Source of the DNA: Bacteroidetes bacterium MED-G13
GTDB lineage: Bacteria > Bacteroidota > Bacteroidia > Flavobacteriales > Flavobacteriaceae
Direction of reading: 5' to 3'
DNA: 39,471 nucleotides
Assembly: GCA_002457735.1 (NCBI GenBank)
Contig: NTKO01000010.1
Coordinates: forward strand, 1-39,471
This document shows, piece by piece, positions 1 to 39,471 of the stretch. The position numbers were made by a program, and so were the translations under genes. How positions within the stretch are numbered: position 1 is the first letter of the stretch; each line of letters opens with the position of its first letter. The notes beneath the pieces were generated by a model. It was not told the origin of the DNA. It saw only the letters and a program-made list of their open reading frames with translations, and did no database searches.

Positions 1-808
1 ACTGATTTTTCATTGGAATTACTAATAGTTTCTTTTTTAAATAAATAGCTTCTGCTGGTGTTTCAAAACCTGCTCCACATATAATTCCCAATGAGCTAGC
101 CATACTGATACTAAAAATCTTACTATTAATTGGTTCTAAAGTAAGATTTTTATGTAACACTCTCTCATTGACTTCTTTGGAAAATATGTGAAAATTAAAA
201 TTATTTAATTTTGTAAATATTTTTTTCAATTTTTTTACTGAATATGCTGGCAAATATATTGCGTAGTGATCTTTAATTTTTGGTTTTAGTCTCCTTACAT
301 TTTTACTAATTATAGGAAAAAAAATATTCTTATCGTACTCTGTAAAATGAAATCCAAACCCTTCTTTAACAGGAGCGTAAAATTTTAGTATTAATTTATG
401 TATAAACGAAAGTTTTTTTATCATGGGTACATTTTCATTTAAAAGAGCATATTGATGACTTAAAGCAAATGCTTTTTTATTTTGTAGTTTTGCTGTCCAT
501 GCAGAAATTGGCTCAAAGTCTGTAAGTATCAAATCATAATCATCTAGCTTTAAATTCCAAATGTCAATAAATAGGCGAATAAAATTCACTTTTCTAATTG
601 TGTGAAAAAAACTTATTCCCCCTCTTTTGCCAAAAACAAAACTTAACCCCTTAAATTTATATTTTACATTGAAATTTAGCTTCAAAGACGACTCTGTTCC
701 ACTTACTAAAACATCTACTCTAGCATGTTTTTTAAATATCGGTACAAGTTCATTTGCTCTAGTTATGTGACCATTTCCTGTTGCTTGAAGTGCATATAAT
801 ATTTTCAT
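1..808 (-). CDS. Glycosyltransferase, GT28-like (MJ1255/VC2487 family), partial
   Basis: The reading frame is open from an ATG at 808 to the left edge, giving about 269 residues with the C-terminus missing. The N-terminus MKILYALQATGNGHITRA has the glycine-rich GNGH loop of MurG/GT28-like GT-B glycosyltransferases, and the overall pattern (ILTDFEP, the later GFETPAEA segment) resembles the MJ1255/VC2487 group. GFETPAEA sits where such enzymes bind the nucleotide-sugar donor. The likely role is transfer of a sugar to a lipid or envelope acceptor at the inner face of the cytoplasmic membrane; the acceptor cannot be read from sequence. The ATG overlaps the stop of the upstream metallophosphoesterase as ATGA, so the two are probably translationally coupled and functionally paired. 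The family call is fairly confident, the substrate is not. Confidence 0.75.
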   Translation of the reverse strand, partial: MKILYALQATGNGHITRANELVPIFKKHARVDVLVSGTESSLKLNFNVKYKFKGLSFVFGKRGGISFFHTIRKVNFIRLFIDIWNLKLDDYDLILTDFEPISAWTAKLQNKKAFALSHQYALLNENVPMIKKLSFIHKLILKFYAPVKEGFGFHFTEYDKNIFFPIISKNVRRLKPKIKDHYAIYLPAYSVKKLKKIFTKLNNFNFHIFSKEVNERVLHKNLTLEPINSKIFSISMASSLGIICGAGFETPAEAIYLKKKLLVIPMKNQ

Positions 809-1626
809 TTTGTGAGTATATTATAATCATCTAACATTTCATTGAATATTTTATCAATGGGTTTAAAGCTTTCATCAATTTTAAAGTCACTATAATTAAA
901 TTTATATATTTCCCAATTTCCCTTATTATATTCCAGAGATGTTAAGTTCTCTACCCAGTCTCCTGAATTTAAATATTCAATATTTTTATTTTTTAATTTA
1001 AAAGTTTTGATACATGGTTCATGGATATGTCCACAAACTACCGACGTAAAACCATGATTTTCTGCAATTTCTACAATCGTATTTTCAAATTGGTTGATAT
1101 ATTTAACTGCTAGTTTAATATTTTTTTTGATTTTTTTTGAAAAAGAGGTTTTTTCTTTTTTGAAGAAAAAATAGATTTTATTAATTATAAAATTTAGTAA
1201 TATTAGTAAATCATATCCGTAAGAACCAAGTCTAGTTAACCATTTTGAATGCTGCATGGTTATATCAAATACATCTCCATGAAAAAACCATGTTTTTTCC
1301 CCATTAAGATTCAAAATTAATTTATTTGATATTTTGAAATTTGATATTTTGAAACCTTTGAATCTTCTTAACTCTTCATCGTGATTTCCTGTGATATAAT
1401 GTACAGTTACGCCATTATTTATTAATTTAAGAATTAGACGAATTAATTTGGTATGATATATATCCCAGTGCCTTTTTTTAAATTGCCACATATCAATAAA
1501 ATCACCATTCATTACAAGCATTCTGGGCTTAATGCTTTTTAAATAGAAGTATAGTTCTTTTGCTTTAGAACCAATAGAACCTAGGTGTACATCAGATATT
1601 ACAACAATATCAACAGATCTTTTCAC
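805..1626 (-). CDS. Calcineurin-like metallophosphoesterase, LpxH/PlcP type
   Basis: The 273-residue protein has the two-metal phosphoesterase motifs in order: DVHLGS (near residue 12), NGDFID (near 41), GNHDEE (near 80), HGDVFD (near 115) and GHIHEP (near 199). Annotation pipelines usually call this family UDP-2,3-diacylglucosamine diphosphatase. The features between motifs (HGDxFD followed by HSKWL, LGSYGYD, a lysine-rich stretch, NQFENT, and GDWVENLT near the end) also match, as I recall them, PlcP-type phospholipases C used by bacteria to strip head groups from phospholipids under phosphate limitation. Start is GTG at 1626; no better ATG exists. It lies 77 bp after the phytase gene and overlaps the glycosyltransferase start, which favours an envelope-lipid role. 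LpxH-type lipid A synthesis remains the main alternative. Confidence 0.8.
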   Translation of the reverse strand: MKRSVDIVVISDVHLGSIGSKAKELYFYLKSIKPRMLVMNGDFIDMWQFKKRHWDIYHTKLIRLILKLINNGVTVHYITGNHDEELRRFKGFKISNFKISNKLILNLNGEKTWFFHGDVFDITMQHSKWLTRLGSYGYDLLILLNFIINKIYFFFKKEKTSFSKKIKKNIKLAVKYINQFENTIVEIAENHGFTSVVCGHIHEPCIKTFKLKNKNIEYLNSGDWVENLTSLEYNKGNWEIYKFNYSDFKIDESFKPIDKIFNEMLDDYNILTK

Positions 1627-1703
1627 TGATGTAAAGGTAAACCCTAATTATTAGTAAGGTGTTAAATGATTTTTACTTAATAGTTATAAATTTATGAGAA
1701 ATG

Positions 1704-2732
1704 TTAATTAATTTTTAACCAATCAATCAATTTAAAGTTTTGGAATCCATCATCATTGAATCCATCTTGAACAACTAAAAATCCTTTTTTATACTTTCTA
1801 GTTGACATTGATGTAACCTCAATTCCATCTGTATCACTAGTACCGTCAATACCATTTCCATCAATTACTTTCACAAATTTTTTAAGCTTATGGTTTTTTC
1901 TGTCCAATACTGCATATCCATTACTTCCTTGAACAGAAATAATAATGCTTCCATTTTCCTCATCAGACTTGTATAATGCTAAACCTTCAAAATCATTTTT
2001 AAAAATTTTATTTACCCCAAAAATTAAACGTCTATTTTCGGCAATATTTGGATCTGCATTTATTTGCCATAAACCTTTATTTTCTTCAGCTATATAAATT
2101 TTTCCATAGTATTCATCAGCAACTAATCCTTCAATTAATGTTCTGAATTTTATGGTTCTAATTTTTTTGATGGATATTGAATTTTGAGAATCATCAACAA
2201 TCCATTGTTCAACATTACCAGATTCTTTATCACTTACAAAAATATAATTTGAATTGTCTCCTTGATAAAAGGTAATTCCATAGACATCTTTCAAAGAAGA
2301 TTTATTATTTGAATTGAGAATTATTTCTAGTGAGTTGTCTTTTGGATTAAGTTTATATAACTCAATTGAATTAGTGGATCTATTTGATCCACAAATGAGA
2401 GGAAAAACATCGCCTTTGAAAGAAAATTTGTTGATTATATCAACATTATTTACTCTGCCAAAGGGATAGTGATTTATTATTTGACCATCAAGATTATAAA
2501 CAACCAAACCATACTTCTTGTCTGTACCAATTATTACAGAACTTTCTGGAGAATCTATATTTTCATAAATACAAATATCATCAGCAGCATCATCATTACT
2601 AATAACAGGGGATGTTTCTAAATCAGCAACTACTTCTTTAACAACAAAAGAGCCAACAAAATTTGTTGGCTCTTGTGCGTACAATAAAGTATTGCTGATA
2701 ATTAAAATTATGAGCGATACATTTTTATTCAT
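1704..2732 (-). CDS. Beta-propeller 3-phytase, secreted
   Basis: This 342-residue protein begins with a signal peptide (about residues 1-19, ending YAQ). It then shows the hallmarks of Bacillus-type calcium-dependent beta-propeller phytases: DDAADD (47-52), GTDKKYGLVVYNLDG (69-83), a GRVNNVD segment (about 92-98), NDFEGLALY (246-254), SVQGSNGYAVLDR (266-278), GIDGTSDTDGIEVTS (294-308) and VVQDGFN (320-326). The acidic residues in these motifs line the calcium and phosphate sites in the family. It would hydrolyse inositol hexakisphosphate in the periplasm or outside the cell, releasing phosphate and lower inositol phosphates. The gene starts 3 bp after the stop of the TonB receptor gene, so the two are almost certainly cotranscribed. 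Length is normal for a single-domain enzyme, with no sorting domain. Confidence 0.93.
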   Translation of the reverse strand: MNKNVSLIILIISNTLLYAQEPTNFVGSFVVKEVVADLETSPVISNDDAADDICIYENIDSPESSVIIGTDKKYGLVVYNLDGQIINHYPFGRVNNVDIINKFSFKGDVFPLICGSNRSTNSIELYKLNPKDNSLEIILNSNNKSSLKDVYGITFYQGDNSNYIFVSDKESGNVEQWIVDDSQNSISIKKIRTIKFRTLIEGLVADEYYGKIYIAEENKGLWQINADPNIAENRRLIFGVNKIFKNDFEGLALYKSDEENGSIIISVQGSNGYAVLDRKNHKLKKFVKVIDGNGIDGTSDTDGIEVTSMSTRKYKKGFLVVQDGFNDDGFQNFKLIDWLKIN

Positions 2733-2735
2733 GGT

Positions 2736-5462
2736 TTAGAAATCATATTTTAACCCAACATTCCAGTTGTAGCTATAATATTCAAGCTGCATTGTTCTTT
2801 CTTTTACACCCTGATAATATCTAAGCGGCTGATTTGTTAAATTTTTTGCTTCAGCAAATATACTAAGTTTATCAGAAAGTCTATACGTAGCATTTAAATC
2901 AACAAAAAGTTGTTCGTCATAGTATCGATCTTCCCATGAATCACCTCCAATTTCATCTAAAGCCTCACCAGCATAATTCATAGAAGCTCTCACAAAAAAC
3001 TTCTTACTTTCATAAGCTAAAGATGCGTTATACATATTTTCAATTGCACCAGCAAGTGGAACATCATCTCTACCCTCAATTCCATCAGTATTTGAGTCTG
3101 TAAAAGTATAATTAGCCATTAAAGTAAAGTTATCAAGTAATCTAGTTTGTAATCCAAATTCAAAACCGGTTACACTAGCTTTTGATCCATTTCTTACTTG
3201 TTCATATTCATAATCAGGAGTACCATTATAAACATAATTTTCTGTTGTAAATGTGTACAACCAATTATCAATATTTTTATAAAATGCTCCAAAAGAAATT
3301 AACGCTGTTCCACCAAAATAGTAATCAAGCATTAGGTCAAGGTTGTTTGAAAGAGATGCTTCTAAATCAGGGTTACCTACCGCAATCTCTTCATCACTAG
3401 AAACAACTGCTTGATAAGGGACCAAGTCATAATAATTTGGTCTCGCAATACTATTACTATAACCTAAATTAGCAACGAATTTATCACTGAATTCATGTTG
3501 CACGTTTAAGCTAGGAAGAATATTTGAATATGAGTTTGATCCAGAAATACTTTCGATATCATCAACTGAATCATAATCACCATCCTCATCATAAACTCTT
3601 CCTGTATAGTCTATGTCTGTGTGCTCAAACCTAGCACCTACAACAACAGTTGTCTTGTCTCCTAATTTGTCAGTAACCATTGCGTATGCTGCAGCAACTT
3701 TTTCATCAGCACTGTAAATCTCCCCAGCAAATTCCTCAAATAATATTTCACTTCCATCACCAGAATAAAAGTTTTGGGCTCCTAGCCATTCTGCAGTTGC
3801 AAAATTTCCTAACATATATTGATCACCTGGTTCATACCCATCGATTGAAGCATTAAAGTAATCAGCATCAGCCATGGTATCAAATGGGAAACCATCTTCA
3901 AAACCTTCCCAGAAATCATTTCTCATTTTTTCTTTTACCTTATACTTAGCACCAAACTTTAATTTGTCATCTCCATCATTGTAAGGTAACTCAAAGTTTA
4001 TTTTAGCACTTGAATTTTCTTCCTCAGTGTATTTTTGTGCTTGCTCAAAATGTCTGAATCCATATTCAGCAGGATCATTCCAGCTATCTCCTTCAAAATT
4101 AAATACAGGATATTCAGGATCAGATAAGTCAATAGAACTTAAATCAGCACTACTATTTTGAAACCTTACATATCTTTCATTTGGTCTTTCTTCACTAGCC
4201 TTTGAAGTACCAACTTTCCAATCCATAGTTACTTTTCCAAACAGGTGCTCACCACCAAATGAAATTTTCCTTACTCTTTGGTCTTCTAGTCTTCTGTTGT
4301 CATTGATATCATCACCAATACCACCTTTTGTTTGTTTTCTAACTCTCACACCTTCAGATGGATCAGCTTCCCAATCATCGATATTACCGATTCTTAGTCT
4401 AAATCTATTTTCCCAATCATCCCTGTGATTATAAATTGTTTTTACAAATAAAGAATTATTGTCATCGATTTCATAGTCAAGGTTTAATCCAATACTTCTT
4501 CTTGTCCTTTTAACATCATATCTTCTAATATCATGCTCACCAATCGCCCCATCTTCCGCCCAATCTTCTGGATCATTCCACTCAAATTCAATATTATCAG
4601 ATCCATAATTTCTTGTTTGTAAAGTTGAGCTTAAAGAATAGCTTAACTTATCATTTATTTTATCTGCTACAACTAATGCGATATTTGCATTGGATCCATC
4701 AGATCTTATGGGTTCTGCACCGGCAGAAAGGGTAGCCGAAGCTCTAAAACCACTAGGATTGGATCTTGTAACAAGATTAACTGATCCTCCAATTGCATCA
4801 GCTTCCATATCAGGAGTCATGGATTTATTAACTTCTATTGTTTGAATCATCGCAGAGGGAATTAAGTCAAGTTGAACATTTCTATTATCCCCTTCCGCAG
4901 AAGGAATTCTATCTCCATTAAGAGTGACAGAGTTCAATCCTGAAGCAAAACCTCTTATCACGATATTTCTTGCTTCTCCTTGATCTCCTTGCATGGAAAC
5001 CCCAGCAACTCTTTTCAATACATCACCAACATTATCATCAGGATATTTTCCAACTTGATCAGATGAAATAACGTTCGTAACATTTAAATCAGATTTTTGT
5101 TGGTTCAATGCCTTAACAATTCCACTAGAATAGCCGGAGACAACAATTTCAGCAAGTTCCGTAGCAGATGGCTCAAGAGTAAAATCTTGGGTAGTAGTTG
5201 CATTTTCTGCAATTTCTACAGAGGCAGTGACTCCTTCAAAACCGATATAGGAAACACTAATTTCGGAATTTCCAGATTCTAGATCGATGAATCTGTAAAA
5301 ACCATTAAAATCTGAAACAGTTCCCTTGTCATTGTCAACAATTATTGTTGCACCCGGTAAAGGAAAACCATTAGAATCAAGAACTCTTCCCTTCAAATTG
5401 GATTGGGAAAAAGTAAAACTTACACAAAATAGTGCAAATAATAAGAAGTAAAATTTTTTCAT
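2736..5462 (-). CDS. TonB-dependent outer-membrane receptor paired with phytase
   Basis: The 908-residue protein has a signal peptide (about 1-19, ending TFS-Q), a carboxypeptidase-D-like beta-sandwich (about 22-108, GRVLDSNGFPLPGATI), a plug domain (about 120-235, including GDVLKRVAGVSMQGDQGEA and LNGDRIPSAEGDNRNVQL) and a 22-strand-type barrel ending in YDF, the usual terminal aromatic residue. The plug resembles the TonB-Xanth-Caul (TIGR01782) type. It would import a scarce substrate across the outer membrane using proton-motive force. Its tight linkage to the phytase suggests inositol phosphates or the products of phytate hydrolysis as cargo; that is inference. No SusD-like gene is next to it. 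A Pho-box-like promoter lies upstream (see 5499-5532). Confidence 0.92.
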   Translation of the reverse strand: MKKFYFLLFALFCVSFTFSQSNLKGRVLDSNGFPLPGATIIVDNDKGTVSDFNGFYRFIDLESGNSEISVSYIGFEGVTASVEIAENATTTQDFTLEPSATELAEIVVSGYSSGIVKALNQQKSDLNVTNVISSDQVGKYPDDNVGDVLKRVAGVSMQGDQGEARNIVIRGFASGLNSVTLNGDRIPSAEGDNRNVQLDLIPSAMIQTIEVNKSMTPDMEADAIGGSVNLVTRSNPSGFRASATLSAGAEPIRSDGSNANIALVVADKINDKLSYSLSSTLQTRNYGSDNIEFEWNDPEDWAEDGAIGEHDIRRYDVKRTRRSIGLNLDYEIDDNNSLFVKTIYNHRDDWENRFRLRIGNIDDWEADPSEGVRVRKQTKGGIGDDINDNRRLEDQRVRKISFGGEHLFGKVTMDWKVGTSKASEERPNERYVRFQNSSADLSSIDLSDPEYPVFNFEGDSWNDPAEYGFRHFEQAQKYTEEENSSAKINFELPYNDGDDKLKFGAKYKVKEKMRNDFWEGFEDGFPFDTMADADYFNASIDGYEPGDQYMLGNFATAEWLGAQNFYSGDGSEILFEEFAGEIYSADEKVAAAYAMVTDKLGDKTTVVVGARFEHTDIDYTGRVYDEDGDYDSVDDIESISGSNSYSNILPSLNVQHEFSDKFVANLGYSNSIARPNYYDLVPYQAVVSSDEEIAVGNPDLEASLSNNLDLMLDYYFGGTALISFGAFYKNIDNWLYTFTTENYVYNGTPDYEYEQVRNGSKASVTGFEFGLQTRLLDNFTLMANYTFTDSNTDGIEGRDDVPLAGAIENMYNASLAYESKKFFVRASMNYAGEALDEIGGDSWEDRYYDEQLFVDLNATYRLSDKLSIFAEAKNLTNQPLRYYQGVKERTMQLEYYSYNWNVGLKYDF

Positions 5463-5498
5463 GTTTTGTAATTTAATTTTATGAAATCAAAATAAAAA

Positions 5499-5532
5499 CA
5501 ATATTATGAATGAAATGTTAACTGAATGTTAT
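5499..5532 (-). promoter_or_regulatory. Pho-box-like direct repeat plus -7 element for the phytase-linked receptor
   Basis: Read on the minus strand, 5532-5516 is ATAACA-N5-TTAACA, two hexamers with an 11-bp period. Nine bp later, 5506-5499 reads TAATATTG, one mismatch from the Bacteroidota -7 consensus TAnnTTTG. A transcript would start near 5495, giving a leader of about 33 nt. The repeat resembles the B. subtilis PhoP-type box (TTAACA-like hexamers about 5 bp apart) and sits where an activator would replace the -33 contact. Regulator identity is inference. Confidence 0.5.
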
Positions 5533-5553
5533 TAATAATTTATATTAATAACT

Positions 5554-8361
5554 TTAGAATTTTACGGAATATCCAATTGAAATCTCTGTTCCAATTTCTC
5601 TGTAGGAAAATATCTGATCACTAATTCCAAAGGATTCGTACACACTTTCCTTTTTATTATTTAGGAGGTTTTTAGCTTTTACAGAAATCGAGGATTTACC
5701 ATTTTTGTCTAGAAATTTTTTGAGAGTAAAATTTAAGCTATGAAATGGAGAAGTATACACATCAGGAACATAACCAGTTCCAACAACTTCTAATGTAGGT
5801 CCTTGTACATTATAGTAAAATCCATATTGAAACCCAGTACTTTCATTTAAGTATTCTAGGTTTGAATTTATCAAATAGGGGGATTGCCCTTGTAAATCTC
5901 TTTTGTTCGAAATACTTTCTCCAACTCTTGCAGAGTTAGATCTTAATAAAAATTCATCATCTGACATTTCTAGAGAAGAGCTAATGTAAGAAGCATTCAA
6001 TGCAAACCTCCATTTTCTAATGTCATCTGAAATAAAATTTATTGGTTTTCTAATTTCAAATTCTGCTCCAAAAACTTCTGCTGAACCAAGATTTTTAGAG
6101 GTGAGTTGTTGAGGTGCTTGAGCAAAAAATGTTAATTCAATAGGGTCTTTAAAACTTTTATAAAACCCACTGATAGCTACAATATCACCCTTATTTCCAA
6201 ATATCTCATATCTTATATCAGCATTGTTAATATATGAAGGTTTTAGATCTATATTTCCAATATAAAGCCTATCAGTAATAGCATCATAAATTTGAGCCTT
6301 TGAGGCTTCTTTAAATGATGGTCTTGCTGTAGTTAATGAGTAGGAAGTTCTAAAATTTGAATTTTCATTGATTTTATAAATCAAGTTTAAGGATGGATAG
6401 AAATCTAGTTTAGAAATAATTTTTGAATTATTAAAAACAGCGGTTCCGCTTTGGTTTTGTCCAGTGTAGTAAGATTCAAATTGTTCTGCCCTAATTCCTA
6501 TAATTGTTTTAAAACTTTTAAACAAGTCGAATTCGTTTGCTAAATAAGCGGCAAAAATTGTTTGTTCTCCTTCATAAGAGTTGGAGGGTTGATATATATT
6601 GTTAGAATCTAAGAATGTTCCTTGACCTGAATCAACTGTCCAAATATTTTGCGCTGCTAAAATATTATTTGCATTACCATCAACCACATTATTAGGATTG
6701 GCTTTAAAGAAATAGGAGTCAACTTCAAAATCTCTATTCTTAATTGTAGCACTCAATCCAAATTTTAGTTTTGCAGGATTTTCTTTAATTGTATATTTTT
6801 TTAAAACATTCAATTGATTGGAAAAGTTAATTTCCTTTAACTCTCTCCAAGTTCTTGTAGGGTATCCAAATGAGCTTGGTTGAATTGAATAATTTCCTTC
6901 ATCATTTATGTATAATGCTGTATTTTTATGATCCTTATCAAACACATTAGATAAAGAAGGAGAAACTTTCCACTCTAATTTCCAATCATTTTCAAAACTA
7001 TGTGTTCCATTCAGTAGAAAATTAGTTACGGACCTTTGCGTATATAAAACGACATCCTTTGTAGCTTGTTCGATTCCACCACCGCCTGTTCCTTGAGAAG
7101 CTTGTTGATTGAAAAAAGCTCCAGTATTTTCTCCATTTTGTATATGAAGCATATTAAATTTATATTTTGACCTTTCTCTTTTATACACTAGCCCAGCTAA
7201 TGCATTCAGTATGACGTTATTAGATCCCTGATCTCCTACGCTAAGTCTATCAGTAACTAAATTTAAAACACTGTTATCATTGGAATCTTTTTTTAATCTG
7301 TTATCAATTCTATTTTTATAAAATGAAGTTTCATTCTTATATGACATTGAGACTTGAAAACCTAGTTTATCATCATTCAAATCAAATTGATTACCAGCAG
7401 TAAACCCAAAGCTAAAGTCATTCATGCTTGTCTTGTTTTTTGCTTTTAATATTGGATCAAATGAGTTTGTGAGCTGGGTAAGGAGGGGGTCATTTGCAAA
7501 AGTACCAGGAATTTGTTGGTATCTATCAATTGGGATATCCCTTGCCCCATTATCAAAACCAAGAAAATCTGTTGATTTTGCTTCGCCAATTAAAAAAGCA
7601 TTATTGAAATGCATTTTTGAATTATATGCACTTCCGATTGAAATTGACAATTCTCTTTTAGTTGGAAAGTCTTTTGTAACTATGTCAATTACACCGCCCG
7701 TAAAATCAGCTGGATACTCAGCCGCTGCACTTTTTATTACAATAATATTTTCAAGAATATTCGTTGGAAATATATCCATTTGTATTGTGTTTCTGTCTGG
7801 GTCCAGACCAGGAATATCAACCCCATTTAAAATGGATTTTGTATATCTATCTCCAAGACCTCGTACATATACATATTTACCACCCTGTACAGAAACACCA
7901 GGGACAGCTTTGACTGCACCAGCAATATTACTTGCCCCAGCCTTTTTGATTCCTTGTGATGAAATACCATCTAGCATTACCGTTGATTTTTTTTGAATAT
8001 CAAGTACAGCAGATTCTGTATTTTTTCTGACGGTAGTTGAAATAACAACCTCATCTAACATATTTGTCAATAAAGTGACATTTACTATTTCATCACTTTC
8101 CTCAGAGATAGTGACATCCGTAATTTCTATGGTTGAATATCCTACAAAAGAAAAAATTAGTGTGTAAGAGCCAGGATCCAAGCTTAGCTCATATTTTCCG
8201 TCAAAGTCTGAAGTGGTGCCAATACTCGAATCTTTTACAATCACATTCGCAAAGGCCATTGGTTCATCATATTCACCATCCATAATCAAACCAGAAACCT
8301 TTCCTTGCGAGATGCTTAGGGATGTAAAAAGTAAAAAAAACAATAAACCAAAATATTTCAT
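5554..8361 (-). CDS. TonB-dependent outer-membrane receptor (second)
   Basis: The 935-residue protein has a signal peptide (about 1-18, ending SIS-Q), a carboxypeptidase-D-like domain (about 21-105), a plug (about 118-235) with VRGLGDRYTKSILNGVDIPG and PADFTGGVIDIVTK, and a C-terminal beta-barrel ending in VKF. The plug differs clearly from that of the neighbouring receptor, so this is not a recent duplicate. The imported ligand cannot be inferred from the protein alone. The gene lies between the lipoprotein gene (88 bp upstream) and the receptor-phytase pair (91 bp downstream), and its own promoter shares architecture with the latter. A shared phosphorus-acquisition role is therefore plausible. 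No SusD homologue accompanies it; the upstream lipoprotein is the likeliest partner. Confidence 0.92.
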   Translation of the reverse strand: MKYFGLLFFLLFTSLSISQGKVSGLIMDGEYDEPMAFANVIVKDSSIGTTSDFDGKYELSLDPGSYTLIFSFVGYSTIEITDVTISEESDEIVNVTLLTNMLDEVVISTTVRKNTESAVLDIQKKSTVMLDGISSQGIKKAGASNIAGAVKAVPGVSVQGGKYVYVRGLGDRYTKSILNGVDIPGLDPDRNTIQMDIFPTNILENIIVIKSAAAEYPADFTGGVIDIVTKDFPTKRELSISIGSAYNSKMHFNNAFLIGEAKSTDFLGFDNGARDIPIDRYQQIPGTFANDPLLTQLTNSFDPILKAKNKTSMNDFSFGFTAGNQFDLNDDKLGFQVSMSYKNETSFYKNRIDNRLKKDSNDNSVLNLVTDRLSVGDQGSNNVILNALAGLVYKRERSKYKFNMLHIQNGENTGAFFNQQASQGTGGGGIEQATKDVVLYTQRSVTNFLLNGTHSFENDWKLEWKVSPSLSNVFDKDHKNTALYINDEGNYSIQPSSFGYPTRTWRELKEINFSNQLNVLKKYTIKENPAKLKFGLSATIKNRDFEVDSYFFKANPNNVVDGNANNILAAQNIWTVDSGQGTFLDSNNIYQPSNSYEGEQTIFAAYLANEFDLFKSFKTIIGIRAEQFESYYTGQNQSGTAVFNNSKIISKLDFYPSLNLIYKINENSNFRTSYSLTTARPSFKEASKAQIYDAITDRLYIGNIDLKPSYINNADIRYEIFGNKGDIVAISGFYKSFKDPIELTFFAQAPQQLTSKNLGSAEVFGAEFEIRKPINFISDDIRKWRFALNASYISSSLEMSDDEFLLRSNSARVGESISNKRDLQGQSPYLINSNLEYLNESTGFQYGFYYNVQGPTLEVVGTGYVPDVYTSPFHSLNFTLKKFLDKNGKSSISVKAKNLLNNKKESVYESFGISDQIFSYREIGTEISIGYSVKF

Positions 8362-8373
8362 AATAAATTTCTT

Positions 8374-8408
8374 AAAAAAAAATGCCTGTGTAAATTAATA
8401 CACAGGCA
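8374..8408 (-). terminator. Rho-independent terminator of the lipoprotein gene
   Basis: A perfect 10-bp inverted repeat, TGCCTGTGTA (8383-8392) and TACACAGGCA (8399-8408), encloses a 6-nt loop. Read on the minus strand it is followed directly by nine T residues (complement of A 8374-8382). This is a textbook intrinsic terminator placed after the lipoprotein stop at 8450 and just before the receptor start at 8361. Confidence 0.9.
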
Positions 8409-8442
8409 CAAAAATAAATTTGTTTTCTTAAACAAATGTTAA
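8409..8442 (-). promoter_or_regulatory. Pho-box-like repeat plus perfect -7 element for the second receptor
   Basis: On the minus strand, 8442-8426 reads TTAACA-N5-TTAAGA. Nine bp later, 8416-8409 reads TATTTTTG, a perfect TAnnTTTG. The predicted start of transcription is near 8405, inside the first arm of the terminator hairpin, so the new transcript would lack part of the stem. The geometry matches the site at 5499-5532. The -7 element is strong evidence; the identity of the regulator is inference. Confidence 0.55.
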
Positions 8443-8449
8443 CAAATCA

Positions 8450-9679
8450 TTACCATCCAAGTGCAGCAGCAGCATTTGCATAAGTCCATGCAAGAGCTGA
8501 CGTATCACAACCGACTGTTTGTGAAGCTTGAGCTACATCAGATGCTGTTGAACCAAATCCCTCAACAACTACGTTATCTGCTTTATTGTTGAAGATATCT
8601 GCAAGTGAATCACCATCAGGAACGTCTATTTGGATAGCACCAAAAGTTAAGATTCCCTCATTATAATTAGTTGCTACTCCATCGTTATCTAGCTCAATAT
8701 CTTTTCCTACTTGAAAACCCCATGCAGCAAGATTATTTGTTGCACCTTGAGCATTTGATCTGTAGTCAGCATATTCACCATTTTCAGTTACTGAATTTCC
8801 AACAAGTGTAATGTTATTTAATACAAATTGATCCTCAAAAGAACCTTCTGGTCCATCAATTTCCATTCCGTGGTCAGAATTAGCTCCAGCAAGTACAATT
8901 GCGTTGCTTACAGTACCAGAGTATGCTTGATCAATATCAATTAAATCATCACCACAAGCCCAAACAAGAGCATTGGTAACATTAACTGTACCTCCGAAGA
9001 ATTCGATTCCATCATCAGAATTTGCAACTACCTCAATATTTTCAATTACAGTACCGTTTCCAACTCCTCCAAGGGTAATTCCATTGATTTCATTATTCTC
9101 TCCAATTACAGCTCCTCCGTGTCTTACAGAAACATATGTAATTACACCAGAATTGTCAGATGCATCATTACCTCCATAAAGACCAAAAGTATCATCTGCA
9201 GGTATACCCTCAATCTGAGCTTCAACAACATCTCCTTCAAAAGAACATGGAGCATTTCCTAGAACCAATAACCCACCCCAAAGTCCTTGAGTGTCTGGAC
9301 TTGATGGATCTAAGTTGCCATCTAAATTATCAGCTATAGAAGTCATAATAATGGGGGCGTCTGCCGTTCCATTTGCAAAAATTTGACCGTCTCTAGCTAC
9401 AACAAGAGCAGATGCAAGAGAACCAGCACCAGCACTACCTTTGATCACAGTACCGGCTTCAATTGTTAATGTAGCACCAGCATCAACTACCACCTTTTGA
9501 TTTAAAATATAAGTGTTGTTAGATGTCCAAGTATTAGCACCTGATAACATTCCAGTTACGTTAATAGTTTCTGAAACAGGATCAGGATCGACAGGCACAG
9601 GTGCAGGTGCAGGATCGTCATCATCACTACATGCATTAAAGGCAAATAGTGCGAAAGTTAATAATAATAGTTTTTTCAT
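8450..9679 (-). CDS. Surface lipoprotein with parallel beta-helix-like repeats
   Basis: The 409-residue protein starts with a lipoprotein signal peptide ending at Cys17, followed immediately by SDDDD. That acidic run is like the Bacteroidota lipoprotein export signal directing lipoproteins to the outer face of the outer membrane. After a Pro/Asp/Val linker (about 22-40) comes a Gly/Asn/Asp/Val-rich body with repeats such as LTIEAGTVIKGSAG, VVARDGQIFANGTADAPI, GNGTVIENIEVVANSDDGIEFFGGTVNV and NDIDQ-like turns, the pattern of a right-handed parallel beta-helix. No catalytic motif is evident, so enzyme activity is not supported. Its position upstream of two TonB receptors, with no SusD present, makes a substrate-capture role reasonable but unproven. 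A terminator follows it. Confidence 0.8.
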   Translation of the reverse strand: MKKLLLLTFALFAFNACSDDDDPAPAPVPVDPDPVSETINVTGMLSGANTWTSNNTYILNQKVVVDAGATLTIEAGTVIKGSAGAGSLASALVVARDGQIFANGTADAPIIMTSIADNLDGNLDPSSPDTQGLWGGLLVLGNAPCSFEGDVVEAQIEGIPADDTFGLYGGNDASDNSGVITYVSVRHGGAVIGENNEINGITLGGVGNGTVIENIEVVANSDDGIEFFGGTVNVTNALVWACGDDLIDIDQAYSGTVSNAIVLAGANSDHGMEIDGPEGSFEDQFVLNNITLVGNSVTENGEYADYRSNAQGATNNLAAWGFQVGKDIELDNDGVATNYNEGILTFGAIQIDVPDGDSLADIFNNKADNVVVEGFGSTASDVAQASQTVGCDTSALAWTYANAAAALGW

Positions 9680-9753
9680 TATATAGTTTTTAAATTTATG
9701 CTACAAAGAAATAATTATTACTTTATTTTTATTTCAACCGAGCTTTAATATAT

Positions 9754-9790
9754 TGTTACCTTACAGTTAAGAAAATAAACTAAATGTTAA
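9754..9790 (-). promoter_or_regulatory. Four TTAACA-like half-sites upstream of the lipoprotein gene
   Basis: Read on the minus strand, 9790-9774 is TTAACA-N5-TTTATT and 9770-9754 is TTAACT-N5-GTAACA. Each pair has an 11-bp period, and the pairs are separated by 3 bp. The cluster ends 74 bp before the ATG at 9679. I do not see a good TAnnTTTG element at the spacing used by the two receptor promoters, so this may be an operator whose core promoter diverges from consensus. Confidence 0.35.
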
Positions 9791-9891
9791 TCAATTATTT
9801 ACTTACAAATATTTTACTTAATATTTAGATAACCTTAAACTCGTTAATTAAAAAAAAATTAAAGTAAGTTTATGTAATTAACTCAAATCCA

Positions 9892-10662
9892 ATGGAGTAT
9901 ATAATAATTACAATAGTTGCTTTTTTAGCGGCACTATTAACATTTTTTTCAGGATTTGGATTGGGTACAATTCTCACGCCAGTGATGCTTATTTTTTTTC
10001 CCCCTGAAATAGCAATATCACTTACCGGAATTGTTCATTTTTGTAATAATATTTTTAAGCTTAAAATTATAGGTGGTCGATTCAACAAAGAAGTTTTAAT
10101 CAAATTTGGAATCCCTGCCGTTTTATTTGCTTTTGCTGGATCTTATGCTTTATTCTTTATAAGCAATGATACACTTTTTACACACCATTTATTTGTCAAG
10201 AAAACAGATGTTTCTTACTTACAATTTATCATTGCAATAATCCTAATATTTTTTGCACTTATTGACTTCATCCCATTTTTTAAAAAGCTAAAATTTAATA
10301 AATCAATACTGCCAATTGGTGGAATATTGAGTGGTTTTTTTGGAGGTTTAACTGGAAATCAGGGAGCACTCAGAAGTGCTTTTTTGATAAAGATGAATTT
10401 GGAAAAATCAGTATTTATAGCAACCACTGTTGTTATTTCTTTCTTTGTTGATTTAACAAGAATCAGTGTTTACATTTCTAAGATTAAAGATTTTGAAATT
10501 TCAAATTATTTAATCCTGGGGCTAGCAGCAGTTCTCTCAGCGATTGCAGGATCATTCATAGGTTTTAAATCTCTTAAAAAAATCACTCTAAATTTTATCA
10601 GAAATTTAGTTGCAATTATGATTTTATTAATTGCTTTTTTACTATTATTGGGAATATTATAA
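9892..10662 (+). CDS. TauE/SafE-family (TSUP) membrane permease
   Basis: The 256-residue protein is almost wholly hydrophobic, with about eight predicted membrane segments arranged as two halves. It has the family's glycine-rich segments: FFSGFGLGTILTPVM (about 19-33) in the first half and GGILSGFFGGLTGNQGALRS (about 142-161) in the second. TSUP proteins carry anions such as sulfite, sulfoacetate or other organosulfur compounds across the inner membrane; the substrate here is not determinable. The gene is 6 bp upstream of dgt and 1.3 kb upstream of tadA on the same strand, so it probably heads a three-gene operon. Its ATG follows a 212-bp divergent intergenic region shared with the lipoprotein gene. 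Confidence 0.85.
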   Translation: MEYIIITIVAFLAALLTFFSGFGLGTILTPVMLIFFPPEIAISLTGIVHFCNNIFKLKIIGGRFNKEVLIKFGIPAVLFAFAGSYALFFISNDTLFTHHLFVKKTDVSYLQFIIAIILIFFALIDFIPFFKKLKFNKSILPIGGILSGFFGGLTGNQGALRSAFLIKMNLEKSVFIATTVVISFFVDLTRISVYISKIKDFEISNYLILGLAAVLSAIAGSFIGFKSLKKITLNFIRNLVAIMILLIAFLLLLGIL

Positions 10663-10668
10663 TCTTCT

Positions 10669-12003
10669 ATGGAGTGGGAAAAATTATTATCTCTCAAGAG
10701 ATTTGGTGATACTTTTAAAAGAAAAAGAATAGATCAAGATGAAACTAGACTCGGGTTTGAAGTTGACTATGATCGTATTATCTTCTCATCCGAATTTAGA
10801 AGCCTTCAAGACAAAACTCAAGTTGTCCCATTTTCACAAGGAGATTTTGTACACACTAGATTAACCCATAGTTTAGAAACTAGTGTTGTAGGGAGATCTT
10901 TAGGAAGAAGCGTCGGAGTAGAGATTTTAAAAAAATACCCCTATTTAAAAGATGAATTTGGATATCAGTCAAATGATTTTGGTGCTATCGTGGCTTCTGC
11001 ATCTTTAGCGCATGATATTGGTAATCCACCCTTTGGCCATTCGGGTGAAAAATCAATTGGTCAATATTTTATTTCTGGTCCTGGCAATCAATTTCAGAAA
11101 ATTTTGAATGAAAAGGAATTCAAAGATCTTTGTGATTTTGAAGGTAATGCTAACGGGTTTAAAATTTTAACCCAGTCCAGGCCTGGAAGGGAAGGTGGGA
11201 TAAGATTAAGCTATGCAACACTTGGTACTTTTGTTAAGTATCCAAAAGAATCGCTTCCCGTTAAACCAACTTCCAATGTTGCAGATAAAAAATATGGGTT
11301 TTTTCAAAATGAAAAAGAAACATTCATTGATATTGCAAACGAACTTGGATTAAAAAATAAAAATGGAGGGTATAATAGACACCCTTTAACTTTTTTGGTG
11401 GAAGCAGCAGATGATATCTGTTACACTATTATTGATTTTGAGGATGGTATTAATTTAGGATTAATTCAAGAGGACTATGCCTTGGAATATTTAATCAATC
11501 TCGTACGAGATTCAATTAACACGGAAAAATATAATTCTTTAAATAATACAATTGATAGGGTCAGTTACTTAAGAGCCCTTTCTATCAATACATTGATAAA
11601 TGAAGCGGTTCATATATTTTTAGAAAATGAAGAAGATATATTAAAAGGTAATTTTGAGGTATCCTTACTAAAAAAAAGTAAGTTCCAACCGCAGATTGCT
11701 GATATAATTAAGATAAGTATTGAGAAAATTTATCAATCAAAAGAAGTTATTGAAAAGGAAGTAGCGGGATATAATATTATCAATAAGTTATTGGACACTT
11801 TTATCACTTCAGTCAATAGGTATCATGAAGGATCTCAAACAAGTTATGATGATCTGATTATGAAGTTGCTCCCATCAACAACTAATCTGAGTCATGATAA
11901 TCTTTATTCCAGACTGTTAGAGATTTGTCATTTTGTAGCTTCTTTGTCTGACAGAAAAGCATTAAATATTTATAATAAAATTACCGGAGTAGAATATCAA
12001 TAA
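10669..12003 (+). CDS. dgt: Deoxyguanosinetriphosphate triphosphohydrolase (dGTPase)
   Basis: This 444-residue HD-domain enzyme hydrolyses dGTP to deoxyguanosine and triphosphate, a dNTP-pool control function in the cytoplasm. The metal-binding histidines and aspartate are visible: RLTHSLE (H67), LAHDIGNPPFGHSGE (H115-D116, H124) and a later VEAADDICYTIIDFEDG segment supplying the final aspartate. FRSLQDKTQVVP near residue 43 is also typical of the family. Length is normal for the shorter dgt type. It begins 6 bp after the TauE-like gene and ends 5 bp before tadA, suggesting cotranscription. Confidence 0.95.
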   Translation: MEWEKLLSLKRFGDTFKRKRIDQDETRLGFEVDYDRIIFSSEFRSLQDKTQVVPFSQGDFVHTRLTHSLETSVVGRSLGRSVGVEILKKYPYLKDEFGYQSNDFGAIVASASLAHDIGNPPFGHSGEKSIGQYFISGPGNQFQKILNEKEFKDLCDFEGNANGFKILTQSRPGREGGIRLSYATLGTFVKYPKESLPVKPTSNVADKKYGFFQNEKETFIDIANELGLKNKNGGYNRHPLTFLVEAADDICYTIIDFEDGINLGLIQEDYALEYLINLVRDSINTEKYNSLNNTIDRVSYLRALSINTLINEAVHIFLENEEDILKGNFEVSLLKKSKFQPQIADIIKISIEKIYQSKEVIEKEVAGYNIINKLLDTFITSVNRYHEGSQTSYDDLIMKLLPSTTNLSHDNLYSRLLEICHFVASLSDRKALNIYNKITGVEYQ

Positions 12004-12008
12004 GAAAT

Positions 12009-12458
12009 ATGAAAATCGAATTTGACGATAATTATTTTATGAGTAAAGCTATCGACGAAGCTAAAATTGCTTTGTCTAAAGGGGAGGTTCCAATCGGGGC
12101 TGTGATTGTGGCTGAAAATAAAATAATTGCAAGAGCACACAATATGGTTGAGGCTCTCACAGATGTTACCGCACACGCAGAAATACTAGCAATAACATCT
12201 GCATCAAATTATATTGGTGGAAAATATTTAGAAAACTGCTCCATTTATGTTACTCTAGAACCTTGTCAAATGTGTGCTGGAGCATTGTATTGGAGTAGAA
12301 TTTCAAAAATCTTTTTCGGTGCAGCAGATCCCAAACGTGGCTTTAAAATTCTTGGTACTAAAGTTCACCCAAAAACTAAAGTTGAAGGTGGAATTCTTCA
12401 AAAAGAATGCAAGGATTTATTAGATAAATTTTTTATATCAAGAAGAAATATGAATTAG
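12009..12458 (+). CDS. tadA: tRNA-specific adenosine deaminase
   Basis: The 149-residue protein belongs to the cytidine/deoxycytidylate deaminase superfamily. It has the zinc-site signatures HAE (56-58) and PCQMC (85-89), the catalytic glutamate at position 58, and the TadA-like N-terminus MSKAIDEAKIALSKGEVPIG. TadA converts A34 to inosine in tRNA-Arg(ACG), allowing decoding of CGU, CGC and CGA. It follows dgt by 5 bp. Its last 4 bases overlap the end of the convergent small membrane-protein gene, with no room for a terminator between them. Confidence 0.95.
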   Translation: MKIEFDDNYFMSKAIDEAKIALSKGEVPIGAVIVAENKIIARAHNMVEALTDVTAHAEILAITSASNYIGGKYLENCSIYVTLEPCQMCAGALYWSRISKIFFGAADPKRGFKILGTKVHPKTKVEGGILQKECKDLLDKFFISRRNMN

Positions 12459-12682
12459 AGATCGTTGTTCTCTTTAAATTTTTTCAGATTCTCATTGTTT
12501 AAATAGTAATCTTCAATTTTTTTATCTTTCCATCTATAGTAGGAGAAAAGGGGAAAAACAATAAAAAATAAAATAATGGTTCCAAAGCCAATTAACTTTT
12601 GAGAAAATACTGACTCAAAAAATAAGCCGTATGAGATCAAAAGGATTGAAATAACGAAAAGAATAAAAATGATTTTTTTCAA
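12455..12682 (-). CDS. Small two-helix membrane protein, unknown function
   Basis: The 75-residue protein has two hydrophobic helices (about 3-22 and 30-49), then a charged C-terminus (YYRWKDKKIEDYYLNNENLKKF). It begins at a TTG one base after the aspS stop codon, so it is probably made by translational coupling from the aspS transcript. Its 3' end overlaps tadA. I do not recognise a named family; similar small proteins beside aspS would support it as real. A function cannot be assigned. Confidence 0.6.
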   Translation of the reverse strand: MKKIIFILFVISILLISYGLFFESVFSQKLIGFGTIILFFIVFPLFSYYRWKDKKIEDYYLNNENLKKFKENNDL

Positions 12683-12683
12683 T

Positions 12684-14435
12684 TTACTTTTTAGTAGATT
12701 TTAATTGTAATTCTTTCATTTGTTCATCAGAAATTGTGGAGGGGGAGTCTATCATAATATCTCTTCCAGAATTATTTTTTGGGAAAGCAATAAAATCTCG
12801 AATAATTTCCTGACCTCCCATTAATGCAACAATTCTATCTAAACCAAATGCGATACCTCCGTGTGGTGGAGCTCCATACTCAAAAGCATTCATCAAAAAT
12901 CCAAACTGCTTTTCAGCTTCTTCTTTTGAAAAACCTAAACAATCAAACATTTTTTGTTGGATTTTTTTATCATGAATTCTTATTGAACCACCTCCGATTT
13001 CATTTCCGTTTAAAACCAAATCATATGCATCTGCTCTGACTGCAGAGGGATCAGAATCTATCAATTCAATATGCTCACTTTTAGGAGACGTAAATGGGTG
13101 ATGCATCGCATGATATGAATTGCTTTCTTCATCCCATTCAAGTAAAGGAAAATCAACTACCCATAGTGGAGTAAATTGTTCTGGATCTTTTAAGTTTAAA
13201 TTATCCGCAACATGAACTCTCAAGGAACCAAGTTGCTTCCTTACATTTTCTGAATCACCACAAAGAATAAATAAAATATCTCCTGCTTTCGCATCAGAGA
13301 TATTAGCCCATTGCTTCAAATCAGACTCATCGTAAAACTTATCTACTGAAGATTTATAAGATCCGTCATCTAATACTCTCATATAAACCAATCCGGTGGC
13401 TCCAATTTGGGGTCTTTTCACCCAATCTGTGTATTTATCTAAATCTTTTCTGCTAAAACTATTCCCACTTTTTACAACAAAACCAACAACTAATTCAGCG
13501 CTATTAAAAATATTGAAATCTTTATGTTGAGTAACATCATTCAATTCCACAAATTTCATTTCATATCTTAAATCAGGTTTATCAGTACCATAATTTTTAA
13601 CGGCTTCGTCATAGCTCATTCTTGGAAATTTGTCAAGATTAATATTTTTTATGGATGAAAATAGATGTTTAATTAATCCCTCAAAACTATTTAAGACATC
13701 ATCTTGTTTTACGAACGACATTTCGCAATCAATTTGAGTAAACTCAGGTTGCCTATCAGCTCTAAGATCTTCATCTCTAAAGCATTTGACAATTTGAAAA
13801 TATTTATCTAGACCTGCAACCATTAATAATTGTTTAAATGTCTGTGGAGATTGTGGTAGTGCATAAAACTCTCCACCATTCATTCTCGATGGAACAACAA
13901 AATCTCTAGCGCCTTCTGGGGTTGATTTAATTAAATAAGGCGTTTCAATTTCTAAAAACATTTTATCTGAAAGATATTTTCTTACCTCTTGGCTGATCTT
14001 GTGTCTTAAGATTAAATTGTTTTTTAATGTGGGTCTTCTAATATCTAAATACCTGTATTTCATTCTTAATTCTTCTCCACCGTCTGTTTGATCTTCAATA
14101 GTAAATGGAGGAGTTTTAGAAGAATTTAAAATGACAAGCTCAGACACTAATACTTCAATTTCACCAGTCTTAATTTTGGGGTTTTTAGAGCTTCTCTCAA
14201 TGACTGATCCCTTAACGTGAATCACATATTCTCTACCAATTGTTTTCCCTAAATTAAATATTTCATTGCTAGACCTTTCTTTATCTAAAATAAGTTGTGT
14301 AATTCCATACCTATCGCGAAGGTCAATCCAAATAAAAAATCCTTTATCTCTAACTTTTTGAACCCATCCACTTAAGCTAACCTCCTGTTCTAGGTTGGAA
14401 ATTCTTAATTCACCACAATTGTGAGATCTGTACAT
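12684..14435 (-). CDS. aspS: Aspartyl-tRNA synthetase
   Basis: This 583-residue class IIb enzyme charges tRNA-Asp. It has an N-terminal OB-fold anticodon-binding domain (about 15-105, with [20 protein letters not shown]), motif 2 ([20 protein letters not shown], about 220-239), the bacterial GAD insertion (about 280-410) and motif 3 ([15 protein letters not shown], near residue 540). Full length with the GAD domain marks the bacterial type. asnS is also present in the window, so AspRS is presumably the discriminating form; that is inference. The divergent polyprenyl synthase gene lies upstream, and a small membrane-protein gene follows by one base. Confidence 0.97.
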
Positions 14436-14452
14436 ATGAAATTATATTGAAA

Positions 14453-14460
14453 CAAATTTA
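14453..14460 (-). promoter_or_regulatory. -7 element upstream of aspS
   Basis: The minus strand at 14460-14453 reads TAAATTTG, a perfect TAnnTTTG, 17 bp before the aspS ATG at 14435. No TTG at the usual -33 distance is visible, so only the -7 half is supported. The leader would be about 13 nt. Confidence 0.4.
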
Positions 14461-14519
14461 GTAAGATAATCCTATAATTTAATTGGATATTTATTTTTTT
14501 GATTTTTATTTTTAAAATT

Positions 14520-14552
14520 TTTGCTTCCATTATTAGATAAGCACTATTTTTG
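14520..14552 (+). promoter_or_regulatory. Bacteroidota-type promoter of the polyprenyl synthase gene
   Basis: TTTG at 14520-14523 and TATTTTTG at 14545-14552 are separated by 21 bp, a full -33/-7 consensus pair. Transcription would begin about 4-5 bases after 14552, essentially at the GTG at 14557. This placement rules out the TTG at 14521 as a start codon, because it lies within the -33 element. Confidence 0.7.
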
Positions 14553-14556
14553 TAAT

Positions 14557-15531
14557 GTGTTACAAATCCAACAATATAGAGAAGAATTCGAAAAGTATTT
14601 AAATGCTTATACTCCTCCGAGAACACCTCATAATTTATACAACCCTGTTAGCTATTTTTTATCTCTAGAAGGGAAGAGAATTCGTCCGATATTAACTCTG
14701 CTAAGTTGTGATTTATTTAATGGAAATTATAAAGAATCTCTTGATGCTGCTTTAGCAGTAGAAGTATTTCATAACTTTTCTTTAGTCCATGACGACATTA
14801 TGGATGAAGCACCACTAAGAAGAGGGAATCAGACTGTTCATCAAAAATGGGATCTAAGTACAGCTATACTCTCTGGAGATGTGATGCTAATTTTAGCTTA
14901 CCAATTATTTGAAAATTATAAGGAAAACATTTTTGTTGCTCTTGCAAAGCTATTTAGTAAAACTGCAGTTGAGGTTTGCGAGGGCCAACAGTTGGATATT
15001 GATTTTTCTAAATTAAATAATATTAATTCTGCTAAATATTTAAATATGGTAGAATTAAAGACTGCTGTATTAATTGGAGCATCTATGAAAATGGGAGCAA
15101 TAGTTGCAAAAGCTAATAATAATGAGCAGGAAAATATTTATGAGTTTGGTAAAAATCTAGGGATTGCATTTCAAATTCAAGATGATTTTCTGGATACATT
15201 TGGAGATGAGAAAAAGTTTGGAAAAGTCATTGGTGGAGATATCATTGAAAACAAGAAAACACTACTGTATGTTAAGTCAATGGAAATTTTCACTGAAAAG
15301 GACAAAATAGAATTAACAAAATTGTATTCGTCTTCACATTTGGATGAAAGTAAGAAAATTGAAGCAGTAAAAGAACTATTTTTAAAGTATAATATTCCTT
15401 CGATTATAGAAAATGAAATTAATTATTATACGCAACTTGCATTTAAAAAACTTGACAATCTTAACATAAGTGATCACAAAAAAGATTTTTTATTTGATTT
15501 TGGAAATTCTTTAATGAAAAGAAAAATATAA
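14557..15531 (+). CDS. Polyprenyl (isoprenyl) diphosphate synthase
   Basis: The 324-residue trans-prenyltransferase has the first aspartate-rich motif DDIMDE (79-84) followed by PLRRG, and the second motif DDFLDTFGDE with the preceding QIQ. The enzyme condenses isopentenyl diphosphate onto an allylic primer to build the chain for menaquinone or carrier lipids; chain length cannot be set from this reading. I chose the GTG at 14557: related proteins begin about ten residues before FEKYL, and the upstream TTG at 14521 belongs to the promoter. The mRNA may therefore be leaderless. It is followed by sucA 26 bp downstream on the same strand. Confidence 0.93.
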   Translation: MLQIQQYREEFEKYLNAYTPPRTPHNLYNPVSYFLSLEGKRIRPILTLLSCDLFNGNYKESLDAALAVEVFHNFSLVHDDIMDEAPLRRGNQTVHQKWDLSTAILSGDVMLILAYQLFENYKENIFVALAKLFSKTAVEVCEGQQLDIDFSKLNNINSAKYLNMVELKTAVLIGASMKMGAIVAKANNNEQENIYEFGKNLGIAFQIQDDFLDTFGDEKKFGKVIGGDIIENKKTLLYVKSMEIFTEKDKIELTKLYSSSHLDESKKIEAVKELFLKYNIPSIIENEINYYTQLAFKKLDNLNISDHKKDFLFDFGNSLMKRKI

Positions 15532-15557
15532 TTTAAATTTGTTAAAATTACTGACCG

Positions 15558-18311
15558 TTGGATAACTTTTCTTTTCTAAACACCGCCCATGCGACTTTTT
15601 TTGCTGATTTGTATGATCAGTATTTACAGGACCCTGACTCATTAGAGCCAAGTTGGAAAGCTTTTTTTCAAGGGTATGATTTTGCAAATAGTGATTTTTT
15701 ACAAAAGGAGTTAGTTGAAGGGGTAAGTCCGCAGGTACCTGAAAAAGTTCTCAAAGAATTTAGGGTAATAAATTTAATTAATGGCTATAGAACTAGAGGT
15801 CATTTGTTTACTAAAACAAATCCTGTTCGTGAAAGGAGAACATATATGCCAACTCTTGAACTAGAAAATTTTGATTTATCTGATTCCGATTTAGAAACTG
15901 TTTTTAATGCTGGAGAAATAATTGGCCTAGGTCCTCAACCACTTAAAGTAATTATTGCTCATTTAGAGGAAATATATTGTGATAGTATTGGAGTAGAGTA
16001 TATGTATATTAGAAAACCTTCAATTAACAAGTGGATTCAAAATAAATTAAATGTCAATAACAATCACCCGGATTTTTCTGATAGTCAGAAGGTTAAATTA
16101 TTAACGAAACTAATTGAGGCAGTTTCCTTTGAAAATTTTCTTCACACCAAATTTGTTGGTCAAAAAAGATTTTCTTTAGAGGGTGGAGAATCTCTTATTC
16201 CTGCATTAGACATATTAATAGAAGAGGCAGCAAATCATGGGGTAGAGGAATTTGTTATGGGAATGGCACATCGGGGTAGGCTAAGCACCCTTGTAAATAT
16301 TTTTGGAAAGTCTGCAGAAAGTGTTTTTAGTGAATTTGAAGGAAAAGATTACAAAGAAAAAATATTTGATGGAGATGTAAAATATCATTTGGGATGGACA
16401 ACGCAAAGAACTACAGAAAACGGTAAAAAAATAAATTTAAATATTGCACCTAATCCATCTCACTTAGAGGCGGTTGGTCCAATTGTTCAAGGAATTGCAA
16501 GATCAAAATTAGACAGAAAATATGCCGGGAATCTAGATAAAGTTCTTCCCATCATTGTGCATGGAGATGCAGCAATAGCAGGACAAGGGGTTGTTTATGA
16601 GTTGATTCAAATGTCTAGATTAGAGGGTTATCAGTGTGGAGGTTCAATTCATATTGTAATAAATAATCAAATTGGTTTTACTACAAATTATTTGGATGCC
16701 AGATCTAGTACTTACTGTACTGATGTGGGTAAAGTTACATTATCGCCTGTTTTACATGTAAATGCTGATGATGTTGAAGCTGTTGTTCATGCAGTATTAT
16801 TTGCTTTAGATTTTAGATTAGAGTTTAAAAGAGATGTTTTCATTGATCTACTTGGTTATCGAAAATATGGCCATAATGAAGGAGATGAGCCCCGATTTAC
16901 ACAACCAAAACTTTATAAAATAATCTCAAAGCACCCAAATCCAAAGGCGATTTATGTGTCAAAATTAATTCAAGAAAATTTACTTACTGAAGAAAAAGTT
17001 AACCTCATTGAACAAGAATATAAATTAAAATTAGAGGGTTTGTTAAAGGACTCAAAAAAAACTGAAAAAACAGACATAACCCATTTTATGGGAAATGATT
17101 GGTCGGGTTTTACTAGGGTAAACCAATATGAAATGGCCAAACCCATTGATACTACTTTTGCCAGAATAAAACTTGAAAAAATAGCTGAGGTAATTTCCAA
17201 GTTGCCAAATGAAAAAAAATTCATTAATAAAATTAAAAGGTTAGTTGGCAGCAGACTAGAAATGTTTGAAAATGATAAGTTAGATTGGTCTATGGCGGAA
17301 CATTTGGCGTATGGAAGTTTACTGATGGAGGGATATGATGTGAGAATTTCTGGTCAAGATGTTGAAAGAGGAACATTCTCACATAGGCATGCAATTGTAA
17401 AAGTTGAAGAAAGCGAAGAAGAAATTTTACTTTTAAATAATCTTGGTGATGATACAGGAAACTTTTCAATTTATAATTCTTTATTGTCTGAGTATGGTGT
17501 ACTAGGATTTGAGTTTGGTTATGCAATGGCCGATCCAAATTCATTAACAATCTGGGAGGCACAATTTGGAGATTTTAGTAATGGAGCTCAAATAGTTATT
17601 GATCAATATATTTCATCTGGGGAAGACAAGTGGAAGACCCAGAATGGACTTGTGCTGTTTTTGCCACATGGATATGAGGGGCAAGGAGCAGAGCACTCTT
17701 CTGCAAGAATAGAAAGGTATTTGCAATTGTGTGCAAAAGATAATTTATTTGTTGTGAATTGTACAACACCTGCAAATATGTTCCATGTTTTAAGACGTCA
17801 AATGAAGGCAAAGTTTAGAAAACCGTTGATAGCATTTACCCCAAAAAGTTTGTTAAGGCATAGCAGTGTTTTTTCCTCAGTCAATGAATTTTCAAATGGT
17901 GGTTTTAGTGAAATAATTGATGATGATTCAGTAGAAGTAAATAATATTAATTCTTTAGTTTTTGTTTCAGGAAAGTTTTATTATGACTTAGATGACGAGA
18001 GAAATAGACTTGGAAGAAATGATATCGCTATTGTTAGATTAGAGCAACTGTTTCCGCTTCCTAAAAATCATATCAAATCTATTTTGAGAAAATACAGTAA
18101 TGCAAAGGATATTGTTTGGGCACAAGAAGAGCCTATAAACATGGGGGTCTATGCACATTTACTAATAAACCTAAAACAGGCTAGCATATTCAGAGTTGCA
18201 GCCAGAAGATTTTATGCAGCAACTGCAGCTGGAAGTTCAGCAAGATTTATGAAAAGACATAAAGAGGTAATTGATTTTGTCTTTGATCAAACAAAAAATA
18301 ATCAAATATGA
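15558..18311 (+). CDS. sucA: 2-oxoglutarate dehydrogenase E1 component
   Basis: The 917-residue thiamine-diphosphate enzyme catalyses the decarboxylating step of the TCA-cycle 2-oxoglutarate dehydrogenase complex in the cytoplasm. It begins with the family-specific N-terminal segment (DNFSFLNTAHATFFADLYDQ, then EPSWKAFFQG), and contains MGMAHRGRLSTLVN (about 234-247), the ThDP-binding region GDAAIAGQG (about 337-345) with NNQIGFTT (about 370-377), and GYRKYGHNEGDEP. The start is a TTG at 15558; the resulting MDNFSFLN matches the usual beginning of flavobacterial homologues. TAAATTTG at 15534-15541 could be an extra -7 element but no -33 is seen. sucB lies 180 bp downstream. Confidence 0.97.
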   Translation: MDNFSFLNTAHATFFADLYDQYLQDPDSLEPSWKAFFQGYDFANSDFLQKELVEGVSPQVPEKVLKEFRVINLINGYRTRGHLFTKTNPVRERRTYMPTLELENFDLSDSDLETVFNAGEIIGLGPQPLKVIIAHLEEIYCDSIGVEYMYIRKPSINKWIQNKLNVNNNHPDFSDSQKVKLLTKLIEAVSFENFLHTKFVGQKRFSLEGGESLIPALDILIEEAANHGVEEFVMGMAHRGRLSTLVNIFGKSAESVFSEFEGKDYKEKIFDGDVKYHLGWTTQRTTENGKKINLNIAPNPSHLEAVGPIVQGIARSKLDRKYAGNLDKVLPIIVHGDAAIAGQGVVYELIQMSRLEGYQCGGSIHIVINNQIGFTTNYLDARSSTYCTDVGKVTLSPVLHVNADDVEAVVHAVLFALDFRLEFKRDVFIDLLGYRKYGHNEGDEPRFTQPKLYKIISKHPNPKAIYVSKLIQENLLTEEKVNLIEQEYKLKLEGLLKDSKKTEKTDITHFMGNDWSGFTRVNQYEMAKPIDTTFARIKLEKIAEVISKLPNEKKFINKIKRLVGSRLEMFENDKLDWSMAEHLAYGSLLMEGYDVRISGQDVERGTFSHRHAIVKVEESEEEILLLNNLGDDTGNFSIYNSLLSEYGVLGFEFGYAMADPNSLTIWEAQFGDFSNGAQIVIDQYISSGEDKWKTQNGLVLFLPHGYEGQGAEHSSARIERYLQLCAKDNLFVVNCTTPANMFHVLRRQMKAKFRKPLIAFTPKSLLRHSSVFSSVNEFSNGGFSEIIDDDSVEVNNINSLVFVSGKFYYDLDDERNRLGRNDIAIVRLEQLFPLPKNHIKSILRKYSNAKDIVWAQEEPINMGVYAHLLINLKQASIFRVAARRFYAATAAGSSARFMKRHKEVIDFVFDQTKNNQI

Positions 18312-18315
18312 AGTT

Positions 18316-18346
18316 AGTCACTAAAAATATCTGACTTTTTCACTTT
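18316..18346 (+). terminator. Weak possible terminator after sucA
   Basis: AGTCA (18316-18320) and TGACT (18332-18336) form a 5-bp stem with an 11-nt loop, followed by T-rich sequence (TTTT, CAC, then TTTTTT). The stem is short, so this is tentative. A 9-bp inverted repeat also links 18318-18326 with 18393-18401 and could form an alternative fold. Confidence 0.25.
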
Positions 18347-18449
18347 TTTAACTGTACCAATGTTCTCTATTTTTTCATATTAATTTTCTAAATTTTAGTG
18401 ATTTCTGAAATAATATTATAAATATTATACATATTTAAATGAGCAATAT

Positions 18450-18457
18450 TATCTTTG
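18450..18457 (+). promoter_or_regulatory. -7 element upstream of sucB
   Basis: TATCTTTG is a perfect TAnnTTTG, 34 bp before the TTG start at 18492. No clear TTTG is found at the -33 position. It suggests that sucB has its own promoter in addition to any readthrough from sucA, consistent with the 180-bp gap between them. Confidence 0.4.
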
Positions 18458-18491
18458 AAAAAGTTATTAATTCTTATTAAAATTAATTGTC

Positions 18492-19709
18492 TTGGTAATT
18501 GAAATGAAAATACCATCACCTGGTGAGTCAATCTCTGAAGTTGAGATTGCAAGTTGGCTAGTTTCAGATGGTGAGTTTGTAAAAAAGGACCAGATTATTG
18601 CTGAAATAGATAGTGATAAAGCTACCCTGGAACTTCCCGCGGAAGAATCTGGCGTAATTTCATTAGCAGCAGAGGAGGGGGATGTTATTCAGGTAGGTCA
18701 AGTTGTTTGTAAGATTGATATTTCTGCCAAAGAATCTATTCAAAACAATGGATCTGTCCAACAATCTAATTCAGCTGAAGTTGTTAAGTCTACAATTAAA
18801 AATGTTTCGGAAACAGTAAAAAAAGAAACTTCCAAAGTACCTGTAGTTAGTCCGGCTGCAAGAAAAATAGCTATTGAAAGAAATATTGATATCAATAGTA
18901 TAGCTCCAACTGGAAAAGGGGGAAGAATAACAAAACAAGATATTCTGCTTGGAAAACCTGCTATGGGTTCTGTAAACCAAAAGGATCGCCCTGAAAGTAG
19001 ACAAAAGCTTTCGATGTTAAGAAGAAAAGTTGCTGAAAGACTTGTTAGTGTTAAAAACGAGACAGCAATGTTAACCACTTTCAATGAGGTTGATATGTCT
19101 AGTATATTTGATTTAAGAAAAAAATATAAAGAAAAATTTAAGAGTAAGCATGGAGTAAACTTAGGATTCATGTCTTTTTTTACTCTGGCAAGTGTTAAAG
19201 CCTTAAAAGAATTTCCTGCTGTTAATTCAATGATTGATAAGCAAGAAATGATTTCCTATGATTATTGTGATATAAGTATTGCTGTTTCTGGCCCTAAGGG
19301 ATTAATGGTTCCAGTTATTAGAAATGCCGAAAATATGTCATTTAAAGACGTTGAGATGGAGGTCAAGAAGTTGGCTGAGAAAGCTAGAGATGGTAAGATT
19401 TCAGTTGACGAAATGACAGGAGGAACATTTACTATTTCTAATGGGGGTATTTTTGGAAGCATGTTATCTACTCCAATCATTAACCCTCCACAAAGTGCTA
19501 TTTTAGGAATGCATAATATTGTTGAAAGGCCAATGGCAATAAACGGTAAAGTTGAGATTAGGCCAGTTATGTACTTAGCTCTTTCATATGACCATAGAAT
19601 AATTGATGGAAAAGAGAGTGTTGGATTCTTAGTTCATATTAAGGAGGCACTTGAAAACCCAATTGAGATTTTAATGAATAATAAAATTAAAGATTCACTT
19701 GAAATCTAA
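18492..19709 (+). CDS. sucB: Dihydrolipoyl succinyltransferase, 2-oxoglutarate dehydrogenase E2
   Basis: The 405-residue E2 component forms the core of the 2-oxoglutarate dehydrogenase complex and transfers the succinyl group to CoA. One lipoyl domain (about 1-77) has the modified lysine in DSDKATLE (K43). It is followed by a flexible linker, a peripheral-subunit binding domain (about 118-152, [10 protein letters not shown] to [10 protein letters not shown]) and the catalytic domain (about 170-405) ending with the SYDHRIIDG active-site motif. A single lipoyl domain and the partner gene sucA upstream favour this over the pyruvate E2. The TTG start at 18492 gives [13 protein letters not shown], as in homologues; the internal ATG at 18504 is the alternative. 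Confidence 0.95.
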
Positions 19710-19717
19710 GCTTAAAG

Positions 19718-20482
19718 ATGGTTTTAACTGATACGCACACACATCTTTACTTAGATGAATTTAGTGAGGATTTAGACAAAGTTGTAAATAGAGCTTTTGT
19801 AAAAAAAGTAACTAGGCTTTTCTTACCATCGATTAGTTACAAACATTTTAAATCCATGCTTAATTTAAAAAACAAATTTCCTGAGAATATATTTTTAATG
19901 TCAGGACTTCACCCATGTTATGTAAATGAAAATTATCAATTCGAATTAGATCAGGTCAAAATGTTTTTAGAAAACAACGATATTGTTGCCGTGGGAGAAA
20001 TTGGTATTGATTTATATTGGAAAAAAGACAATTTAGATTTACAAATTAATGTTTTCAAAGAACAAATAGATATTGCTAATAAGTACAATTTGCCAGTTGT
20101 AATACACTGCAGAGAGTCCTTGACTGAAATTTTGAAGGTATTAAGCAATAAAAAAGTTAATTGTGGGGGAGTATTTCACTGCTTTACTGGCACTATTGAA
20201 GATGCAAAACAAATTATTGACTTTGGGTTTAAATTAGGAATTGGAGGAGTAGTGACATTTAAAAATGGAAAAATTGACAAGTTTTTAGACCAAATTGATA
20301 TAAAAAATATTGTTTTGGAAACGGATTCACCTTATTTAGCACCTACTCCACACAGGGGCAAAAGGAATGAAAGTTCTTTTACAGATTTAATATGTAAAAA
20401 AATATCTCAAATATATCAGTTGACTTACACTGAAGTGGCAAAAATTACTACTCAAAATTCAATTGAAATTTTTAAAATCTAA
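19718..20482 (+). CDS. tatD: TatD-family metal-dependent deoxyribonuclease
   Basis: The 254-residue TIM-barrel amidohydrolase-fold protein has the family motifs TDTHTHLYLDEF (4-15), GEIGIDLYW (about 92-100), VIHCRES (about 127-133), FHCFTG (about 150-155) and LETDSPYLAP (about 199-208). These supply the metal-binding histidines, glutamate and aspartate. Homologues act as 3'-5' exonucleases or D-aminoacyl-tRNA deacylase-like enzymes, and the exact substrate varies. It starts 8 bp after sucB, so it is likely cotranscribed with the TCA-cycle genes without an obvious functional link. A tRNA-Ser gene follows 42 bp downstream. Confidence 0.92.
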   Translation: MVLTDTHTHLYLDEFSEDLDKVVNRAFVKKVTRLFLPSISYKHFKSMLNLKNKFPENIFLMSGLHPCYVNENYQFELDQVKMFLENNDIVAVGEIGIDLYWKKDNLDLQINVFKEQIDIANKYNLPVVIHCRESLTEILKVLSNKKVNCGGVFHCFTGTIEDAKQIIDFGFKLGIGGVVTFKNGKIDKFLDQIDIKNIVLETDSPYLAPTPHRGKRNESSFTDLICKKISQIYQLTYTEVAKITTQNSIEIFKI

Positions 20483-20524
20483 TTTTTACAATCTAAATAT
20501 TTTCTTTTTATTTGCTCATGTTTT

Positions 20525-20612
20525 AGAGAGGTGGCCGAGTGGTCGAAGGCGCACGCCTGGAAAGTGTGTATACACCAAAAGTGTATCGAGGGTTCGAATC
20601 CCTTCCTCTCTG
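20525..20612 (+). tRNA. tRNA-Ser(GGA)
   Basis: The sequence folds as a class II tRNA: acceptor stem AGAGAGG/CCTCTCT, D-arm GCCGAGTGGTCGAAGGC, anticodon arm CACGC-CTGGAAA-GTGTG with anticodon GGA at 20559-20561, a long variable arm (about 20569-20588, TATACAC pairing with GTGTAT), and T-arm GAGGG-TTCGAAT-CCCTT. The discriminator base is G, as expected for serine. The 3' CCA is not encoded and must be added after transcription. Confidence 0.96.
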
Positions 20613-20678
20613 CTAAATATGTTATTCGTGTAATAAAATTTATTATATTTAACACGCAAAAAGTAAAAAAACAAAATA

Positions 20679-21488
20679 ATGAAAAAAGTACTATGTTTAA
20701 TTGGGATGTTTTTAATGTTATTTACCCATTCCAATTACAGTTTCCCACAAGAAGAAGTTGATTCACTTGTTCAAGAAGTTGATTCAATAGCTCAGTCTGA
20801 GGCATTGGAATCTGTTGATGATATTGTTGAAGAGCAGTTAGTAGTAGAGGAGGAAGAACTTAATTTTCACCAAGAACTTAAGAAAAGATTTATTGAAGGT
20901 GGACCTGGTTTTATGGGAATAGTTTTACTGTGTTTAATTCTCGGTTTAGCTATTGCTATCGAACGAATTATTTACCTAAACCTGTCTACTTCTGATTCTC
21001 AAAAATTAACCGCTGAAGTTGAGTCTGCCATGAAAAGTGGTGGGGTTAATGCTGCCAAAGCAGTTTGTAGAAATACTCCAGGACCTGTTGCTTCTATTTT
21101 TTACCAAGGTCTTGATCGGGCTAACGAAAGCTTAGAGTCTGCTGAAAAAGCTATAATTTCTTATGGAGGTGTACAAATGGGCCAGCTTGAAAAAAATGTT
21201 TCATGGATTTCATTATTTATTGCTCTAGCCCCCATGTTAGGTTTTATGGGTACTGTTATTGGTATGATTCAAGCATTTGATAAAATTGAAGCTGCAGGTG
21301 ATATGCAACCATCTCTTGTTGCAGGAGGTATTAAGGTAGCATTATTAACAACGGTTTTCGGGCTAATTGTAGCGATTATCCTTCAAATTTTTTACAATTA
21401 TATTATAGCTAAAATTGATAATATCGTTAATGATATGGAGGATGCATCTATTTCTTTAATGGATATTTTAGTTAGCAATAAAAAATAG
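20679..21488 (+). CDS. exbB: ExbB/MotA/TolQ-family proton channel protein
   Basis: The 269-residue protein has an N-terminal signal-like helix (about 1-24), an acidic periplasmic segment, and three membrane helices typical of ExbB: about 79-100 (GFMGIVLLCLILGLAIAI), about 160-185 (WISLFIALAPMLGFMGTVIGMI) and about 205-235 (IKVALLTTVFGLIVAIILQIF). The conserved pore residues in GFMGTVIGM and LLTTVFGL are present. Together with ExbD it converts proton flow into mechanical energy for TonB and its outer-membrane receptors, or for a related Tol/gliding system. It opens a four-gene same-strand cluster with gaps of 4-6 bp. Upstream is an AT-only palindrome TAATAAA-A-TTTATTA, of unclear role. Confidence 0.92.
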   Translation: MKKVLCLIGMFLMLFTHSNYSFPQEEVDSLVQEVDSIAQSEALESVDDIVEEQLVVEEEELNFHQELKKRFIEGGPGFMGIVLLCLILGLAIAIERIIYLNLSTSDSQKLTAEVESAMKSGGVNAAKAVCRNTPGPVASIFYQGLDRANESLESAEKAIISYGGVQMGQLEKNVSWISLFIALAPMLGFMGTVIGMIQAFDKIEAAGDMQPSLVAGGIKVALLTTVFGLIVAIILQIFYNYIIAKIDNIVNDMEDASISLMDILVSNKK

Positions 21489-21494
21489 TTCACA

Positions 21495-21902
21495 ATGAAT
21501 ATTTACAAAACTGCTGTTTATAGTGCATTATCCCTTTCAATTCTAGCTGTTGTTTCTGTTTTAGTTATTTTATCTGACACATTAATTGGTATTGATATTA
21601 TACTCACTATTGCTTATTTAATTTTATTTGCAATTATTACCTCTGTTCTATTTTATAGTTTTAAGGCAATTGCTTCTAACAAATCCAGTTTAAATAATAC
21701 TTTGAAGATGGTTGGTTCTTTTCTTGTCTTATTTATCATATGTTTTCTTATCTCATCTGGAGAAGAAACATTAATGCGTGAAGGAAAAGTCTTATCTGCA
21801 TTCAGCTCAAAATTGATTGGTGCATCAATTATTATGTTTTATTTACTTATTTTGATTGCTAGTGTTGCAATGTTATATTTTGGAGTAAAAAGTAAGAAAT
21901 AA
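21495..21902 (+). CDS. Four-helix membrane protein in the exbB-exbD cluster
   Basis: The 135-residue protein has about four hydrophobic helices (roughly 9-27, 34-56, 69-90 and 104-132) and only short loops. It lies 6 bp after exbB and 4 bp before exbD and is surely in the same transcript. I do not recognise a named domain. Location suggests an accessory or stabilising role in the ExbB-ExbD motor, but this is inference from position only. The loop with SSGEETLMREGK (about 89-100) is its most polar part. Confidence 0.8.
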   Translation: MNIYKTAVYSALSLSILAVVSVLVILSDTLIGIDIILTIAYLILFAIITSVLFYSFKAIASNKSSLNNTLKMVGSFLVLFIICFLISSGEETLMREGKVLSAFSSKLIGASIIMFYLLILIASVAMLYFGVKSKK

Positions 21903-21906
21903 CCAA

Positions 21907-22506
21907 ATGGCTAGAAGATCATCCCCAGAGGTAAATGCAGGTTCAATGGCTGATATTGCTTTTTTATTGTTGATTTTTTTCTTGGTAACTACAACTATTG
22001 AAACAGACTCTGGAATTAGCCGAAAATTACCTCCAATGGAAGAATTGGAGGAAGATGTTGTTATTAAGCAAAAAAATATTTTTACTGTTTTACTGAACGG
22101 GAAAGACCAACTACTTGTTGAAGATGAGTTGATGGCTTTAGAAGATTTAAGAGAAGCGGCTATTGAGTTTTTAGATAATGGAGGAGGAACAGGTGATGAT
22201 GCATGCAGTTTCTGTAAAGGTAAAAATGACAAATCATCATCAGATAATCCAGATAAGGCAATAATTTCCCTAAAAAATGAAAGAGAAACATCCTATGCAA
22301 CATATATTTCTGTTCAAAATGAGTTAGTTGCAGCCTATACACATTTAAGAAATATCAGGGCACAAGAATTATATGGTTACTCGTACTCCGAAATGATGAA
22401 AAATTATAAGGATGTCAATTGGCCGGGAAATAGAGATGCGCTAAAAGAAAATATTAATCGTTTAAGAAAAGAATATCCACAAAAACTTTCTGAAGTTCAA
22501 CAATAA
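21907..22506 (+). CDS. exbD: ExbD/TolR-family biopolymer transport protein (first copy)
   Basis: The 199-residue protein has a short cytoplasmic N-terminus, one membrane helix (about 19-38) containing the proton-carrying aspartate in SMADIAFLLLIFFLVTTTI, and a periplasmic domain. It is longer than classical ExbD (about 140 residues). An extra segment (about 92-165) includes a CSFCKG pair of cysteines and a helical stretch with two tyrosines, GYSYSEMM. Its neighbour is a second, different exbD 5 bp downstream, as is common in flavobacteria. Confidence 0.92.
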   Translation: MARRSSPEVNAGSMADIAFLLLIFFLVTTTIETDSGISRKLPPMEELEEDVVIKQKNIFTVLLNGKDQLLVEDELMALEDLREAAIEFLDNGGGTGDDACSFCKGKNDKSSSDNPDKAIISLKNERETSYATYISVQNELVAAYTHLRNIRAQELYGYSYSEMMKNYKDVNWPGNRDALKENINRLRKEYPQKLSEVQQ

Positions 22507-22511
22507 ATTAT

Positions 22512-22994
22512 ATGTCAAAATTTAACAAAAAGAAAAAAGGAGATTTACCAGCAGTTAATACTGCATCACTCCCTGATATTGTGTTTATGTTACTTTTCTT
22601 TTTTATGGTCGCTACTGTTATGAGAGATAATGAATTAAAGATTAAAAATGAATTACCTGCTGCGAATCAAGTTGAAAAATTAGATAAGAAAGAACTTATT
22701 ATGTACATATATGCTGGAAAACCAAATTTTGGTTATCAATCAAAGTTTGGTACAGAGGCGAGAATTCAATTAAATGATAAGTTTTCAGAAGTTTCAGATA
22801 TTCCTGCTTTTATTTATTCAGAAAGAGAATCAAAAAGAGAAGAGTTAAGGCCTTTCCTCACTACTGCTTTAAAAGTTGATAAGCAAACAAAGATGGGAAT
22901 TGTGGGGGATATTAAGCAAGAATTGAGAAAAGTTAATGCGCTAAAGATTAATTACACTACAAGAATTGGAGATGTTTCCCTAAATAAAAAATAA
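22512..22994 (+). CDS. exbD: ExbD/TolR-family biopolymer transport protein (second copy)
   Basis: This 160-residue protein has a basic N-terminus (KFNKKKKGD), one membrane helix (about 19-40) with the conserved aspartate in SLPDIVFMLLFFFMVATV, and a periplasmic region. It differs clearly from the first ExbD in its periplasmic part, so the two likely form a heteromeric stator with ExbB rather than being redundant copies. Its stop is only 2 bp from the convergent rpoN stop, with no terminator visible between them. Confidence 0.92.
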   Translation: MSKFNKKKKGDLPAVNTASLPDIVFMLLFFFMVATVMRDNELKIKNELPAANQVEKLDKKELIMYIYAGKPNFGYQSKFGTEARIQLNDKFSEVSDIPAFIYSERESKREELRPFLTTALKVDKQTKMGIVGDIKQELRKVNALKINYTTRIGDVSLNKK

Positions 22995-22996
22995 TC

Positions 22997-24394
22997 CTAT
23001 ATTTCTTTTCTCAGTCTAGCTACAGGAATATTAAGTTGTTCTCTATATTTTGCTACCGTTCTTCTTGCAATTTTATAACCTTTTTCTTTAAGTATTTTCA
23101 CTAATTTTTCATCAGTTTCAGGTTTTCTTTTATTTTCACTAGAAACAATTTTCTCTAATATTTTTTTTATTTCAATAGTTGAAATTTCTTCACCACTAAC
23201 AGTTTTCATAGACTCACTAAAAAATTCTTTGAGTAGCTTTGTTCCATAAGGTGTATCCACATATTTACTATTGGCTACCCTTGAAATAGTTGATATATCC
23301 ATTTCAATTTCATTTGCAATATCTTTTAAAATCATCGGCTTTATATTCTTTTCATCTCCTGTTATAAAATATTTTTTTTGATAATTCATTATTGCCTGCA
23401 TAGTGATAAATAGTGTTTGTTGTCTTTGCTTAACAGCATCAATAAACCATTTTGCTGAATCCAGTTTTTGCTTTATAAATTGAATTGCTTCTTTTTGTGA
23501 TTTGGTTTTATTTTTATCTAACTTATAACCTTTTAACATTTCATCATAATCTTTAGAAATGTTTAAAAAAGGGCTATTTCTATAATTCAGTTCTAAAGAC
23601 AGTTCATTATTTTCAATTGAAATTTTGAAGTCGGGAATAACTTGTTCAATTGGTTTATTTAATCCAGAATGCGTCCCACCAGGTTTTGGGTTTAGTTTGG
23701 ATATTAACGAAATAACATCTTTTAGTACATCTTCGCTAATTGAATACTTATTTAGTAATTTTTGGTAGTGTTTTTTTGAAAATTGATCAAATGAATTTTC
23801 AATTATATCAATTGCTAAATTAGTAGTGTAAGTGCTTTCTTTTCTTTTTAGCTGAATTGCTAAACAACTTTGTAAAGACTTAGCGCCAACGCCCGGCGGA
23901 TCAAAACTTTGTATAATTTTTAAAATTTTTAAAATTTTATTTTTATCAGTATTAATGTTTTGTGTAAAAGCTAAGTCATCAATTATTTCATCATTTTCTA
24001 GTCTTATATACCCAGCATCATCAATACTTCCAACTAAGAATTCCGCAATTTTCATATCATTTTCATCCAGACTAATAGTTTTAAGCTGAGATATTAAGTA
24101 TTCCGTAAAGGATATTCCAGATGAATAAGGAATACTTTTTTCTTCGGATGAGGAGTAATTGTTTGACGATGTCTTATAAAAAGGTATATCATCATCAGAA
24201 ATATAGTCATCAATATTTAAATCATCAGATTTTTCGTTTTCTGAATTCTTCCCCATTTCTAGGGCTGGATTTTCCTCAATTTCTCTTTGGATTTTTTGTT
24301 CAAAATCTAAAGTTGGAAGTTGGATTAACTTCATCAGCTGAATTTGTTGAGGAGATAACTTTTGAGATAACTTTAACTTTAAATATTGTTTCAT
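22997..24394 (-). CDS. rpoN: RNA polymerase sigma-54 factor
   Basis: The 465-residue protein has the glutamine-rich activator-responsive region I (about 1-50, LSQKLSPQQIQLMKLIQLPTL), an acidic linker (about 50-85), the core-binding domain, the helix-turn-helix region and the C-terminal RpoN box ARRTVAKYREQL (443-454) that contacts the -24 element. Sigma-54 directs transcription from -24/-12 promoters and needs an AAA+ activator, none of which is encoded in this window. It follows asnS by 3 bp on the same strand, and this pair forms the tail of the large operon-like block. Confidence 0.95.
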   Translation of the reverse strand: MKQYLKLKLSQKLSPQQIQLMKLIQLPTLDFEQKIQREIEENPALEMGKNSENEKSDDLNIDDYISDDDIPFYKTSSNNYSSSEEKSIPYSSGISFTEYLISQLKTISLDENDMKIAEFLVGSIDDAGYIRLENDEIIDDLAFTQNINTDKNKILKILKIIQSFDPPGVGAKSLQSCLAIQLKRKESTYTTNLAIDIIENSFDQFSKKHYQKLLNKYSISEDVLKDVISLISKLNPKPGGTHSGLNKPIEQVIPDFKISIENNELSLELNYRNSPFLNISKDYDEMLKGYKLDKNKTKSQKEAIQFIKQKLDSAKWFIDAVKQRQQTLFITMQAIMNYQKKYFITGDEKNIKPMILKDIANEIEMDISTISRVANSKYVDTPYGTKLLKEFFSESMKTVSGEEISTIEIKKILEKIVSSENKRKPETDEKLVKILKEKGYKIARRTVAKYREQLNIPVARLRKEI

Positions 24395-24397
24395 ATA

Positions 24398-25816
24398 TTA
24401 AAATTCAGCATTTTGAGGGGTCCTTGGGAAAGGGATAACGTCTCTAATATTAGACATTCCAGTTACAAACATTACCAATCTTTCAAACCCCAGACCAAAT
24501 CCAGAGTGAACTGCGGATCCAAATTTCCTTAGATCGAGATACCACCATAATTCTTCTTTTTCAATTTTAAATTCATGCATACGTTTCAATAAAATATCGT
24601 AGCTTTCTTCCCTTTGAGAACCACCAACAATTTCACCAATTCCTGGGAATAGTATATCCATAGCTCTAACAGTTTTGTTATCACTATTTAATTTCATGTA
24701 AAAGGATTTTATTTTTGCAGGATAATTATATATGATTACGGGGGATTTAAAATGTTTCTCAACTAAATATCTTTCATGTTCGCTTTGCAGGTCAGCACCC
24801 CATTCAGTAATTAAATATTTAAATTTTTTCTTTTTATTAGGTTTACAATTTTTTAGAATCTCAAAAGCTTGATCGTAGGTTATTTTTTCAAAATTATTTT
24901 TGACAATAAAATTTAATTTTTCGATTAAACTTAATTCATTTCTCTTCTCTTTTGGCTTAAGCTTATCTTCATCTAATAATCTTTTTTCTAAAAAATCTAG
25001 ATCATCTTTATTTTTTTCTAATATATAATCTATTATATATTTTAAAAACTTTTCAGCTAGGTTCATATTCCCTTTCAAGTCTAAAAAAGCAACCTCTGGC
25101 TCAACCATCCAAAATTCAGAAAGATGCCTTGATGTGTTGGAATTTTCCGCTCTAAATGTTGGTCCAAATGTATAAACTTTTCCCATCGACATTGCATATG
25201 ATTCTGCTTCTAGCTGACCCGAAACTGTCAATTTAGTCTCTTTACCAAAAAAGTCTTTACTGTGATCACCACTTTTTGAGTTTTTAAAATTAAGAGTGGT
25301 AACTTTAAATTGCTCACCAGCTCCCTCTGCATCGCTTGCTGTTATAATTGGAGTATTTACATAGTAAAAACCATTATTTTGAAAAAAAGTATGAATTGCA
25401 AACGATAGTGAGGAGCGAATCCTCATAACAGAGCTAAAAGTTGTGGTTCTGGTTCTTAAATGTGAAACTGATCTTAAAAATTCCAAAGAATGTTTTTTAG
25501 GTTGTATTGGATAATTATCTGGATCAGATTCTCCAAGAATAATTATTTCATTAACTAAAACTTCAACGGACTGTTTGGACCCTTGACTTTCTATAACCCT
25601 TCCTTTAATCTCTAGAGCAGAGCCTGTTGAAATCTTCTTCAAGAATTCGTCATTGTATTTCTCAAAATCAATTACGCATTGAAGATTATTAATGGTTGAC
25701 CCATCATTTAAAGCAATAAACCTATTTGCTCGAAAAGTTTTTACCCAGCCAGCAATTAAGATTTCCTTTGAAAGATAATCCTCAGAACTCAATATTTCTT
25801 TGACAGAATTTTTCAT
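24398..25816 (-). CDS. asnS: Asparaginyl-tRNA synthetase
   Basis: The 472-residue class IIb synthetase charges tRNA-Asn. It has an OB-fold anticodon-binding domain (about 18-105, AGWVKTFRANRFIALNDG), a linker with an insertion typical of bacterial AsnRS, motif 2 (FRAENSNTSRHLSEFWMVEPE region) and motif 3 (GFGLGFERLVMFVTGM near the end). TSRHLSEFWM distinguishes it from AspRS, which has RQPEFTQID at the equivalent point. Its presence allows direct Asn-tRNA synthesis. The next gene is rpoN, 3 bp downstream. Confidence 0.96.
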   Translation of the reverse strand: MKNSVKEILSSEDYLSKEILIAGWVKTFRANRFIALNDGSTINNLQCVIDFEKYNDEFLKKISTGSALEIKGRVIESQGSKQSVEVLVNEIIILGESDPDNYPIQPKKHSLEFLRSVSHLRTRTTTFSSVMRIRSSLSFAIHTFFQNNGFYYVNTPIITASDAEGAGEQFKVTTLNFKNSKSGDHSKDFFGKETKLTVSGQLEAESYAMSMGKVYTFGPTFRAENSNTSRHLSEFWMVEPEVAFLDLKGNMNLAEKFLKYIIDYILEKNKDDLDFLEKRLLDEDKLKPKEKRNELSLIEKLNFIVKNNFEKITYDQAFEILKNCKPNKKKKFKYLITEWGADLQSEHERYLVEKHFKSPVIIYNYPAKIKSFYMKLNSDNKTVRAMDILFPGIGEIVGGSQREESYDILLKRMHEFKIEKEELWWYLDLRKFGSAVHSGFGLGFERLVMFVTGMSNIRDVIPFPRTPQNAEF

Positions 25817-25857
25817 AAAAATTATAATATCAAATATATATTATTTCAATGGTTAAA

Positions 25858-28242
25858 CTATAGTTCTTTTTCATCAGAAATAATTTTAAATTTGGGTTCC
25901 TTTAAAACTTTTTTATTGGCAATTGATCTTTCAAGAGTAAGCAGTAGTGAAGGTAATAGTAATAAATTTGATAGCATTGCTAGTAAAAGTGTACCGGAAA
26001 CAAGAGCGCCTAACGCAACAGTTCCACCAAAGCTTGAAACTATGAATACTGAAAAGCCAAAGAAAAGAACAATTGAAGTATAAAACATACTAAGTCCAGT
26101 TTCTCTAACCGAGTTGTAAACTGACTTCTTTATTTGCCATTTATTTTCTTGAAGTTCTTGTCTATATTTTGCCAAGAAATGTATTGTGTCATCAACGGAA
26201 ATCCCAAAAGCAATACTAAAAATTAGTATTGTAGAGGGTTTAATAGGAATACCTATGTACCCCATTAACCCTGCAGTAATTAGTAACGGAAGTAAATTTG
26301 GAATAAGAGAAATAATGATCATCCTAAAATTCCTGAAAAGATATGCCATAAACAGAGATATCAATATAATAGCAAGCCCTAAAGAAGCTACAAGATTATC
26401 AACTAAAAAATAAGTTCCCTTTTGAAAAAGGTATGCTTTTCCCGTCAAAAAAACTTCAAATCTTTCGGAGGGCATTACTTTTTGAATTTCAGCATTTAAT
26501 TCCTCTTCAATTCGCTCCATCCTTTCAATTTTCATATCTTTCATGAATGTTGTTATTCTCGTATACTGACCAGTACTATCAACAAAGTTTTTTAGAAGAT
26601 CAACATCAGAGCTTGAGTTTTTTGCATATGAAAGAATAAAACTATTTTCTTGGGCAGTTGGAACTTGAAAATACTTTGGGTTTCCGTTGTAAAAAGCTTG
26701 TTTTGAATATTTCACTAAACTAACTAATGAAATAGGTCTTGATAATTCAGGAAATTTCAAAATAATATCTTCAACAATCTTCATTTTTTTAATTGTGGAT
26801 AGCCTCGTTATTGCTTTTTTCCTTTTTGAATCAATATAAATTTCAAGTGGCAATATTCCATTAAATTCATCTTCATAGTACAATATATCTTCAAAAAATT
26901 CAGTATTTCTTGGCATATCATCAATGAAGCTTCCAGAAATTTCAATTTTATAAATTCCAATAATACTAAGAGCTAACATAATTACAGAAATTACATATAC
27001 CTCTATTTTTTTATTTTTTACCACTCTTACCATCCAGTTTAATAATGAGGTTATCCATTTTTTATTTTGGTGTTCAAGATGTTTTTTATCAGGAACAGGA
27101 AGAAAGCTGTAGACAATGGGGATGATTAAAAGGCAAAGTATAAAAATAGATAGTATACTTAATGATGCAACTACACCAAACTCGTTGAGTAATTTGCTAT
27201 CTGTTGAAATGAAAGTTGCAAAACCAGATGCTGTTGTAACATTAGTCATTAAAGTTGCATTACCAATTTTTGTGATTACCTTCTGTAGAGATAGAGATTT
27301 GATCCCATGTTTGTTCAGCTCATGTTGATATTTATTAATTAAAAAAATACAGTTGGGCATTCCAATTACAATGATGAGAGGAGGAATTATTGCGGTTAAA
27401 ACGGTTAATTCATATTCTAAAATTCCAACAATACCCAAAGTCCACATAACTCCAATACAAACTGTGAAAATTGAAATAACAGTTGCTCTGATTGATCTGA
27501 AAAAAAGGAAAAATATAAATGATGTAACAATTATGGCAAGGAATATAAATGTTCCTAATTCTTTTTTTATTGTTTCAGAATATTTAGTTCTCACATACGG
27601 CATTCCAGAAATCCTTACATCGATATCATAATCTTTTTCAAATTTTGACACTCTCGGTAACAATACCTCATTTACAAATTTTTCTCTTTGGATTGTATTA
27701 ACTACCTCAGTCTTTAAGTTAATTGCTGTCCTTACTGCTTGACTTTCAGAGTTAATTAAAAATTTGTCATAAAATGGGGTCCTATTAAAAATTTCATATT
27801 TTAAATTTTCAACTTCTTCATCACTAGTAATGGAATCTTTAATAAATGGTTCAATATAAAATTGCCTTGAATCTTTGTCCTTTTTTAATTTTTGAAGGTC
27901 ACCAAAAGAAATAACAGTAGACACATCATTATGGCCTTTGAAACTATTTGAGAGGTTATTCCAAGCGTTAAGCTTTTTAATTGAAAATAATGTGGAGTCT
28001 TTTACAGAAATCACAATCAGGTTGCCTTCTTCACCAAACTTTTCGGTGAAAGCTCTATATTTTATATTTTCGGGATGTGTGGATGGTAGTAAATTAGCCT
28101 CTGTGTAAGTAAATCTTATTTTATCCCAATGCGTTGTAAAAAAATAAGTTGTTAGGATTAATCCAATTATGATTAATATTCTGTTACTTAAAATAATACT
28201 AGCTGTGGACTGCCAAAAACCTGAGAAAATTTTTTTTTTCAT
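25858..28242 (-). CDS. RND/MMPL-family exporter with two sterol-sensing-like halves
   Basis: The 794-residue inner-membrane protein has a duplicated RND layout: one N-terminal helix (about 16-36), a periplasmic loop (about 40-220), five or six helices (about 225-395), a second loop (about 430-620) and another helix bundle (about 625-775). The conserved permease segments are GMPNCIFLINKYQHEL and AFGISVDDTIHFLAKYRQEL. The D-D pair in SVDDTIHF is the usual proton-relay position of this family. Substrate is unknown; hydrophobic lipids or hopanoid-like compounds are typical for related HpnN/MmpL proteins. It follows frr by 8 bp and precedes asnS by 41 bp. Confidence 0.88.
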   Translation of the reverse strand: MKKKIFSGFWQSTASIILSNRILIIIGLILTTYFFTTHWDKIRFTYTEANLLPSTHPENIKYRAFTEKFGEEGNLIVISVKDSTLFSIKKLNAWNNLSNSFKGHNDVSTVISFGDLQKLKKDKDSRQFYIEPFIKDSITSDEEVENLKYEIFNRTPFYDKFLINSESQAVRTAINLKTEVVNTIQREKFVNEVLLPRVSKFEKDYDIDVRISGMPYVRTKYSETIKKELGTFIFLAIIVTSFIFFLFFRSIRATVISIFTVCIGVMWTLGIVGILEYELTVLTAIIPPLIIVIGMPNCIFLINKYQHELNKHGIKSLSLQKVITKIGNATLMTNVTTASGFATFISTDSKLLNEFGVVASLSILSIFILCLLIIPIVYSFLPVPDKKHLEHQNKKWITSLLNWMVRVVKNKKIEVYVISVIMLALSIIGIYKIEISGSFIDDMPRNTEFFEDILYYEDEFNGILPLEIYIDSKRKKAITRLSTIKKMKIVEDIILKFPELSRPISLVSLVKYSKQAFYNGNPKYFQVPTAQENSFILSYAKNSSSDVDLLKNFVDSTGQYTRITTFMKDMKIERMERIEEELNAEIQKVMPSERFEVFLTGKAYLFQKGTYFLVDNLVASLGLAIILISLFMAYLFRNFRMIIISLIPNLLPLLITAGLMGYIGIPIKPSTILIFSIAFGISVDDTIHFLAKYRQELQENKWQIKKSVYNSVRETGLSMFYTSIVLFFGFSVFIVSSFGGTVALGALVSGTLLLAMLSNLLLLPSLLLTLERSIANKKVLKEPKFKIISDEKEL

Positions 28243-28250
28243 TCTAAATA

Positions 28251-28808
28251 TTAAACAGTCATAATTTCTTTTTGTTTTATTTTAAAAACTTGATCAATTT
28301 TAGAAATAAAATTGTTTGTAATTTCTTGTATATCAAGCTCAGCATTTTTTTTCATATCCTCAGAAAATGATTCAGATTTTTTAATCTCATTATTAGCATC
28401 TTTTCTGGCATTTCTTACAGATATTTTAGCATCTTCAATTTCGCTTTTAACTTGTTTAACTAATTGAATTCTTCTTTCCTCAGTTAAAGCGGGAACAGAA
28501 ATAATAATATTGTCTCCGTTATTCATTGGATTAAATCCAATATTTGCCATTTCTATTGCTTTTTCAATTTCTTCAAGTGCAGTTTTATCCCAGGGTTGGA
28601 TAATGAGAGTTTTAGCATCTGGAGTATTAATATTAGCCATTTGAGCTAGTGGAGTTTTAGCACCATAATAATCAACTATAATGCTGGAAAGCATATTTGG
28701 ATTTGCTTTTCCAGCTCTAATATTGAGTAGCTTTTTCTCTAAATAATCAATTGAATTTTTCATTGATTCTTTTGACATTTCAATTATTAGATCAAGTTCC
28801 TCTTGCAT
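28251..28808 (-). CDS. frr: Ribosome recycling factor
   Basis: The 185-residue protein has the usual two-domain layout, with a three-helix bundle and the conserved start region SMKNSIDYLEKKLLNIRAGKA, and SVPALTEERRIQLVKQVK near residue 109. It disassembles post-termination ribosomes together with EF-G. It lies 5 bp after pyrH and just before the RND exporter, matching the widespread pyrH-frr pair. Confidence 0.97.
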   Translation of the reverse strand: MQEELDLIIEMSKESMKNSIDYLEKKLLNIRAGKANPNMLSSIIVDYYGAKTPLAQMANINTPDAKTLIIQPWDKTALEEIEKAIEMANIGFNPMNNGDNIIISVPALTEERRIQLVKQVKSEIEDAKISVRNARKDANNEIKKSESFSEDMKKNAELDIQEITNNFISKIDQVFKIKQKEIMTV

Positions 28809-28813
28809 ATTTT

Positions 28814-29518
28814 TTAAAGATTTACTAATGTACCAATTTTATCACCCTTTACAACCTTTAGTAAGTTGTCTTCTTTATTAATATCAAAAACGATAATAGG
28901 TAATTTATTCTCTTGACTCAAGGTAAAGGCTGTTGAATCCATAATTTTTAATCCCTTTTTTATTGCTTCACTGAATGAAATTTTTTCAAATTTAAAGGCT
29001 TTTGAATTTTTATTAGGATCATCATCATAAATACCATCAACTCTAGTCCCTTTTAAAATAACATTTGCTTCAATTTCTATTGCCCTCAAAACAGCTGCAG
29101 AGTCTGTTGTAAAATAAGGATTTCCAGTGCCAGATGAAAAAATAACTATTCTTTTTTTATCTAAGTGCCTAATTGCCTTTCTCTTTATAAATGGCTCTGC
29201 AACTTTATTAACATTTATAGCACTTTGTAATCTTGTTGCTATCCCAATATTTTCTAGTGTGTTTTGAAGGGCTAATCCATTGATTATAGTTGCTAGCATG
29301 CCCATATAGTCTCCCTGAACTCTGTCAATCTTGTAATCACTATTAAAACCTCTGTAGATATTACCTCCTCCAATCACTATAGCAATTTCTACACCCAGGT
29401 CATGTACTTTTTTTATTTCTTTGGAAAATTTTATGAGAATATCAGGATCAATTCCATTTTTATTTTTCCCACTTATTGCTTCTCCTGAAAGTTTTAAAAG
29501 GATTCTTTTATATTTCAT
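28814..29518 (-). CDS. pyrH: UMP kinase
   Basis: The 234-residue amino-acid-kinase-fold protein phosphorylates UMP to UDP. It has the N-terminal LKLSGEAISG and GGGNIYRG segments (about 7-16 and 51-58), the Y-M-G-M-L-A-T-I-I-N-G-L-A stretch (about 71-83), GTGNPYFTTDSAA (about 130-142) and the LKGTRVDGIYDDDP ATP-binding region (about 155-168). It lies between tsf (77 bp upstream) and frr (5 bp downstream). A TAnnTTTG -7 element precedes it. Confidence 0.97.
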   Translation of the reverse strand: MKYKRILLKLSGEAISGKNKNGIDPDILIKFSKEIKKVHDLGVEIAIVIGGGNIYRGFNSDYKIDRVQGDYMGMLATIINGLALQNTLENIGIATRLQSAINVNKVAEPFIKRKAIRHLDKKRIVIFSSGTGNPYFTTDSAAVLRAIEIEANVILKGTRVDGIYDDDPNKNSKAFKFEKISFSEAIKKGLKIMDSTAFTLSQENKLPIIVFDINKEDNLLKVVKGDKIGTLVNL

Positions 29519-29546
29519 TTGCCAAGTCGAAGTTGTATTAGCTAAG

Positions 29547-29554
29547 CAAATATA
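29547..29554 (-). promoter_or_regulatory. -7 element upstream of pyrH
   Basis: The minus strand at 29554-29547 reads TATATTTG, a perfect TAnnTTTG, 28 bp before the ATG at 29518, in the tsf-pyrH gap. No TTG is present at the usual -33 distance. It suggests an internal promoter for pyrH-frr in addition to readthrough from tsf. Confidence 0.35.
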
Positions 29555-29595
29555 ATACAGATTTATGCTGAAAAAAAATTATGCTAAATTATAAA

Positions 29596-30417
29596 TTATC
29601 CAATCGAAACTCTGCTGAATGATAAAATTTTGAGATCTCCAAAAGTTTTGAGGTATTGAGCTACTGAAATCTTATTTTCTTTAATAAATTGCTGATTTAT
29701 GAGTGTATTATCTTTAAAAAACCTGTTTAGTTTGCCAATGGCTATTTTTTCAATAAGTTCCTCTGGCTTACCTTCAGTTCTTAATTGATCTTTTGCAATT
29801 TCTATCTCTTTCTCAATTATTTCAGGGTCGACACTTTTTTCGTCTAGAGCAATTGGGTTCATAGCAGCAATTTGCATTGAAATATCTTTACCAACGGTTT
29901 CAATATTTTCTGCTTTTTTGTCAAATCCTACTAAAGATGAAATTTTATTTCCTGCGTGGATATAAGTTCCGACATAATTAGCTTCAATTCTTGCAAAATC
30001 ATTAATTTGAATTTTTTCTCCAATTACGCCAGTTTGCTCAGTTAACTTTTCAACAACTGTTGAGTCTCCAAACGATGAGTTTAATAACTCGTCCTTGGTT
30101 TTACAATTTAAAGCAATATCAGCAAGTTTATGTGCAAGTTTTACAAAATCATCATTTTTAGCTACGAAATCAGTCTCACAAGCTAAGACAATTCCAATTC
30201 CAACATCATTAGAGTTATTAGTAATAGCTAATGCAACACCTTCACTTGAGTCTCTGTCAGCTCTCTTCGCTGCAACTTTTTGACCTTTTTTTCTTAAAAT
30301 TTCAACAGCTTTTTCAAAGTTTCCTTCTGCTTCAATTAATGCATTTTTACAATCCATCATACCAGCACCTGTTGATTTTCTTAAATTATTTACATCTGAG
30401 GCTGCAATTTTTGTCAT
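29596..30417 (-). CDS. tsf: Elongation factor Ts
   Basis: The 273-residue protein exchanges GDP for GTP on EF-Tu. It has the N-terminal UBA-like domain (VNNLRKSTGAGMMDCKNALIEA, about 9-30), the KGQKVAAKRADRDSSEG segment, the CETDFVAKNDDF motif (about 79-90) and two dimerisation subdomains. Length is typical for Bacteroidota. It follows rpsB by 12 bp. Confidence 0.97.
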   Translation of the reverse strand: MTKIAASDVNNLRKSTGAGMMDCKNALIEAEGNFEKAVEILRKKGQKVAAKRADRDSSEGVALAITNNSNDVGIGIVLACETDFVAKNDDFVKLAHKLADIALNCKTKDELLNSSFGDSTVVEKLTEQTGVIGEKIQINDFARIEANYVGTYIHAGNKISSLVGFDKKAENIETVGKDISMQIAAMNPIALDEKSVDPEIIEKEIEIAKDQLRTEGKPEELIEKIAIGKLNRFFKDNTLINQQFIKENKISVAQYLKTFGDLKILSFSRVSIG

Positions 30418-30429
30418 GACAATTTAAAT

Positions 30430-31215
30430 TTAAGATTTAGCTTTTACTTTGGTAGATTTGGTTTTTAATTCTTTCTCAGATTGATTATCAACTGTTTCAG
30501 GTTGAACATCTTCTTTTTCTTTGATATCATTTCGATCAGAAATACCTTCTGCAATTGACTCACAAGCATGCTCTAAAATTTTTGAAATTGATTTGGAGGC
30601 ATCATCATTGGATGGAATAACATAATCAATACCCCTGGGGTCAGAGTTGGTATCTACCATTGCAAAGATTGGTATATTTAGTTTTTGCGCTTCTTTTATT
30701 GCAATTTTTTCACGAACAACATCTACAATGAATATAGCTCCTGGAAGTCTAGTCATTGTTGAAATTGATCCTAGATTTTTTTCAAGTTTTTCTCTTAACC
30801 TGCTAATTTGTAATTTCTCTTTTTTTGATAAAGAGTTGAATGTACCGTCTTGCTTCATTCTATCAATTGATGACATTTTTTTAACTGCCCTCCTTATTGT
30901 AACAAAATTAGTTAGCATACCACCAGGCCACCTTTCAGTTATATAGGGCATGTTAACACTTTTTGAAGAGTTTGAAACAATATCTTTAGCCTGTTTTTTT
31001 GTAGCAACAAATAATATTTTTCTTCCAGATGATGCGATCTTTTTTAGTGCATTGCAGGCTTCTTCTAATTTAGCTTGTGTTTTGTACAGATTAATAATAT
31101 GAATCCCATTTTTTTCCATATAAATATAAGGAGACATATTAGGATTCCATTTTCTGGTTAAATGACCAAAATGGACACCAGCTTGAATTAAATCTTTGAC
31201 TTGTGGTTTATTCAT
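30430..31215 (-). CDS. rpsB: 30S ribosomal protein S2
   Basis: The 261-residue protein starts with VKDLIQAGVHFGHLTRKWNP, followed by YIYMEKNGIHIINL and the RWPGGMLTNF segment (about 93-102), all typical for S2. The C-terminus after about residue 225 is an acidic and lysine-rich tail. It precedes tsf by 12 bp. The 87-bp leader between rpsI and rpsB contains a nested inverted repeat. Confidence 0.97.
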   Translation of the reverse strand: MNKPQVKDLIQAGVHFGHLTRKWNPNMSPYIYMEKNGIHIINLYKTQAKLEEACNALKKIASSGRKILFVATKKQAKDIVSNSSKSVNMPYITERWPGGMLTNFVTIRRAVKKMSSIDRMKQDGTFNSLSKKEKLQISRLREKLEKNLGSISTMTRLPGAIFIVDVVREKIAIKEAQKLNIPIFAMVDTNSDPRGIDYVIPSNDDASKSISKILEHACESIAEGISDRNDIKEKEDVQPETVDNQSEKELKTKSTKVKAKS

Positions 31216-31241
31216 TTTATTTAGTTTACGTTCTTACTTTA

Positions 31242-31295
31242 TTAGCAATGTACAAGTGGTATAAAAAATTTAAGCCTTGTATATTTAGATGCTAA
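31242..31295 (-). promoter_or_regulatory. Nested inverted repeat in the rpsB leader (possible r-protein leader)
   Basis: TTAGCA (31242-31247) pairs with TGCTAA (31290-31295), and TACAAG (31251-31256) pairs with CTTGTA (31276-31281), giving two coaxial 6-bp stems around a 19-nt loop. It ends 27 bases before the rpsB ATG and fills most of the rpsI-rpsB gap. There is no following T-run on the minus strand, so an intrinsic terminator is unlikely. An autoregulatory leader is possible. Confidence 0.3.
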
Positions 31296-31302
31296 ACTAA
31301 TT

Positions 31303-31695
31303 TTATCTTTTAGAGAATTGGAATTTTTTTCTTGCTTTCTTTTGACCAAATTTCTTTCTTTCAACCATTCTTGGGTCTCTTGTGAGAAGTCCAAGGGGTT
31401 TGAGTATTTTTCTGTAATTCTCATCAACTTCACAAAGTGCCCTTGAAACAGCTAATCTTATGGCCTCCACTTGGCCTGTCATACCACCACCATAAACATT
31501 GACTGACATGTCAAATGATTTATCAAGGCCACAAACACTAAATGGCTGATTAACTTTAAATTGATGAGAAGGGGAAGGAAAGTAGTTTTTACAATCTTTA
31601 CTGTTAATTATAATATTCCCTTTTCCCTTTTTTAAATATATTCTAGCAACTGAAGTTTTTCTTCTGCCGATTTTATGTATTACATTATTATCCAT
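31303..31695 (-). CDS. rpsI: 30S ribosomal protein S9
   Basis: The 130-residue protein begins IHKIGRRKTSVARIYLKKGKG and has the central VNVYGGGMTGQVEAIRLAVSRAL stretch. It ends with the basic tail RKKFGQKKARKKFQFSKR, whose last residues contact P-site tRNA. Its ATG shares a base with the rplM stop (TAATG), so the two are coupled. Confidence 0.98.
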   Translation of the reverse strand: MDNNVIHKIGRRKTSVARIYLKKGKGNIIINSKDCKNYFPSPSHQFKVNQPFSVCGLDKSFDMSVNVYGGGMTGQVEAIRLAVSRALCEVDENYRKILKPLGLLTRDPRMVERKKFGQKKARKKFQFSKR

Positions 31696-32141
31696 TAGCT
31701 GAAATTAAAAGGTTTAGGATTTTGTGCAGAAAACTTATGATTTTCTCCAACATTAACATGTAAATTTTTAAAAATCTTTGACCCTAGTTTATTTTTTGGG
31801 AGCATTCCTTTTACTGCCTTTTCAATGATTGTATTTGGATTTTTATTGAATAATTCAGTCGCATTTAAAGTACGTTGACCACCAGGGTATCCTGTATAGC
31901 GAATATAATTTTTTTGGCTCCATTTATTTCCTGAAAGATTAACCTTCTCTGAATTTATTACAACTACATTATCCCCACAATCAACATGAGGGCTGAAATT
32001 TGGTTTATTTTTACCTCTCAATAATATTGCAACACTAGAAGCTAATCTTCCTAAATTTTGTCCATTAGCGTCAACAAGTATCCAATCTTTGTTGACTGTT
32101 TTTTTATTTGCTGAAACTGTTTTATAACTAATTGTATCCAA
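31695..32141 (-). CDS. rplM: 50S ribosomal protein L13
   Basis: The 148-residue protein includes WILVDANGQNLGRLAS, VDCGDNVVVINSEKVNLSG, YTGYPGGQR and KAVKGMLPKNKLG, all diagnostic of L13. I place the start at the TTG at 32141, giving MDTISYKTVSANKKTV as in flavobacterial homologues. The longer frame from a GTG at 32174 would add 11 unrelated residues and would start almost on the predicted transcription start. It is the promoter-proximal gene of the r-protein block. Confidence 0.96.
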   Translation of the reverse strand: MDTISYKTVSANKKTVNKDWILVDANGQNLGRLASSVAILLRGKNKPNFSPHVDCGDNVVVINSEKVNLSGNKWSQKNYIRYTGYPGGQRTLNATELFNKNPNTIIEKAVKGMLPKNKLGSKIFKNLHVNVGENHKFSAQNPKPFNFS

Positions 32142-32175
32142 AATTATAAATTTTATGATTCTCAAAATGAGCACG

Positions 32176-32206
32176 CAAATCTACAATTAATATAATTATT
32201 AGCAAA
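32176..32206 (-). promoter_or_regulatory. Bacteroidota-type promoter of the rplM-rpsI block
   Basis: On the minus strand, TTTG (32206-32203) and TAGATTTG (32183-32176) are 19 bp apart, matching the -33/-7 consensus at its best spacing. Transcription would begin near 32171, leaving a leader of about 30 nt to the TTG at 32141. This supports the shorter rplM start. Confidence 0.75.
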
Positions 32207-32221
32207 AAATAAAATAAATTT

Positions 32222-34903
32222 TTAGTGAGCTTCCAACCAATTTACCCCATAATCGATATCTACAGAAAGTGGAATATCTAATTTGAATGCATTTTCCATT
32301 TGATATCTTACAATTTCCATTACCTTATTTAGTTCAGGTTTAAACACATCGAATACCAATTCATCATGAATCTGTAATAACATTTTACTTTTGATTTTTT
32401 TAGAAACAAATTCTTTTTGAATATTGATCATTGATATCTTTATTATATCTGCAGCACTTCCTTGAATCGGTGCATTTACAGCATTCCTTTCTGCTGCACT
32501 TCTTACAACACTATTAGTTGAGTTAATATCTCTTAGGATTCTTCTCCTCCCAAGTATTGTCTCAACATATCCTTTATCTCTAGCAAAAGAAATTTGATTT
32601 TCTATAAATTGTTTTAGTTTGGGGTATTTTAAATAATAGGTCTCTATTAAGCTTTTTGATTCTTTTATATTCAAATCTGTTTGATTGCTTAAACCAAATG
32701 CAGAAACCCCGTAAATTATACCAAAATTCACAATTTTTGCGTGAGATCTTTGTTGTTTGGTAACCTTTTCCAAAGGAATATTGAAGACAGTTGCAGCAGT
32801 TGATAAATGAATATCTTCGTTTTTTTCAAATGAACGAATCATATTATCCTCTTTACTTAACGCAGCAATGACCCTAAGTTCAATTTGTGAATAATCAGCG
32901 GCCATCAAGAAAAAATCTTTATTTCTAGGGACAAATGCTTTTCTAATTTCTTTTCCACTATCAGTTCTAATTGGAATATTTTGAAGATTAGGATTAACAC
33001 TGCTAAGTCTTCCAGTTGCAGCTACAGTTTGTAAAAAATTTGTGTGAATTCTATTAGTAGATTTCGAAATTTGTTTTGGAAGAGAGTCAATGTAAGTATT
33101 TAAAAGTTTAGAGACACTTCTAAATTTAAGGATTAATTTTACAAAGTCATTATCTTTTGCAAGATTAGATAAAATGTCTTCCGCAGTTGAGTATTGGCCA
33201 GTTTTAGTTTTTTTTGGGTTTTTACTGACCTTCATTTTTTCAAATAATACTTCTCCTAGTTGTTTAGGAGATGATATGTTAAATTCTTCACCTGATATTT
33301 CAAAAATATCTTTTTGAATTTTTATCAACTTTTGGTTAGTTTTTGCTGAAAGATTATTTAAAAATTTAGTATCTAAATTTATTCCTTCAATTTCCATTGA
33401 TGCTAAAACTTTCAGTAAGGGAATCTCAATTTTTTCATAAAGACCTAGCTGATTTTTTTTCATAAGGTCAGCATACAATGGTTTGTGAAGCTGAAATATC
33501 AAATCTGATATTTCAGAATTTTCAAGCTCATTAGAATTTTTATCGAGTTGAATATTAAGGTATTTTTTTGAAAGATTTATTAAGTTATGACTGGCATCAG
33601 CATTAATTAAATAGTGAGATAATTGAACATCAAACACCTTACTTTTAACAGAAATTTTATTCTGTAGTAGTAATTTAATATCCGATTTTAAATCATATGA
33701 AATTTTTTCACAGTCATTTGAAAAAAAAGATTCTATAAAATTTAAATTTATTTTTGATGTTAGATTTATTTGATATACAATATCTTTTTGCCAACAAATA
33801 GAAATTCCTATTAATTCATTTTGATCAGATTTGTGTAGTGTGTAGCTTACCGTTTTTTTCTCACGCATTTTTTTTTCAAATAATACATATGAAATTCCAT
33901 CCTGAACTTTTTGAATAATTAAATTATTTTTTTTAGAAATTGTTTCCCTTTCAGTGTCTGCAAATAAATCAAATTGTCCATTATTTTTTGAATTAATTTT
34001 TTTTTCAACAGTTTCTTGAAAATTTGAAAATATTGAGTTTAGGCTATTACTTAATCTTCTGAACTCCAAATCATCAAATAAGTTTTTTGTTTCTTCTAAT
34101 TCACTTACATTTAGTTTAAAATCCTCAATTTTAAAGCTTAAAGGAACATCAGTAATAATTGTCGCAAGTTTTTTAGACAAAATCCCAAGCTCTTTATTTT
34201 GTTCAACTTTTTCTTTGATTTTTCCTTTTAATTGATCAGTATTTTCAAACAAACCTTCTAAAGATCCAAATTCGCTGATAAATTTTTTTGCTGTTTTATC
34301 ACCAACTCCAGGAAGACCAGGAATATTATCGACAGAATCTCCTTTCATTGCTAAAAAATCAATGACTTGAGATGTTTTATCGATTTCAAACTTTTTTAAT
34401 ACTTCATCAATTCCCCAAGTTTCATATCCTCCACCAAAAACTGGTCTGTACATATAGATATCTTTTTCAACTAATTGTGCAAAATCTTTATCTGGTGTCA
34501 CCATGTAAGTTTTAAGATTTTTTTGTTTTACTTTTTTTGCAATTGTTCCAATTATATCATCAGCCTCATAACCTTCCTTTACCACTATTGCAATATTTAA
34601 TGATTTTAGAATTTTTTCAATGTATGGAACGGCTATTTTAATTGCTTCAGGTGTTTCATCTCTATTTGCTTTGTATTCTTTGAAAATTTTGGTTCTATCA
34701 TGACTACCTCCTTTATCAAAACATACAGCAATATAATCTGGTTTTTCCCTTTTAATAACATCGAAAAGAGAATTAGTAAAACCCATTATGGCTGAGGTAT
34801 CAACTCCTTTTGAATTTATTCTGGGATTTTTTATAAATGCGTAGTATCCACGAAAAATTAAAGCATATGCATCTACAAGAAAAAGCTTTTTTTTTGTTTC
34901 CAA
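32222..34903 (-). CDS. polA: DNA polymerase I with degenerate proofreading domain
   Basis: The 893-residue protein has an N-terminal 5'-3' exonuclease (about 1-290, LFLVDAYALIFRGYYAF, FDKGGSHDR, PGLPGVGDKTA), a central 3'-5' exonuclease-like fold (about 325-490) and a C-terminal polymerase with motif A AADYSQIELRV, motif B RSHAKIVNFGIIYG and motif C QIHDELVFD (844-852). In the central domain the usual DTET motif is absent (TVSYTLHKSD, 351-360) and the YxxxD motif is also absent. Only the equivalents of the Exo II aspartates remain (SDIK, D408; FDVQ, D425). The TTG start at 34903 gives METKKKLFLVDAYALIF, as in relatives. It acts in Okazaki-fragment processing and repair. Confidence 0.95.
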   Translation of the reverse strand: METKKKLFLVDAYALIFRGYYAFIKNPRINSKGVDTSAIMGFTNSLFDVIKREKPDYIAVCFDKGGSHDRTKIFKEYKANRDETPEAIKIAVPYIEKILKSLNIAIVVKEGYEADDIIGTIAKKVKQKNLKTYMVTPDKDFAQLVEKDIYMYRPVFGGGYETWGIDEVLKKFEIDKTSQVIDFLAMKGDSVDNIPGLPGVGDKTAKKFISEFGSLEGLFENTDQLKGKIKEKVEQNKELGILSKKLATIITDVPLSFKIEDFKLNVSELEETKNLFDDLEFRRLSNSLNSIFSNFQETVEKKINSKNNGQFDLFADTERETISKKNNLIIQKVQDGISYVLFEKKMREKKTVSYTLHKSDQNELIGISICWQKDIVYQINLTSKINLNFIESFFSNDCEKISYDLKSDIKLLLQNKISVKSKVFDVQLSHYLINADASHNLINLSKKYLNIQLDKNSNELENSEISDLIFQLHKPLYADLMKKNQLGLYEKIEIPLLKVLASMEIEGINLDTKFLNNLSAKTNQKLIKIQKDIFEISGEEFNISSPKQLGEVLFEKMKVSKNPKKTKTGQYSTAEDILSNLAKDNDFVKLILKFRSVSKLLNTYIDSLPKQISKSTNRIHTNFLQTVAATGRLSSVNPNLQNIPIRTDSGKEIRKAFVPRNKDFFLMAADYSQIELRVIAALSKEDNMIRSFEKNEDIHLSTAATVFNIPLEKVTKQQRSHAKIVNFGIIYGVSAFGLSNQTDLNIKESKSLIETYYLKYPKLKQFIENQISFARDKGYVETILGRRRILRDINSTNSVVRSAAERNAVNAPIQGSAADIIKISMINIQKEFVSKKIKSKMLLQIHDELVFDVFKPELNKVMEIVRYQMENAFKLDIPLSVDIDYGVNWLEAH

Positions 34904-34942
34904 ATATCCTAGTTATAAATAAAATTCATACAATTTAAATCT

Positions 34943-36589
34943 CTAGCTAATAAGATTTTGATTTGCTAGGATTTTTTTTGTCATGTATGCATAAATCACA
35001 AGAAATACAAAGCAAATAACAGCTACCCAATAGGATGTTATTATTCCAAAAATATCCGCAAGTTTACCTTGAAGAGGAGGTATTATAGCTCCACCTAAAA
35101 TCATCATAACTAAAAAAGAAGAGCCTTGTGAAGTATATTTTCCGAGACCTGTAATACTAAGAGAGAAGATGCAGGGCCACATGATTGAACAAAATAAACC
35201 TCCAGTTAGAAAAGCAAACAAAGCAATTTGTCCTGAACCAAATATTCCTATTAACATGGCTATTACGCCCAAGAAACTAAAAATCCCCATCATTTTAAGG
35301 GCGTTATCTTTTGCATAATAAAACCCAATAATTTGAATAACAATTAACATAGAAAAAATTCCAATTTCAGAAATTGTTAGGGGATTACTAAACGAATTTA
35401 CCGCTATTACAACACCAAAAGCAATAAAAGGGGTTAAGATTAATAATATCTTTTTTAAAGATTTTGATATATCAAATGCTCCGATTGACCCTGTCCATCT
35501 TCCAATCATAAGCCCTCCCCAATATAGTGCAATATATTTTGCGCTTTGTGCTTCGTCAAGAACAGGAAGACCGATGGCGTTTAGGCCTTTACCAATATCT
35601 GCTTTAAGTAATTCTCCCAAATTACTTTGGATTGTTACCTCCACCCCTACATAGGTGAAAATTGCTAACATACCCCATGCAAGTTGAGGATATTTTAAGG
35701 CTCCCCATCCATCAGAATTTTTGGTAGCTGAAAAATATGCTCTGAAAATTAATACAAATACAGAGAGAAGACAGATTATAGTTAGTAGAAGTCTTATTAT
35801 TTCTAATTCTTCAACAGAGCTATGCTCAAAAGCAGGAGTGTATGAGTAAAAAATCCAGCCAAAACACAGAACCATAATAATAGTCATTAAAATAAGCATA
35901 GTTTTGGCCTTGTTAGCAGCCTCAAATGCTTCATTATTTTTTGCATCAGGAAGATTTTTTGAAACATAAAAAAATATTGCTACTAACGCAAAAGCAACGG
36001 CTACTGCTATATATAATCCTTGAACTGAGCTTAATTTAATAATATCCCAATTAACTTCAGAAGCAGACCCAAACAGAACAACAGCGATTAGAATTGGACC
36101 AATGGCAGTGCCAAAAGAATTGACTCCACCAGCCAAATTTAGTCTGTTTGACCCAGTCGAAGCGTCGCCAAGTGACACCGCAAATGGGTTTGCAGCAGTT
36201 TGTTGTAGTGAGAATCCTAATCCAATGATGAATAATGCAACAAGAACATAATAGAAAACTTCAGTATCTCCTTGCTGAGCGCCGTTAACAGAAGGAAACA
36301 TTATCACAGCACCTAGGATGGAAATTATCAAACCATAAATTATTCCTTTTTTATATCCCCAATTATTTAAAATATCTTTTTTAGAATAGCTTGACCAGAT
36401 AAATAACACTAATGCACCTACAAAATAAGCTCCATAAAATGCAAATTCGACAAGTTGAGCTTGAAATTGATCTATCTGAAAATAGGTTTTACAGAATGGA
36501 ATAAAAACACCATTTGAGGCCCCAAAAAAACCCCAAAAGAAAAATACTGTTATCAGTGTAAATAATGCTGGATTATTTTGATTTTTCAT
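34943..36589 (-). CDS. FHS-type sugar MFS transporter
   Basis: The 548-residue inner-membrane protein has about 12-14 hydrophobic helices. The start ([31 protein letters not shown], about 10-40) and later segments such as [18 protein letters not shown] (about 123-140), [17 protein letters not shown] and the C-half [16 protein letters not shown] belong to the FucP/glucose-galactose (FHS) transporter family, which imports sugars with protons. It is about 100 residues longer than FucP, with extra helices around 230-330. The sugar cannot be inferred, and no sugar-catabolic gene adjoins it. Start is ATG at 36589, divergent from the thioredoxin-like gene. Confidence 0.85.
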
Positions 36590-36691
36590 AATTTAAATTA
36601 GGTTGGTTAGTAAGTTCTAATTTAATAAAAACATAGCTATAAATCGATTCTTAATTTTTAAAGATTTTAACAATTTCATCTAAATAATTGA

Positions 36692-36724
36692 TTAACATTG
36701 TTTTAACAGAAAATTTTATCTTTG
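36692..36724 (+). promoter_or_regulatory. TTAACA-N5-TTAACA repeat plus -7 element for the thioredoxin-like gene
   Basis: A perfect direct repeat TTAACA (36692-36697) and TTAACA (36703-36708) is followed 8 bp later by TATCTTTG (36717-36724), a perfect TAnnTTTG. Transcription would begin near 36728, with a leader of about 16 nt to the ATG at 36744. The layout matches the promoters at 5499-5532 and 8409-8442. The -7 element is well supported; the shared-regulator idea is inference. Confidence 0.55.
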
Positions 36725-36743
36725 TAAATAATTAAGCAGATTT

Positions 36744-37040
36744 ATGGCCAGATTTGGAGACTTGATTAATGTAGAGGTTCCGGTTCTATTAGAATTTTTT
36801 AACGAATGGGATGAAACTTCCAAAATTATGCATCCTATTGTTAAAGACGTTGCTGCTGCGTTAGGAGATAAGGCTAAAATCATTAAAATTGATGTTGAAA
36901 AAAATAACGAACTAGCTGATGCTTTGCGAATTAAAGGTGTTCCTACTTTTATAATATATAAAAGTGGAGAGATGAAATGGCGTCAAAGTGGTGAAGAAAA
37001 TACAAATAACCTTATAAATAGAGTTAAAAAATTTCTTTAA
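36744..37040 (+). CDS. Thioredoxin-fold protein lacking the CxxC motif
   Basis: The 98-residue protein covers a complete thioredoxin domain. VPVLLEFFNEW (11-21) corresponds to the strand before the active site, but WCGPCK is replaced by WDETSK (residues 21-26), so it has no redox cysteines. The cis-proline loop KGVPTFIIYKSGE and the C-terminal helix are intact. Canonical disulfide exchange is therefore not possible; a chaperone, scaffold or binding role is more likely. The gene has its own promoter with a TTAACA repeat. Its stop directly abuts the stop of the convergent DUF2723 gene. Confidence 0.9.
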   Translation: MARFGDLINVEVPVLLEFFNEWDETSKIMHPIVKDVAAALGDKAKIIKIDVEKNNELADALRIKGVPTFIIYKSGEMKWRQSGEENTNNLINRVKKFL

Positions 37041-39471
37041 CTATAAAAAAAGATCCAAGTAATAGTTAAATTCTTTTAGAACTTCTTTGTAATATTCCTC
37101 ACTTTCATGCGGTAAAATTGTTTCAACCAAGGATCTGTACCTTTCAATATTGGTATAAATGAGCTCAGAATATAGAATTTTATTGTTTTTTGATAACCCA
37201 CTGAAATAGAATAATTCTTCTTGATATTTTGAAGAAATTAGTGTGTAAATTTTTCTTGCTTTTTTGTTGTTTTCCAATAAATAGTAAGAATCAATAATTG
37301 GTTCTAATAAAGTATAATATCCATAATCTTCAATAGGCATTTTTTTCATAATTAAATCTAATAATTCTAACGCTTTATCATTTTTATCTTCAATTATTAA
37401 TTGCTTGACTAATCTTGAAATATTACCTCTATAAGTAATACTATTTTTTCTTGACTCTTCATCTAAATAAGTATTTATTCCACTTGGATTGCCCCAACTC
37501 CATTTTTTGACAATTTCTATCATTTTTTCAGAGTCAACTCTTCCCATTTCATAAGGGTTTTGAGGGTTTATTTTGGTTTTTATAGGAACTAATTTATAGC
37601 ACATTCCGTCTAGTTGAAGGTAATCTTTCATCCAAATGTAGTCCTCGTCAGAAAACGCTCCACCAGTAAAATAAATTGGACGTTTCCAATCATTGTTTGA
37701 AACTATATCCATCATCAATAATCTGTTTTTGTAAATAGCTTGGGATTTGATTTTAATAATAATCTCATCTTCGATTAATGATTCATCAAATTCATTGACC
37801 AGTCCCCTTTTGATAACATTATTTTTATTAACAGGAATTTTAATATTTTCTGTAGGCAAAAAATTTGCATTTAGATCCTGGGATCTGAAACCGGAAATAT
37901 CATAGCCTTGTTGTTTTAATATTTCGCCATATTTATACTTTTTTTCGTCTTTTGTAATAAAATCCATAATAAGACTCAAATCTATCGTGTCATTGGTAAT
38001 TTCCTCTTTTATAATATAATCTCGAGTACCATGCTTGTATTTATCATGTGTAAGATTTGAAGGTATGGGGTCACTCTCGTATGCTTTTCTCTTCATTTGA
38101 TCAATATACCAATCAGTACTCAATAAGCTTGTATTTACTACTCTAACATCTGTACGGATACCTTCAATTTCCTGCGCATACCATAATGGGAATGTGTCGT
38201 TATCCCCAATTGTAAATAAAATTGCATTTGGATCGCATGAGTTCAAATAATTTTTTGCCATTGATAGTGCAGAATATCTTCCGCTTCTATCATGATCATC
38301 ATAATTATTAGCAAATAAATTCACAGGGACAGCTATCAAACAAATTACAAATGATAATATTTGAGCAAACCTTATTTTTAGTGATGTGAAAATTTTGGAA
38401 ATATAATATCCGCCAAGGCCAATAAATATTGAAAAAACGTAAAACGAACCAACTAAGGAATAGTCTCTTTCTCTAGGCTCAAAAGGACGCACATTGGTAT
38501 ATATCTGTATAGCTAAACCTGTAAAAATGAAAAAAGTTAGAAAAACCCAAAAATACTCTTTGTTTATTTTGAACAAGAAATAACAACCTAAAAGACCAAG
38601 TAAAAGAGGTAGAAGAAAATAAGTATTTCTTCCCTTATTATTCAAAATATCAGAGGGTAAATTTTTCTGAGAAATACCCAGGATAATTTCATCTAAAAGA
38701 TGTATTCCTGAAATCCAATTTCCATGAAGATCCATTTTGCCCTGAATATCATCTTGTTTTCCTGAAAAGTTCCACATGAAATATCTCAAATACATATAAC
38801 CAATTTGATAATCAACCAGGTAGTATAAATTTGAGAGTACTGAAGGTTTTTTTATTTCCAAAAATTGGCCGTATTGTTTTAAGAAATTATGAAAATCTTC
38901 ATAGTCAATATTTCCTAGATTAATTTCATTTTTGAAATCATTCACTAGAGTTTTTATACTTTCTTCGTTTTTGTAATTAAGTTTTATATCAAAGTCAAGG
39001 AATCCTGTGTAATTTAAATAATTTTTTGCATGTTCAGAACTCCACATCCTTGGAAGAAATGAAGCATGTTTGGAATTAAAATTTTGAATTGCGTTCTTAT
39101 AATCATTGACAATTATATATTTTCCGTTAATTAAATCTTTTTCATATTTTGGATTGTCATCCTTGTATGGTTTTATTTTATCCAATCCTGAGTATTGATC
39201 GGTAAAAAGTGGCCCGTAGAACAAATAAGTTTTTGGATATTGTTCAAGATTATAATAAGCAAGTAATTCTCTTGCATTAGATGGGTTATTTTCATTGATT
39301 ACCACATTTGCATTAGCTCTTACAGGAAGAATTAACCATGAAGAGAAACCGATAAGAATAAATAATATGCAATGAACACATGTATTAGTATTAATCAGTT
39401 TTTTCTTTTCGGTATGCTTAATTAGGTAGGTGAAGAAAACAACAATAATTATAAATGAAATTAAAGTACCA
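37041..39471 (-). CDS. DUF2723 membrane protein, partial (N-terminus beyond the window)
   Basis: The frame is open through the right edge, so at least 809 residues are present and the N-terminus is missing. The first visible part has hydrophobic helices, then WLILPVRANANVVINENNP, the typical DUF2723 junction. Further membrane segments follow (about 38640-38340), then the conserved FTIGDNDTFPLWYAQEIEG region and a soluble C-terminal half with helical repeat character ending at 37041. DUF2723 proteins are bacteroidotal multi-pass membrane proteins related to protein O-glycosyltransferases (GT-C fold); the catalytic N-terminal region is not visible here. The family is clear, the substrate is unknown. 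Confidence 0.9.
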   Translation of the reverse strand, partial: GTLISFIIIVVFFTYLIKHTEKKKLINTNTCVHCILFILIGFSSWLILPVRANANVVINENNPSNARELLAYYNLEQYPKTYLFYGPLFTDQYSGLDKIKPYKDDNPKYEKDLINGKYIIVNDYKNAIQNFNSKHASFLPRMWSSEHAKNYLNYTGFLDFDIKLNYKNEESIKTLVNDFKNEINLGNIDYEDFHNFLKQYGQFLEIKKPSVLSNLYYLVDYQIGYMYLRYFMWNFSGKQDDIQGKMDLHGNWISGIHLLDEIILGISQKNLPSDILNNKGRNTYFLLPLLLGLLGCYFLFKINKEYFWVFLTFFIFTGLAIQIYTNVRPFEPRERDYSLVGSFYVFSIFIGLGGYYISKIFTSLKIRFAQILSFVICLIAVPVNLFANNYDDHDRSGRYSALSMAKNYLNSCDPNAILFTIGDNDTFPLWYAQEIEGIRTDVRVVNTSLLSTDWYIDQMKRKAYESDPIPSNLTHDKYKHGTRDYIIKEEITNDTIDLSLIMDFITKDEKKYKYGEILKQQGYDISGFRSQDLNANFLPTENIKIPVNKNNVIKRGLVNEFDESLIEDEIIIKIKSQAIYKNRLLMMDIVSNNDWKRPIYFTGGAFSDEDYIWMKDYLQLDGMCYKLVPIKTKINPQNPYEMGRVDSEKMIEIVKKWSWGNPSGINTYLDEESRKNSITYRGNISRLVKQLIIEDKNDKALELLDLIMKKMPIEDYGYYTLLEPIIDSYYLLENNKKARKIYTLISSKYQEELFYFSGLSKNNKILYSELIYTNIERYRSLVETILPHESEEYYKEVLKEFNYYLDLFL

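Follow-up and report, generated by a model that had tools for sequence, protein, structure and literature searches.

A candidate exchangeable phosphorus cassette, with phytase, TonB-dependent receptor and PlcP-like genes next to the phosphate transporter PiT, in a flavobacterial genus

In Flavobacterium johnsoniae, a phytase–TonB-dependent receptor (TBDT) pair, TBDT–lipoprotein pairs, PlcP and a glycosyltransferase are induced on phosphate depletion (PMC8115612). The PHO regulon of this species comprises Fjoh_1367/1368 (phytase–TBDT), PUSIII, PUSIV, the PlcP Fjoh_4577 and the glycosyltransferase Fjoh_0541, all but a few of which are strongly induced, and PUSIV clusters a glycosyltransferase with a TBDT–lipoprotein pair and phoBR (PMC8115612). 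A phytase gene likewise adjoins a TonB-dependent transporter gene in, for example, Citromicrobium, where the locus consists of the pair alone, without lipoprotein, PlcP–glycosyltransferase or PiT (PMC3400609). In the plcP–agt operons of SAR11, Phaeobacter/Erythrobacter and Pseudomonas, a PlcP-clade metallophosphoesterase is encoded immediately 5′ of a GT-B glycosyltransferase (PMC4796936, PMC8231724, PMC8528852). Phosphate-related flexible genomic islands (fGIp) are known at a fixed site in HIMB59 (Alphaproteobacteria); they surround a phosphate transporter with a PstSCAB core, occur in simple and rich versions whose distribution departs from the species phylogeny, and in the rich versions include a glycosyltransferase and 'LpxH' (PMC10734472).

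The window analysed here is one entire contig (39 471 nucleotides) from a genus of small-genome flavobacteria. It contains a block of six genes, all on the minus strand, encoding a lipoprotein, two receptors (TBDT2 and TBDT1), a phytase, a metallophosphoesterase (PE) and a glycosyltransferase (GT), the reading frame of the last being broken off at the contig end. The genes were located individually and their families checked by profile search, which bore out the gene content, positions and single orientation given in a preliminary description of the contig. Six genomes of the genus carry the block with its gene order unchanged. The block is probably the 'rich' form of a phosphorus cassette that can be exchanged, combining phytate scavenging with phospholipid replacement at the apparently sole phosphate-uptake locus.

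The phytase gene (1704–2732, minus strand) encodes a predicted β-propeller phytase of 342 residues with a signal peptide. The protein matches the whole-domain profile PF02333 with E = 5.8e-72 and 243 bits (curated cutoff 21) and aligns to the Bacillus 3-phytase 3amr with E = 1.4e-56. The motifs DAADD, NNVD, SNRS, EGL, AEE, FEGL, QG and DGTSDTDG are preserved in this alignment; we take them to be the calcium/phosphate-site residues of the Bacillus enzyme. The product is thus classed from its sequence as a predicted exported β-propeller phytase, for which we infer phytate as the substrate. TBDT1 (2736–5462, minus strand; TIGR01782, E = 3e-144) is separated from the phytase gene by the 3 bp gap reported previously, which is kept in all carriers, and its homologue adjoins the phytase in 28 of 29 loci of the family. 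Plug and carboxypeptidase-like domains were identified in both receptors by profile search.

TBDT2 (5554–8361, minus strand; Plug, CarbopepD_reg_2 and barrel domains) is paired with the surface lipoprotein (8450–9679, minus strand), and such pairs are also present in genome G149 and in Chitinophaga. The lipoprotein has a lipobox-type start (MKKLLLLTFALFAFNAC) with Cys17 at its N-terminus. Profile searches gave no Pfam match and no SusD domain, and no solved relatives were found by sequence search. An AlphaFold model (pLDDT 79) gave β-helix matches with Z of about 22 in a second look with VIA only, the Foldseek E-values for the model being weak and not significant; the fold is predicted from this model to be a right-handed β-helix. 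A SusCD-type system (PUS I/II) was ruled out, since the lipoprotein lacks a SusD domain and, with its predicted β-helix, resembles PUSIII/IV. A terminator-type hairpin and possible attenuator (8382–8409, minus strand; −18 kcal/mol, z = −7.0) lies between the lipoprotein and TBDT2 genes. Genome G210 has a hairpin of different sequence at the equivalent place (z = −6.5), and none was found at this gap in G212, G206 and G199.

Pho-box-like promoters had been proposed ahead of both receptors. Upstream of TBDT1, a direct repeat (ATAACATTCAGTTAACAT, ATAACAT-CAGT-type spacing; 5515–5532, minus strand) matches TTAACAT-N4-TTAACAT at 13 of 14 positions (shuffle p of about 0.003), in agreement with the proposal. 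The support is moderate for the weaker repeat 5′ of TBDT2 (TTAACATTTGTTTAAGAA; 8425–8442, minus strand; 12/14, p = 0.013 in the window and weaker in other species), and an independent TBDT2 promoter is doubtful because the hairpin lies between this gene and its putative box. The PhoB-type arrangement of tandem 7 bp repeats with an 11 bp period is found ahead of PiT and TBDT1, is weak ahead of TBDT2 and the lipoprotein, and is not significant ahead of PE. A perfect (14/14) TTAACAT-N4-TTAACAT precedes the PiT gene in carriers of the block and the porin–PiT operon in non-carriers. Over the whole window, 25 motifs with up to three mismatches were counted against 25.2 expected; there is no excess, so only near-perfect repeats carry weight. 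Matches in a σ70 scan were no more numerous than in shuffled sequences.

PE (805–1626, minus strand; Metallophos, PF00149) is predicted to be cytoplasmic, with no signal peptide seen, and carries the calcineurin-type metal motifs D12xH14, GD42, GNHD80–83, H116 and GHIH199–202. It had been described as PlcP/LpxH-like. PE shares 32% identity (E = 4e-25) with an S. meliloti PlcP candidate, a gene that we took to be plcP from its sinI/sinR-type neighbours. In a tree, PE and the Sinorhizobium PlcP split from LpxH at 97/98, although the bootstrap is not fully settled and the LpxH branches are long. PE also misses the curated NCBIfam LpxH cutoffs (52 versus 134 bits and 43 versus 190 bits); the tree carries the weight here because the flavobacterial LpxH-like gene likewise falls below the curated cutoff (97 versus 134). 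A search of 21 genomes found this separate LpxH-like gene in 17, G000 among them. The LpxH identity was rejected on these grounds and the PlcP part of the description retained: by sequence PE belongs to the PlcP clade, and a phospholipase C function is predicted.

The GT gene (2–808, minus strand) overlaps the PE stop codon with its start codon (ATGA), as previously noted. It lacks its 3′ end of about 207 bases, so that 269 of about 338 residues are on the contig; the full-length orthologue in G213 has 338 residues. The assignment as a glycosyltransferase holds, but the GT28 label does not: the MJ1255/Glyco_trans_1_3 family (PF13528, E = 2.6e-20; GT-B fold) fits better, with GT28_C found only below threshold. 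No significant solved relatives were found by sequence search; the folds nearest to an AlphaFold model (pLDDT 89) are GT1-type UDP-glycosyltransferases and MurG. Identity with Agt (GT4) was rejected, as no BLAST match was obtained to the Agt-type plcP partners of Pseudomonas, Roseomonas and Sphingomonas. The pair thus shares the gene arrangement of the plcP–agt operons but has an MJ1255/PF13528 partner and is set inside a phytate-uptake cluster (PMC4796936, PMC8231724, PMC8528852). PE and GT are neighbours in 60 of 77 Bacteroidota loci, and this partnership suggests that GT may be an enzyme of non-phosphorus-lipid synthesis. Its position outside the proven lipid-remodelling families counts against the phosphorus-cassette reading.

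An unlikely but the best-surviving alternative is that PE–GT works on the envelope, contributing a glycan or a component of lipid A through an LpxH-like reaction and a sugar transferase, and merely adjoins a phytate-uptake locus. Annotation pipelines name PE-type proteins UDP-2,3-diacylglucosamine diphosphatase, and this alternative also draws on the non-Agt character of GT, the non-significant box ahead of PE and the separation of PE–GT from phytase outside the genus. Against it stand the LpxH scores, the PlcP-clade position and the separate LpxH-like gene described above. Furthermore, the PE orthologue is confined to the six phytase carriers (0/15 in the other genomes), so lipid A does not depend on PE. 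Four Chitinophaga loci have PE flanked by PiT-DUF47 on one side and a TBDT–lipoprotein pair on the other, and low phosphate induces the PlcP of F. johnsoniae (PMC8115612).

The surroundings of the block were compared within the genus. A PiT gene (PF01384) lies downstream of the block in all five carriers with sequence beyond it. At the equivalent site, between the ribonucleotide-reductase genes and TauE, nine congeners have only a Porin_O_P-type porin (PF07396) and a divergent PiT. In the close pair G208 and G213, the DNA identity of the two flanks is 92.7 and 96.4% and breaks off at the stop codon of nrdA on one side and the start codon of TauE on the other; the intervening stretch is about 13.1 kb versus 3.5 kb long. 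In the window the right edge of the exchanged cassette falls at 9680–9891, sequence identity with G208 starting again at the first codon of TauE (9892). Carriers and non-carriers are intermingled in the flank tree, which forces at least three changes, whereas the PiT tree separates the carriers and G215 from the non-carriers at 100/100. This conflict argues that the cassette is exchanged by recombination at a fixed site. As in replacement-type flexible genomic islands, the versions differ in content, have an equivalent role and share conserved flanks, with an island tree discordant with that of the flanks. The PiT–Dgt junction of G215 was set aside as a third cassette version, both genes being truncated there. 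PiT was found at a single locus in 16 genomes and PstS in none of 21; absence counts, including those for other phosphatases, are soft because all genus genomes are incomplete MAGs (56–86% complete). From these sequences, the cassette site appears to be the sole inorganic-phosphate uptake locus of the genus. The adjacent PiT, the swapping of the cassette as a whole and the lack of Pst are the most telling features of the locus, and none of them was visible in the preliminary description.

It is much less probable that the block, instead of being a regulated phosphate unit, brings together mutually independent genes for outer-membrane uptake at a site permissive for integration. The two receptors do differ in type, the terminator-type hairpin lies inside the block, and divergence between species is very unequal (identities of 90% for TBDT1, 70% for the phytase and about 50% for GT). 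However, both cassette versions hold only phosphate genes (porin O/P, PiT, phytase, PlcP-like) and have the repeat in common, and the block showed no genes of mobile elements. That the carrier/non-carrier contrast arose from metagenome binning or assembly is hardly credible: the genomes are all MAG-like and incomplete, the block of G199 is on two contigs and the G215 junction is possibly chimeric, but the two arrangements are found in six carriers and nine non-carriers on contigs that include their intact flanks, and each PiT type forms a clade of its own that matches the gene content.

The phosphorus-scarcity island proposed earlier therefore stands as a unit conserved within the genus that adjoins PiT, carries Pho-box-like repeats and includes a PlcP-like PE; its linkage did not extend further in the genomes sampled. 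The phytase–receptor and PE–GT pairs are linked in 6/6 carriers, but in 40 phytase-containing genomes of other genera they are never close (0/40), lying more than 190 kb apart where they share a contig, so the linkage may reflect chance capture. The arrangement had been thought undescribed as one unit. The joining is only partly new, because the modules are induced by low phosphate in F. johnsoniae and a glycosyltransferase is already clustered there with a receptor–lipoprotein pair (PMC8115612). Likened by module type, the two organisms have in common phytase–TBDT, TBDT–pectate-lyase-fold lipoprotein, PlcP and glycosyltransferase; F. johnsoniae has its phytase pair, its PlcP and its PUS clusters scattered over separate loci (PMC8115612), whereas in the present genus a single block joins the phytase pair, the TBDT–lipoprotein pair, PE–GT and PiT. 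The HIMB59 fGIp resembles the present site in its fixed position around a phosphate transporter and its simple and rich versions, and differs from it in its PstSCAB core (PMC10734472); the present site has a PiT core and includes TonB receptors, phytase and, as the alternative, a porin O/P.

In the phosphorus-cassette reading, the β-helix lipoprotein and TBDT2 would act at the outer membrane to capture a ligand containing organic phosphorus, while uptake and dephosphorylation of phytate or other inositol phosphates would fall to TBDT1 and the exported phytase. PiT, encoded next to the block, would carry the released phosphate over the inner membrane. In the cytoplasm, the PlcP-like PE would cleave phospholipids to diacylglycerol, which the MJ1255-type GT would convert to a glycolipid, lowering the phosphorus demand of the membrane. 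Induction would be of PhoBR type, acting via the TTAACAT-N4-TTAACAT repeats. Whether the supply side (phytate) and the demand side (PlcP and glycolipid synthesis by GT) are swapped as one recombining cassette at the sole phosphate-uptake locus, so that a single event would make an organic-phosphorus scavenger with a membrane low in phosphorus out of a phosphate specialist, we regard as evenly balanced.

Should the predicted functions be borne out, both the source of phosphorus and the need for it would be set by one exchangeable cassette. Phosphate-related replacement islands would then extend from alphaproteobacteria to flavobacteria, with a PiT core instead of Pst. The MJ1255-type partner of PlcP across Bacteroidota is a candidate glycolipid synthase family and may explain lipid remodelling in phosphate-starved flavobacteria. 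The split into carriers and non-carriers within one genus lends itself to a natural test in metagenomes of differing ambient phosphate.

The window comprises the entire contig C2 (39,471 bases) of a genome of 1.06 Mb that is 82% complete. A six-gene block on one strand had been proposed in the preliminary description, and it was confirmed by the gene positions, order, family matches and phytase site motifs. In transcription order on the minus strand, the lipoprotein (9679-8450) is followed by the TonB receptors TBDT2 (8361-5554) and TBDT1 (5462-2736; TIGR01782), the beta-propeller phytase (2732-1704; PF02333, E 5.8e-72), the metallophosphoesterase PE (1626-805; PF00149) and the glycosyltransferase GT (808-2; PF13528/MJ1255), which is incomplete and extends beyond the contig end. 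The phytase was aligned with a Bacillus 3-phytase over 306 residues, with the site motifs retained. Structure modelling gave the lipoprotein a right-handed beta-helix fold (pLDDT 79) matching beta-helix enzymes and tailspikes (Z about 22); E-values from Foldseek with this model were not significant. The fold fits the low-phosphate lipoproteins FI-FIII of F. johnsoniae as they are described: weakly homologous to pectate lyases and lying beside TonB-dependent receptors (PMC8115612).

Phytase was present in six of 21 congeneric genomes, and the order lipoprotein-TBDT2-TBDT1-phytase-PE-GT was retained in all six carriers: on a single contig in genomes G213, G212, G210 and G206, split across two contigs in G199, and as far as the contig end in the window genome. 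The 3-bp TBDT1-phytase gap and the PE-GT overlap were both kept among carriers, and PE orthologues (71-100% identity) were confined to these six of the 21 genomes. Beyond GT, where the sequence continues, a small opposite-strand gene is followed by a gene for a 751-aa PiT (PF01384) on the block strand. Within its genus the block forms a unit, one that extends past the window. Divergence within one block was unusually uneven between species: TBDT1 (window 2736-5462 and orthologues) was ~90% identical, the phytase 70% and the glycosyltransferase ~50%.

A survey of the family (199 genomes, one per genus) located phytase in 41 genomes and PE in 114, with no case of phytase near PE outside the genus; the proposed linkage of the phytase-receptor and phosphoesterase-glycosyltransferase pairs thus held within the genus and failed beyond it. 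Of 29 loci, 28 had a TBDT1-like receptor next to the phytase. GT adjoined PE in 26 of 29 loci and, among Bacteroidota loci taken from named genomes, in 60 of 77. Two old pairs, phytase-TBDT1 and PE-GT, have thus been joined in this genus. An intermediate is shown by G149, from a related genus, in which PiT-TBDT2-lipoprotein and TBDT1-phytase lie side by side, adjoining Dgt-TadA, with PE-GT elsewhere.

In four Chitinophaga loci (L172, L174, L175 and L226), PE lies between PiT-DUF47, from which it is divergent, and a receptor paired with a beta-helix-type lipoprotein. This is an independent link between PE and phosphate genes, and such a phosphate locus, in another class, looks undescribed. At locus L009 (G075:C11), two phytase domains stand in tandem in one reading frame of 682 aa, and no TonB receptor lies nearer to it than 1.5 kb. 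In three other genera (L120, 15449-16291; L121, 5988-6839; L122, 15545-16369) a protein of ~275-283 aa, possibly a further phosphatase, is encoded after the phytase; the L122 copy, the only one scanned, gave no Pfam match. On a Mitsuaria plasmid (L240, 3911-6977) a PlcP-like gene lies directly upstream of the polyphosphate kinase gene ppk1.

Assignment of PE as LpxH was ruled out: PE scored 52 bits where the cut-off is 134, non-carriers lack it, and an LpxH-like gene was found separately in 17 of the 21 genus genomes, the window genome among them. PE matched a Sinorhizobium meliloti protein (32% identity, E 4e-25) whose gene adjoins an acyl-homoserine-lactone synthase and a LuxR regulator, the known genomic setting of PlcP, the founding lipid-remodelling phospholipase C. 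A tree separated LpxH from PE and PlcP at 97/98, with long branches and a bootstrap that had yet to settle fully. GT is an enzyme of the GT-B type, and BLAST showed no relationship between it and the Agt-type enzymes that accompany PlcP in proteobacteria; its partner PE suggests that it may make a glycolipid.

Nine non-carrier congeners have another phosphate cassette at the site of the block: between the ribonucleotide-reductase genes and TauE-Dgt-TadA they carry a PiT of just 52-54% identity and a Porin_O_P porin, usually accompanied by a DUF2490 gene. The flanks of G213 and G208 showed 92.7% and 96.4% DNA identity, which ends precisely at the stop codon of nrdA on one side and the start codon of TauE on the other; between these lie about 13.1 kb versus 3.5 kb. 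Carriers and non-carriers were interleaved in the flanking Dgt+TadA tree, whose well-supported branches require three changes or more; in the PiT tree, carriers and G215 stood apart from non-carriers (support 100/100). G208 grouped with the window genome in the former and with non-carriers in the latter. This conflict and the sharp identity boundaries are the signature of whole-cassette exchange by recombination in the conserved flanks. In locus L118 (G215:C34, 66-2592) PiT and, immediately after it and equally oriented, Dgt are both truncated; this junction represents a third version of the cassette or else a chimeric assembly. As the 21 genus genomes, which are incomplete, yielded no PstS-type protein, and PiT lay at one locus only in each of the 16 of 21 where it was found, the genus probably imports inorganic phosphate through the cassette site alone.

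A perfect TTAACAT-N4-TTAACAT repeat (11-bp period) lies ahead of PiT in carriers and of the porin-PiT operon in several non-carriers. Pho-box-like promoters had been described before both receptors. The TBDT1 repeat stood (13/14 positions in the window); those ahead of TBDT2 and the lipoprotein are weaker forms, and a separate TBDT2 promoter is doubtful. A strong T-run hairpin separates the lipoprotein gene from TBDT2 and suggests attenuated read-through instead. No significant repeat was found ahead of PE, and at three mismatches the motif was no more frequent in the window than expected by chance. A PhoB-like regulator with an adjoining histidine kinase (contig C23) scored below the curated PhoB cut-off. 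A further close repeat (TTAACATTGTTTTAACAG, 13/14) at 36692-36709 lies between divergent genes for an MFS transporter (34943-36589, minus) and a 98-aa thioredoxin-like protein (36744-37040, plus).

All modules of the block are already known. Their F. johnsoniae counterparts are induced at low phosphate from separate loci, in contrast to the single block here, and one F. johnsoniae locus already joins a glycosyltransferase with a receptor-lipoprotein pair (PMC8115612). Proteobacteria are known to have operons of plcP and a glycosyltransferase, and plcP is also known from flavobacteria (PMC4796936). As in this genus, HIMB59 has simple and rich versions of a phosphate island at the same site (PMC10734472). 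In the literature searched, which covered few subscription papers, no account was found of a block in which a phytase-receptor pair is fused with PlcP and its glycosyltransferase, nor of phosphate cassette exchange in flavobacteria.

The phytase and TBDT1, both supported by sequence, would capture and hydrolyse phytate, the presumed substrate, at the outer membrane. TBDT2 and the lipoprotein may take up a second phosphorus ligand, and PiT, also sequence-supported, would import phosphate. PlcP-clade membership and adjacency suggest that PE releases diacylglycerol, which GT would glycosylate. The repeats and the low-phosphate induction of the F. johnsoniae counterparts support a putative common control of the block by phosphate.
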